This document shows, piece after piece, positions 1-64,000 of a stretch of DNA of 64,000 nucleotides; the first letter of the stretch is position 1, and the number at the start of each line of letters is the position of its first letter. Origin of the DNA: Antedon mediterranea (Eukaryota > Echinodermata > Crinoidea > Comatulida > Antedonidae); contig NC_092672.1 of NCBI RefSeq assembly GCF_964355755.1, positions 10,598,501 through 10,662,500 of the forward strand, read 5' to 3'. The translations under genes were made by a program, and so were the position numbers. The notes beneath the pieces are model-generated. The model searched no databases. It saw nothing but the letters and a program-made list of their open reading frames with translations, and was not told where the DNA came from.

Positions 1-785
1 AGGTCGTAAACATGATCTGTTTGAAAGAGTCCATGATATAACGCCTGCTTACGCAGCGAAGCAAGGATAAATTCGGGACATTTTCCTTGATTGAGAAAGA
101 CTGTGGCAATTATTTTAGGCCAAATTATTAGATTATATCAATATATATATTTTCACGCTGCTGCTTTAGCCCTCTACGTCCCAAGAGGATGACTCATTTA
201 GAAGCTAAAAGCAAGCAGCTGTTATAGTACTAGAGGCTGACGTTTTTAGGAATTTGTAAACTAGGACAGGTCATGCTAAAATTACAAACCCCAAAGCACA
301 TGTGGGAGAAGAGAGTCTATGAAAAAATTTGCTGATAATACAGTATTATATAGATGCATGTAGACAGTAATATGTAAAATCTTGTTCAATAAATAATGAA
401 TTTTCTGTTAACCTAGGCCAGTATTATAATAATTCACTGTCAAATAATAAAAACATTATTTCTGGTATTTACAGTCCCATTTGACTGAATAGCTTACTAC
501 TGAAATTCGCTGTCAGATAATCATTGAATTATTATCAAAACAGTCAATAATAGTAAAGTTGTTGTTTGTAATAGGATACAGGTTTGATGAAGTGACCCCC
601 AGACTTGACCTTAGCAATTTTGTTTTTTATCAAAGTATGAATTCTTGTATTTACTTCAAATACATATATGTGACAATAAAATGACCATTCAAAAACAAAT
701 TTGAAATAAAAAATAAAATATCTTTAAAACTTTTACGTCAGCAAGCGAGCAGCGTTTTTTGTAAGAAATATTTCTTGTTTAGGTT
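1..785. other. Non-coding flank, no gene seen
   Basis: AT-rich sequence with no recognisable exon, only short ORFs without family resemblance. It lies upstream of the LGR-type receptor exon, but no leucine-rich-repeat exon was found here. Confidence 0.5.
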
Positions 786-1939
786 ATAGGCTAGTCAATC
801 TAGCAAAAAAAAACAGCCCAAAGTGAAACAAATTGCAAACAGAGATTTTTCTTTTTTTAAATAGTCATATATGATGAGGAGATTAAAATTTGAGCATCAC
901 ACCTCTGTCACTCATCCCGATGATATGCAAATTAGCTTAAATATGCTAATTATGGTGAAATTACAGGGTTACCATATTATCTCAAAAACTAATAGTCCGA
1001 GAGAGTTGATTTTTTCACTGATCTATTCAAAATGTATATATTTATATTTACTATAATGAAACATTTTACGAAAAAATGACCGGAAATACAACATTTGACC
1101 TTCGACCCCATTTCTCAACGTTTGCATATACAATGTGACTAAAATGTCTGTAGAGACTTTATTTTGCCCTCAAATGACCCAGACATAGGTTCCTAATAGC
1201 CAGCATAGGATCACTTTGTAATTCCCAAAATCACACCTTTGTCACACACCTCGAAAGTATGCAAATTAGTAGTACAATTTAAATAAAATATACAAATAAG
1301 GAGAAAAAAATTACAGTTGTCCTTTATCTCGAAAACCACTAATGCTAGAGAGCTGATTTTTTCACAGCCGTATGCAGAATGTACATATTTCTATTTGCTC
1401 CAATGAAACATTTTACAAAAAATTGACCGGAAGTATGACATTTGACCCTCGACCCCATTTCTCAATATTGCATATATAAATGAAACTAAAAATGTCTGTA
1501 GAGACTTTGTTTTGCCCTCAAATGACTCCGATACAGGTTTCTAATAGCCAACATAGGACTGTTTAGTAGATCTCAAAATCACACCTGTATCACTCACCTC
1601 CAAAGTATGCAAATTATTAGTACAAGTTACATGAAATATGCAAATTAGAGGGTGAAATTAAAGGTTCCTATATATCGAAAACGACTAAGGCTAGAGAGTT
1701 GATTTTTTCAATAACTTGTTCAGAATGTACATATTTATATTTACTCTAATGAAACATTTTACGAAAAAATGACCGGAAATACAACAATTGACCCTCGAGC
1801 CCATTTATCAATGATTGCATACATAATGCGACTAAAATTTCTGTAGAGACTTTGTTTTGGACTCAAATAACTCGGATACATGTTTCCTATAGTCAGCATA
1901 GGACCGCTTTGTAATTGCCAAAATCACGCCTTCGTTTTG

Positions 1940-2040
1940 GCATGGTTGGAATTCTTTTTTTCGTATTAGTTTATGTACAGCGCTTAGAGGTTTCACAACA
2001 TTAGGCGCTATATAAATCCAGGATATTATTATTATTATTT
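1940..2040 (+). mobile_element. SINE 3' tail fragment inside the fold-back element
   Basis: Contains AGGCGCTATATAAAT followed by GGATATTATTATTATT. It matches the 3' tail of the tRNA-derived SINE at 22540-22840 and interrupts the left arm of the palindromic element, so it inserted later. Confidence 0.6.
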
Positions 2041-3410
2041 CTCAATATTTGCATATAATGCAACTAAAATGTATGTACAGACTTTGTTTTGGCCTCAAAT
2101 GACTCGGATACAGGTTTTATATAGCCAGTATAAGTCAAGCACCTCGAAAGTATGCAAATTAGTAGTACAGGCTATATGAAATATGCAAATTACAGTGAAT
2201 TGCCTTATGTATCTCGAAAACGCTAATGACCGAGAGAGAGAGATATGGCAACTTTCTTGTACTACTGATTTGCATACTTTCAAGCGAAGTAACAGAGGTG
2301 TGATTTTGAGAATTACTAAACAGTTCTATGCTGGCTATAGAAAACCTGTATCTGGGTCATTATTGAAAAAAAAAATTATCGAAAGTATGACATTTGACCC
2401 TCGAACCTATTTCTCAATATTTGCATAATTATAATGCAACTAAAATGTATGTACAGACTTTGTTTTGGCCTCAAATGACTTGGATACAGGTTTTATATAG
2501 CCAGTATAGGATCGTTTAGTAATTCCAAAAGTCAAGCAACTCGAAAGTATGCAAATTATTAGTACAAGTTATATGAAATATGCAAATTACAGCCTTATAT
2601 ATCTCGAAAAACGCTAATGACCGATAGAGATATGGCAACTTTCACCTCTTGTACTACGGTACTAATTTGCATATTTTCTAGGGAAGTAACAAAGGTGTGA
2701 TTTTGAGAATTACTAACAGTTCTATGCTGGCTATAGAAAATCTGTATCTGAGTCATTTGAGGCCAGAACAGTGTGTACAGATATTTTAGTTGAATTATAT
2801 GAAAATATTGAGAAATAGGGTCAAGGGTCAAATGTCATAATTCAATCAAGACAATTTTTGCGTAAAATGTTTCATTAGGCCTACAGCGAATATATGTACA
2901 TTCTGAATCAACTCTGAATTCAAATCAACTCTCTAGCATTAATGGTTTTCGAGATATGGGAAGACTGTAATTTCACATCTAATTTGCATATTTCATGTAA
3001 CTTGTACTAATAATTTGCATACTTTCAAGGTATGTGACAAAGATGTGATTTTGGGAATTACAAAGAGGTCCTATGCTGACGATAGGAGAACTGTATCCGA
3101 GTCATTTGTGTCCAAAAAAATTATCTACAGACATTTTAGTCGCATTATGTATGCAAACATTGATAAATAGGGTCAAGGTATAAATATGTACATTCTGAAC
3201 AAGTTTTTGAAAAAATCAACTCTCTACCTTAGCGGTTTTCGATACATATATATAGGAACCTGTAATTTCACCCCCTAATTTGCATATTTCATGTAACTTG
3301 TACTAATAATTTGCATACTTTGAAGGTGAGTGATACAGGTGTGATTTTGAGATTTACTAAACATTCCTATGTTGGCTATTAGAAACCTGTATCCGAGTCA
3401 TTTGAGGGCA

Positions 3411-4106
3411 AAACAAAGTCTCTACAGACATTTAAGTTTTCATATAATTATATGTAATATTGAGAAATGGGGTTGAGGGTCAAATGTCATAGTTCCGGGC
3501 ATTTTTTTGTAAAATGTCTCATTACAGCAAAAATAAATATATACATTTTAAATATTTTAGTGAAAAAATCAACACTCTAGCATTAGCGGTTTTCGAGATA
3601 TGGCAACGCTGTAATTTCACTCCCTAATTTGCATATTTAATATTACTTGCACTACTAATTTGCATACTTTCGAGGTGCGTGACGAAGTTGTGATTTTAGG
3701 AATTATAATACAGTTCTAAAGTGGGTATTGAAAAACAATATCCAAGTCATTGAGTCCAAAACAAAGTCTCTACAGACATTTAAGTTTTCATATAATTATA
3801 TGTAATATTGAGAAATGGGGTTGAGGGTCAAATGTCATAGTTCCGGGCATTTTTTTGTAAAATGTCTCATTACAGCAAAAATAAATATATACATTTTAAA
3901 TATTTTAGTGAAAAAATCAACACTCTAGCATTAGCGGTTTTCGAGATATGGCAACGCTGTAATTTCACTCCCTAATTTGCATATTTAATATTACTTGCAC
4001 TACTAATTTGCATACTTTCGAGGTGCGTGACGAAGTTGTGATTTTAGGAATTATAATACAGTTCTAAAGTGGGTATTGAAAAACAATATCCAAGTCATTG
4101 AGTCCA
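3411..4106. repeat. Near-identical 348-bp tandem duplication
   Basis: Unit 3411-3758 is repeated almost base for base at 3759-4106 (period 348). All other units of the fold-back element are strongly diverged, so this duplication is recent. An assembly artefact cannot be excluded from sequence alone. Confidence 0.85.
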
Positions 4107-4472
4107 AAATAAAGTCTCTACAGACATTTTAATCACATATTTATGTAAATATTGATAAATGGGGTCAAGGGTCAAAATTTGGTACTTCCGGACATTTTTA
4201 TGTAAAATGTCTCATTAGAGAAAATATAAATATATATATTCTGAACCAGACTGTGCAAAAATGAACTCTCTACGATTAGTAGTTTTTAAGATATGGTAAC
4301 CCTGTAATTTCACCATAATTTGCATATTTAAGCTAATTTGCATACCTTCGTGATGAGTGTCAGAGGTGTGATGCTCAAAAAATAATCACCTTATCATATG
4401 TAACCATTTAAAAAAAAAAATCTCTGTTTGCAATTTGTTTCACTCAAAATGCTAGGTTGACTAGCCTATTAG

Positions 4473-5319
4473 TGTGTAAATAATACAATGGAAGAATACG
4501 GCCAATAATAAAAAATATAACAGATGTTGGTCCAAAGATTATTTAACTTTCTGTAACGTAGGCCTACGTAAGCCAGGCCCTAGTTAGCATAGTTCTAGCA
4601 GGAACACGTGCGCGCGCCTGGTGCTAGCTCATACAGTAGGCCTAATAGATTTTCTTTCTGTAGAATGGCCATCACGATCGGGTAGTTATTAGCACAGAGT
4701 GGTGTTAGGCAAAAATATAAGTTTTATGCATCGTAAATAAAAAAATGTGCGCGCATGGCATGTTTCGTCGGCGGTGCCCGCCATTTTTTTTTTCTAAAAA
4801 AAGTGCAACCTCTATTTTATGAAGACAGTAATCTTTAAATATTGCGCCTTTTCACTGTGGCCTTTCACACAGAAAACATTACCGTAATATTACCTTCTGT
4901 GTGAATAGGTCTAGAGCGATTTGAAGTGATCATCGAGTACGGCGTTGTTGCCTTGTAGACTTTCATGCTTTTAGCATGATTTTGAGCAGTATGTGGTTCA
5001 AATTTAACACTTATGTTATATTATAATTTATATCGATAAACGCTAATGTAGAACAATTCACCGCTAATGTCGAAACAACCGCATGTAGATTGAACAATCC
5101 ACCGCTTATGTAGTGTATCTTTACTACATTAGCAGTGAATTGTTCTACATTAACTGTTGTTTCGACATTAGCTGGCGTTTTCTACATTAGAGGTTGTAAC
5201 AAGGCCTAAACTGGTGGCAAGGATACAGTGATATTAATGTGTTTGAATAATGTGAATACAATAAAGGAGAAACAATTAACAACATATTAATATAAAGGTA
5301 TATGTCTCTTCTCTCACAG
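4473..5319. other. Non-coding interval; probable final intron of the receptor gene
   Basis: Ends in a pyrimidine-rich tract and AG at 5318-5319, the acceptor of the receptor exon. Contains the inverted CTAATGT motif cluster (5036-5190). No additional exon was recognised. Confidence 0.5.
5036..5190. repeat. Inverted cluster of CTAATGT motifs
   Basis: Motifs of the type GCTAATGTNGAA occur in the left half and their reverse complements (TTCNACATTAGC) in the right half. The halves can pair around a centre near 5115, for example AGAACAATTCACCGC with its near-complement GCAGTGAATTGTTCT. Probably a small MITE or hairpin element. Confidence 0.55.
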
Positions 5320-6328
5320 GCATTCTGAATTTTTCAGCATCTGTTGCCTTGTTGGTTATATCGAGACCTGCAAGCCAATTGATACTTTTTCTTCGTGTGC
5401 TGATTTACTAAAAAAAGAAGTTCTCCGGATTTTAATGATGATTATTGGAATATCATCATTAATTGGCAACATCATTGTTATTGTATCACGGAGGGTGAAC
5501 AAAGACAACACTGTCGATTCTATCCTAATCAGCAATCTGGCAGTTTCTGACATGCTAATGGCGATTTACTTAATAATCATTGCTGGTGCGGATTTACACT
5601 ACAGAGGAAAGTACGCGACATTTGCAAGAAAGTGGAAGAGTAGTTTTCTTTGCAGCTTTGCGGGTGCAATTTCCACTCTATCGGGTGAATGTTCGGTAAC
5701 TACATTAATGGTTATGAGCATCGATCGCGCTATAAACATCGTTTATCCATTTAGCACTAAACGTCTCAACCGTACAAAATGTAGATACTATATCTGCATT
5801 GCTTGGCTGGTTTGGATTTCTATCAGTTTCCTTCCATTAATCAACAGACGCCTTATCGACATCGAATACTTTGGTGACTACTACTATGGACAGCAGAGTG
5901 TGTGTCTTGCTTTACCACTGACACGAAGCCGATGGCCAGGCTGGGAGTATGCTACTGCCGTATTTATTGCCTTTAACAGTTTGGGGTTTATCGTGATCGC
6001 AAGTAGTTACCTAGCGATCTTCTTTTCGGTTAGGAGATCAGCATCCACTGCTAAAAGACGTCAGAAAAGAGAGGAACAAATCAGAATCGCCAAGAAGCTA
6101 GCGTTCATAATTTTTACCGATTTCTGTTGCTGGTGTCCAGTTATTGTGATGGCGATTGGTTCAGAGATGCGCTTGTTGGATATTGATGATGACATATATG
6201 TTTGGTCAGCAACTTTTATCCTGCCGATCAACTCAGCCGTCAACCCCTATCTTTACACAATCGTTTCGTTGTGTGACAAAAAGTTTCGAAAAAAGGATGA
6301 GTTAAATTTAGTAAAAGTTAGTTATTAG
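5320..6328 (+). CDS. LGR/relaxin-receptor-like GPCR, last exon (partial gene)
   Basis: Last coding exon of a leucine-rich-repeat-type GPCR; the upstream part lies outside the window or was not found. Reading in frame from the acceptor at 5318-5319 gives 335 residues and a stop at 6326-6328. It begins with a cysteine hinge (ICC...TCKP...FSSCADLL) of the kind that joins LRRs to the 7TM bundle in LGR and RXFP receptors. All seven helices follow: GN in TM1, LAVSD in TM2, a conserved Cys before TM3, DR (variant DRA) after TM3, WCP in TM6 and NPYLY in TM7. The ATG at 5435 lies inside TM1 and is not the real start. In the family such receptors bind peptide or protein hormones at the plasma membrane; the ligand here is unknown. 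It could also be an LRR-less relic. Family certain, subtype less so. Confidence 0.85.
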
Positions 6329-6394
6329 TCTAGTGGGAATCAAGATGTAGCTTAGCATTCTCATTTGATTTGTGTTTTGAAATGTGGGTCTAGA
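6329..6394 (+). other. Start of receptor 3' UTR
   Basis: Only about 65 bp separate the stop codon from the minisatellite, with no AATAAA. The first plus-strand AATAAA noticed downstream is near 10006, beyond the satellite. Confidence 0.5.
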
Positions 6395-6950
6395 ATGTTA
6401 CCGCCTGGTCTTTTACACCTGGAGTTTTGCCACCTGGTCTTTTAGCACCGGGAATTTACCACCTGGTTTTTTAACACCGGGAATTTATCATTGGGTTTTT
6501 TAAACCTGAAATTTCACCACCTGCCCCTTTAGCACATAGAATTTACCACCTGGTATTTAACACTGAAGATTTACCACCTGGTCTTTTACAGTAGCATTTA
6601 ACACCTGGTCTTTTAAACCGGAAATTTCACCCCCTGGTATTTTAGCACCGAGAATTTACCACCTGGTATTTAACACCGGAGATTTACCACCTGGTCTTTT
6701 ACAGTAGCATTTAACACCTGGTCTTTTAAACCGGAATTTTCACCACCTGGGAATTTTGTAGAAACTGCAATTTTTTTTCGCCTGGTCTTTTAGTACATGG
6801 AATATAAACACCTGGAATTTTACCACCTGGTCTTTTGGCACCTGTTATTTTTTCGCTTAGTTGTTTAGCACCCAAACATTTTACCTCCTAGTCATTTAGC
6901 ACCTGGAATGTTTACCACCTGATATTTTAACGTCTTAGCACCTGTAACGT
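6395..6950. repeat. Degenerate CACCTGG-type repeat, precursor of the 58-bp satellite
   Basis: Short alternating phrases such as CCACCTGGTCTTTTA and CACCGGGAATTTACC, irregular in period (about 17-40 bp). They grade into the regular 58-bp array at ~6950 and look like the older, unhomogenised edge of the array. Confidence 0.8.
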
Positions 6951-9765
6951 TGCCGCCTGGTATTTTAACACATAGCATTTTACTGCTTGGTCTTATCACC
7001 TGTAACGTTGCCGCCTGGTATTTTAGTACCTGGCATTTTACTGCTTGGTCTTAGCACCTGTAACGTTGCCGCCTGGTATTTTAGTACCTGGCATTGTACT
7101 GCTTGGTCTTAGCACCTGTAACGTTGCCGCCTGGTATTTTAGTGCCTGGAATTGTACTGCTTGGTCTTAGCACCTGTAACGTTGCCGCCTGGTATTTTAA
7201 CACCTGGAATTGTACTGATTGGTCTTAGCACCTGTAACGTTGCCGCCTGGTATTTTAGTACCTGGCATTGTACTGCTTGGTCTTAGCACCTGTAACGTTG
7301 CCGCCTGGTATTTTAACACCTGGAATTGTACTGCTTGGTCTTAGCACCTGTAACGTTGCCGCCTGGTATTTTAGTACCTGGCATTGTACTGCTTGGTCTT
7401 AGCACCTGTAACGTTGCCGCCTGGTATTTTAACACCTGACATTTTACTGCTTGGTCTTAGCACCTGTAACGTTGCCGCCTGGTATTTTAGTACCTGGAAT
7501 TGTACTGCTTGGTCTTAGCACCTGTAACGTTGTCGCCTGGTATTTTAACACCTGGCATTTTACTGCTTGGTCTTAGCACCTGTAATGTTGCCGCCTGGTA
7601 TTTTAGTACCTGGAAATGTACTGCTTGGTCTTAGCACCTGTAACGTTGCCGCCTGGTATTTTAGTACCTGGTATTGTACTGCTTGGTCTTAGCACCTGTA
7701 ACGTTGCCGCCTGGTATTTTAATACCTGGAATCGTACTGCTTGGTCTTAGCACCTGTAACGTTGCCGCCTGGTTTTTTAACACCTGGCATTTTACTGCTT
7801 GGTCTTAGCACATGTAACGTTGCCGCCTGGTATTTTAACACCTGGCATTTTACTGCTTGGTCTTAGCACCTGTAACGTTGCCGCCTGGTATTTTAACACC
7901 TGGAATTGTACTGCTTGGTCTTAGCACATGTAACGTTGCCGCCTGGTATTTTAACACCTGGCATTTTACTGCTTGATCTTAGCACCTGTAACGTTGTCGC
8001 CTGGTATTTTAGTACCTGGAATTGTACTGCTTGGTTTTAGCACCTGTAACGTTGCCGCCTGGTATTTTAACACCTGGCATTTTACTGCTTGGTCTTAGCA
8101 CCTGTAATGTTGCCGCCTGGTATTTTAGTACCTGGAATTGTACTGCTTGGTCTTAGCACCTGTAACGTTGCCGCCTGGTATTTTAGTACCTGGCATTGTA
8201 CTGCTTGGTCTTAGCACCTGTAACGTTGCCGCCTTGTATTTTAATACCTGGAATCGTACTGCTTGGTCTTAGCACCTGTAACGTTGCCGCCTGGTTTTTT
8301 AACACCTGGCATTTTACTGCTTGGTCTTAGCACATGTAACGTTGCCGCCTGGTATTTTAACACCTGGCATTTTACTGCTTGGTCTTAGCACCTGTAACGT
8401 TGCCGCCTGGTATTTTAACACCTGGCATTTTACTGCTTGGTTTTAGCACCTGTAACGTTGCCGCCTGGTATTTTAACACCTGGAATTGTACTGATTGGTC
8501 TTAGCACCTGTTACGTTGCCGCCTGGTATTTTAACACCTGGCATTTTACTGCTTGGTCTTAGCACCTGTAACGTTGCTGCCTGTTATTTTAGTACCTGGA
8601 ATTGTACTGCTTGGTCTTAGCACCTGTAACGTTGCCGCCTGGTATTTTAGTACCTGGCATTGGACTGCTTGGTCTTAGCACCTGTGACGTTGCCGCCTGG
8701 TATTTTAACACCTGGAATTGTACTGCTTGGTCTTAGCACCTGTAACGTTGCCGCCTGGTATTTTAGTACCTGGAATTGTACTGCTTGGTCTTAGCACCTG
8801 TAACGTTGCCGCCTGGTATTTTAATACCTGGAATCGTACTGCTTGGTCTTAGCACCTGTAACGTTGCTGCCTGGTATTTTAGTACCTGGAATTGTACTGC
8901 TTGGTCTTAGCACCTGTAACGTTGCCGCCTGGTATTTTAATACCTGGAATTGTACTGCTTGGTCTTAGCACCTGTAACGTTGCCGCCTGGTATTTTAGTA
9001 CCTGAAATTGTACTGCTTGGTCTTAGCACCTGTAATGCTGCCGCCTGGTATTTTAATACGTGGAATCGTAATGCTTGGTCTTAGCATCTGTAACGTTGCC
9101 GCCTGGTATTTTAACACCTGGCATTTTACTGCTTGGTCTTAGCACCTGTAACGTTGCTGCCTGGTATTTTAACACCTGGCATTTTACTGCTTGGTCTTAG
9201 CACCTGTAACGTTGCCGCCTGGTATTTTAATACCAGGAATTGTACTGCTTGGTCTTAGCACCTGTAACGTTGCCGCCTGGTATTTTAACACCTGGCATTT
9301 TACTGCTTGGTCTTAGCACCTGTAACGTTGCCGCCTGGTATTTTAGTACCTGGAATTGTACTGCTTGGTCTTTAGCAGCTGTAACGTTGCCGCCTGGTAT
9401 TTTAGTACCTGGAATTGTACTGATTGGTCTTAGCACCTGTAACGTTGCCGCCTGGTATTTTAACACCTGGCATTTTACTGCTTGGTCTTAGCACCTGTAA
9501 CGTTGCCGCCTGGTATTTTAGTACCTGGAATTGTACTGCTTGGTCTTAGCACCTGTAACGTTGCCGCCTGGTATTTTAACACCTGGAATTGTAATGCTTG
9601 GTCCTAGCACCTGTAACGTTGCCGCCTGGTATTTTAACACCTAGCATTTTACTGCTTGATCTTAGCACCTGTAACGTTGCCGCCTGGTATTTTAACACCT
9701 GGAATTGTACTGCTTGGTCTTAGCACCTGTAACGTTGCCGCCTGGTGTTTTAGTACCTGGAATTG
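6950..9765. repeat. 58-bp tandem satellite, ~49 copies, with 9-unit higher-order repeat
   Basis: Each unit contains, in order, TAACGTTGCCGCCTGGTA, a variable ACACCTGGCATT or GTACCTGGAATT part, and TACTGCTTGGTCTTAGCACC. The spacing is 58 bp through most of the array. Diagnostic variants recur at exactly 522 bp (9 x 58): TGTAATGTTG at 7581 and 8103, ATCGTACTGC at 7731 and 8253, CATGTAAC at 7811 and 8333. Because 58 is not a multiple of 3, reading frames shift from unit to unit; a protein product is not supported. Every unit carries at least one CACCTG E-box. Confidence 0.95.
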
Positions 9766-11024
9766 TACATCTTGTATTTGCATTTTGTAACACTCAATTC
9801 TTTTTTCCAACCGATATATTATACCATATTTCTATTCTATATTTTACCTTCGATTTGTATAATTTCATTTCGGATTCGATTTTATTTATTCTCAGTTTAT
9901 GTAAAATGTATTTAACATTAATTTTTTTAACCATAATGTTTTGTAACATCATTATAATTATATATGTCTATATTTCTGATCAAGGCTATCAACATTGTTC
10001 TCGTTTAATAAACCTGATTAAAATTCTGATTTTTTTTAGGTTATTTTGTAGAAAAAAAATGTAAAAAAAATTATGTTTTCACAAATGACAAAATAAATGG
10101 TTACAAATTCAACCCCAAGAACCCATTGGCTGGCAGCTAATTTTACTATTTGTTGCTTTAAATTACAGTTTTTTTCGGGTAAATAATTTTGTTTCTATCC
10201 AATTTCTGGTCAAAGTGAATAACTATTATGTGACATTAAAATGGCATATCTAACAAAAACAAGCTTAAGAATTTGTTTTAAGAGGTCAATACATCTTTAT
10301 TAATTTCGTTTTGATTTGTAGATTTAGATATATAAATTATAATTAAAAACATTTTTTAAGATGTTAAAAGATTTGTAAGATTTAAACAAGCACATGGTTG
10401 ATTTCAGTTATGTACAAAATTAGTATATTAAAAGAAACATCAAATTATTATCTATTTTAAATTGAATAGCTAATTTATAGGTGATTAAAAAGGTAAATAT
10501 TACATGCATATTTAACTATTTCTTTGAAAGAATAATGTGAATGATGACGTCTGATTACCGTAATGCATGTAATGAGAAATTATGAATGACGTCATAAGTA
10601 ATCAAAGTACAAGGAAGGAAATGTTTTCAATTAATATTAATTAACACAAGAATTTATCAATAAAGTAGATTTTAAAATTCAGATGATGTTATCGTTTTTG
10701 TTAAATGTATTTGTACCATATGGCATACGCGGTCAGCAGAGAAATTTTCCGTCAGCCGCAGGCTTATGTATAATGAGCAAATTAAATTCACTCAGTGAAG
10801 CTATTCTTAGTCGTTCTACCGTTCAATCTTCTGAACAAGATGTCACTGTTTCACCACAAAGCGTTAGCCACGATCGAATTGATATGGTGTTGCAATAACG
10901 GAATCAGGCCATTCCTTGCTAGATGGTAAGGGTGTGGTGGAGATTGGAGACGTGATAAGAGTGGATTGACCTAAATAACCATACGAAAGCCCGTTAAGGC
11001 CACTAATTATATTTTAAAAGCTAT
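9766..11024. other. AT-rich intergenic region between the two receptor genes
   Basis: No gene recognised. Contains a plus-strand AATAAA near 10006 that could end the upstream receptor transcript and a MITE remnant at 10100-10300. The 71-aa ORF at 10683-10898 has no family resemblance and is not called. Confidence 0.4.
10100..10300. mobile_element. MITE fragment (ATTGTC...GATGTATTG family)
   Basis: Shares internal phrases with the element at 55220-55503: AACTATTATGTGACATTAA versus AACTATGTGACATTAA, and a terminus CAATACATCTTT. The family's other end is lost or diverged here. Confidence 0.5.
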
Positions 11025-11026
11025 TA

Positions 11027-11110
11027 TCTGGCGGCCGCCACACAATTATCTGGCGGCCGCCACACAATTATCTGGCGGCCGCCACACAATTATCTGGCGG
11101 CGGACGGCAC
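11027..11110. repeat. GC-rich 28-bp repeat with GGCGGCCGCC palindrome
   Basis: Three perfect copies plus one diverged copy of ATTATCTGGCGGCCGCCAC, each containing the 10-bp perfect palindrome GGCGGCCGCC, in an otherwise AT-rich stretch. Confidence 0.85.
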
Positions 11111-12280
11111 ATTTAAATGGCGGATGCCAATTAATTAGAGATCTGCGATACGAAATGGAAAATATGGAAAGGCCATAAATGTTTTGTAATCGTACAACGA
11201 CAATAGGTAATACGTGGTGATCCACATGCGATCTCAAGGTTCATAGAATTTACCTAGATACAGAAGTTGAGACAATAATAAGACCAATGCAATCAAACAA
11301 CAGACAAAATAGAATCACTTGTTATTTTTAATTTTGTAGTCAATAATTAATTGCATGGTATTCGAGAAAATTTTGTGTCGTCTCCATCGTTACCATCATA
11401 AATGATAACAATTTTCGCGACAAGCATAACATTTTTTAATTAAAGAGATTATGATTAAATGCAGTATAAACCAAATAGAAACACGTTAATTAAAAAGTAA
11501 GTCGATGAGTGACTACTGTCGTCCTGTAAATTAGATCTTATAATGATACTTGCGGATGTACCGTACGTTCTACATGTTTGTTTTACATAATTTCAGCACG
11601 CTAAAGGCATAAATCACCATGATCGACGTAGAAAAGTATGTCCCTAATTTAGTAAGTAAGTTAGGTTTTCCAAATATCAAATCGCACCTTCCGAAGTGAT
11701 TTCTTAAACTAAAATAGTATACTTGACAGGTCGTTTTGACAAATTATTTTGTTTTAAATTTCACCTTAGTGTACGTCGCCCTAATGAGAATTCATCCTTT
11801 ATTTTGAACCTAACCTAATTATGTCTATCGTTCACTTTTTACATAAGATATGTACCATTCCGTATGTTCATCTTTAGCTGTATAAGTCAATAAGTAGAAC
11901 ATTTTGAAGGAATGATTTTAATAAAGTTATTAATAAATATTCTACCGAACTCGTAACCAAAGATTAACCTGGAATGATATTATGTTTAATTACTTTATTA
12001 GCACTGTGTTAGTATATTCAACTGTAATTTATCAGTTTGTCGTTACTATAGGCCATGTCAAAATATAAATAAATTTTTGTCGGTATTTGACCTTCATACT
12101 AGATAATGAATTATTACACCAGCAATTAATTAGGGTCTTTCATATTATGTTTTACAAGTTGGTAAATTAATCAATAATCAATTTCTGCTACACAGGCCCG
12201 TAAAGCATGGGTGATTAAAGGGAATGTTTATACAAATGATAATAAGTATGGATACGTTCTAAAACTATGGAGATGTAGAG
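11111..12280. other. AT-rich intergenic / distal 3' UTR of the class A GPCR
   Basis: No ORF with recognisable similarity. On the minus strand AATAAA (TTTATT on plus, ~11990) is the first poly(A)-type signal noticed downstream of the receptor stop at 12859, which would place the 39-bp minisatellite inside that 3' UTR. Confidence 0.4.
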
Positions 12281-12281
12281 A

Positions 12282-12736
12282 GATGTACCGACCTCTCCCT
12301 TCTCCTACCATCGGTAGAATGATGTACCGACCTCTACCTTCTCCTACCATCGGTAGAATGATGTACCGACCTCTACCTTCTCCTGTCATCGGTAGAATGA
12401 TGTACCGACCTCTCCCTTCTCCTACCATCGGTAGAATGATGTACCGACCTCTACCTTCTCCTGTCATCGGTAGAATGATGTACCCTTCTCCTACCATCGG
12501 TAGAATGATGTACCGACCTCTACCTTCTCCTGTCATCGGTAGAATGATGTACCGACCCCTCCCTTCTCCTACCATCGGTAGAATGATGTACCGACCGCTC
12601 CCTTCTCCTACCATCGGTAGAATGATGTACCGACCGCTCCCTTCTCCTGCCATCGGTAGAATGATGTACCGACCGCTCCCTTCTCCTACCATCGGTAGAA
12701 TGATGTACCGACCGCTCCCTTCTCCTACCATCGGTC
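12282..12736. repeat. 39-bp minisatellite, ~12 copies
   Basis: Unit GATGTACCGACCTCTCCCTT + CTCCTACCATCGGTAGAAT, one copy shortened around 12478. Subtypes alternate (ACC/GTC before ATCGG; CTACC/CTCCC), with the last five copies homogenised to CCGCTCCC. Each unit holds a weak inverted repeat (TACCGA...TCGGTA) able to form a hairpin. Since 39 is a multiple of 3, several frames stay open on both strands (plus frame: 13-aa repeats of the type MMYRPLPSPTIGR), but there is no independent sign that any is translated. It starts ~120 bp after the stop of the minus-strand GPCR. Confidence 0.95.
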
Positions 12737-12858
12737 TTCCAAAGGAATAAAAACAAACTAACTAGAACATGCCCATTTACCCTCCACCTTTCCGATAAAA
12801 CAACTTGTTGGCACACGTCACCTATAGTACTGTTGCTAATAATGCCCACAAGCGGCTC

Positions 12859-15045
12859 TCATTTTGTTCGTAAATAATTACGAAAACGTCGAACGCTGTG
12901 GCACAGCTTCAATGTCGAGGAACAATCTTTACGAAAACGTGCATTTAGAAAACTGTAAACGACAGGATTGCAAGCCATATTTATTATGTATAAAGATTTC
13001 AGAAACAGAAATAAATCGTTTGTTTCTCCCGTTGCATACTCAACAAGAGAACAGATGAAATATGGCAACCATGTTGCTATGAAAATCATACTGACAAATA
13101 GTAGCATTGTTGTTGTACGCCCAAGCGTTTGAGGTGACGTTTTACCCGAGTTCCGACGAAAACCATACGAAGAGGCACTCCGTACATTCGGGATTAAACT
13201 GTTTTCGTGAAAACCATCACTGTCCACCGATGTGTTTTGCCTCTTCAATCTGCTGATCAATGTATTTGTGTTTAAAACGTTGGGCTTATTTGCAGATTTA
13301 CTAACTTCGTTTTTTAAGTCGTGTGGTTGCAATAGTTTCGTTTTATAAAGTGGTATTATATCCGAGTCTCCGTGATTCACTTGTCCAATATTAGTCTTCT
13401 GCTTTGACTTTCTTCCATGTGAACCTATAAGATCTCTGTTTGACAAGTGATCAATGACACTATCACTTCGCGTAACCACAACACTTCCTGCCAGTGCAGA
13501 CATACGAGCAAGACTCCAAAATGTACCTTTCGTTGGCCTTTCTTCTGATAACTCGTTGGAAACATTTTCAGTCGAAGTGTTTTCTGTCACAGTTGTACAA
13601 TTCTCTGTTGCAACTTCAAAGATTTCTTTTGACGCAGACAAATTGTTTTTAATTTTAAGTTTTGTGGACATCCATCCCGATCCATGAGTGTCTTTCACAT
13701 TTTCTTCGCTTCCTTTTGATAAAATGTTTGTGTTCCCACTGGGAGCAAGACTTTCTGGTGAAACAATAATATTTCCAACGGACACAGAGCTATGGACAAG
13801 ATCTTCGGATGTATCCACCATGCTTGTTCCTAATCCAGACCTATATGTAAATTCCCCGTAAGCTACGCTGTTTAGTGGTGCAGTATTAAAAGTACTGCGT
13901 TGGTCTGGAGCAGCACTTTGTGTCATCAGAATACTTTCGGGAGAAATATCATCAACCAGTAGCTTTGGAACATTGACATGCGAGGATGACGGTGTTGATG
14001 TGGTTGATGTTGATGGAATGTTTTTGGATGATGAAAGGGAACTGGATACATGTTCATTGTGATGTAATTGCACAAGTGTTTCATCATCTTGTAAAACAAT
14101 TTGTCTTCCTCTTGTCAATTTGTGTTTTGACTTAGTTTGATTATTTCCAACCGATGGAGTTATGTCATTGTCGTCAGGTAATTCGCCTTTAACGGAAACT
14201 TGAACCTGAATTTTTAAAGCTGCCCATTTGTGCTTGCTGTTGCCACGTTCATTGTGACTTGCCGTTTCACGTGGAGAATTCAGTTGAGCAGATGCATTAT
14301 CGCCCGTCTTCCGAAAACCGTTTGTTTGGTTACTAGTGGGATAATTAAATGCGCGAATGACATTATTGACCGTGGCAATCTTTCCAAATTCTTTTCTGAC
14401 GTCAACTCGTCTTTTCCCCTTCAGTTTTTCCCCCACCCTGCGTTGCTGTCGAATAGTTCGATATACATGAAAATAAAGTACCAAAACCGTGGCAGAAGAC
14501 AACACGAAAATTGTAAAAGATAGAGCAAATAGAACGTTTACAAACCAATTTTCCATTTCATATGCGCATTTTTCATATACAAAAGTCAAAATCAATGTAA
14601 ATAAGACTGAGAAAAAGGTTGGAATTAAAACACATAGAAGAATAGACATTTTTGTGCACGTCGTTGTGACAATTTTTCTAAATTGATACGGACGGCAAGT
14701 GGCGACGTAACGTTCTGCGGCTATCGTAGTGGTTATCAAGATTGATGTTATGCTACAAGAAGTCGTGAACATCAAATCTAGTGTACACATCGCTAGATAG
14801 CTCTCGTCTATCATAGCTAATTTGAACGGTAAAGTCGTGCAGCAGCTGACAAGATCGACAGTGGCCAAAGCCAGAATTAACATGTGTGTGCTCGCTTTAT
14901 TTTGTTTAGCAACAAATACTCTAATGACGATGCTGTTACCAGGAATACCGATTACAAAAACTATTGAAGTGATAATAAATAAGATGATGTTTGTAGGTGC
15001 TTTAAGATGATCGCTATCGCTTCCTGAATCAGTCTGGTTTTCCAT
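12859..15045 (-). CDS. Class A (rhodopsin-family) orphan GPCR with very long third intracellular loop
   Basis: 728-aa seven-helix receptor in one uninterrupted coding exon. Rough positions: sequon NQT at residue 3; TM1 20-44 with GN; TM2 53-78 with LAxxD; Cys87 and TM3 ending in ERY (111-113); a Cys in the second extracellular loop (KCAYE); TM5 ~170-198; TM6 ~644-668 with WLP (659-661); TM7 with NPVVY (693-697) followed by a short basic tail with cysteines. The loop between TM5 and TM6 is ~440 residues, Ser/Thr/Asn-rich, with several basic runs, and reads as disordered. The Asp of TM3 used by amine receptors is absent (Thr at 3.32), so an amine ligand is unlikely; peptide or other orphan ligand is possible. 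Start chosen at the first ATG after an apparent 5' UTR acceptor near 15066. Plasma-membrane G-protein signalling is inferred from family. Confidence 0.9.
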   Translation of the reverse strand: MENQTDSGSDSDHLKAPTNIILFIITSIVFVIGIPGNSIVIRVFVAKQNKASTHMLILALATVDLVSCCTTLPFKLAMIDESYLAMCTLDLMFTTSCSITSILITTTIAAERYVATCRPYQFRKIVTTTCTKMSILLCVLIPTFFSVLFTLILTFVYEKCAYEMENWFVNVLFALSFTIFVLSSATVLVLYFHVYRTIRQQRRVGEKLKGKRRVDVRKEFGKIATVNNVIRAFNYPTSNQTNGFRKTGDNASAQLNSPRETASHNERGNSKHKWAALKIQVQVSVKGELPDDNDITPSVGNNQTKSKHKLTRGRQIVLQDDETLVQLHHNEHVSSSLSSSKNIPSTSTTSTPSSSHVNVPKLLVDDISPESILMTQSAAPDQRSTFNTAPLNSVAYGEFTYRSGLGTSMVDTSEDLVHSSVSVGNIIVSPESLAPSGNTNILSKGSEENVKDTHGSGWMSTKLKIKNNLSASKEIFEVATENCTTVTENTSTENVSNELSEERPTKGTFWSLARMSALAGSVVVTRSDSVIDHLSNRDLIGSHGRKSKQKTNIGQVNHGDSDIIPLYKTKLLQPHDLKNEVSKSANKPNVLNTNTLISRLKRQNTSVDSDGFHENSLIPNVRSASSYGFRRNSGKTSPQTLGRTTTMLLFVSMIFIATWLPYFICSLVEYATGETNDLFLFLKSLYIINMACNPVVYSFLNARFRKDCSSTLKLCHSVRRFRNYLRTK

Positions 15046-15066
15046 GTTTTTTCGTTATGGGTTGCT

Positions 15067-16478
15067 ATTCAAAACTAAATGAAACGTTCAAAATGCGTGT
15101 GTCACGATATCCACTGTGTCATATACAATCCGATGATAAATGTTCGCTAAAAAGGAAATTAAACGATTATGATATCAAAATTATTTGATTTATAAATGAA
15201 TAATTGATGTATAAAATATAACTTAACTAATTATTTGTATTATTTCTATCTTACCGCAAGAAACCTTACAATGTCTGTGTTTAGTGGTATTTCTCTTTAG
15301 ATTTTTAATTTCAAGAAAAATTCAAGCATGGGTTTATTACTTATGCGTAATTACCGTAGGCATAAGATGGCCGTATAAATCATTAATTCTTTATTAAGCT
15401 GTGTTGCCAAGATGTCCTTTATCCGTGACACTGTGCGAGCTTATGCGTAATCCGGATTAGCCTATCGTTTTCAGAGTTATGTAAAAATTGTGAATTTTAA
15501 TTAATTATGATAACAATAACAGGTGCAGAATTAATAAAAACATGAACTTATAATAATAATAATGATAATATATGCATACAGTATTTAATATAAATAATAT
15601 TATTAATTATTATGATTCAAATTTCAATTACTGTACTGTATTCTCGGAGAATTCGCCCTGGTTTCTTTTTTTTTTATTATCGTTTCCCCGACTTTTCCAG
15701 TTATTCTCGCCTTTTTAAATTTTGTATTTTGTTTGTGTATTTTCACTGATTATATGTGTGTCCGTTTTATTAAAATGTTGATGACAATGTTGATGACGAT
15801 GATGTTGATGATGATGGAGTTGAAGATGATGTTGATAACGATGACGATGATGTTAATGATGATGGAGTTGAAGATGATGTCCATGATGTTGATGACGATG
15901 TTGATGACGATGATGATGTTGATGATGGAGTTGTAGATAATATTGATGATGATGATGATGTTAATGTTGATGACGATGCTGAAGATGATTTTGATGTTGA
16001 TGATGCTGACGATGATGTTGTTGATGATGATGGTGTTGAGGATGATGTTGATGTCGATGTTGATGTTCATGATGATGTTTATGATGATGTTGATGATGAT
16101 GATGATGATGATGACGATGATGTTGATGGTGACGATGATGTTGATGATGTTGATGATGATGATGTCGATATCATGTTGTTGATGGTGATGATGATGATGT
16201 TGATGATGTTGATGATGTTGATGAAAATGATGCTGACAATATTTGGATGATAATTTAAGATGATGGGAATTATGTAAGAATAAGCAAGAGGATGGATATG
16301 TCATTTATAACAAATAAATATAAACAGAGGAGGAAAATCAAAGGACGGGTAACGCTTAACAATATTCTAATGTAATAATACGATGCAATAATTCCGGTAA
16401 AGATAGAAAATAATAGTTATTTTTATGTTGACGAAATTGATTAAACCTATTGAATTTGAATCAAACGCAGAATCTTAC
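15067..16478 (-). other. Possible 5' UTR intron of the class A GPCR
   Basis: On the minus strand a strong donor CAG|GTAAGA lies at 16479/16478 and a plausible acceptor (TTTTGAATAG) at 15067-15066, 21 bp before the ATG. A GC-richer stretch at 16480-16680 could be the non-coding first exon and promoter. Inference only; the GAT/GTT microsatellite would lie in this intron. Confidence 0.3.
15769..16232. repeat. GAT/GTT trinucleotide microsatellite
   Basis: About 460 bp of interspersed GATGTTGAT, GATGAT and GACGAT triplets. Open in several frames on both strands (poly-Met-rich plus, Ile/Asn-rich minus), all of which are repeat artefacts. Confidence 0.95.
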
Positions 16479-16679
16479 CTGACTACAGAGAGGAAGCAGT
16501 GAATATCAAACCGTGCTTCTTCGAATTATTTTGTCAAGTAGTTCGTCGAACGAGCATGAACGAGCTCTCGAAATGTTCTCTAGCCGGAGGTTATGTTTTA
16601 TTTGCACGTTCCACGCCTACTCGAACATTTCACACAGTGTCGGTTGCTACCTTGTTGCGATCGGGCATCTGACGTTCAC

Positions 16680-18426
16680 TTGACATTCCTAATTTTATTT
16701 ATTTCTAATTACAATGTGCGTGAAACAGTTTTATTATTAGCAACCAAGTAATGTTGTTTGTGAAAGGCAGCGTAATGAATAAACGTGTGTGATTCCAATT
16801 AACCGATCTCATTCTTTACTTTGATTTGCTCATATCCCGTCAATTTGGAGTAGATCGTATGATGCCCACTGCGAGTCATTATACAACAAAAACTAAGAGC
16901 ATGGCATTGCGTCTAAGAATTGATTATATTGGTTCATCTTTACAATATGCAAATAACGAATAAAAAAATGTATTTAATGAACAATTGAATTATTAAATGT
17001 ATTAATATAAATATTAATTAAAAGTCTGATTAATTCAATCAATAAGCGGATGAGCATAACCTCGACAAAGATTGGTTCTATTCTGTGTTTATTAAGAGAA
17101 AACTCATTTGATTCGGTAACGCGGGTTTCTGCTTTTTCTTTATTTACCGTTACAGCTTCGTGTGTAAATTGGCTTGTGTTGTTTTCCTTAACCAACCTAT
17201 ACATTTATGATTTTGATGGGTAAATTTAGAGTCAGTCAATAGTTATTTATTTATGTATCTTTATTTGGATGATAAGGAGGATATTTTGCCCAATTACGGG
17301 GAACAGTAGGCCGCCTAACATTCGTGCAGCAGCTCATTCGATTTTGTTTTAATGGCGACGACTTCTTGGGAATTCTTCATGTCAGAGTGTACAGTTTAGT
17401 TGTGAGATAGCTGAAAACTGTTTAAAACATCATTGTAAGTTTACAGTTGGTAGGCTTTGCTACAAACTGAAATTAGCTTATTGCTATTGAAATCATATTA
17501 CTGTCAACGTTATTTAAGTGAACAGTTTCTGTAACTGAATCAGAACAATGATCTCTGTAACTCGGTTTGAAACTTATTGATTGTAGAGAGGAAAATATAA
17601 TATGTTAGAGAGGCCTACTCTGTAAGTAATCGTTTTATGAAATAAATAAATAAAATTTAAAATGATTTTTTTTTTCAAAGCGAAGGATTTTGGATCATAT
17701 AAAGTCAAAGTTTTTGATGATGATTTGATAGAGGGCGTATGCAATTTCAAAATGGTCTTAGATGCTCCAGTCGTTGCAGACAACAGCGTCAGTTTTCTAC
17801 ACTACTACTACTCTACTACACGTCTACTTTTATTATAGGATCGATCGATTGTTGTCGTTGGCGGCGGCATGATAATTGTTTACATTTTTATATCTCTGAC
17901 TCTGTCAAATAAATATCAAACACGTCGTTTTGCTATTTTTTGATATGATTAACTACTTGAAATGTGATATTATATTAAATTTGTATAGTGTTTGGAATGC
18001 TAATTAATGTTAATTTTACTAACGTTGCAGTAAATCGTAAACGTAAAATTATTAATAATATAATAATATATAGCTATAGAATAGTCAGACTAAAAAGGTA
18101 GGCCTAGCCGACCTAGGCCTACTAGAGGCTAGGCCCAGGGCCTAGATTAGAATAGAAGAGGCTAGGCCTCCTCTACTAGCTAGCTAGGCCTATATAGGAT
18201 AGCCCGCCGACGAGCCTCAGGCTCTAGTCGGCCCGTAGCTAGCTACTGTTTGTGTAGTACCATGGAGTAAAGTACTATACAGGTAGGCACCCCCTAGTCT
18301 CCACACCTGATCGATGGCCTAGTCCTAGTGGGAATCCGTCCTAGTAGGCCTGACTAAAAGTTTGTCTAGCGTATAAATACCCTTTCTTAAGAAAAATTCA
18401 TTTTTTTTGTTTTGCTTTCTTTATAG
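16680..18426. other. Intergenic region, 5' flank of the copine-like gene
   Basis: No exon recognised. Holds an AGGCCTAG-rich patch at 18085-18360 and a possible splice donor (ATT|GTAAGT near 17433) that might end a non-coding first exon of the downstream gene, which starts after an acceptor at 18425-18426. Short ORFs here (including 16974-17204 minus) resemble nothing known. Confidence 0.35.
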
Positions 18427-18438
18427 AAAATTCAAGGG

Positions 18439-21225
18439 ATGGCGATCCAAATGTTTGTAATCGGTGCAATAATTGTGATAATCTACAAAATATATCAATG
18501 GTGTATGAGTCCGAGGACAGATTCAGCACACAGACAACGCACTGCAGGTGGTGGGATAAACAATCCCCCATCTTATGAAAGTCTGTATCCCAGACTGCCT
18601 GAAAATATCAGTACTTTTGGAAGACTTGGTAAGACGCTCGGTTTGAAAAAATCTGAGTCGTTTATGACAATTGCTGATAGGTTTACAACACAAGAAGAAG
18701 TGGCAGATGCAATTCAACGCGCTGGATTGGAGTCTAGTAATTTAATATTTGGTGAGTATATTCCTAAAGGTGAATATAAATGTAAAAGAACTTTTTTTGT
18801 TTATCAGACATTTTCTTTCTCAATCTGGCTAACTAATAAAGGTTATCCAACTATCGTCACATGAAAATAGAATTTCACCTGTCCTAATGAAATTATTTGT
18901 ACCATTCCACTCATAGTCATAAACATTTATTATTTGTATACTGTATAACATAACATTGTCACAGATGTTTGAATACTTGCAGAATACTAACCAACTGTAT
19001 TTAGTGTTTGAGGTGATTTGAGATATTCCCAGTTTAATGTTTGTATCATTGTCATATTTGTTGTGAATGCAATTGTAATGCATTGTTACTTTAAGTCCTC
19101 TACATTTTAAGTAAATCTGGAATAGATTGAATTGAATTCAGAATAGATTGAATTGAATCCAGAATAGATTGAATTGAATCCGGAATAGATTTAATTGAAT
19201 CCGGAATAGATTTAATTGAATCCGGAATAGATTTAATTGAATCCAGAATAGATTGAATTGAATTCAGAATAGATTGGATTCAATCCAGAATAGATTGGAT
19301 TGAATCTAGAATAGATTGAATTGAATCCCGAATAGATTGAATTGAATCCGGAATAGATTGAATTGAATCTGGAATAGATTTGATTCAATCCAGAATAGAT
19401 TGAATCCAGAATAGATTGAATTGAATCCAGAATAGATTGAATTGAATCATTTTATTTGTAGGTATTGATTATACAAAAAGTAATTTACACCAGGGAAAGA
19501 ACAGCTTTGGTAATCGAAATCTTCACTCAATAGATTATGGTACTTTAAACCCATATCAACAAGTAAGTACAGTTAGCCTCTTCTTTTGGCACAATTGACC
19601 ATACCGCGATAGTCATATTTGGTGTGGAAGAAGGACAGTTGACTGTGCATCAACATCATTGCTTAGAAAAAGATGCACATCCAGAACTCACTAATAGGGC
19701 TACAGACATTTCTTGCCCAATGTTTTAAATACAACACTGGGAACTGTGTAATAACCTCCATATTTTGTGGTGAAAAACTCCTAAATTCCTTGTAGTGATA
19801 TGTGATGCCAATTGTGAACAATCAATTTCTCGTATTTACAGATGAGTTATGATATTAATTTGTATACATATGGGATCCTCCTTTTCTCCATTGTACACCT
19901 ATTCAGCAATAAATACTGTAGCCTACTCAGATGTTCGTTTTATTTTTGATTGTGTAATGGCTTTGGCTTGCCTTATTTCTAAATCTAAGATAAAAGAGAT
20001 TTTAATCCACGGATCACGATAGTACCGTCTTGTTGGGACAGCAAGCAGCATCTTTTTTGTAATTGATGTATTCGGTCCTCTACAATATATCGAATATACT
20101 GACTGTATATAAAGTCGATGCTCCAACAATTTCACATTATCCTATTGTTTGAATATACAAGTTTGTAGTTATCCTTGTCGACCTCATTTCTATCCCTATC
20201 AAACCCTCTCTTGAGCATTTGCTTATTTCTATATTTGTGTATCAACAGGATACTAACTTCTTTATTTCATTCTACTGAACCAGGTCATAAAAATTTTAGG
20301 TTCAACATTAGCATCCTTTGATGATGACGGATACATCCCAGTGTTTGGATTTGGGGATGATTCTACAAAAGACAAGGCTGTCTTTCCTTTCAGATCTGAT
20401 GGCTTATGTCACGGGTTTGAGGATGTCCTGGATTGTTACAATCAAATTACACCTACAGTTAATTTAAGCGGGCCTACAAATTTTGCACCGCTTATAGAAA
20501 AAGCAATCAGTATTGTACGAGAAACGCAATCGGTACGTTTTTTCTTTTTGTGTTACAAATATCTAAAAAATATTGTTTATTCTTAGTTCATTCTTATATA
20601 GTGCATACAAGCAGGTTCTCAATGAAGTTGAGCAGGAATTAACATCTTTAATCAGGAATTAATTTATAGTTACTGTATTAATTTTAAAAGGCAGTTCTAC
20701 TATTTTGGATGCAGAGTAGAACAACTATAGTCAAAAACTTTGGGTGGCAAAAAATTCTCGAATTGTTTACAAAAACCTGAATATGCCTTACAGTCAATTA
20801 GATATCGTAGAACGGATACCAAACTGCACATGCATGCATATTAACCACTCAAATTGCAAGGATACAGTCAGGTGTGTTATATTAAGGGATATCCTACTTT
20901 TATTTATTTACAGTATCACATTCTGGTCATCATAGCAGATGGTCAGGTGACGAGTGAACGACAGACCCGCGACGCCATAGTCCGGGCTACTCAATACCCT
21001 TTATCGATCATTGTGGTGGGTGTAGGTGATGGTCCATGGCGTCATATGCGCGAGTTGGATAATTGCTTGCCAGAAAGAAAATTTGACAACTTTCAGTTTG
21101 TAGACTTTCACAGTGTTATGCAGTATTCTGTATTTCCAGAGCCTGCATTTGCATTAGCGGCATTAATGGAAATTCCAGACCAATACATGTTAATAAGAAA
21201 ACTAGGATTGCTAGATTTCAACTGA
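18439..21225 (+). CDS. Membrane-anchored copine-domain (RGLG-like vWA) protein
   Basis: Four exons: 18439-18751, 19462-19562, 20284-20532 and 20914-21225; phases close and give 324 aa. Residues ~4-20 form one hydrophobic helix, followed by a low-complexity linker with PPSY at 43-46. The rest is a single copine/von Willebrand A domain of the type found in plant RGLG ubiquitin ligases: [18 protein letters not shown] with a MIDAS signature DYTKS (107-111), [30 protein letters not shown] and DNFQFV. It ends right after ALMEIPDQY...LGLL, where plant RGLGs continue into a RING finger; here a stop follows. No C2 domains, unlike true copines. Metal-dependent protein binding on an intracellular membrane is inferred. 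The first exon follows an acceptor at 18426, so a non-coding 5' exon is expected. Confidence 0.88.
19117..19450. repeat. 21-bp intronic minisatellite
   Basis: About 16 copies of GAATAGATTGAATTGAATCC in intron 1 of the copine-like gene, ending ~10 bp before the exon 2 acceptor (AG at 19460-19461). Internal variants include GATTTAATT and one copy lacking part of the unit near 19400. Confidence 0.95.
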
Positions 21226-21639
21226 TATTAATAACATTTTAAACTTATATTTTTATACAATTTTTTAATTTAATTTACTTAATACTGATAAAAACGATTC
21301 ATATTTTAAACTGATATAAAACAAATTATTTACATTATAAATTTTTGCTATTACACGGGTGTTTTTCTTTTATTATTTTATATTAAGTTAATATACAAAC
21401 TAAGGTTGATTAAAAATAAATCAAATTTAAAAAAAATGTACAAATAATTAATGTTTATGAGTGCAATGGTACAAATATAATAATAATCTTTATATAATAT
21501 AGCCATAATGCCATATTGTGGAGTCAAAGAACCATTTAAGTCAGTAAATAAAAAGGATGAAATGTTTCTATTTTTCGACAAATCACTGTACTATACTGTC
21601 CTCCTTTGATACAGGTCATTAACTCATCAATTCATACCA

Positions 21640-22330
21640 GTTATGTCAAAAAATAAAAGTGTCGTAATTTGACCATTTCAGTAAAAATCCCTGTACTAAT
21701 ACAACAGGGATTTTTTTTCTCGAAAAATAGCCAAAATATTGACTTTTCAAAATGTATATTGAGGTAATATGTGCAGAACACATTATGTGCATCTGCACCT
21801 GTCAAATTATTATAATAGTAACCAGTTATGTCATAAAATAAAGGTGTCAAAATTTGATCATTTTCATAAAAATCCCTGTACTATAGTACAGGAATTTTTT
21901 TTTTCATAAAAAATCCAAAATAACGACTTTTCAAAATATAAATCATTGAACATGTGTGATTGGACATGTCAAATTATGATATAGTAACCAGTCATTACAA
22001 ACAATTAAAGTGTCCATATTTGCCATTTTTCCCTACAAATACTTGTATTATAGTACAGGGATTTTCCCCCAAAAAATGCTGAAATATCGACTGTTCAAAA
22101 AACATATATATTGAGGTAACATGGCACAGAACACATGTGCATCGCGCATGTCAAATTACTATAATTATAGTAAACAGTTTGTCAAAAAATAAAAGGGTCA
22201 TAATTTGACCATTTCCGTAAAAATCTCTATACTATAGTACAGGGAATTTTTGTTGTGAAAAATAGCCAAAATATCAACTTTTCAAAATATAAATGATTGA
22301 GGTAATATGCGCAGAAAACAATTATGGACC
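21640..22330. repeat. Four tandem ~170-185 bp units each with a CCCTGTA/TACAGGG hairpin
   Basis: Copies start near 21653, 21838, 22006 and 22189. Each has a phrase like TAAAAGTGTCGTAATTTGACC, then AAAATCCCTGTACTATAGTA(CAGGG) able to fold into a short hairpin, then a T-rich run and AATATTGACTTTTCAAAAT. The copies diverge by substitutions, especially the third. Confidence 0.8.
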
Positions 22331-22539
22331 AAGTTTTGTAAAAAAAATAATCAGACTTTTATGCACAGTGATATTTTGTGTTTTCCGTTCCTTCTATAAA
22401 CTTTACATTTAAACCAATGAATATATATATATTTACTTTTTCTTGGACTTTTTCTCATTGTCACATATTTCCTCATCTTTATCGTTTCAAAATAATGAAA
22501 TCACCGGGCTGTGCCTGATGTGTTATATACATTTAGTAA

Positions 22540-22840
22540 GGGCATGTGGCGCTGTGTATTGGACGTTCGACTACTGATTGTGAGATCGAGGTTCGAATCA
22601 AACTCTCGCCGCATTGCTTGTATCCTTAGGCAAGATACTTTACTTACGTTTGCCTCTCTCCAGCCAGTGTATAAATGGGAACCTGGTTAGATCAAGACAC
22701 AACTTTGCGCTGATTACTAGCTGCATTATGGGAGTATTCCATACGTGTTTGATCCAAAATGACTGAGGTAATAATGTTCAGCACTTAGAGGTTTCACAAC
22801 ATTAGGCGCTATATAAATCAAGGATATTATTATTATATAT
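22540..22840 (+). mobile_element. tRNA-derived SINE with L2-like tail
   Basis: The head contains box A-like TGGCGCTGTGTATTGGACG and box B-like GAGGTTCGAATC; the body runs to AGGCGCTATATAAATCAAGG and an ATTATTATT tail. This is the standard RNA polymerase III SINE architecture. A tail-only copy lies at 1940-2040. Confidence 0.8.
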
Positions 22841-23429
22841 GTATATAAATATACCTTGGACTAAAGAAATTCTAAGGAAACAGAAATGATTAAATCCAAA
22901 ATATTTAATACTACTGTGTACTTAATACCAACTCCCATGTAATAATCATATCTTTCAAAAAATATTAGATAAGACAATCATACATTATTAAAAATCAATA
23001 ATAAGGATATTACAAAACAAAAGTATTTCTAGTAAATATAATTATAAACAAATTATATGCGATGATAAAACCTGCAGTTGGTAGTGAATTATCAATTGTG
23101 TATTGTAATAAATAATTTGTTTAAACAAAGTCAAATTGTGTACTAGGTGTTATGCACTATTATTATAAGACAATACTATTACAAAAGACAATTATAAGAT
23201 TCAATACAACAAATAGAAATTAGAAAATTAAAAGTATACAAAATATTAATGCTAATTACAATGTATTATATTTAATGTGCTGTAAGAGTTTTCTGTACAA
23301 TATAGTATTTTCCCTTTACTAATAATAACAAAGTACTTAGATTTTATTATGTACATAATACAGCATAAACCTATGAAAAATAATAGGTTGAACAAATTAT
23401 TTTAAAAATTATCCTTAAGGTAAGAAGAT

Positions 23430-23520
23430 GTCAATTGTGGTCCTGTAGCTTGGTGGTTCACACACTTGCTTTCCAATCCTAAGGTCCATGGTTCAATCTT
23501 AACCTAGTGCAATTCTTTTT
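23430..23520 (+). mobile_element. tRNA-like SINE head
   Basis: TGTAGCTTGGTGGTTCACAC (box A-like) and ATGGTTCAATC (box B-like). The same family appears reversed near 25885, 37790-37985 and 48570-48730. No acceptor-stem pairing, so not called as a tRNA gene. Confidence 0.6.
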
Positions 23521-24474
23521 ACTTCACTCCTGCCCTGACTTTACAAGCATGATATACAATTCTATGCTAACTAGAGTATTTGACTGCATCACAGAAGTGA
23601 TTCCCAGTTTGCTTTTAATCGCAAGAGAGAAAAGTTTAAATTGGTTCATATATAAAGCAAATCAAGCTTTAATAAATATTAGGTTTCAGGTATTTTCTCA
23701 ATGTCTTCTATCATTAAAATTCAGAATTGGGCGAAGTGGGTTTGCAAATGAGGAACACAAGTGTAGCTTTTGTACGCGCTAAGGTGGGATTACTTGAGGT
23801 TGCCTTAAACTCTAGGGTTGTCTTACACCCTGTGGTAGGCTTACATTCTAGGGTGGCCTATCACTCAGGGATGGACAATATATGGTTGTCTTTACACTCC
23901 TTGTGTGACCTTATTAGAATGCTGGTATGGTATAATATGATTCTGGTATTGTATACATTTTCAGTGTTCAAGGCTCTGGGTAAATAATCTGTCATCACCA
24001 ATGGAATTATACAAAAAATAAATAATGTATAATACAATTACAAGATACTTTTATGACACTCAAGGAATTAAAGTATATGACTTGGAAAACAAAATATTAT
24101 CTATCTTGCATGTTACCTATAATCTAAGCCCTTTTCTCTTTCAGGACCTTGATAAAATATGTTGTAAATGGACTTTAAGGAAGCTAGGATATTAGTGTAG
24201 AGAGGCAACACTACTGTACATGAGCTCTTGAAACCTATCACTATCTAGGCCTTACACAATTTTGCAGTAGTGCCTCACATACAAATAGGCCTACATCACA
24301 AAACCTTATTGCTTACAAGCTAACATCAGGTAGCAACAAACTGGTATTTGATAATTCAAACAAATTTGAATGTCTCAAACCAGCACAATATAATAAATTT
24401 CATCATTTTAAACCTTCAGCAGTTGTAGATAGGGGTAAAGAATAATTAACTGTATTTGATGAAGTTGATTACGA

Positions 24475-27400
24475 TTATTGGGCTATAACTTCTCCTGAAT
24501 CCTCTTTTCCTTTATATTTTGTCTTCCCATGTGAGAAAGGTAGATATTTATATTTGATCATATGCTGAAATAAAGATAAAGATTAAATAATTGTTAGCAT
24601 GAGACATAATACTGTAGGGAAAATATCTAAATTGATATTTTATGTTTTTACACTTCATGGAACAATCACTTATTTCATAATGTTTTCGTCTAGATTTTGA
24701 CATAATTCTTTAAAAAAGCTCACCCTAATCTGTCTCTTCATTGTTAAAAAGAACAGGATAAAAAAGTACATGACAAGTATAGGCCAGAATACAGGAACGT
24801 TGAAGACCTCAAAGAAAGTACAAAACATTGCAATAATAACAGCTTTAGTTGCAGAATACCTGAAAAACATAAATTAAGAAACATTAATATTAATTTTCTT
24901 TATATTTCATACACCCACACAGGAAAAAATTCACCTATTTACCAAATACTTAATACTGAAATGCTTTATTTGTCAATTGTCAGATTGGCAAATATTAGTA
25001 CTGTATGATAAAAAAAACAGATAAATATAAAATATATAACAAAAATTCATATACAGAGTATACACACAATATTGCACAAAACTTTTTTAAATGCGGTAAC
25101 AATTTAGAAGTTAAAATACGTTAAAAATTAAAACGCTTAAAGATGTATTGTATTTAAATATTTTTTTAAAAGTGGGTCATTTTGAAGTACAGTATCAGTA
25201 ATAGTTAAACTGTCACCACAAATTAGACGAAATAAAATCATTTAACTGAAAGAAATAGAGACAATTTTTTGTTCAAAAAATAAATTTGACTTCAAGTCAA
25301 AGTTTTCGATCAAAACATATCTCATAATGCAACGCGCTTGTTTGGCTACTCTGTATGCATAATCATAAAACTTCCTCGCGATCTGTGTGAAAACACCTCC
25401 TCAACCGTGATGAGTTGTAAACAATCCTAATTAGTATCATGCATAATGCATACTCGTGTTTTGAAACTTTGTTTACTTTCGCTCGTGACGATTTTCCAGA
25501 CGAAATGTAATCAAATTAATTTACATTGTAAATTGTTGTTTTTGGGTCAAATTTTGGACTTGAATAACTTGAATATTACTTTGATATGGCCAATTTCAAT
25601 TTAGAATATTTTTTTTTCCATTTTTTGTGTTTCAAGAGACAATACATCTTTCAGAATTTCAAACTTGATCATAACTTAATAGTTTCATTTACATAGTCTT
25701 AATTACTGTGCAGTATTTTATCGATGGTGAAGTGAATTTATAGTATGGATGGCATTTGCAACAAAAACATATCTTGTTAGTCTTGGTTATTGGAACTTGT
25801 ATTCTAAAATGGATATGATTACTGTATATATCATCATGATTATAAACTAAAAAAAAGTCTCATTTGAGGCTATGAATAGAAAGAGTTGTAAGAGTTAACC
25901 TAGTGCACTATAACAGGATTGAACCCTGGACCACCAAGCTGTACATCTCGTCTAAATTATATAATTGGTTATCCGCCTCAAGCGGATAAGCATTTGTTAT
26001 TGTAGTGTTACTTTTTTTTTTTTTTTATTATTCTTCTTTCTTTCTCAGATTTTGTGCACGCGTTTTCTCTTCAACGTGTTAACATAACATGTTGTAACTT
26101 GGTCAACATTTAGACATTTAACTGAAGATGTTCAGCCAAGCTTTTGGACGCTGTCAGATCCGCGTAGCGTAAGTCACGCGCGATTTTCTGAAAATCTTAA
26201 ATCTGTCATAACTTCGAAACCGATAAATATTTTTTATCGAAATTTTCAGCCACGTTTTCTTCACATCAATGGCTAACTTTTGGAATGTTTAACAAATTTT
26301 TGGAGATTAGAAAGTTTTCGCATAAATTGCGTTTGAAATATTTTACTCTTCTTATTTTGTGCACGCTGTTTCTCTTCAACGTGTAAACATAATATGTTGT
26401 AACTTGTTCAGCATTTAGACATTTTACTGAAGTCGTCCAGCCAAGCTTTTTGACGATGTCAGAGCCGCGTAGCATAAGTTACGCGTGATTTTCTGAAAAT
26501 CTTAAATTGGTTATAACTTCGAAACAAATGAATATTTTTTAACGTCATTTTCAGTCACGTTTGCTTCACATCAATAGTTAACTTTTTTAACGCTACCGCA
26601 ATTTGTAACATTAGAAAGTGCGCGCGTAAACGGCGTTTGAAATTTTAAAATGCTTCAAACCAATTTCTGATTAAATTAGAGCCTGATTCAGGTCATTTTA
26701 AGCGTTTAAAAAATTGCCACTGGTGCGCACATTTTTACGCGCACACGGCGCAGGGAACACGTATTAGCATTTCTTTTACACGATTTGTGTTTTTAAATCT
26801 TCGGTTAACAATTTTACGTTATTTTATTCACTTTTCAACTTGAAATGGCGTTCTACGAGCACGTTAAACATGACAGGTTGCGCACAAAAACGTCAACAAA
26901 TTGTGAAAATGTTGCAAAATATGTCTACTTTTAAAAATGAAACAGTTCATCAGAATGCAAGGTTACCCCCATTTTTTATTTTAATTTCTTGCAGTGTATG
27001 AATCATAGCTCTGATTTATTATAGTCTTGAATGTTAAAAAGTGTTTGGTGGCTACATTATTTGCATATTAAATGTAATTTTTGAAATAATTATCATCAAA
27101 CAAACATAAACATATTCAAAGAGTAAAACAATAAACATAACGTTTATCTTTTTTCTTTACATGTTAATATATAAAACTTGAAAGTATGCACTTTCATAAT
27201 ATGTCACTGTTTAAAATTTGTGAAGATTTCATCATAGTAAAAATTATGATTTAAGTTGATTATGTAATAATCAACTTGCATCGAGGGGGTTCACGACATA
27301 CCGAATGAACGAGGACTCTTTCTTCGGATTTTCTTCAGCAGGTGCTCATATGGCTGGATGTGTAGTGCAACCGACTTTGGAATCAGAGGTACTGGGTTCG

Positions 27401-30400
27401 AATCCCATAATGGAAAAACAATTAATTAAAAGGATTTATTTGGTTATTACACTGAAAGGGCAGTTTTAATTTTGAATAGCTACTTTTTTTGGAAAAGTCA
27501 TAACTGAGAAGTACTTTAATACGCAAGATACGTTTTGTTGCGGGCGGATAACCAAACTCGTCCTCAAGTGACGAGTTTAAGTTCTAGTTTAATATAATAA
27601 TTGAATGCTCTTAGACTTAGTACCATAAATATTAAATTAATGTGGATGGTTATCTATAATCTCTGACGTGTAATATGTTTCAAAATTGTTTATTATTCGG
27701 TCGTTTTCACTCAGGAAATAATAGTCTTAAAAAACATTTAATTAACTTTCATTAAAAGTTTACTGTGGCAATCATTTTCTTGAACTAAACATACATAAAA
27801 CGAAAGAAATGCGGATTGATTTTCTAAAACACAATAGGTCTGACAGTATGGACCCGGTATACATTAAAGGAAAGGAAGTAGAGATTGTTAATAATTATAA
27901 GTACCTGGGAGTAGTATTTGACTGTAAGCTTAAATGGGGGGATCATGTTGACCATATAGTTAAGAAGTTAAATACAATACTGTACAAGGCTGTACTGCCT
28001 GAGGAAACTCGGTTCGTTTGGAGTAAAGCAGGATATTTGTAAAATGTTTTACTCATCAGTGATGTTATCTATTTGGGGTTATTGTATGTTGGGCTGGGCT
28101 GGAAATATCAGTAAAGGGAATAAAGACCGAATTGAAAAGGTGCTGGGTAGAGCGGGGAAAGTAATTGGTTCGTCTGTGCAAACGCTTGACTCTTTCTACA
28201 GCGAACGTCTTGCCGATGTGTTCCATGCTATATTGGAAGACACCAACCATCCTCTTCATAACGACATTATCGGCTCCGTTATCGTTAGAAGTGGTAGAAT
28301 GAGGACGGTAAATGAATCTGTATCTGTATCTTAAATGAATGTGAATGGTTATCTATGATCTCTGTGACGTGTAATTTGTTTGAAATTTTTTTATTATTCG
28401 CCTTTTTCCAGGAAATAATAGTCTTAAAAAACATTAAATTAACTTTCAGTTTTTAAAGACTAGTTTTCTGGAAACTGCCGAATGTTAAACAATTTTCAAA
28501 CATTTTCACTCCTGAAGCAATCTTGTCAGAACTAGATATACGTCACGTGGTGTACTGTACCACAAACTTTACATCAACAATTTTGAAATATATTACACTA
28601 ATGTAATTTTTAATTCAACTTACCAAAATTTAAACTCAGGAAGTCTTCTTATAAAAGGTCTAAACTCTTCACTTGATTTAGTAGGTAGACTAGGGCCATC
28701 CTCATCTGTTAATGAAAAAAAGAATTTATCTTGTATATGTTTATAAAAAAAGAGAGAAAACAGACACAGGACTCATATGGCACTAATAAATGCATAGCTG
28801 TTATATGATAACATAACAGTAGAACTCCTCTTTTGGAACAACCCAATTCAGGGGACACCATTTTTAAGTGGACATCCCTATTAAGGGACGGGAAGAAGTT
28901 TGAGTGTGCCATATGGTCGAGGCCAAACCAAATGTACAATATAATAATAAACATTTTTGTTTTCATGTATATTATTATTATTAATGCATAAAATTTACAT
29001 ATTTTCAATAAAAATTGAATTTCCTCAATGTGAAAACAAATTGATATGTATTAATTTTACCTTCTTGTTCAAAAACTGGATCTATTTTCGGTGATAAGAA
29101 AGCAATGAATAAATTCAACAAATATATTCCAAGAGCATAAGTAACTATATACCATCCCTATAACAGTGTAATACAAGAAAAATAATAATTAGTATGAGAC
29201 AAAGTACTGGAGGAGGAATAGGTAAATTATTATTATTACGTTATTATGTTTATATAACAGTAATGCTTGGTTCCCATTAGAGACGCAACGCAAGGACTAG
29301 TGCGAACCAAGCTTTAGTTTTTCATAATTGTTTGTTTAAAGAAGTAATTAGGGATGCATCACGAAAAGTACATTGAATAGTATTCAACAAGTTGAGAATG
29401 AATGGAAAATAAATAAAATGGTACTTTTGGGTACCCAGAGGTTTCTTGGATACAGTACTGTAGTTGATAGTGGGAACCAAGCTTTAGTTATTCAATAATT
29501 GTTTGTTTAAAGAAGTAATCAGGGATGTATCACAAAAAGAACAGTGGATGGTATTTGACAAGTTAAGAATGAATGGAAAATAAATAAAATGGTACTTTTG
29601 GGTACCCAGTGGTTTCTTGGATACAGTACTGTAGGTGATACACTGGGTGAAATATCTGAATGATTAGTCTTTGTCCCTGTACACCATCATATATATGGTT
29701 AAACATTTTGACACTACAAATATGAACACTATTTTATGCTAGATAAATTTTATTTAAAAATATTTATCATTTATGAGTTAAATCTCTGTTTGATTGTATT
29801 TGGGACAATTGTCTTTGAGGTAGGAAAGCTGGTGGCGCATAGATTGAAATAACAAGTTCACACTGTAATTACAATACCTGCAGTAAAAACACTCGAAGAA
29901 AGTAAAGTAAGAAGATGACTAGTGTGAACACCCATCTAACTGTTGGGTATGGAACCCATCTATCTAAAAAACTTTGATATTTCTGAAAAAAAAAAACAAT
30001 TACACAGTGTTAAATATATCAATTCACATTAAATTTTTAGCTTAGGGATGGTTACTGGAAATTTTTATAAATACTATAGGCAGGCTCGCAAAATAAGTAT
30101 TTATTTTGATTTGTGTCTAAGGCAGTGTTTCAGCAGCCAAAAACTAAGTGCTTGTGGAAACAGGGTTTAACTGATTCCGCTCGAGAAAAATTACCCAACA
30201 ATTATCTCATTCAAATCAGATCTGATAAATGTGACAATATTTAAATTTGACCTGAAGGACAAATAGTTGCGTTGTGATTGGACACTTGGTTGTTTGGTAA
30301 TGACTGATCATGCGCACTTTACTTTTTAATTAATTACCCGATTGGTTAAAGGAACTAATCAAAATACTGACAAAGGCAAAGACGAAGATGAACAAATTTT

Positions 30401-32145
30401 GCATGCATGTGACTGACAAGAACGAATATATATCCAATTGAGTTTCTGGTTTGACTAATTAATATAAGGAATAAAGTGTTTAACATGCTAGACAACTCAT
30501 ACAGTATGGCAATCCAATTATATAGGAAGTGTTAATATTAAGAGAAGCAATTTAATTATTGAACAAAGGAAGACAATGAGAACGTCATTATATGTCATAT
30601 CAAAATTGATACAAAGATTTATACTGTAAATGAAAAAGACGAGGGGGTAGTTTTGCAGTGGGGCACATGCTACAGGACAGTAACCTTTGACAGCTAGAAT
30701 TAATCGTTACTGTATCTACTTTTTCTAATATATTTTAATTTGACAGTATTATACTGTATGTTAAAAAAAATCTGTTTAGTTAAATAGCAGGGATGTCACC
30801 AGCTTTTTAGAGTGCCGGTCGGCAAATTTCCCGGGGGGTAAACCCGGGGGGGGAAGGGTTGTCGTTATTTCAGCGAAACATAAAGAATTATGAAAATAAA
30901 TAACAACAAATTGCGTCAGGTCTAGGCCTAACCTTGTACCACCGGAGAGTCGCCGTTATTATTCGCGAAAACAAAAAAACGCTCACGAAATGAATAGCAA
31001 TAGATCGCGTCAGGCTTAGGCCTAGCCTTGTAGACACTACGACCACTAAGGCCTAGCCAAGGCTTAGATAGATGCCCCAAAACACAAAATCTGAATTCCA
31101 CAAAAACGGGCGCTTCTTTATTTAGGCCAGGCCTAATCCCTAATCAAATAATGTTGATAAATTATTAGCCTAGACCTTACTACTTGTTGCTCGATATAAT
31201 GTTCGTGTTCTTTTGCGCGAGAGTTTTTTAGCGTATTCGCGAATTCCGGATTTTTTGTTTCACAGCTGTGCGGCAAGCATGTAGTGCATGGCCGGCAAGA
31301 ACAGAGACACGTGTTTATGGGTTAACTGAAGTTCAGCAACCTGAAGTTATCCCAGGGACGTGTAATTATTGTACCATGCTCGGCGATCATAAACGAACGA
31401 ACTTGCCCGGTCTCACTGAACCATGCGCATGTTTTTTTTGTTTTTTTTTAATAGTTCGTAGAGTACAAAAATGTAAAACTAGTAACATAATATAATTAAA
31501 GCAGGGTGACAAAACATTCAGCAATTAAAAATGATTTTGTTTGGGTCTATGTAGTTATACATTTTTAATTACTGCGTACTTGTTTGTATTCTTAATCTGT
31601 GCAAAATAAAACGCTTGAATGGTCGCTATGTGAACTTTAAACTTGTACACTGTGCTGTGTAGCACGTTGTTCGCCATGACTCACAAGCTGTAACAATGAA
31701 TACCAGGGCAGGGTAGGCCTGGTATTGTGTTACAAATAAAGTAACGTACGTAACCACGGGAACATTTGCTGTAGTCTTTTGTCTTATCTATATGAGGCTA
31801 GCTTGTCTGTTATTAACGATGTGCTAGGTAAAATGTTTTAGTACGAATTTTAGTTAGGCCTAGGCCTAAGAAATATCGTAATGATTAATAAATAATAGTG
31901 GTGGTCGGCAGCCTGTAAATCCTGGTCAGAAATGTTGAGTGCTGGTCGGGGCCGACCAGCGCCGACCAGCGTGGTGACATCCCTGAAATAGGTAACCTGT
32001 TTAATAATGTTGTGGGGGATACTATTTTACCATACATTTATTTTTCGTTAAATAACTTGAATACCGTTACCTGCGAAATTGTTGTAAAGAACCTGGATAC
32101 GACGCCAGGTTTACTTGGCATCTCCATTGTTGGTACACTCTCCAT
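24475..32145 (-). CDS. RER1: RER1, retention in ER sorting receptor 1
   Basis: Six coding exons on the minus strand: 32145-32071, 29982-29878, 29157-29061, 28705-28624, 24859-24724 and 24564-24475; total 585 nt, 194 aa plus stop, close to the ~196 aa of animal RER1. Recognised from [59 protein letters not shown] and [13 protein letters not shown]1 is a four-helix Golgi membrane protein that returns escaped ER membrane proteins and unassembled subunits via COPI vesicles. The start ATG at 32145 is preceded by an acceptor at ~32170, so a non-coding first exon lies upstream, perhaps around 33.4 kb. Introns carry Helitron-like, MITE, SINE, LINE and DNA-transposon insertions. Divergently oriented to SLC35F6. 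All donors and acceptors are GT/AG and phases match. Confidence 0.95.
25139..25651. mobile_element. MITE with AAGATGTATTGT termini
   Basis: Left end AAAGATGTATTGTA, right end GAGACAATACATCTTT, ~510 bp, in the RER1 intron. Related ends occur at 47320, 55220-55503 and 10300. No coding capacity. Confidence 0.65.
25885..25945 (-). mobile_element. tRNA-like SINE fragment
   Basis: GGATTGAACCCTGGACCACC and CAAGCTGTACA are the reverse of the head of the 23430 and 48570 SINEs. Confidence 0.5.
25951..27587 (+). mobile_element. Helitron-like (Helentron-type) non-autonomous element, copy A
   Basis: Starts TCTAAATTATATAATTGGTT and ends with a hairpin ACTCGTC/GACGAGT, a short spacer and CTAG at 27584-27587, followed by T. 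Subterminal inverted repeats GGTTATCCGC (left) and GCGGATAACC (right). A tRNA-like segment with GGGTTCGAATCCCA lies inside at ~27335-27415. No Rep/helicase ORF, so it depends on an autonomous partner. Confidence 0.65.
27633..28449 (+). mobile_element. LINE 3' fragment flanked by ~115-bp direct repeats
   Basis: The coding remnant 27809-28334 holds [16 protein letters not shown] and, after a frameshift near 28040, [13 protein letters not shown]...HPLHNDI. This is typical of the C-terminal end of non-LTR reverse transcriptases. It sits antisense in the RER1 intron and is broken by the frameshift and by 5' truncation. The flanks 27633-27757 and 28333-28449 are near-duplicates (ATGGTTATCTATAATCTCTG versus ATGGTTATCTATGATCTCTG; both end AAATTAACTTTCA-like), much longer than a normal target duplication. 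Confidence 0.75.
29265..29312. mobile_element. Miniature deletion copy of the GCTTGGTTCCCAC MITE
   Basis: GCTTGGTTCCCATTAGAGAC at the left and GTGCGAACCAAGC at the right, ~48 bp in all: only the two termini of the family seen at 34326, 42995 and 49668. Confidence 0.6.
29301..29640. repeat. ~170-bp tandem duplication in RER1 intron
   Basis: 29301-29467 and 29468-29640 share long phrases (TAATTGTTTGTTTAAAGAAG, GTACTTTTGGGTACCCAG, TTTCTTGGATACAGTACTGT) with moderate divergence. Confidence 0.85.
30788..31985. mobile_element. ~1.2 kb non-autonomous DNA transposon
   Basis: Terminal inverted repeats CAGGGATGTCACCA and TGGTGACATCCCTG, flanked by the direct repeat AAATAG (30782-30787 and 31986-31991). 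Subterminal regions repeat GGTCGGC/GCCGACC. The CAGGG start resembles hAT elements, but the visible flanking duplication is 6 bp rather than 8. The ORF at 31268-31495 has no transposase features. It sits in the first coding intron of RER1. Confidence 0.75.
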
Positions 32146-33654
32146 TTTGTTGATGTTTTTGTTTCTCTTCTGTCAAGACAAAAATTGATTCAGACATTTC
32201 ATTCACAATCAGAAAACTTATTTTGAATTTCAAAATAGATCAAAGAGAAAATATTACTATTAATTATTATAACAAATTAATTTACAGAGATTTACAAGAC
32301 CCAATACTGTACATACATTCATACAATACTAAAGTATTTAATAAATATATTATATTACATTAAAATGGCTATGTGACAAGTCAACAGAGACAGTGAATAT
32401 AATATATATACCACTGCAATAAATACCATGTTTTTATAAAATGTAGCCATCACAACTAAAACATACATGAGTGTGGTTTTATTTAGAATAGAAGATAAAT
32501 CTGATTTTTTTAAATATAATTTTAAAGAAAGATTATCAGAACAGAATTCAACTTCAACAAGAATTTCAATATTATATTTATAGGCCTATAGGGGGTGGGG
32601 CGCGGTACGCTGTAAGTTCTGGTAATCGGACAGCTGATACTGATGATTTATGAATATTTTTTTTAATTATTGACCAATCAAATAATTTTCGCTGTCGCTG
32701 GGTAACGAAAAAAAATTACAATTTTTCATGAAAATCGCTTTAAAAAAATCATGCCTATGGATGATTGATATTGAATCGTTGATTGATGATAATTCAATTC
32801 AATTTCTTTTATTTCGGAAATGTTATCCATATCAACAAACATACAAACAGAAAAAGAAAATTGGCAAACTCTTTTTTATTCGATTTTGGATAAATATCAA
32901 TCAATAATATTATGGATGTTTAAAACAAATAATTAATAAAACAATAATAATAATAGGCTAGCTAAACTAAAGGCAAGCAAGAAGGGACCTTGGCCTAGCC
33001 TAGTTAGTACGTAGTACTCAGTTAGGCTAGCTAGAACGAAGTATATAATTGGCAGCGTTCTGAGCTAGGCCTAATTTCTGGTTAGGCCTGGGCTAGCAAG
33101 TACGCCTAGGCTAGTTAGGCCTTCCACTTACTCGCCTACTGTATGTACACATCACAGTGTAAGCCTAGCTTTAGCGCGTAATAAAGTTAAGCCAGGCCTA
33201 GCGAAAAAGGGATTTTCTGACATATCAATTATAAATAACTCAGAGCAGCATTATATACATTAATAATTAATATTTATTAACTTATATACTTACCTATACT
33301 ATGTCATTCACTGCTATTTAAACAATAATAGCAAAATTAAAACAACCTTTCGCTAACAATTTACGACAACCGGCAAAAGCCACGTCTCAATTATTGCCTC
33401 GATTTGATTTTGGAAGTTGCCAGGTAATCATACACATTCTATCCATTAGTAAGAAGATCTATTATTCACACACAACAACCGCACCGTCGTGGTTTTCACA
33501 TTAAAAAAAATGCGAATATAAATTATAATTGTTCAAAATTCCTGTTATGCAATAATTTCCAACACCGGGTACCAGGAAAATTCGATAAAATAGATAACGT
33601 CAGACAGAAGGGTGGGAACGTGACAAATTAGGACAATTCGCCATATTTATACAA
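32146..33654. other. 5' flank of RER1
   Basis: Contains the start of the RER1 5' UTR exon (acceptor near 32170 on the minus strand), AGGCCTAG-rich sequence at 32955-33200 and no recognisable coding exon. The RER1 promoter is expected here or just beyond, but no diagnostic element was identified. Confidence 0.4.
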
Positions 33655-35850
33655 TACAATATGTTTCACCAAAGAGATGCTTTAAAAGTCAAAGCTTATT
33701 TATAAACCAAAAACGATATTGACTTTAAAAACTACATTAAAATTAGAAACTCTGTTACTAAACTATGTCAAGATGCTAAAGCAATGTAGGCCTACTATAA
33801 ATATTTCTTAAATAACAACAAAGGTAATACTAACAAAATCTGGAATGGCCTGAAATATCTTCTAGGCTTCTAAATCTAATATTACCTTCCCTCCGTCTTT
33901 TTAAATTAATGGCTCTGATCATATAATTGCCGACTCTTTTAACTCTTTCCTCACTAACAATGCTGTTAAGCTTCTTCTCTTCTCTTCTTGACGCCTCTAA
34001 TTGTCCTGACCCGTCTTCTCATCTGTCATCTTGTAACTCGACTGTCTTTTTCTCTCAGCTGCATCATCGATGACAAGACTTTGTCCAAAGTGAATTAACT
34101 TATCAATTCCAATACGTCTACTGGGCCAGATATAATTGATGGTAAATTTCTTAAAGCTGCTTCTGCTATAATTGCTCCTCATCTTACCTTTACCGGCCTA
34201 TCTCTATCCATCCCATTTGCTCCAAAATTATTGAAAAATCTATTTCCCAACAAATCTATTCTTACCTTGACTCTAATAACTTAATATCTACCTCACAATC
34301 TGGATTCCCAGCATTCTACCCTTAAGCGTGGTTCCCACTAGCGACGCAACACAAGGACGTAATGCAACGCAAGTGAATTGACCAATCACAAGCGATGGCT
34401 TATTCGCTTGTGATTGCTAACTGTCTATAACTTTGCTTGTCTAGTTAAAACGCTTGCGTTGCGTTTACGTCCTTGCGTTACCTTCTAGTGGGAACCAAGC
34501 TTAAATGCTCTCACCAACACATATGATAACTGGCTTCACAATATCAATAACAAGACTCTTTACTGGCACTATCTTTATCGATCTCAAAAAAGCTTTCGAC
34601 ACTATTGACCATAATATTCTTCTTGCTAAATTACCCTACTATGGATTTTCTCTATCAACTATCTCTTGGTGTTCCGATCTTATTTTTTTAATCGCTCTCA
34701 AAAACATGTTCTCTCTGGTTTTCTTTCTACTGGAGTTCCTCAAGGCTCCACTCTTGGTCCTCTTCTCTTTTCCATCTACATTAACGACCTTTCATCTTCT
34801 CTAATCTCTAATAAAAACTCTAATCTACATGTTGACATGTGCTGACGATACCATCATCTACTATTCTAACTCCTCTTCTAAACAGAATCTTAATAATGCT
34901 CTAATTCATCTCTCTACCTGGCTAAAATCTAACAGACTGACACTAATATCGCAAAAACTAAATATATGCTCATTGGCACTTCTCAAAAACTTAAATCTAA
35001 CTCTATCACCCTAACTCTTAATGATTCTCCTATTCAATCTGTTACTTCTCACAAACACCTTGGAATCATAATTGACAATACTCTAACCTGGAAATCCTAC
35101 ATATCTTCCCTTTGTAAAAACTCTATTCTATTATCTATTTACTCAAACGTATACCTCTAAATTTACAAACAAATCTTCTCTTCATCTTCCTTTTGTACAA
35201 TTCACTTTACCGTTCTAGTCTTGACTACTGGTGCTCTGTCTGGGGTTCTAAACCTTCTTCTATAGCCTACTACTAAACTTTACAAAATTCAAAATAAAGC
35301 TATCCGTCTACTACTCGATCTATCTCCCACTACATCTCTCTCCTCATCACGTTTGCAGTGCTAAGAAGACTCTCCCCTTCCATGAATGATACCTCTTTCA
35401 GCTTGTATGTTTATCTTTCAAAGGTCTACATCACTACTCTGCTCCACTTACTCTGTCAGCTTTTAACTAAAGTCACTTCCAACGGCCGTATGAACACTTA
35501 TAGGCAAAATTACTAAAGAGATTTTTCTATCCCTCTTCCTTTTTTTAACTTCAATGCTCCTTCTTTCTTTAATTATCTACCTTTAAGCATTCGTAACTCT
35601 TACAATTTCTTCTCTTTCTCAGCTCTCCCCCCCCCCCCCACCTCTCTCTCTCTGATAGTATTTCTTAATTATCCTTCTTTCATAGTATAGGCCTACTGTA
35701 TATTTGTATATATATATATATATTTTTATATCTTTTGTTAATTTTGTATTTATATAGTTTATTTTATTTACTGTTTGTATTATTTGAATGATCAGCTGAT
35801 GCTGGATGGATCACCCTCATAAAATATTGTTCAAATAAAATAAATAAACA
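33655..35850 (+). pseudogene. Decayed non-LTR retrotransposon (Jockey/CR1-like LINE)
   Basis: Pieces of one reverse transcriptase appear in order but in different frames. A pre-RT region lies at ~33660-33870 (YIKIRNSVTKLCQDAK). The RT core at 34560-34640 has IFIDLKKAFDTIDHNILL, followed by GVPQGSTLGPLLF-like sequence (~34730) and a CADDTIIY motif (YADD-type) at 34835-34860. The region TLTLNDSPIQSV...HKHLGIIIDNTLTWK follows at 34990-35090. Numerous frameshifts and stops make it inactive. The 3' end has AATAAAATAAATAAA near 35835. A MITE is inserted at 34326-34500. Confidence 0.85.
34326..34500. mobile_element. 175-bp palindromic MITE inside the LINE, TTAA flanks
   Basis: Ends GCGTGGTTCCCACTAGCGAC and CTAGTGGGAACCAAGC, flanked on both sides by TTAA (34322-34325, 34501-34504), which is the piggyBac target duplication. 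Removing it joins the LINE reading frame at a single TTAA. Nearly identical internally to 49668-49839. Confidence 0.85.
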
Positions 35851-36733
35851 ACACAAATATTCGATTATTGCATTCTCTTTTGTGGCGTGATCATTCATCT
35901 GTTATTTAAATTTAATTCATTATACAGTAGGCCTCTGTATCCGTCACGGAATCCGTCATCATATTCTCGTTCTTATTCCCTGTCATTTGAATGGCCTAAG
36001 TTTTATTTTTCTCTCTACATTCTCTTTGTATTGTAGTAATTTAAAAACAAAAACTGCATTGCAGAATTTTGTTTACAGTACAGGAAATTGAGAAAAAACT
36101 ATCGAAATATCGCCCCCGTGGTTCGCCATTTTATAATTAATCAAAGAGTCACGTTACGTGTGTCGGATATATTTGTCTCATAAGATGAATCGGTAAAACC
36201 CCCTCTCCATAGAACTTGTTAATTACTTTTTATTTTAATTAGTTTAAAAATTAAGCAAGTTTAATTAAAATGTTTATTTTACTTAAATAATTTCAATTGT
36301 GCTTCAGTAAAAATCATTTAAACTTAAGTCGAATGTATTGCACTTAATTTGAATGAATTACACTTGAGTTGAACGTATTGGACTTAAGTGCAATGTATTC
36401 AACTTCGGTTTAATTTGGATGTAATGCTAAAACGGCTTGCCAGAACGCCGGCCTTTTCTTTAGTTGCGACAATCTATATACCGGCGAGTGAGGGCGAATG
36501 CTTCTATTATGACGCACTTCCGTAACAATTATGCAATGCAACAATTTCAGAGTGAGCATTGCTGCTTTTGACATTCCGACTTCTATCACATGACACACGG
36601 TCAGGTGATCTGAAGTTGTGCAAGTACGTACACAAGTTGTAAACAATTGTCAGACTTTACTTTACATTGGCTGCTGCGGTAAGGGCGAATACAGCTCAGC
36701 ATTTGTTAAAGAGAGAAATAAACTGATTTTGAA
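35851..36733. promoter_or_regulatory. 5' flank and probable promoter of SLC35F6
   Basis: No gene recognised. Contains a GC-richer patch with CGCCATTTTATAATTAATC at ~36124, where the CGCCATTTT core resembles a YY1-type site. A set of short inverted phrases around TTGAACTTAAGT (36290-36415) is also present. Promoter role inferred from position only. Confidence 0.3.
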
Positions 36734-39700
36734 ATGTCGTGGACCTCTTACCAGTATTCCTTGGCGGTGTTAATGTTAGTTACTGGTTCTATAAACACAA
36801 TTAGTACAAAGTAAGTATTATTAAACCGGTACGTACGTAGTAGGTAGTAGGCATTATAGTGTATATAGGCCTAGCCCTAGGCTGCCTACTACTAGCTAGC
36901 CAGCCTAGGCCTATTTTTATTGATGTAAAATCTAGCCGGCCGGCCCTTGTGTAATAATTTTTGGTGACTATCCTTACCAACCACACAGCAGAGGTACAAG
37001 GAGAGGGTAGAAGGAGGAAAGTCTGCTAACCGGACTAGCCTTACAGAACCTTTCAATTTAGGCTACATGATGGAACCGAACTTCCTTCTTATCTTAGTGC
37101 CAATATGATGATCAAATAATCACCTTCATTTTAATCTTTTAAAATGTATTGTTTTTGTATTAATTAAGGAAGATTGAAGGGTGGTGGAGGAAATGTGGTT
37201 GTTGGTTCTTTTACCTTTAAAAACCTAGCATTTTACTTTTTTTTATTTATCTCACTCCTGAGGATGATCAATTCAAAGCATATTGATCGAAACGTCGAGA
37301 AACTCAAGTTCTTTTCAGAACTAATACATGTGGTGTACCGCAAACTTTATACTGTATCAACAATCAAGAACTATACACATGTTTGTACTTAACACTATTA
37401 CATTGTACTATGTTTGAGTAATATGATCTTGTATATCATAGTTTTAAATTGAATTTGGTATTAATGTTATTGCAGTTTCAAAATGTATTTCCTATGTTTT
37501 AACATTTTTCATGGACAAATAAATATTATCAGTATCAGTACTAGAGATGGGTTTATAGCTGAAATTAACCGCACGGCCGATATGCATGGTGACCTATTTT
37601 AAATCTCTTTTCAATAGATGGGCTGATTTACTGACATCACCTGGAAGGAATGGAGATGATAGCAGAGCGTTTGACCATCCATTTCTACAAGTAAAGTATA
37701 CTTTATAAAGCAATTTTACCCTTTTTTATTTTTTGCTTTTGATGAAATATATGCAATTACAGTACTCTATTTGGGTTTTAAAAAGTTTGATAAACATCCA
37801 AAATCGAGGAACTCACCAGTTACAGGATGGATAAACTATTTTTTTCATTTGAGGCTTAGAGAGTGGAGTTGTAAAAGTCGTAATTTGAGACCCTGCAGAA
37901 GGTTAGGGTTGAACCCAGGGTTTGGGATTGGAAGGCAATATGTTAGCCACCGAGCTACAGCTTTGCTACTTTTGTGAGATTTTAAATATGAGCATAGTTC
38001 CAGGTGCCTGGGTATGAAATTTGACTAGTCGGATTATACTCGAGACGGATGGAATGTACCATTAGCCTAAATAGGTGTTAATGTGTTCAATCACCACTTC
38101 ATTACCTCCGCCAGAATCGTGAGAGATATGTAGTCGATCGCATGTGTTTGCCTGTCTGTTTGTTTGTTAGCAGTATTACTCAAAAACTAATTGCCAGATC
38201 TTTACCAAATTGAAACCACAAATAGATATGTGGTCAAGGACCACATATCTATTTTGGAGGCAATCCGGACCAGGATCCCAATTCTGGACCACTTTTTATA
38301 TCATTTTCTGACCATGCTAGTGTTAAAAGATAAGAGACAATTTCGCTATCTGGTACTGAGCAGTCTTAATGTAACAAGTAAACTGAAATTACATTTTGTC
38401 AAACTAATTGTCCAAAAAACTCATTTTTGTACAAGAGGCAAGAGTTATAATTTGTGATTTGTCATTTTAAAACATAGACCGCACCTGTTTGACAAATTAC
38501 TGTAGTTAATAATTGTTTATCAACTGGAACTACTGTTAATGTTAGTTGATACAAATAATGTTAATCTGTTACTATTTGCAGCATTTTTTTGGTATAATGT
38601 GTCATTGTTTATTTCATTCTGTAAAACTTACATCTTATTAATGTGATATGGGCCTGCATGGTTAATTAAGCACCACTGTCTTAGTGTCTTATTAAAATAT
38701 TATTATAATAATAAAAAATAATAATAATTAAAATACTATTAGTAATAAAAAATAATAATAATAATAAAATATAACTAGATTTAATTCGTCACTATGACGA
38801 ATTATAGGTTATATGCATTGATAATTAAAATAAAGATAATTTATTTTTAAAAGATATTTTGATTCATTGATTTTCTCAGATTCTTTAAATAATATATAAT
38901 ATATGATAGGACCTTGCTAACGCGAATACAATAGCCGGTATCACAATCCGATCAAAGATCCCTCTGCGTATAATGTCATAAACCACATTTGCTGTTACAT
39001 AATAATAAAGACATAAGTTATTTTTTATCTAGATTTCATTATAAATCATGTGTATAATATATACACTAAGAAATAAATTTGAACAAACAATACGGATAAT
39101 AAAAAAAAATTTTTATTTCGTTTCCCAGGGTGAGACTCGATCTCGGTACCTTGAGTGCCATAGACACGAGCACACACCACCGAGCCATACACAACTGACT
39201 AAAAATTGTAGAAAAATTCCTCCGTGTATTTACTATGCAGTAACCACTTTGGTGCAGATAGATTATTACATACCGCAATGAATTATAATTTTTTACTATG
39301 ATGACATCTCTAAAAATGTACAAAAATGATGCACTGTCAAACTATATACTTTTAACTTTAATATATGAACTTTTGAAGGAAGAAAGTTAATGTTAAGTTT
39401 GTTATTTTGGCCTAAGAAAATGTCATAATTTGTTTGATTGTCGAAATGAATTTTTTTAAATTTAATATGCAATTAATTATGGCTTAATCAACTTTTGTTC
39501 CCTTAGTTTAATAATAAATCATACATAAGATACATACACTTCAAGAAAATTAAATAAAAAATATGTGTTCCCGAGCATTCTGACGATCTATATTAATTTT
39601 AAAATTTAGCATATTTTCACCATTTTGTTAACTTATACGTGCGTAGCCAGTCACTTTTGACGTGCTCGTATAACGCAATTTTGAGTTGAAACCTGAATCA

Positions 39701-40184
39701 AATATGATGATATTATTAAAGAAAGATTGTAAAACAGAAATCGGGCAAAAAGAGTGCGCATTAACGTTTAACGCGCAGTGCGCGTGCAAAAATCTGCGCA
39801 CTCATGGCAATTTTTTAAACGCTTAAAATTGCCTGAAACGTACTCTAGTTTCATCGAAAATAAATTTTGACAATTTTGAACATTTTAAGCGCGCGTACGC
39901 AAGCGTTATATGCGCTACGCACGTAATTTTATTGCCATATGATGAAATATGACCTGAAATTTTTGAGTACCAAATTTTGTTTAATAGTGATTCATGCTTG
40001 TGAAGATATGATTACAAACGTGATTTCGTAAAATCGCGCGTAGACCGCGTAATTTTTGATTACGCATCGTGAAAATATAACCACATCGATTCCTGGCCAT
40101 GAAGAATATACTCTGAAAACTTGACTTAGCTAGATTAAACTGATGCCAAGATAATGCACGGACAAAATAGTGCTAAGGAAAGAA

Positions 40185-40219
<35 letters not shown>

Positions 40220-43200
40220 AGATTTTGACAGAATCAAGAGGTTATATGCATATCATGCATATAACCTAATTATTAGAAAAAATAAGAATGATAAAAAAGA
40301 TGATCCTCGACAGGAATTGAACCAGGGATCTCAAGTGTGAAAGCCCTGGAAAACAATTACACAAAACTCACATTCACAAGGTTATATAATTTATAGTTAG
40401 TACTAAAGACACAAACATTTTTTTTTTAATTCTGAGGAAATCATATGTAGGGGAATTATACTTTAATTCAAAATTGTGAAATTATTAAAATCTGGCATAA
40501 ATTTACATAATTAAGATAATTGTTAAGGAAAGAATAATGGAAAATAACGAAATATTATATTAATCGTTTTTTATGATATAAAATTTGATACAGTATTTTG
40601 TACTGTATGCAAATTCATATTCAATTTTTTTTCACAATTATTTTGCAATTATGATTGCTTTTTGTATTGTAATATCACATTTATATAGTGGAACACTAAA
40701 GCAATTTGAATGAATAATTGTTATGATCTATAAATACAGACACAGGTTGGAATGTTTGTAATATTTTATATTATATCTGTATTGGAACTTCAAAATCTGT
40801 TTCCCTAGAACAATCAGAATATTGTTATGGTAATTGTCCTGACTGGCCTTACTATTGAAATTGCATTATTAGAAACCAGTTACGTATAGGGCAAAGGTCC
40901 TGGTTTAGTATTCCTAAGGGGCCCTCCAACCCTGAGTAGTTACATTGGACTGCTCATGCTCTGGGGCTCTGGGGCCCTTAAGCTCTGGGGCATTTAAGCT
41001 CTGGGGCCCCTGGGTTTAGCCAATGAGCACTCATAGCATTATGCCACTGAACCAGACTTTGTCAAATAAACAAACAAAATTTAATGCAAAAACATCAAGT
41101 ATTGGAACAAGTTAATGACTGTTGTGTACTTGAAAATTGAAATAAAATAATATGTTACGATCTTCTTTCTTACCACCATAGGCATGTGGTATGTTCCTAG
41201 GAGAGATGGCATGCTTGGCAACATTTAAAATCATCTGGGCCTACAAAAAAAGGAAAGAAATTCCCTATGATGTCGGACCACAGACGTTTACACCCTTTGT
41301 AATGATGCCGCCAGCCCTTTGTGATATGTGTGGTACATCGATTATGTATGTTGGTATGTTAGGATTTTTTACTTACTTTACTCGAGTTATAATATTATTA
41401 TTTTTCTATCTTTTTGTCCACATTCATTATTTTATCAATGGAGTACTGCCATAGAAGAGAGGAACTTTTTTTATGGTATCGGAACATTTTAAACAGCAAC
41501 TTGTTGTATGTATTTGTATTGGGGTGTATAGCGCCACTCAAATATAATTGTCTGAAGGCAGTAAAACATTTGATAGAAAAATGAGAAAAAAGGAAACATG
41601 CTAACTGCCAATTTGAAGTACTGTATAAACTATAAAGGATACACCCTCATTACTAACCAGTATTCTTTAGGGTAACCTAAGTCAGTAGGGGCCTACAGGT
41701 TGAGTCTTGGTCATCTCGGACTAGTGTGCCTTCTAATCTAGTAAATTATTAGGTTATTGTCACAAAGATCAGTTTTTAGCTGGCAAATTCTAAACAAATA
41801 TATAGTAAAGTTCATATAGTAAAGGTTTCATAGTTAAAGGTTCCATAGTTAGAGATTTGCGCTTTTTTTGTCTCTCTCACTCTTCCTTCTCCCTCAGCCT
41901 ACAGTAATATTATAATTACCTTATGATTTTGTTTGTCTTTATAAGACTTGCTCCGGTCCTAACCTTGACTAATTTTGTCTTGAAGGCTTGACCCTAACTT
42001 ATGCATCAAGCTTCCAGATGTTAAGAGGTTCAGTCATCATCTTCACTGGCCTTCTCTCTGTTGCGTTCCTTGGAAGAAGACTTAGTTTTCATCACTGGGT
42101 TGGAATGTTTCTGGTTCTGGTGGGATTAGCATTAGTTGGTGTGGCTGACATCGTATTCAAGGAAGAAGATAGTAAAGACCTAAATAATATCATAACGGGT
42201 AAGGAATAAGGGAATTAAAATGACAATTAATTGAAACGATATATTGTTTGTGTAGGAAGTGCAGTAGCATAACGGCTATGAGCGCTCACTGGCTAAAAAC
42301 GAGGGAGAAAAAAACCACCTTGGAGCTTATGGGGGACCCTGAGCAGTGTCCAGACGATAAAGAAAGCATTAAAACCTGTCGAAAATGGCTAAAAATGCCC
42401 AAGACCTCCTTTATTGGAGGGATACTTAGACCTTTAGGCCTCTGTGTTACACCACTGAGGAAGTGCCAAAATGTTCATTATACATATCACAATCAGAACT
42501 GAAACAAGGGTTACACAAACAATTTACATTCTGTACGTAAGGTACATATAAAATGTAAACAACTTAATGTAAGAAATCACTTTAAAATATTAATCTATAT
42601 ACCATTATAAAATTTGCAGTATCAGTTTTCATACAATTTGTAATGAATAATTCAAATCTTATCTTGTTTTATTATTTATATCTTATTCTGTCTTTCATAA
42701 GAAGAATACAAATTTAAAAAGATGTTTCAATTGTGTTGTTTAGGTGATTTACTTATTATAATGGCTCAGGTTATCACTGCCATCCAGATGGTCATTGAAG
42801 AAAAGTTTCTTAGCAAGCACAAGATACCAGCATTACAAGCTGTAGGATGGGAAGGTATATTTTCATAAAGATTTGTTCTAACATATAAAATACACAATAC
42901 CCTTTACACTGTTGAGCTAAAAATAAACCTGTATCGTGTACGAATTACTTCCTTTTAACATCTCATATGAGAACTTGTATTCATTTTTATTTAAGCGCGG
43001 TTCCCACTAGCAAACGTAAAATAACCGACACAACGCAATTAAATGCCCTTCCAATAATCCTCCTGCGTGAAATTAAACCTGCTTGGTTGTCTTGGTTGTG
43101 TCAATGTTCGTTGCCAATGCCACGTATACTTTACTATGCGCTGTACTATTTTGCTTTTTTTGTTTGCCTAATATGTTGTTGCATGAAATATACCTGAATT

Positions 43201-43931
43201 TATTTCCTGCAGCACTGTTTTGTCGTCAGTTCCCACTTGTGATTCTGCAATACAGAATTTGTCGTCGCTACTTTGTGTCACTAATGGGAACCATGCTAAC
43301 ACAAGCTTGACACTCTATTGTATTGTTGTAAAAAGCAATTTAATTTTAGTAATTATTTCTATAAATGAAGTCTCACACTAACATTCTATATATCGACTTA
43401 TTCATTGCAGGCGTATTTGGCTTCTGCGTTCTGTCTGTTTTACTAGTTCCATTCTTTTATATCCATGTTGGTTCCTTGAGCACTTTACCAGAGCATCGGC
43501 TGGAGGATGCCATCGATGGTTTTATACAATTAGGAAATAATAAATTACTCATTGTAGCCACCTTGGGAAACATGATAAGTATTGCCTTCTTTAACTTCTC
43601 TGGAATCAGTGTTACCAAAGAAATGAGCGCCACCACAAGAATGGTGTTGGATAGCCTTCGAACAATCGTTATTTGGTGTTTCAGTCTAGCCGTTGGATGG
43701 GAAGATTTTAGCGGCATTGCTGGATTTTTGCAGTTACTCGGTTTTGTGATACTGATTTCCGGAACTTGTTTTTACAATAATGTTGTGTTCGTTCCCCTGT
43801 ACAATCGTTATAAAGAGAGAAGAAGTTTAAAAGCGGTATCCGTATCAAATGAAAAGGATCCATTAATCGCAGGTGAAGGGTCAATTCAGAATGCGTACAC
43901 TACCAGTGATGACAGGTATCCAAAAATTTAA
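36734..43931 (+). CDS. SLC35F6: SLC35F6 (C2orf18/ANT2BP-like) membrane protein
   Basis: Six exons: 36734-36810, 37618-37690, 41182-41353, 41986-42198, 42744-42854 and 43411-43931; 1167 nt, 388 aa, slightly longer than the human protein (~371 aa). Family-specific blocks in order: LMLVTGSINTIST, PPALCDMCGTSIMYVG, ASSFQMLRGSVIIFTGLLSV (sugar/nucleotide-transporter EamA fold), GDLLIIMAQVITAIQMVIEE, and GISVTKEMSATTRMVLDSLR. About ten membrane helices are expected. In mammals it is found in mitochondria and lysosomes and binds adenine nucleotide translocase 2; transport substrate unknown. All introns are GT/AG, with phases 2, 0, 1, 1, 1. The C-terminal tail carries an acidic dileucine-like KDPLIAG. 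Introns 2 and the 3' flank hold oppositely oriented Helitron-like copies. Confidence 0.95.
37771..37985 (-). mobile_element. tRNA-derived SINE copy
   Basis: Matches 48570-48730 (shared TTACAGGATGGATAAA, GGATTGGAAGGCAA and AGCTACAGCT). Read on the minus strand it has a tRNA-like head with boxes A and B. Located in SLC35F6 intron 2. Confidence 0.65.
38697..38772. repeat. AAT-rich microsatellite
   Basis: Imperfect ATA/AAT run just outside the Helitron-like terminus. Confidence 0.8.
38775..40277 (-). mobile_element. Helitron-like element, copy B
   Basis: Reverse orientation. The 3' end at 38775 (CTAG) is preceded inward by hairpin ATTCGTC/GACGAAT. The 5' end at 40277 reads TCTAATAATTAGGTTATATG on the minus strand, matching copy A's start. 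T flanks both ends, as for Helentron insertion. Subterminal GGTTATATGCAT is present at both ends. Contains the same internal tRNA-like block (39120-39190) as copies A and C and an (AATA)n run at 40180-40217. Confidence 0.65.
40180..40217. repeat. (AATA)n microsatellite
   Basis: About nine perfect AAATA/AATA repeats within Helitron-like copy B. Confidence 0.9.
40900..41050 (-). mobile_element. Short interspersed repeat, GGGGCCC-rich
   Basis: Shares CCAATGAGCACTCATAGCAT with related copies at 42255-42480 (opposite orientation) and 47560-47690. Includes three tandem phrases AAGCTCTGGGGC. Confidence 0.5.
42255..42480 (+). mobile_element. Short interspersed repeat copy in SLC35F6 intron
   Basis: GCAGTAGCATAACGGCTATG at the left and GTGTTACACCACTGAGG at the right, the same family as 40900-41050 reversed. 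The 84-aa ORF across it is therefore a repeat artefact. Confidence 0.5.
42995..43296. mobile_element. Longer member of the GCTTGGTTCCCAC MITE family
   Basis: Starts GCGCGGTTCCCACTAGC after TTAA and ends AATGGGAACCATGC. ~300 bp in SLC35F6 intron 5, with an interior different from the 175-bp copies. Confidence 0.6.
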
Positions 43932-44639
43932 GTTGAATTTAGCAAAATTAATTTAGTACTGCCCTAATACTTAATGCTTGCCAACTATTTCTAAGGTCCT
44001 GGTTCAATCCTCACTGATATTGATTTTTCTCACACAACAAACAACTTCTTCATATTTGTATTAATTTATTTCTTATTTTATCATAGTTATGATTAAAGTA
44101 TACTTTTGCAATCTGATGGTAGCTACGTTCCACTCTACTAAACATATCCTGCAGTATATATAGTTTCTTGCAATAACCAAACTTGCTTTTTCTTTTGTAT
44201 AATGTTTAACTCTATGTTTAAACAGTACAGTACTTACAGTATTTATTTTTTTGTAGTATATAATATAAAAATATAATATATATATAATATAAACCTAAAT
44301 AAAAATACTAAAAAAACAATGTAATATAATATATATAATGGATAAATGTCACTTGGTTAATGTCACCTTGCATTGTATTCATATTAGGTAATCAGAGCTG
44401 ATGACAGAGAAGGTAATTTGCATAACAATAGCTACTTTTACAAATTGGTTTTTTCTATCTATCAACTTTTCATATTCTTCGTATAAAAAAACACTAAGAT
44501 CGTTCAGGGGCATCAAATTAAAACAGAAATTTGAATTTCTAATTTAAAAATTGACAAACACTTCCTCATTTTGCATGGGTACATAGTGTGTACAGTACAT
44601 CAAATTGTGTCGCAACCAGTGATACAAATCTATTACTAA

Positions 44640-45634
44640 TGCTTGATGACTATCGGATTGGGCATCGAATCCATAGAGAAAAACCATCTAGTCTTTTCTT
44701 ACAGATTTAAAAGTTTTTCTTTAAAAGATTTCTGTTTTACAACCTTTCTTTAGCAAATTTTATTCACTTTTCAACTTGAAACCATGTCAAAAGAGACAGG
44801 CTATGCACATGTAGGCTGAAAAAATGGTAAAAACATGCTTATGATTTTTTTAATTAATAATAGAGATCGTTAGAATGCTTGGTGAACCCTATTTTTCATT
44901 TCATTTTCTTAAAGTATATATATCATATGTATGATTTATTATGAAATTAGGAGAAAAAAAAGTTGATTGCATAATCATTAATTGCATGTTAAACAACATT
45001 TTTTTAATTTCGACAATAAAAAAAACCAATGACATTTTCTTGGGACGAAATGAACAAACTTAACATTGACCTATCTTCTTTAAAATTGTCATATTAAATT
45101 TGAAAGTATATACTTTGATAGTGCATCATTTAAAAAAAAAATTAGATATTATCATAGTACAAAATTATGATTCATTTCGGTATGTAATAATCTATCTGCA
45201 TTAAAGTGGTTACTGCATAGTAAATACACAGAGGAATCTTTCTTCAACTTTTATTCAAGTGTGTATGGCTCGGTGGTCTATAGCATTCGAGGTACTGAGA
45301 TCGAATCTCACCTTGGGAAACGAAACGAAATAAGATTTTATTTGTCATAATCATAATGTATAAATTTTACACATGATTTATAATGAAATCTACTAAAAAA
45401 AAGTAACTTTTGTCTTTATTATTATGTAACAAGGGTGGTTTATGACATACGTGGCGTGATCTTTGATACTGGCTATTGTATTTGTTTTACCAAGATCCTA
45501 TCTTTCATATTAGACATAACAAAAGATTCTGACAAATGCAATCAATCAATTTGTATATCTTTTAAAAAATCAATTATCTTTATTTAATCAATGCATATAA
45601 CCTATGATTCGTCATAGTGACGAATTGAATCTAG
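44640..45634 (+). mobile_element. Helitron-like element, copy C (5' truncated)
   Basis: The 3' end has hairpin ATTCGTC/GACGAAT and CTAG at 45631-45634 followed by T. The internal tRNA-like block GTATGGCTCGGTGGTCTATA with GAGATCGAATCTCACC (45265-45320) and flanks match copy B in reverse. The 5' boundary is unclear; no TC terminus or 5' subterminal repeat was seen. Confidence 0.6.
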
Positions 45635-47319
45635 TTAATCATATTGTTTCAGACTCAATATACATATCAAATAACTACACATATAAACATTATAATGCAG
45701 TAAATGATAAAATGTAATTGTATTCCTCATCTTTCAACTATAGTGTCGTCTTTCAATTAAATGGTGCCTTAAATCAAATCATACAGTTGTGACCTATGAA
45801 TAAGTTGTTGCAATGATAATGTTAAATATGTTGTGCTTCAGTAGGCCTATATTATACCTGTACATTATTTTATTACAACACGTCAGTATTTGATATTATT
45901 ATTGTAACATGCCAAATAAAAAAAAAAATGTTTAGTTTCATGTTCAACAGTTCAATTTTAATTAATTCAATAATAATTAGGTGTTCTGCACCCCTCCCCA
46001 TCCACCTTTCCTTTCCTCCAAAAAAATCAAAGAATCCGGGTCGGCCAAGCTCATGTTGATACCGTCAATAACTGCTGTAATTGCCAATATATGACCTCAT
46101 CAAAGTAAATCCCTGTTTGTAAAACTAACTATTTTATTCTTAGTACGTTACCATAAGTTAGGTAAATGCTGCACCGTATATATCATATTAATTTGTTTTG
46201 TTTTATTCGATAATGTAAATGTTTGTTTGTGTTATTTTATACATTGTTTATAATTCAGTGTTGCAAAGTTACAATGTTTTTATATTGATGAAATTATTTT
46301 ATATTGTACTACAATAGTATTTTGTATAAATGGTACAATTACCACCACCAAAATATTATTTTGTATTGAATGTTATTAGAAGGTAATTTATGTATATTTG
46401 AAAAATCTAATTCTTGGATGAATTAAAGTATGATATATTTTTTAACAATTGTCAAATTATTTTAGGTTTTTTTATTATCAAAATCTGTAATTATAACAAC
46501 AAATCAAAATGTATATTTTAATAAAAAGGAATTTGTTTTGGAATCTTAGTGTTTCATCCACAAAAATAATTTTAGTTACAATAAGTGAGATGGGGGAGGG
46601 GGTGTTAAGTGATGGTGTTATATAAATCAATTCTATATTATTATTTTTTATTATATTTAAAAGATTCAAATGATAATGTGATTTTTGTACTGACTCTATT
46701 GTATTTGATGATCCGATTGTATATAATTATTTAATAGAATATATATATAGGCCTACGCCTACTTTTATAATACTTATAACTTATAGTCAGTTCTTCCAAA
46801 ATGAGACCAAATTCATTTAAATACAAATTGTTTTTTTATTTTTTGAGAATTGACTGTAGCAACTTTTTTGTCCATTTTGTTAATAATATTTAACCCACTG
46901 TGTAATAGAAAAATGCAATTTTATATTGAATAAACAAATGAATTTATTTATCCATTGTTAATACCAAAATGATCATTGTTGAATCAACTGCGATGCTTAC
47001 AGTGATATCAATGATGCATGTTATGTAGTACTGTATATATGCTAGCCTCATCAAATTTTATAATATTAAATCCTATCACCGGATGATCCTATAGTGTAAT
47101 AGAAGTTGTTCTGATGCATGTTAAGCTATAAACTTATTTAATTAGTTGATTTTGTGTTGTATTTGTTGAATAAAAACACTTTTGAAACTTTGATTTGATT
47201 TTGATAACTTTATTGTACAATTACATGCATGCATGCTATTTCAAAAGGATCTAGGAAAAGCTGCAAGCAGAAGCTAGTCAAAGTCTTTATGAAAGGTACA
47301 TTAAAGTTGACAATGCTTT

Positions 47320-47400
47320 AAAGATGTATTGTCCCCCAAAAACATGAAAAAAAGAAGATTAATTAAATCAGACTTTAAATAGATTATTTTGTAGTTTAAT
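47320..47400 (+). mobile_element. MITE end (AAAGATGTATTGTCCC)
   Basis: AAAGATGTATTGTCCCCCAA and AAGAAGATTAAT match the left end of 55220-55503. The right end was not found. Confidence 0.5.
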
Positions 47401-47559
47401 TAAAGTATTCACTTCTGTAGAAAAAAAAGTTGGGCATGTCACATGACCAGTCAGATTTTGGTCATCAAATCATGATTCTTAATCCATTTCCATCTGGTGG
47501 AGTTTGCAACTCTCTGATTAGTATTATTTTTATCATGTTATATGCAGTGATGTTATACC

Positions 47560-47690
47560 CGAGGCCCCTGGTTTAGGAACGTTTCAGCCCTTTTCCACAT
47601 ATATTAATGCCTGTTTCCTCTGGGCCCTGTTCAGGGGTCCCTGGGTTAGCCAGTGAGTGCTCATACCCATTATACCACTGGTTTTATGTC
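47560..47690 (-). mobile_element. Short interspersed repeat copy
   Basis: GTTAGCCAGTGAGTGCTCAT and CATTATACCACTG match 40900-41050. Confidence 0.45.
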
Positions 47691-48397
47691 CACTTCATAC
47701 CCCAGGCTTTACTTCTAGCATTTGATCTATATTAGCTTCCAATGTCACCTACAATGACCTAGGCGATCTAACAACAGGAAGCTGAGCTCTGGATTGTTAC
47801 CTAAAATCAATGATGCTATGCTGAAATTATCAAAAACATACCTCAAGGCTTGTCAAGGGTATTTTAAAATTGATAAGAGGAAGTAAAATAATTAGTGATG
47901 GAAATCATGTACATTCATGGCTTGTATAATCAGTGTTCCTTAAAGACAGCTGGCACAACAGCCAAACAGCTCAAGATGACATTGCTATGTAATATGTGTT
48001 TATATACAATTAACAAGCAAACAGTAATTGCATCCCTGCCAACTGGTACATAGATGATACAGGCATGGGTTCGAACCAAGCCCCTCACTGACATTATTTA
48101 GGCAAGTATGGCTGTTAAAACTAATACATGTAATGTACCTGCAATAATGTTTCTGTACACATTTTACTTTCTTACTATTTTTATGTGTATCTATGAAGAA
48201 TGGCTCTTAAAATAGAAAATCAAATTAAGCTGTTGCACTAAAATCACCAGTATGCAATCAATGCTTTTATATATTATTAGACTAAAATCATGGAGTATGC
48301 TAAAATCTAAATGAATAATCTCTGATATTACAATCATTATCTTTTGCACCTTAATTCAATCATAAAACTTGCCATAATTTGATAGATATTAGATGAT

Positions 48398-53040
<4,643 letters not shown>

Positions 53041-53316
53041 GTAAGTAGGCCTACTGACGTATTATTTATTTATTTTATTATTTGTTGTTGAATAATTATC
53101 GGATCCGTTATTATTGTAAATGAAGGTGTTAATATGTGCTTTATCCTTGTTCCTGCATCATTATTAATATTATTTACTGTTGATTGCAGGGGTTTTTTTT
53201 AAATAATTTATTGACAATGTTGGAAAATTCAGTGAATGGAATGAAAAGTGTGTTAACCTGTTTTTAACCCACATGTTTTTATTCTGTCTCTTTTTTTTAA
53301 CTAGAGTATCACTATC

Positions 53317-56300
53317 ATGGCACCTGGTGGTAAAACAAGGAAATCATCAAGGAAACAAGTTGACCTAAAAACCAAGAAACATGAAATCAAATTAAAGGTA
53401 AATTATAACACTGACTGAGAGTCTGAATGAATATCGCCCTCCATGTTACCCACTACCAGGGAGTTGTTTGCAACTCCTAGCTGCTACTACCAGGCAGGGA
53501 GTTGTAAAATAAGACTCCCTGATGCTACATTGTCATTTTTTGGCTCGGATTGATCTCTTTGTAATATTTTGAGTAATTATACCGTACTACTATATTTCTT
53601 TATTTTTTCATTTTAGATAGAGAAAAATGTAAAAAATAATTAATAATGCTAATGTATAATAAAGAGAAAATGCTTTACTTATCTTTAACAGCAATAAAAT
53701 ATACACAAACAACAGGACAATGAGCTCGCCTTGCCAAGATAGAACTCGTAACAGTCCTTTGATCTTATGTCTGGCTGCTACAAATACCATGCATACACTG
53801 TGTACTATGATACATAGTCTACGGCGCGCAGCATGACCCTGATCTTGTCGCAGCCACAGATACATTGAACTTGTTATAAAACCAATAAAACTTAAAGCAG
53901 TAAATACTGAAAATGTGCACTCCATAGGATTTTCCTCCATAGCTGCGGCCTGTGTGAATTACAACCAGAATGGGAATGTTATCTTTCAAAGTTGTTAAAG
54001 CTGGAGAACAACTTTTTATAAAATTCTTTCAATGATACTACTAGGTTTAAAAAGTTCTTTTTTCCCTACAGATTCAAGCAAATGCCAAGAAACCAATAAT
54101 CAGGTGGCAGAATAAGAATATTTTACACACATTGTATCAATATCGGGCTGGGTGTTGTACAACCAACAACATTAGACAGGTATGTGTCCAAAAACATAAA
54201 AATAAATGTCTTAAATCACTAATTACCTTGAAATTTAAAAGACCAATCAATACATATTTGTTTAATGGTAAAGAAATGCAGAGCTTATTCTCCTGTTGTC
54301 GCTTCCCATTTTTCTTCCAACATCCTGGAGTTCATTACGTGTACAGCCCCATTAGAGAATGTGTTCATTTTTACCCGAAGTTTTTCAAAACTTTGGGTAA
54401 ATGTCACTTAACCTCCTACTGTGACATGTGTTTATATAAGTCCAACTTTGATGTTAAAAAAACAAAAAAAAATATCATTAGATAATATGTCTATTGCATA
54501 ATACCTTACCCAGAATATAAACATTTATGTCAGTTGTCATATTAGAGTTAACAAATCATTTTTTTTACTTGATTTTGGATCTTCTTGACCTTTAACCTAA
54601 AAAATTTAAAATGCTAATTAATGTTAAAATTATACTCTGAATTACAGGCAATCATCAAACCATTTCAAGAGAAACTAACAAAATACAGGATATTACGAAC
54701 ATCCAGTCCATTTGACAGAAGAGTAACGTCAATGGCGTGGCATCCAACAAAACCGACCACAATGTGTGTAGCGTCCAAGAGTGGCGATTTTCTTTTGTGG
54801 GATTATGAAAAGTTGGACCACTCTCAGTTTGTTCGTGGAGTAAGTATAATAAATTTTGATTGCTTATTCTAAAATTGTAAAACTCTTTTAATGTCCAGAA
54901 TAATGTACAAATGAATACGGACTACTTTTGTGTGGCACAGAAAGTGGAGGTACAGTTGAGCCGGCCCCTGTGGTTTTTATATTTTTCTAAACATTTCATT
55001 TTCAGATTGAGAATAACTCAAGTTTAATAGCCGATTTTATTGTAATCATAATTATTGTAATATTCTCAATAAGTACAGTACAATATAATAGGCCTACAGT
55101 ATAATCAAAATATAGAAAATAAAAGGCATCACTTGATACACTGATGTCAAGAATTAAAGATTTGATCAAGGGAAATCTAGGCCTACTTCTATTTCACCAT
55201 AATCGAAACTGTCCGAAGCAAAGATGTATTGTTCCCCAAAAACAAGAAAAATGAAGATTAATAAAATCAGATTTTGAATGCCATTTTGATTACTTTCTTG
55301 GAAAAAAAAGAAATTTAACCCAAAAATGCCTTGCCTAGCAGCCAATTTGACTTAGATTACAGTTTTTCAGGTACATTATTTTTTATTTTGATTCAATTTT
55401 TGGTGAATGAATAAATAACTATGTGACATTAATATTGCATATATTCAACAAACAAATTAAAAAAAATATATATTATTTTAGTCGGTCGGACAATATCTTT
55501 AAAGTCATCTGATTACGGGTTTTTTCACATCTCTCATGTTTTCATTGAGGAACCTTTTCAATTTTAAAACATTGTTTAAAGGGATGCAACATCCCAGCAA
55601 TGAAGTTTGACCCCAATTTTATTTACACGGCAACATGTGATAGTTCGGTTCCGAGGCAGGATTTTGAAGGGCGCTCGCAACACGTTTTTGTGAACACTAA
55701 TGATTTGGCGTCAGTTGGTTCTAGTTATACTTGTGTTAATTAGTGATGTTTAATTCTCTGCAGTTGGGTAAAGGTGGTAGTATTCCTGCTTTGAAATTTG
55801 ACATAGACTCACCAGATCACATCTACACAGTATCTGGAGACGGATTGGTTCTACGTCAAGATTTTGAAGGTCGCTCAAGACAGGTCTTTTTCAATACTAA
55901 TGATTGGTCGTAAGTTATTGTACTGATTCTAATGGCAAGAGAGAATGTTTGTAAAGAATGAAATGCCTTGCCATTGGCATCAATACCCATGACAAACTGT
56001 ATTTCAGGACATTGATTCTGTAAACTGGATTCAGCCAGTACTGTGTTCAGAACTTTTATTCTGTAAACTTGATTCCGCCAGCTACTGTGTTCAGAACTTA
56101 ATTCTGTAAACAGGATTTAGCCAGCTACTGCGTTCAGAACTTTAATTCTGTAAACTTGATTCAGCCAGCTACTGTGCTCAGAATTTAATTCTTTAAAATA
56201 TATTCAGCCAGCTGTGTTCAGAAAATTTTAATTCTGAAAACATGATTCAGCCAGCTGTGTTGTGTAAACAGGGTGCAGCCAGCTGTGTTCATAATTTAAT

Positions 56301-59300
56301 TCTGTAAATTGGATCAGCCAGCTGTGTTTATAACTTTATTTCTGTAAACTACTATAGTGGAGCACTGTGGCGCAGTGGCTAGAGCATTGGACTTGCAATC
56401 AAGAGGTTGTCGGTTCAAGCCCCGGCTTGGTCACTGCAGTGTTGAGTCCTTGAGCAAGATTCTTTATCCACATTTTTCCTCCCCACCCAGGTGATAGAAA
56501 TGGGTACCGGTATGTAAAAAGTACTGGGAAGGTAAACCAGACTCGTTTGTGCGGGAGAAGTGGCGTACCCCCCACAAACATACACACTTAGTGGAGTCTG
56601 GCCCAAACGCTAAAGAAATGGAGATGGGCACCACGGCCTTAGGTTTCGACTCGAAACTACAGTATATTCAATCAGCTGTGTTCAGAACTTTAACTTTGTA
56701 AACTGGAATCAACCAGCTGTGATCAGTAAACCAGTTGAAACCTGTTATTTTATATAATTAATTAAATTTGATATAATTGATATCTTTTTGTGTGTTTCAG
56801 ATTTTGGTTTTGCAGTCTTGATGTCAGCTTTAAAGCTAATCTTGTTGTAGCTGGCGACAATGTTGGCAAAGTTTGCTTGTTCACACGACAAGGAGAGAAG
56901 GTACTTTTTTATGCTTTTAAAACTGTTTCTCATATCACTGTTGAGCTTAGCAACCAACAATGTGTCAAATACTGTGGTATGATTTCAGGATTCTGTATTT
57001 GGTCTAAGAATGGAGGAGTTTCCTTCATTGCCATAGACTAAGATACCAGCTAACAATTACCTCATTTTGTTTATTTATATAAAACAAAGAAATTCTTCAT
57101 TAGGCCTTTGTCATTAAGAATAGCCTATTGTTGTTGCACATACACCTTATCTGCTTTATTAAACACTTACTTTTGCTGGTGTATATAAATTAACTATCCA
57201 TGTTTCAAAGTTCTAAAATAAATTTGTGTTGTACTTTTCAAGAAATATCAATGAATTGTAAATGCATTGATTATTGCTGGTTATATTTTTCTGGATACAA
57301 TTTTTTTTAAAATGTATAGTGATAATATTTCAGTTTTCAAATATAGTAATATCCCTGTTGATCGAGAATTCTTTTTTAAAATAAAATTTGGTAACAGGGA
57401 GTTTGTGTCTCACATAAGATAACCATAAAAGAGAAACAGAGAGAAATAGAAGTGAAAAAAAAAAAAGGCAAATTGATATTCTGGCCCATATTGAACCCAC
57501 AGAGAACTCAGGATAACTTGTGGACAGAATCATGCCATACAAACAAACACATTTCCAAACAAGCTAGTAACTATAGGCCTACTTGGAAAATGCAGATATT
57601 GTGTTAAATAATAAAGGAAGACATCCAGCCATTGAATCCTACTTTTTTTCCAATTCCATTGTTAACATTTTAACTCTTGAAATACCTAAAAACAAAAGGT
57701 TTTTGTCTTCTGTCTTGAGTTTGGTTTAAGCTGTTACTTTTAAAAATATTTTGAAAACCAATTGTTGACTTGTTTCTCAAAGCAGAACTCATACAGTATC
57801 AATGATAACAATGTTATGGCAGTATATGATAACAATTTTTAATAATTTTGTCACCATTTCTAGTGTCTTATGAAAATAAAATTGAATTGAACAAGTTAAA
57901 ACATAACAATTAATAATAAAAACAATAGTATTATCCTAAAGCTCTGTCCATATATGGGCACATCACATTTTGTTGTCACATAAAGTTTTATAGTATAGAC
58001 AGAGCTTAAAAATCACAATTTTTTGGCAGAAAGGACTTGTTTCCTTTCGTCACTCGCCACAATAATATTTTTTGTGTATAGTTCTTTCATTTATTATGTA
58101 GTAATGTATTATTTATCAAAAGGTTTCGTCTGATCGTCTGCACAAAGCAAAGGTTACACATTGCGAGTTCAATCCTTCTTGTGATTGGTTGTTAGCAACT
58201 GCGTCCGTTGACAAAACTGTGAAATTATGGGATGTCAGGATGATGAAAGACAAGAACAGTTTTGTGCAATGCTTGTCACACGAGAAACCTATTAATTCTG
58301 GTAATTTCTTTTAATGAAATTTTCCATCTAATTAGATGATTATAGAAACAAAAGGGGGCCTATAATTTTAAAGGGTAGTTTTAATGAACTAGCTGAATTT
58401 TTTTATACGAAGTTTCTGCATCTAGGCCTACGCCTTGGAGTAAATATAATCCCCAGGCTATATCTACCCCTATATAGCGCGCTAATGTGTGATGGCTGAA
58501 TGGGCAGTGTGTGGGTCTTGCAACGTCATGCTGTAGCGTTAGGCTAGGGTTCAAAACGCATTGGTATAATTTTTTTTTTTGCTCGCCATCTTCTTTATTG
58601 ACTATCATCTTTTCTCACCATTTTCCTAGATGTATATTTTTTCTTAGGTTATGAGGGCCCGAGACAGAGGGTGGGATAGGTATAGATATTTGCATAGTGT
58701 AAACCTAGCCACTACGTTTTTTATATATATTGAAAACGATTATTAGAAATTGAACATTAGAAGGATGTCACTAAAAATAGAAACTTTTGCGGTTGTTGGG
58801 ATCCTTGATATATGGTAGCCACACACCAATCTCTTAATTGGAATTTACATAGCCATTCCAACCTATCTAAAAAATATTAATGCCTTTATATACCGTAATA
58901 ATAATAATCAATATGATGAGCAACACAAAAACAAATTTAGGAGTTCTGTTCATGTTTTTGGCTAATTGTTAAACTAATAAAGTACTTAGTGCAATAATAA
59001 TTTGTGCTCTACTCTAGCTTATTTTAGCCCTGATGGTTCTAGACTACTGACCACTGACCAACACGTTGACATTAGGATATATTCAGGTCCTTATTGGTCA
59101 GACACCTACAACACTATTGTTCATCCGCATCGATTCTATCAACATATTACGCCTTTTAAGGTAAGTAGGCCTACTGCATGCCAGAAATAGATATGATATA
59201 AAAACAAATAATATGGCTCATCAATTTATTGGTTTTTATATTTATTTTATGTTTTATAGTTTTAAATTTACAGAAAAGAAACATTTTATAGATTACATCT

Positions 59301-60993
59301 TCTAATCTACTCATATGTCTTCTAGGCTGTGGACATTAAGCTTAATTATTATTGATCTGTGGTGAATCCAGGAGCGAGGGCCTACCAATTTGAACCTATT
59401 TTCTGCATTCTATTTTTCAACATTTAAAAAGTGCCCCTTAAGAAGAAACAGAATTTCTAAATTTCTTTCGTACTATTTTTTGTTAACATTCTGAAAATAC
59501 TGTAAGCAGAGGTCTAAGATCTTGTGTTCATTGTCACTTTACCAAGTTTTTTGTTAGCCTAAACACAAATTTACTGCAGTCAACCACAAATCTAAGATGG
59601 TTGTTCATGACTCAATAAGAACTACATGAAACCAATATTTCCAGAAAGCATTTTTAGTGTGAATATTCTCATTAATTTTACAGGCTACATGGCATCCAGT
59701 GCATGATATTATTGTTATTGGTCGATATCCAGATTCAAGTTTTCCTGGTTACCGAGATGGAGAGTGTCGTACTGTTGACATGTTTAATGCCAATACTGGA
59801 AAAATAATTTGCCAATTGCTGGATCCTAGTGCATCTGGGATAATATCGGTAAGAGGATAGACATTAGACTGGCTTAGCCGATACAGGTCAACATGAGCGT
59901 TCCAAGCAACTGATCGCAACTTTAAGTAGCACACAGTTGGCCAAAATATGTCGACATTTTGCATAGTTGACTTGCTTTCATTTGAACATAAATTTTGAAA
60001 TGTGTTACATTTGCAGGTTGCAACATCATGACAAGTTGCAATCAGCTTAATGGAAACATAGTATTTTATTTCTGTTCAATTGCTTAAAAGTTGATAAAAA
60101 TGCTCTTGCGCAACTACAGTTGCGCTCTGTGTCAACCTAACATAGCATTTCTACAGCATTGGTTCGGTTTGGTTGTGGATCTTGGATGAGCAAAGATCTC
60201 CCTTTTAATATACAACAATCAAAGAAAAAGAAACAGTTTATTACTTAAAAATTAAATTGGATTGAATTTAGTGGTGTTTAGGTAGAAAAATAAAGGTTTT
60301 GCGTAGACTAACTTATTGTAACAACTTGTTTCTACAGTTAAACATGTTTAATCCCAAGACAGATGCATTGGTCTCTGCAATGGGTAAGTTTTCTGAAATC
60401 AATAATCTCTATTTTATTACTTGTTTAAAGTATTTTGCAGCGAAAAACCAATTTAGTCAATTTCCCAACATATTTCCAATTCATTGGTTAATAATTAACC
60501 TTCAAGAGAGTAAATTTAGATCTAGAATTGATTTAATTGATGTTTGTTAGTGTGAATATGATATTTATATTATAATTGCATTAACTTACTTTCACATTTA
60601 TATTACAATATTTATAACAATAAAACATATTGAACTGATAGTTTTAAAACAAATTTTTAAAAGGAATTGACAATTACTGATTTGAAAATAACATTTTTAT
60701 TGATTTTTTTTTATTTACCCAAAGGATATCACATTCTAGTGTGGATAGGAGATGAAGAAGCTTTTGAGAAACAACAAAAAGTGATGGAATCGTTACGAGC
60801 AAACAGCTCCAACATCGGTGGCCCATCAACGTATAGAAGACCGAGACGAAGAAGAGATAATAATGATGAGAATGATGAGGATGATGACGATGTCTCTTCA
60901 ATGAAAAAGAAAATCAAAAAGCCTAAACAAAGTAAAGCTAAAGAGGAAAAAGAAAACCAGAAAGTTAAAATCAAAGGAAAGAAATCAAAGTGA
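53317..60993 (+). CDS. DDB2: DNA damage-binding protein 2 (WD40, UV-DDB subunit)
   Basis: Ten coding exons: 53317-53397, 54072-54179, 54648-54839, 55764-55909, 56801-56900, 58123-58300, 59018-59160, 59684-59848, 60338-60383 and 60725-60993; 1428 nt, 475 aa. DDB2 recognises UV photoproducts in nuclear DNA and links to CUL4 through DDB1. Evidence: basic N-terminus, [51 protein letters not shown] (WDxR DDB1-contact motif at 245-248), [13 protein letters not shown] (lesion-probing hairpin, Tyr309-Gln-His), [16 protein letters not shown] and MGYHILVW. After the propeller comes a ~75-residue tail, acidic ([10 protein letters not shown]) then Lys-rich, not in the ~427-aa human protein. An additional copy of exon 4 lies at 55582-55709. 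The exon 6 acceptor (TTATCAAAAG) has a poor pyrimidine tract. Confidence 0.96.
53608..53940 (-). CDS. Hypothetical 110-aa hydrophobic ORF nested in DDB2 intron 1
   Basis: Not recognised. The ORF begins [20 protein letters not shown] and contains three hydrophobic stretches separated by basic residues. A pyrimidine-poor acceptor-like CACACAG lies 9 bp before the ATG. The N-terminal part (53720-53940) is GC-richer than its surroundings and looks more coding-like than the AT-rich C-terminal part. It may be an exon or relic of a membrane-protein gene or chance. Confidence 0.25.
   Translation of the reverse strand: MEENPMECTFSVFTALSFIGFITSSMYLWLRQDQGHAARRRLCIIVHSVCMVFVAARHKIKGLLRVLSWQGELIVLLFVYILLLLKISKAFSLYYTLALLIIFYIFLYLK
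55220..55503. mobile_element. MITE in DDB2 intron 3
   Basis: CAAAGATGTATTGTTCCCCA at the left and CGGACAATATCTTTAAA at the right form imperfect inverted termini. It ends about 80 bp before the alternative DDB2 exon. Confidence 0.65.
55582..55709 (+). other. DDB2: Duplicated, putatively mutually exclusive DDB2 exon 4A
   Basis: Open reading in the phase required after exon 3 (phase 0) and ending in the phase required by exon 5 (phase 2): 128 nt, donor GTCAGT at 55710. It encodes a recognisable copy of exon 4B (55764-55909), sharing IPAx[14 protein letters not shown] and NTND, but is 6 residues shorter. Its acceptor (ATTGTTTAAAG) lacks a good pyrimidine tract. Using both exons would shift the frame. 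Whether it is spliced into mRNA or is decaying cannot be told from sequence. Confidence 0.75.
56016..56725. repeat. Minisatellite (CAGCCAGCTGTGTTCAGAA type), split by a SINE
   Basis: Roughly eight units of about 45-60 bp containing TTCTGTAAAC, GATTCAGCCAGCTACTGTG and TTCAGAACTT at 56016-56350. After the SINE the array resumes at 56668-56725. In DDB2 intron 4. Confidence 0.85.
56355..56665 (+). mobile_element. tRNA-derived SINE in DDB2 intron
   Basis: Head with box A-like TGGCGCAGTGGCTAGAGC and box B-like TCGGTTCAAGCCC, then a ~230-bp body ending near TTTCGACTCGAAACTAC. A different family from the 22540 and 48570 SINEs. Confidence 0.8.
57939..58007. mobile_element. Internally deleted MITE copy (AAGCTCTGTC family)
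   Basis: AAGCTCTGTCCATATATGGG...ATAGTATAGACAGAGCTT: the left terminus is joined directly to the right half; the 21-bp motif region is missing. Confidence 0.8.
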
Positions 60994-61005
60994 TAAAGTA
61001 GTGTA

Positions 61006-61147
61006 AAGGTCTGTCTACACTATCACACTAGTTTGTTATATGTGTGATATTCCCAAATATGGTAGTGGTATGACATCATCATGTCCATATATGAGCACAT
61101 CACATTTTGTTGTTACATCAAGTTTGATAGTGTAGAAGGCAGAGCTT
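61006..61147. mobile_element. MITE copy with single 21-bp motif
   Basis: AAGGTCTGTCTACACTATCA at the left, ATAGTGTAGAAGGCAGAGCTT at the right. One copy of CCCAAATATGGTAGTGGTAT in the middle followed by GACATCATCATG. Starts 13 bp after the DDB2 stop, hence within its 3' UTR. Confidence 0.9.
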
Positions 61148-62109
61148 AATTAATTTTATTAAAACCAAAGACGATCTTGAAGAAAGGTGAAACAATGTGT
61201 ATTCTGTGTGAATACTTTTATATTTTATAGCATGGAAAAAGTTTGTCTATTACACTTGTAAAAATGTACAATATTTGTTTGTCATATGAACAAACAATTT
61301 GATTACTCTGTGATCTTATTTTTCTTCCATTTTAACTATTAGTAATTGTAAATATTGACATTTTAATTTTAAAAAATGTATAAAAGTAAGATATTTCAAG
61401 CATAATATTCTTAGACAAGAATAAGTTAGCTGATACTATATATATTTTTTTAAATAAATTGTTATACTGTCGTGCAGTACACACCATTTGTTAGACATTC
61501 ATATAAAAGACAAACACATATCTATGTGAAAATTGTCAGTATTAATTTTTTTTAAATGTTTTAATCATACAGTACAAATGTAGAAATGTACATTACTATG
61601 GGTAACATAATGCTATTTTTCTGGTACTGTATTTTATTTATTGTGTTTTAGTAAAGGGGAAAATATTAATAACCAAACTGCTATTGTAAACAAAAATTGG
61701 TATGAAAAAGACTTCGTTTTATAATCTCAAAATTGTGACTGTGATTTTAATGTGTTTATTTTTTATTATACTGTAAGATTTTGTATTGTGTATTATAAGT
61801 ACAGTAGTAGTACATGTTTTAGTCCATAAATGATTGACAAGTTTTTACAATAAAAATGTATACAAAGTCAACTCTTCTCTAATAAAAACCCATGGTATTG
61901 AAAGTTTAAATGGAAAACCACCGATATCGTTAGCTACGAATTGAACCTTTTTAATTTCAGATTTAATGCTTTATATATAGTCAATAGGCATACAATACAA
62001 GATACAATGCGAAAAGGCTCTATGGCTAATAACTAACTAACACGCAGAAGTACAAAAAGGCAGACCTTAAAAAACATAAAGAGAAACCATAATATAGAAG
62101 AAAGATTAT

Positions 62110-62380
62110 AATACCGTATATTCGAATAAACGCCCCGCTTTGAATAAACAGAACATCATGTGGCCTTTATTAATTTCCTCGAATAAACGCTCCGCAACAT
62201 ATTATATATATATATATATATATATATACATTTTGATAAAATTTTCACTTTATTTTATCACTTCCTGATATTAAAAGTGTATTTTTTCAAAGCTAGGGGG
62301 TATTTATTTGATTATACTTGTTACCATATTACACCCAAAAAAAAAAACGCCTCCCCCGAATAAACTGAACAAAAACGCCC
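62110..62380. repeat. CGAATAAACGCCCC repeat cluster with (AT)n
   Basis: Phrases TTCGAATAAACGCCCCGC, CTCGAATAAACGCTCCGC and CCCGAATAAACTGAAC recur, with an (AT)n run at 62204-62227 between them. Confidence 0.7.
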
Positions 62381-62384
62381 GGGT

Positions 62385-62555
62385 ATCCCTTTTCATACAA
62401 CACAGGGTATCCCTTTTTATACAACAGGGTCTCCCTTTTCGTACAACACATGATCTCCCTTTTCGTACAACACAGAGTCTCCCACTCTCCCTTTTCGTAC
62501 AATAGCGTCTCCCTTTTCGTACAATAGCGTCTCTTTTTTCGTATTGGGTCTCTAG
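62385..62555. repeat. ~25-bp minisatellite (TCTCCCTTTTCGTACAACA)
   Basis: About seven imperfect copies, for example at 62430, 62452, 62485, 62508; the ORFs across it are repeat artefacts. Confidence 0.85.
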
Positions 62556-62674
62556 TTTCCTGAACAGGACAGTATAACAATTCCCAAAAATATATGGCAA
62601 GCATTAAGGGAAGTAAACTAAAAAGATTTTAATTCCTTTTCACGTTGAAGCTGCTGCATAAAAATAAGTACAAT

Positions 62675-62745
62675 ACTAGAATTTAATTCGTCACTTTGAC
62701 GAATTATAGGTGATAATTTTTATCATTTTATTGACATTGACATGA
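62675..62745 (-). mobile_element. Helitron-like 3' terminus, copy D (truncated)
   Basis: CTAGAATTTAATTCGTCACT with hairpin ATTCGTC/GACGAAT, matching the end of copy B; the rest of the element was not found. Confidence 0.6.
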
Positions 62746-63245
62746 TTTATTATCTTTACTTATTTAAGTTAGGACCATATCAGTCAGATTTTGTTATAGA
62801 CACAATGACCCGAGAATCACACTATAGGCCTACTGACGTTTTGAGTCCATCAAAATGCCATTTCGAAATTAAGTAGATGGAAATAAGTCAACCAATAAAG
62901 ATAATATAATGCACTGACGTAGATTGTAGGGTTGAGCCGATGAGTCTGAAAACAAAAATCATACATTGTCTCGAAATGCTCTCTAAAGTAACAATATGTT
63001 TTTTGTTTGATCTGACGTACACAAACACTGGCATAGGCTTGTCTTTGTTGTTGCATCATCGTCAAACACCACAATAATGTTAAAATATAATGATTTCACG
63101 TGCACAATTTATAACTTACAAAATCACTGTCATTGTCACCTGCCAGCTATCACGTAGGTTTCGAACGTCATCCAAGCCATGAACATACCGAATGAGTCGC
63201 TTCGAATGATTTAATTTAGGTCTCTACTTAATCAACGATTTAAAA

Positions 63246-63299
<54 letters not shown>
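63246..63299. repeat. (AT)n microsatellite
   Basis: About 25 AT dinucleotides. Confidence 0.95.
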
Positions 63300-63301
<2 letters not shown>

Positions 63302-63413
63302 GTTTAAAAATGGATTTATTAATAATACGGACCATACAATAAAGGTACTTTTTTTACAATTGTTTAATAAGTTTTGCCGTAAGATTAAATAAATAAAATT
63401 GGAATAAAGACCA

Positions 63414-63570
63414 AAACTCTTTCTACACTATAAAATAGTTTGTCAAAAAAAGTGCGATGTGCCCAAATAAGGTAGTGATATGCCCAAATGTATGGTAGTG
63501 ATCATCATGTCCATATATGGCCACATCACATTTTTTTGTCACATCAAGTTTGATAGTGTAGACAAAGCTT
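63414..63570. mobile_element. MITE copy with two 21-bp motifs
   Basis: Ends AAACTCTTTCTACACTATAA and GATAGTGTAGACAAAGCTT. The central GCCCAAATAAGGTAGTGATAT is followed by a second GCCCAAATGTATGGTAGTGAT. Confidence 0.88.
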
Positions 63571-63791
63571 TACGGCGAATGACAGAGGTAGGTTTTACCC
63601 AATAGGCAGCTATCAAAATACATGCCGGCCCACTATATATTACACATAATAGGAAGATTAAATTGAGGGTTTATAAGGCAGTTACTGTTGTTAATTGTTC
63701 AAGAGTTGGTTATTTTTTACACTGTGAAGCACATACTGTACCTTCCTTTAAATTGTCTTTTGTGAGTTGGTCAACAATCCTCTAAGCTAAG

Positions 63792-63921
63792 ATGATTCCA
63801 CAGCTGAAGCCTGTTTACCTTATGTGTTGTGTCATAATTATGCAAAGCACATCTGCTTGTAATGTAACTCCGGATCCGGATCCAGATCCAATCTTTACTA
63901 CAGTGTCGATACCAACAACCG
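63792..63921 (+). CDS. First exon of a secreted or membrane protein gene (partial)
   Basis: ATG at 63792 in context AAGATGA begins a hydrophobic leader (VYLMCCVIIM) that ends near STSA-CNV, a good signal-peptidase site at about residue 22. Then follow a sequon NVT, an Asp-Pro run (PDPDPDP) and a Thr-rich stretch. A consensus donor GTAAGT follows at 63922, leaving phase 1, so the gene continues past the window. The protein family cannot be recognised from 43 residues. Confidence 0.55.
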
Positions 63922-64000
63922 GTAAGTTTGTAATTGTTAGATGATATTGATTGAGATTTTTTAATCATTTAAAAAACTGTAGGCCTATTTCATAAAACAA

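Follow-up and report, generated by a model that had tools for sequence, protein, structure and literature searches.

We found that exon 4 of DDB2 is duplicated in tandem in the crinoid Antedon mediterranea and that the upstream copy, exon 4A, was, to judge from its codon pattern, a coding exon under selection through most of its history, rather than a simple neutral copy. In global-genome repair, UV photoproducts are sensed first by DDB2, which carries mutations in xeroderma pigmentosum group E. An initial annotation, made from a 64,000-nucleotide stretch of the genome (the window, within which all positions are numbered), had proposed that exon 4A and the canonical exon 4, here called exon 4B, are spliced as a choice of one or the other. 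We found that reading frame and spacer geometry imply that A replaces B if A is spliced at all; the proposed exclusivity thus stands on that condition, and the evidence that A was a selected coding exon is added to it. Compared with the initial annotation, the case is stronger for a past coding exon and weaker for present splicing. We consider the chances about even that A and B are a working mutually exclusive pair.

An intact DDB2 gene with two versions of exon 4

The window contains a complete and intact DDB2 gene with 10 exons and 475 codons to the stop, at positions 53317 to 60993 of the forward strand (Table 1). All of its introns are GT-AG. We determined the phase of each exon in turn, and the canonical gene is free of stops across its 10 exons. 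Residues 42 to 400 of the predicted protein match human DDB2 with an E value of 4e-125, and the best non-DDB2 protein reaches 1e-33, so that the full-length product matches DDB2 better than it matches other WD40 proteins. The gene is single copy: a translated search of the 354-Mb assembly recovered its exons in order, and it recovered neither a second DDB2 gene nor further exon copies elsewhere. The DNA is also present once in the genome.

Table 1. Exons of DDB2 and features of the exon 4 duplication, numbered within the window
Feature	Position	Strand	Description and basis
DDB2 exon 1, start codon	53317..53397	+	Phase 0 to 0; GT-AG junctions, continuous reading frame
DDB2 exon 2	54072..54179	+	Phase 0 to 0; reading frame
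DDB2 exon 3	54648..54839	+	Phase 0 to 0; upstream exon common to A and B
Former start of exon A	55570..55581	+	CAT, two former codons TGT TTA, then AAG; ungapped alignment to B
Exon 4A	55582..55709	+	128 nt, phase 0 in, 2 out; homology to B, third-position excess, low dN/dS
Exon 4A donor GTCAGT	55710..55715	+	GGC/GTCAGT, C at +3, score 1.88
A-B spacer	55710..55763	+	54 nt; strict branch-point candidates TTAAT
Exon 4B (canonical exon 4)	55764..55909	+	146 nt, phase 0 in, 2 out
DDB2 exon 5	56801..56900	+	Phase 2 to 0; downstream exon common to A and B; has the W203-aligned residue
DDB2 exon 6	58123..58300	+	Reading frame
DDB2 exon 7	59018..59160	+	Reading frame
DDB2 exon 8	59684..59848	+	Reading frame
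DDB2 exon 9	60338..60383	+	Reading frame
DDB2 exon 10, stop codon, lysine-rich tail	60725..60993	+	Reading frame

The coordinates, lengths and phases initially given for the two exons were all borne out, as were their shared motifs and the size of the spacer between them. Exon 4A comprises 43 codons, including the split one, and is 6 codons shorter than exon 4B. The two agree at 26 of 42 aligned residues and at 82 of 126 nucleotides, and A carries a single internal deletion of 9 nt. When we searched the whole genome by tblastn, the region from 55576 to 55710 emerged beside B as a homologue of DDB2 exon 4 (E value, 1.2e-6; 62% identity). The DNA similarity is limited to the exon and the first donor bases, and the intron flanks cannot be aligned, so the duplication is old. 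Searched alone against solved structures, exon 4A gave no match even at an E value of 10, and exon 4B alone gave only 0.012. Thus, the link of A to DDB2 comes from its match to B and from its position. We ruled out that A and B form a single continuous exon, because the frame halts at a TAG in the spacer.

As far as sequence can tell, the pair has every feature that a standard predictor of mutually exclusive exons looks for (PMC3228551). The lengths of 128 and 146 nt differ by less than the 20 residues that WebScipio allows. Splice pattern and phase agree, and the full frame is open with either exon. The encoded segments are homologous, as given above, and both exons are internal, with coding exons on both sides (exons 1 to 3 upstream and 5 to 10 downstream). 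Joint inclusion is opposed by the 54-nt spacer, with its predicted branch point, and by a premature stop. A literature search, in which few subscription journals were covered, returned nothing on mutually exclusive exons in DDB2, in agreement with the initial annotation, which knew of none.

Several other features surround the duplication. Next to DDB2 and divergent from it is a triosephosphate isomerase (TPI) gene (48404 to 52824, reverse strand), whose first coding exon lies about 490 nt before the start codon of DDB2. Intron 4 of DDB2 carries a minisatellite of about six copies of a 43-nt unit, TTCAGAACTTTAATTCTGTAAACTTGATTCAGCCAGCTACTGTG (56003 to 56256, forward strand), which begins about 90 nt past the 4B donor; diverged copies were seen by eye to about 56340 and around 56680. 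The same intron holds a sequence that by eye resembles a tRNA-derived SINE, at about 56360 to 56660 of the forward strand (GGCGCAGTGGCTAGAGCATTGG ... GGTTCAAGCCCCGG). ARAGORN called no tRNA in the window, and no RNA families were found.

Farther away, two frames encode rhodopsin-type receptors by their Pfam 7tm_1 matches, one at 5291 to 6325 on the forward strand (E value, 1e-31) and one of 731 residues with an unusually long third loop at 12862 to 15054 on the reverse strand (E value, 1e-29). A copine-type gene lies at 18427 to 21222 of the forward strand (Pfam Copine E value of 1e-33 for 20845 to 21222; 18427 to 18861 assigned by eye). Two long coding-like tandem arrays at 50892 to 51609 and 12178 to 12750 are built of a 21-nt-type repeat (read as YLNISLP in one frame and as FEHITTI in another) and of a PLPSPTIGRMMYR repeat, and on both strands several of their frames are open. 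We counted 28 occurrences of the palindrome TAGGCCTA in the whole window, compared with about 0.7 expected from base composition.

Past coding selection on exon 4A

The differences between A and B number 11, 8 and 25 at codon positions 1, 2 and 3, so that 25 of the 44 fall at third positions. At 26 codons the residue is the same in both, and 14 of these show a silent difference. A codon model with a single omega for A and B gave an estimate of 0.02, and values up to about 0.1 were nearly as good, with silent sites saturated. A model in which A has been neutral since the duplication and B constrained (omega of 0.05) was about 10 log-likelihood units worse (-291.8 versus -281.5). When all of the divergence was simulated in a neutral A, not one of 1839 simulations gave as many as 25 changes at third positions or retained as many as 26 residues. 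Taken together, the codon likelihoods and the simulations show that A was under protein-level selection for most of its life.

It is very improbable, given these data, that A is a neutral partial duplication that never functioned or an artefact of assembly. Frames that stay open for 42 codons are no rarity in the introns of the DDB2 region (5.5% of positions), so the openness of A alone is uninformative and would suit a copy that was never functional, but the codon pattern rejects neutrality throughout. The 35% nucleotide divergence excludes a haplotype or assembly duplicate.

The same models bear on a second explanation, which we regard as a serious possibility though somewhat on the doubtful side: that A is a former mutually exclusive exon now decaying, its splicing recently lost and its open frame not yet broken. 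In a two-phase model, with A constrained and then neutral, allowing neutrality for 20% of A's age cost only 1.9 log-likelihood units. Under this model, A could have lost its constraint over about the last fifth of its age with an almost equally good fit. At 10% neutral divergence, and with an assumed indel rate, the chance of an unbroken frame is about 20%. Base composition points the other way. The GC content at third positions is 0.48 in A and 0.29 in B, compared with a GC content of 0.21 to 0.40 in the introns, and the CpG ratio of A (0.92) is the highest of the region, with introns at 0.12 to 0.63. Standing above the neighboring introns in both respects, A would, if mildly, seem not to have drifted neutrally for long in AT-rich DNA. 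The high values could possibly reflect exonic splicing signals.

Splice sites and the predicted choice of one exon or the other

We scored splice sites with weight matrices built from 40 donors and 40 acceptors of EEF2, enolase, EEF1A, TPI and DDB2 in the same assembly, and real sites were scored with each left out. Junctions were located by a protein-guided search; the guides were human protein sequences, in which small errors are immaterial for junction finding. Exon 4B scored 9.9 at its acceptor and 6.2 at its donor (7.1 under the full matrix). The donor of exon 4A, at 1.88, scored below all 40 real donors, the lowest of which reached 2.99. Its acceptor, TTTAAAG/GGA, scored 3.46, at the 10th percentile of the 40 real acceptors, and AAAG/G intron ends also occur in two genuine DDB2 introns. 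The initial annotation had called the acceptor of A weak; we found it mediocre, and the truly weak site is the donor.

For splicing in phase, A has a single acceptor, the AG at 55580 to 55581. We found that the A-B homology reaches two codons upstream of this site and that the tblastn match begins at 55576. Thus, the AG lies inside the former exon. The acceptor CAG of B (55761 to 55763) corresponds to CAT at A, and A's original acceptor seems to have been lost by this change. On the simplest reading, an AG that arose 9 nt further in, when a lysine codon changed silently from AAA to AAG, would be its substitute. The strict branch-point candidates upstream of A are cut off from its AG by another AG at 55548 to 55549. 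Two other acceptors were considered for A, at 55482 (score, 7.9) and 55550 (score, 3.1), and both are out of frame with it.

Decay would account for a donor weaker than any compared, for the loss of the homologous acceptor and for the AG interposed between branch-point candidates and acceptor. Against it, A is without a stop or frameshift, and the surviving in-phase AG/G preserves the frame exactly. Weak splice sites are also common in regulated exons.

The initial annotation had further claimed that including both exons breaks the frame, and this was confirmed: a transcript with A and B ends 9 codons past the A-B junction, and one with neither exon ends 6 codons past its junction. The predicted branch points have their A at nucleotides 30 and 44 of the spacer and lie within 50 nt of the exon 4A donor. 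Joint assembly on a donor and a branch point has a limit of roughly 50 nt (PMC7969005; PMC5740500), and potential steric interference is found in 9% of human mutually exclusive clusters (PMC5740500). The shortest of 38 measured introns is 108 nt, twice the spacer, and the median is 489 nt (37 introns from the automatic search). In this genome, then, the earlier statement that 54 bp is too short for an intron holds, but it is no absolute rule, since human introns of 43 to 65 nt do get spliced (PMC8363638). From the spacer geometry and the predicted branch points, we infer that a steric block to A-B joining is likely but not absolute.

A different use of A appears unlikely, whether as a poison exon by which DDB2 levels are reduced or as an alternative first exon. 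A poison exon, acting through A+B transcripts or through A ending at the spacer TAG, would draw on the premature stop that follows from inclusion of both exons. For this role, though, the 26 of 42 conserved residues and the third-position bias would be superfluous, and the geometry disfavors A-B joining. An alternative first exon could start at an in-frame ATG within A (55600); it needs no acceptor, which would explain the lost one. The codons upstream of this ATG (GGA, ATC CCA GCA) differ only silently from those of B, so they were translated, which argues against such a start.

We favor a model in which an old tandem duplication of a whole-blade WD40 exon was retained as a mutually exclusive pair. 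According to this model, the spliceosome would join exon 3 to either A or B and then to exon 5. Joining of A to B would be blocked because any branch point in the 54-nt spacer is less than 50 nt from the donor of A. Transcripts with both exons or with neither would shift frame, end early and presumably be degraded. Exon 4B, with its strong sites, would give the normal sensor, and exon 4A, with its weak sites, may give a minor or conditional isoform that is 6 residues shorter and has a changed photolesion pocket.

The lesion pocket and comparison with known systems

Exon 4B aligns without gaps to residues 153 to 201 of human DDB2, a member of the same protein family (PDB 9j8w and 6r8y; PMC12606344), and by the general WD40 pattern, exon 4 would correspond to one whole blade. 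A cryo-EM structure shows UV-DDB bound to a nucleosome that carries a cyclobutane dimer; there, the lesion is contacted by G154, A155, G156, I200, N201 and W203, and I200 and N201 read the methyl groups of the lesion (PMC12606344). In the alignment to the human protein, all of these positions except W203 fall at the two ends of exon 4. Thus, the duplicated unit forms much of the DDB2 lesion pocket. We tabulated the contacts in exon 4 together with W203 and found the residues of a lesion pocket in the exon 4B form: those aligned to G154, G156 and W203 are kept, and A155, I200 and N201 are replaced by K, W and S.

Exon 4A differs from human DDB2 in lacking residues aligned to 153 to 155 and three more in the loop at 167 to 170. 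At the I200 and N201 positions it has L and A, whereas B has W and S. Of 16 residues common to B and human DDB2, it also alters 5 (G157C, S158N, L162M, S176T and G179S), some of them mildly, and it has a proline at a position where B has leucine. We know of no duplicated blade exon in human DDB2. An A isoform may have an altered choice of lesions, may have lost binding or may simply misfold. It is conceivable, but we think improbable, that the animal makes two DDB2 sensors by swapping a blade, with splicing tuning which lesions are recognized or giving a form that binds the DDB1 ligase but does not grip the lesion.

Weighing the whole, a working pair would be favored by the matching phases, the intact frame, the similar length, the codon pattern, the spacer size and the GC3 and CpG values of A. 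What would count against it are the donor of A, the apparently lost original acceptor, the interposed AG, the altered residues among those shared with human DDB2 and the proline in place of the leucine of B.

The arrangement resembles systems in which the splicing is established. In OGDH, mutually exclusive use of exons 4a and 4b is enforced by branch points 25 to 41 nt from the donor of the upstream exon, closer than 50 nt, and these exons too are an ancient tandem duplication (PMC7969005). Splicing has been proven and both isoforms have been studied in OGDH, whereas the DDB2 pair is known from geometry and past selection. The human and Drosophila clusters defined by WebScipio criteria likewise consist of neighboring internal exons of similar length, shared phase and homology, with an incompatible frame if joined (PMC3228551, PMC5740500); unlike these, the DDB2 pair is known from its sequence. 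Alternative splicing of duplicated exons is also reported for AOX, a stress gene of the oyster and thus of an invertebrate, for which two mRNAs were identified, but the gene and fold differ from those of DDB2 (PMC5589949).

If the two exons do give two sensors, DDB2 of A. mediterranea would be, as far as we found, the first damage sensor to vary its lesion pocket through alternative exons. If exon 4A is dead, the locus would be a well-marked case of the loss of a mutually exclusive exon.
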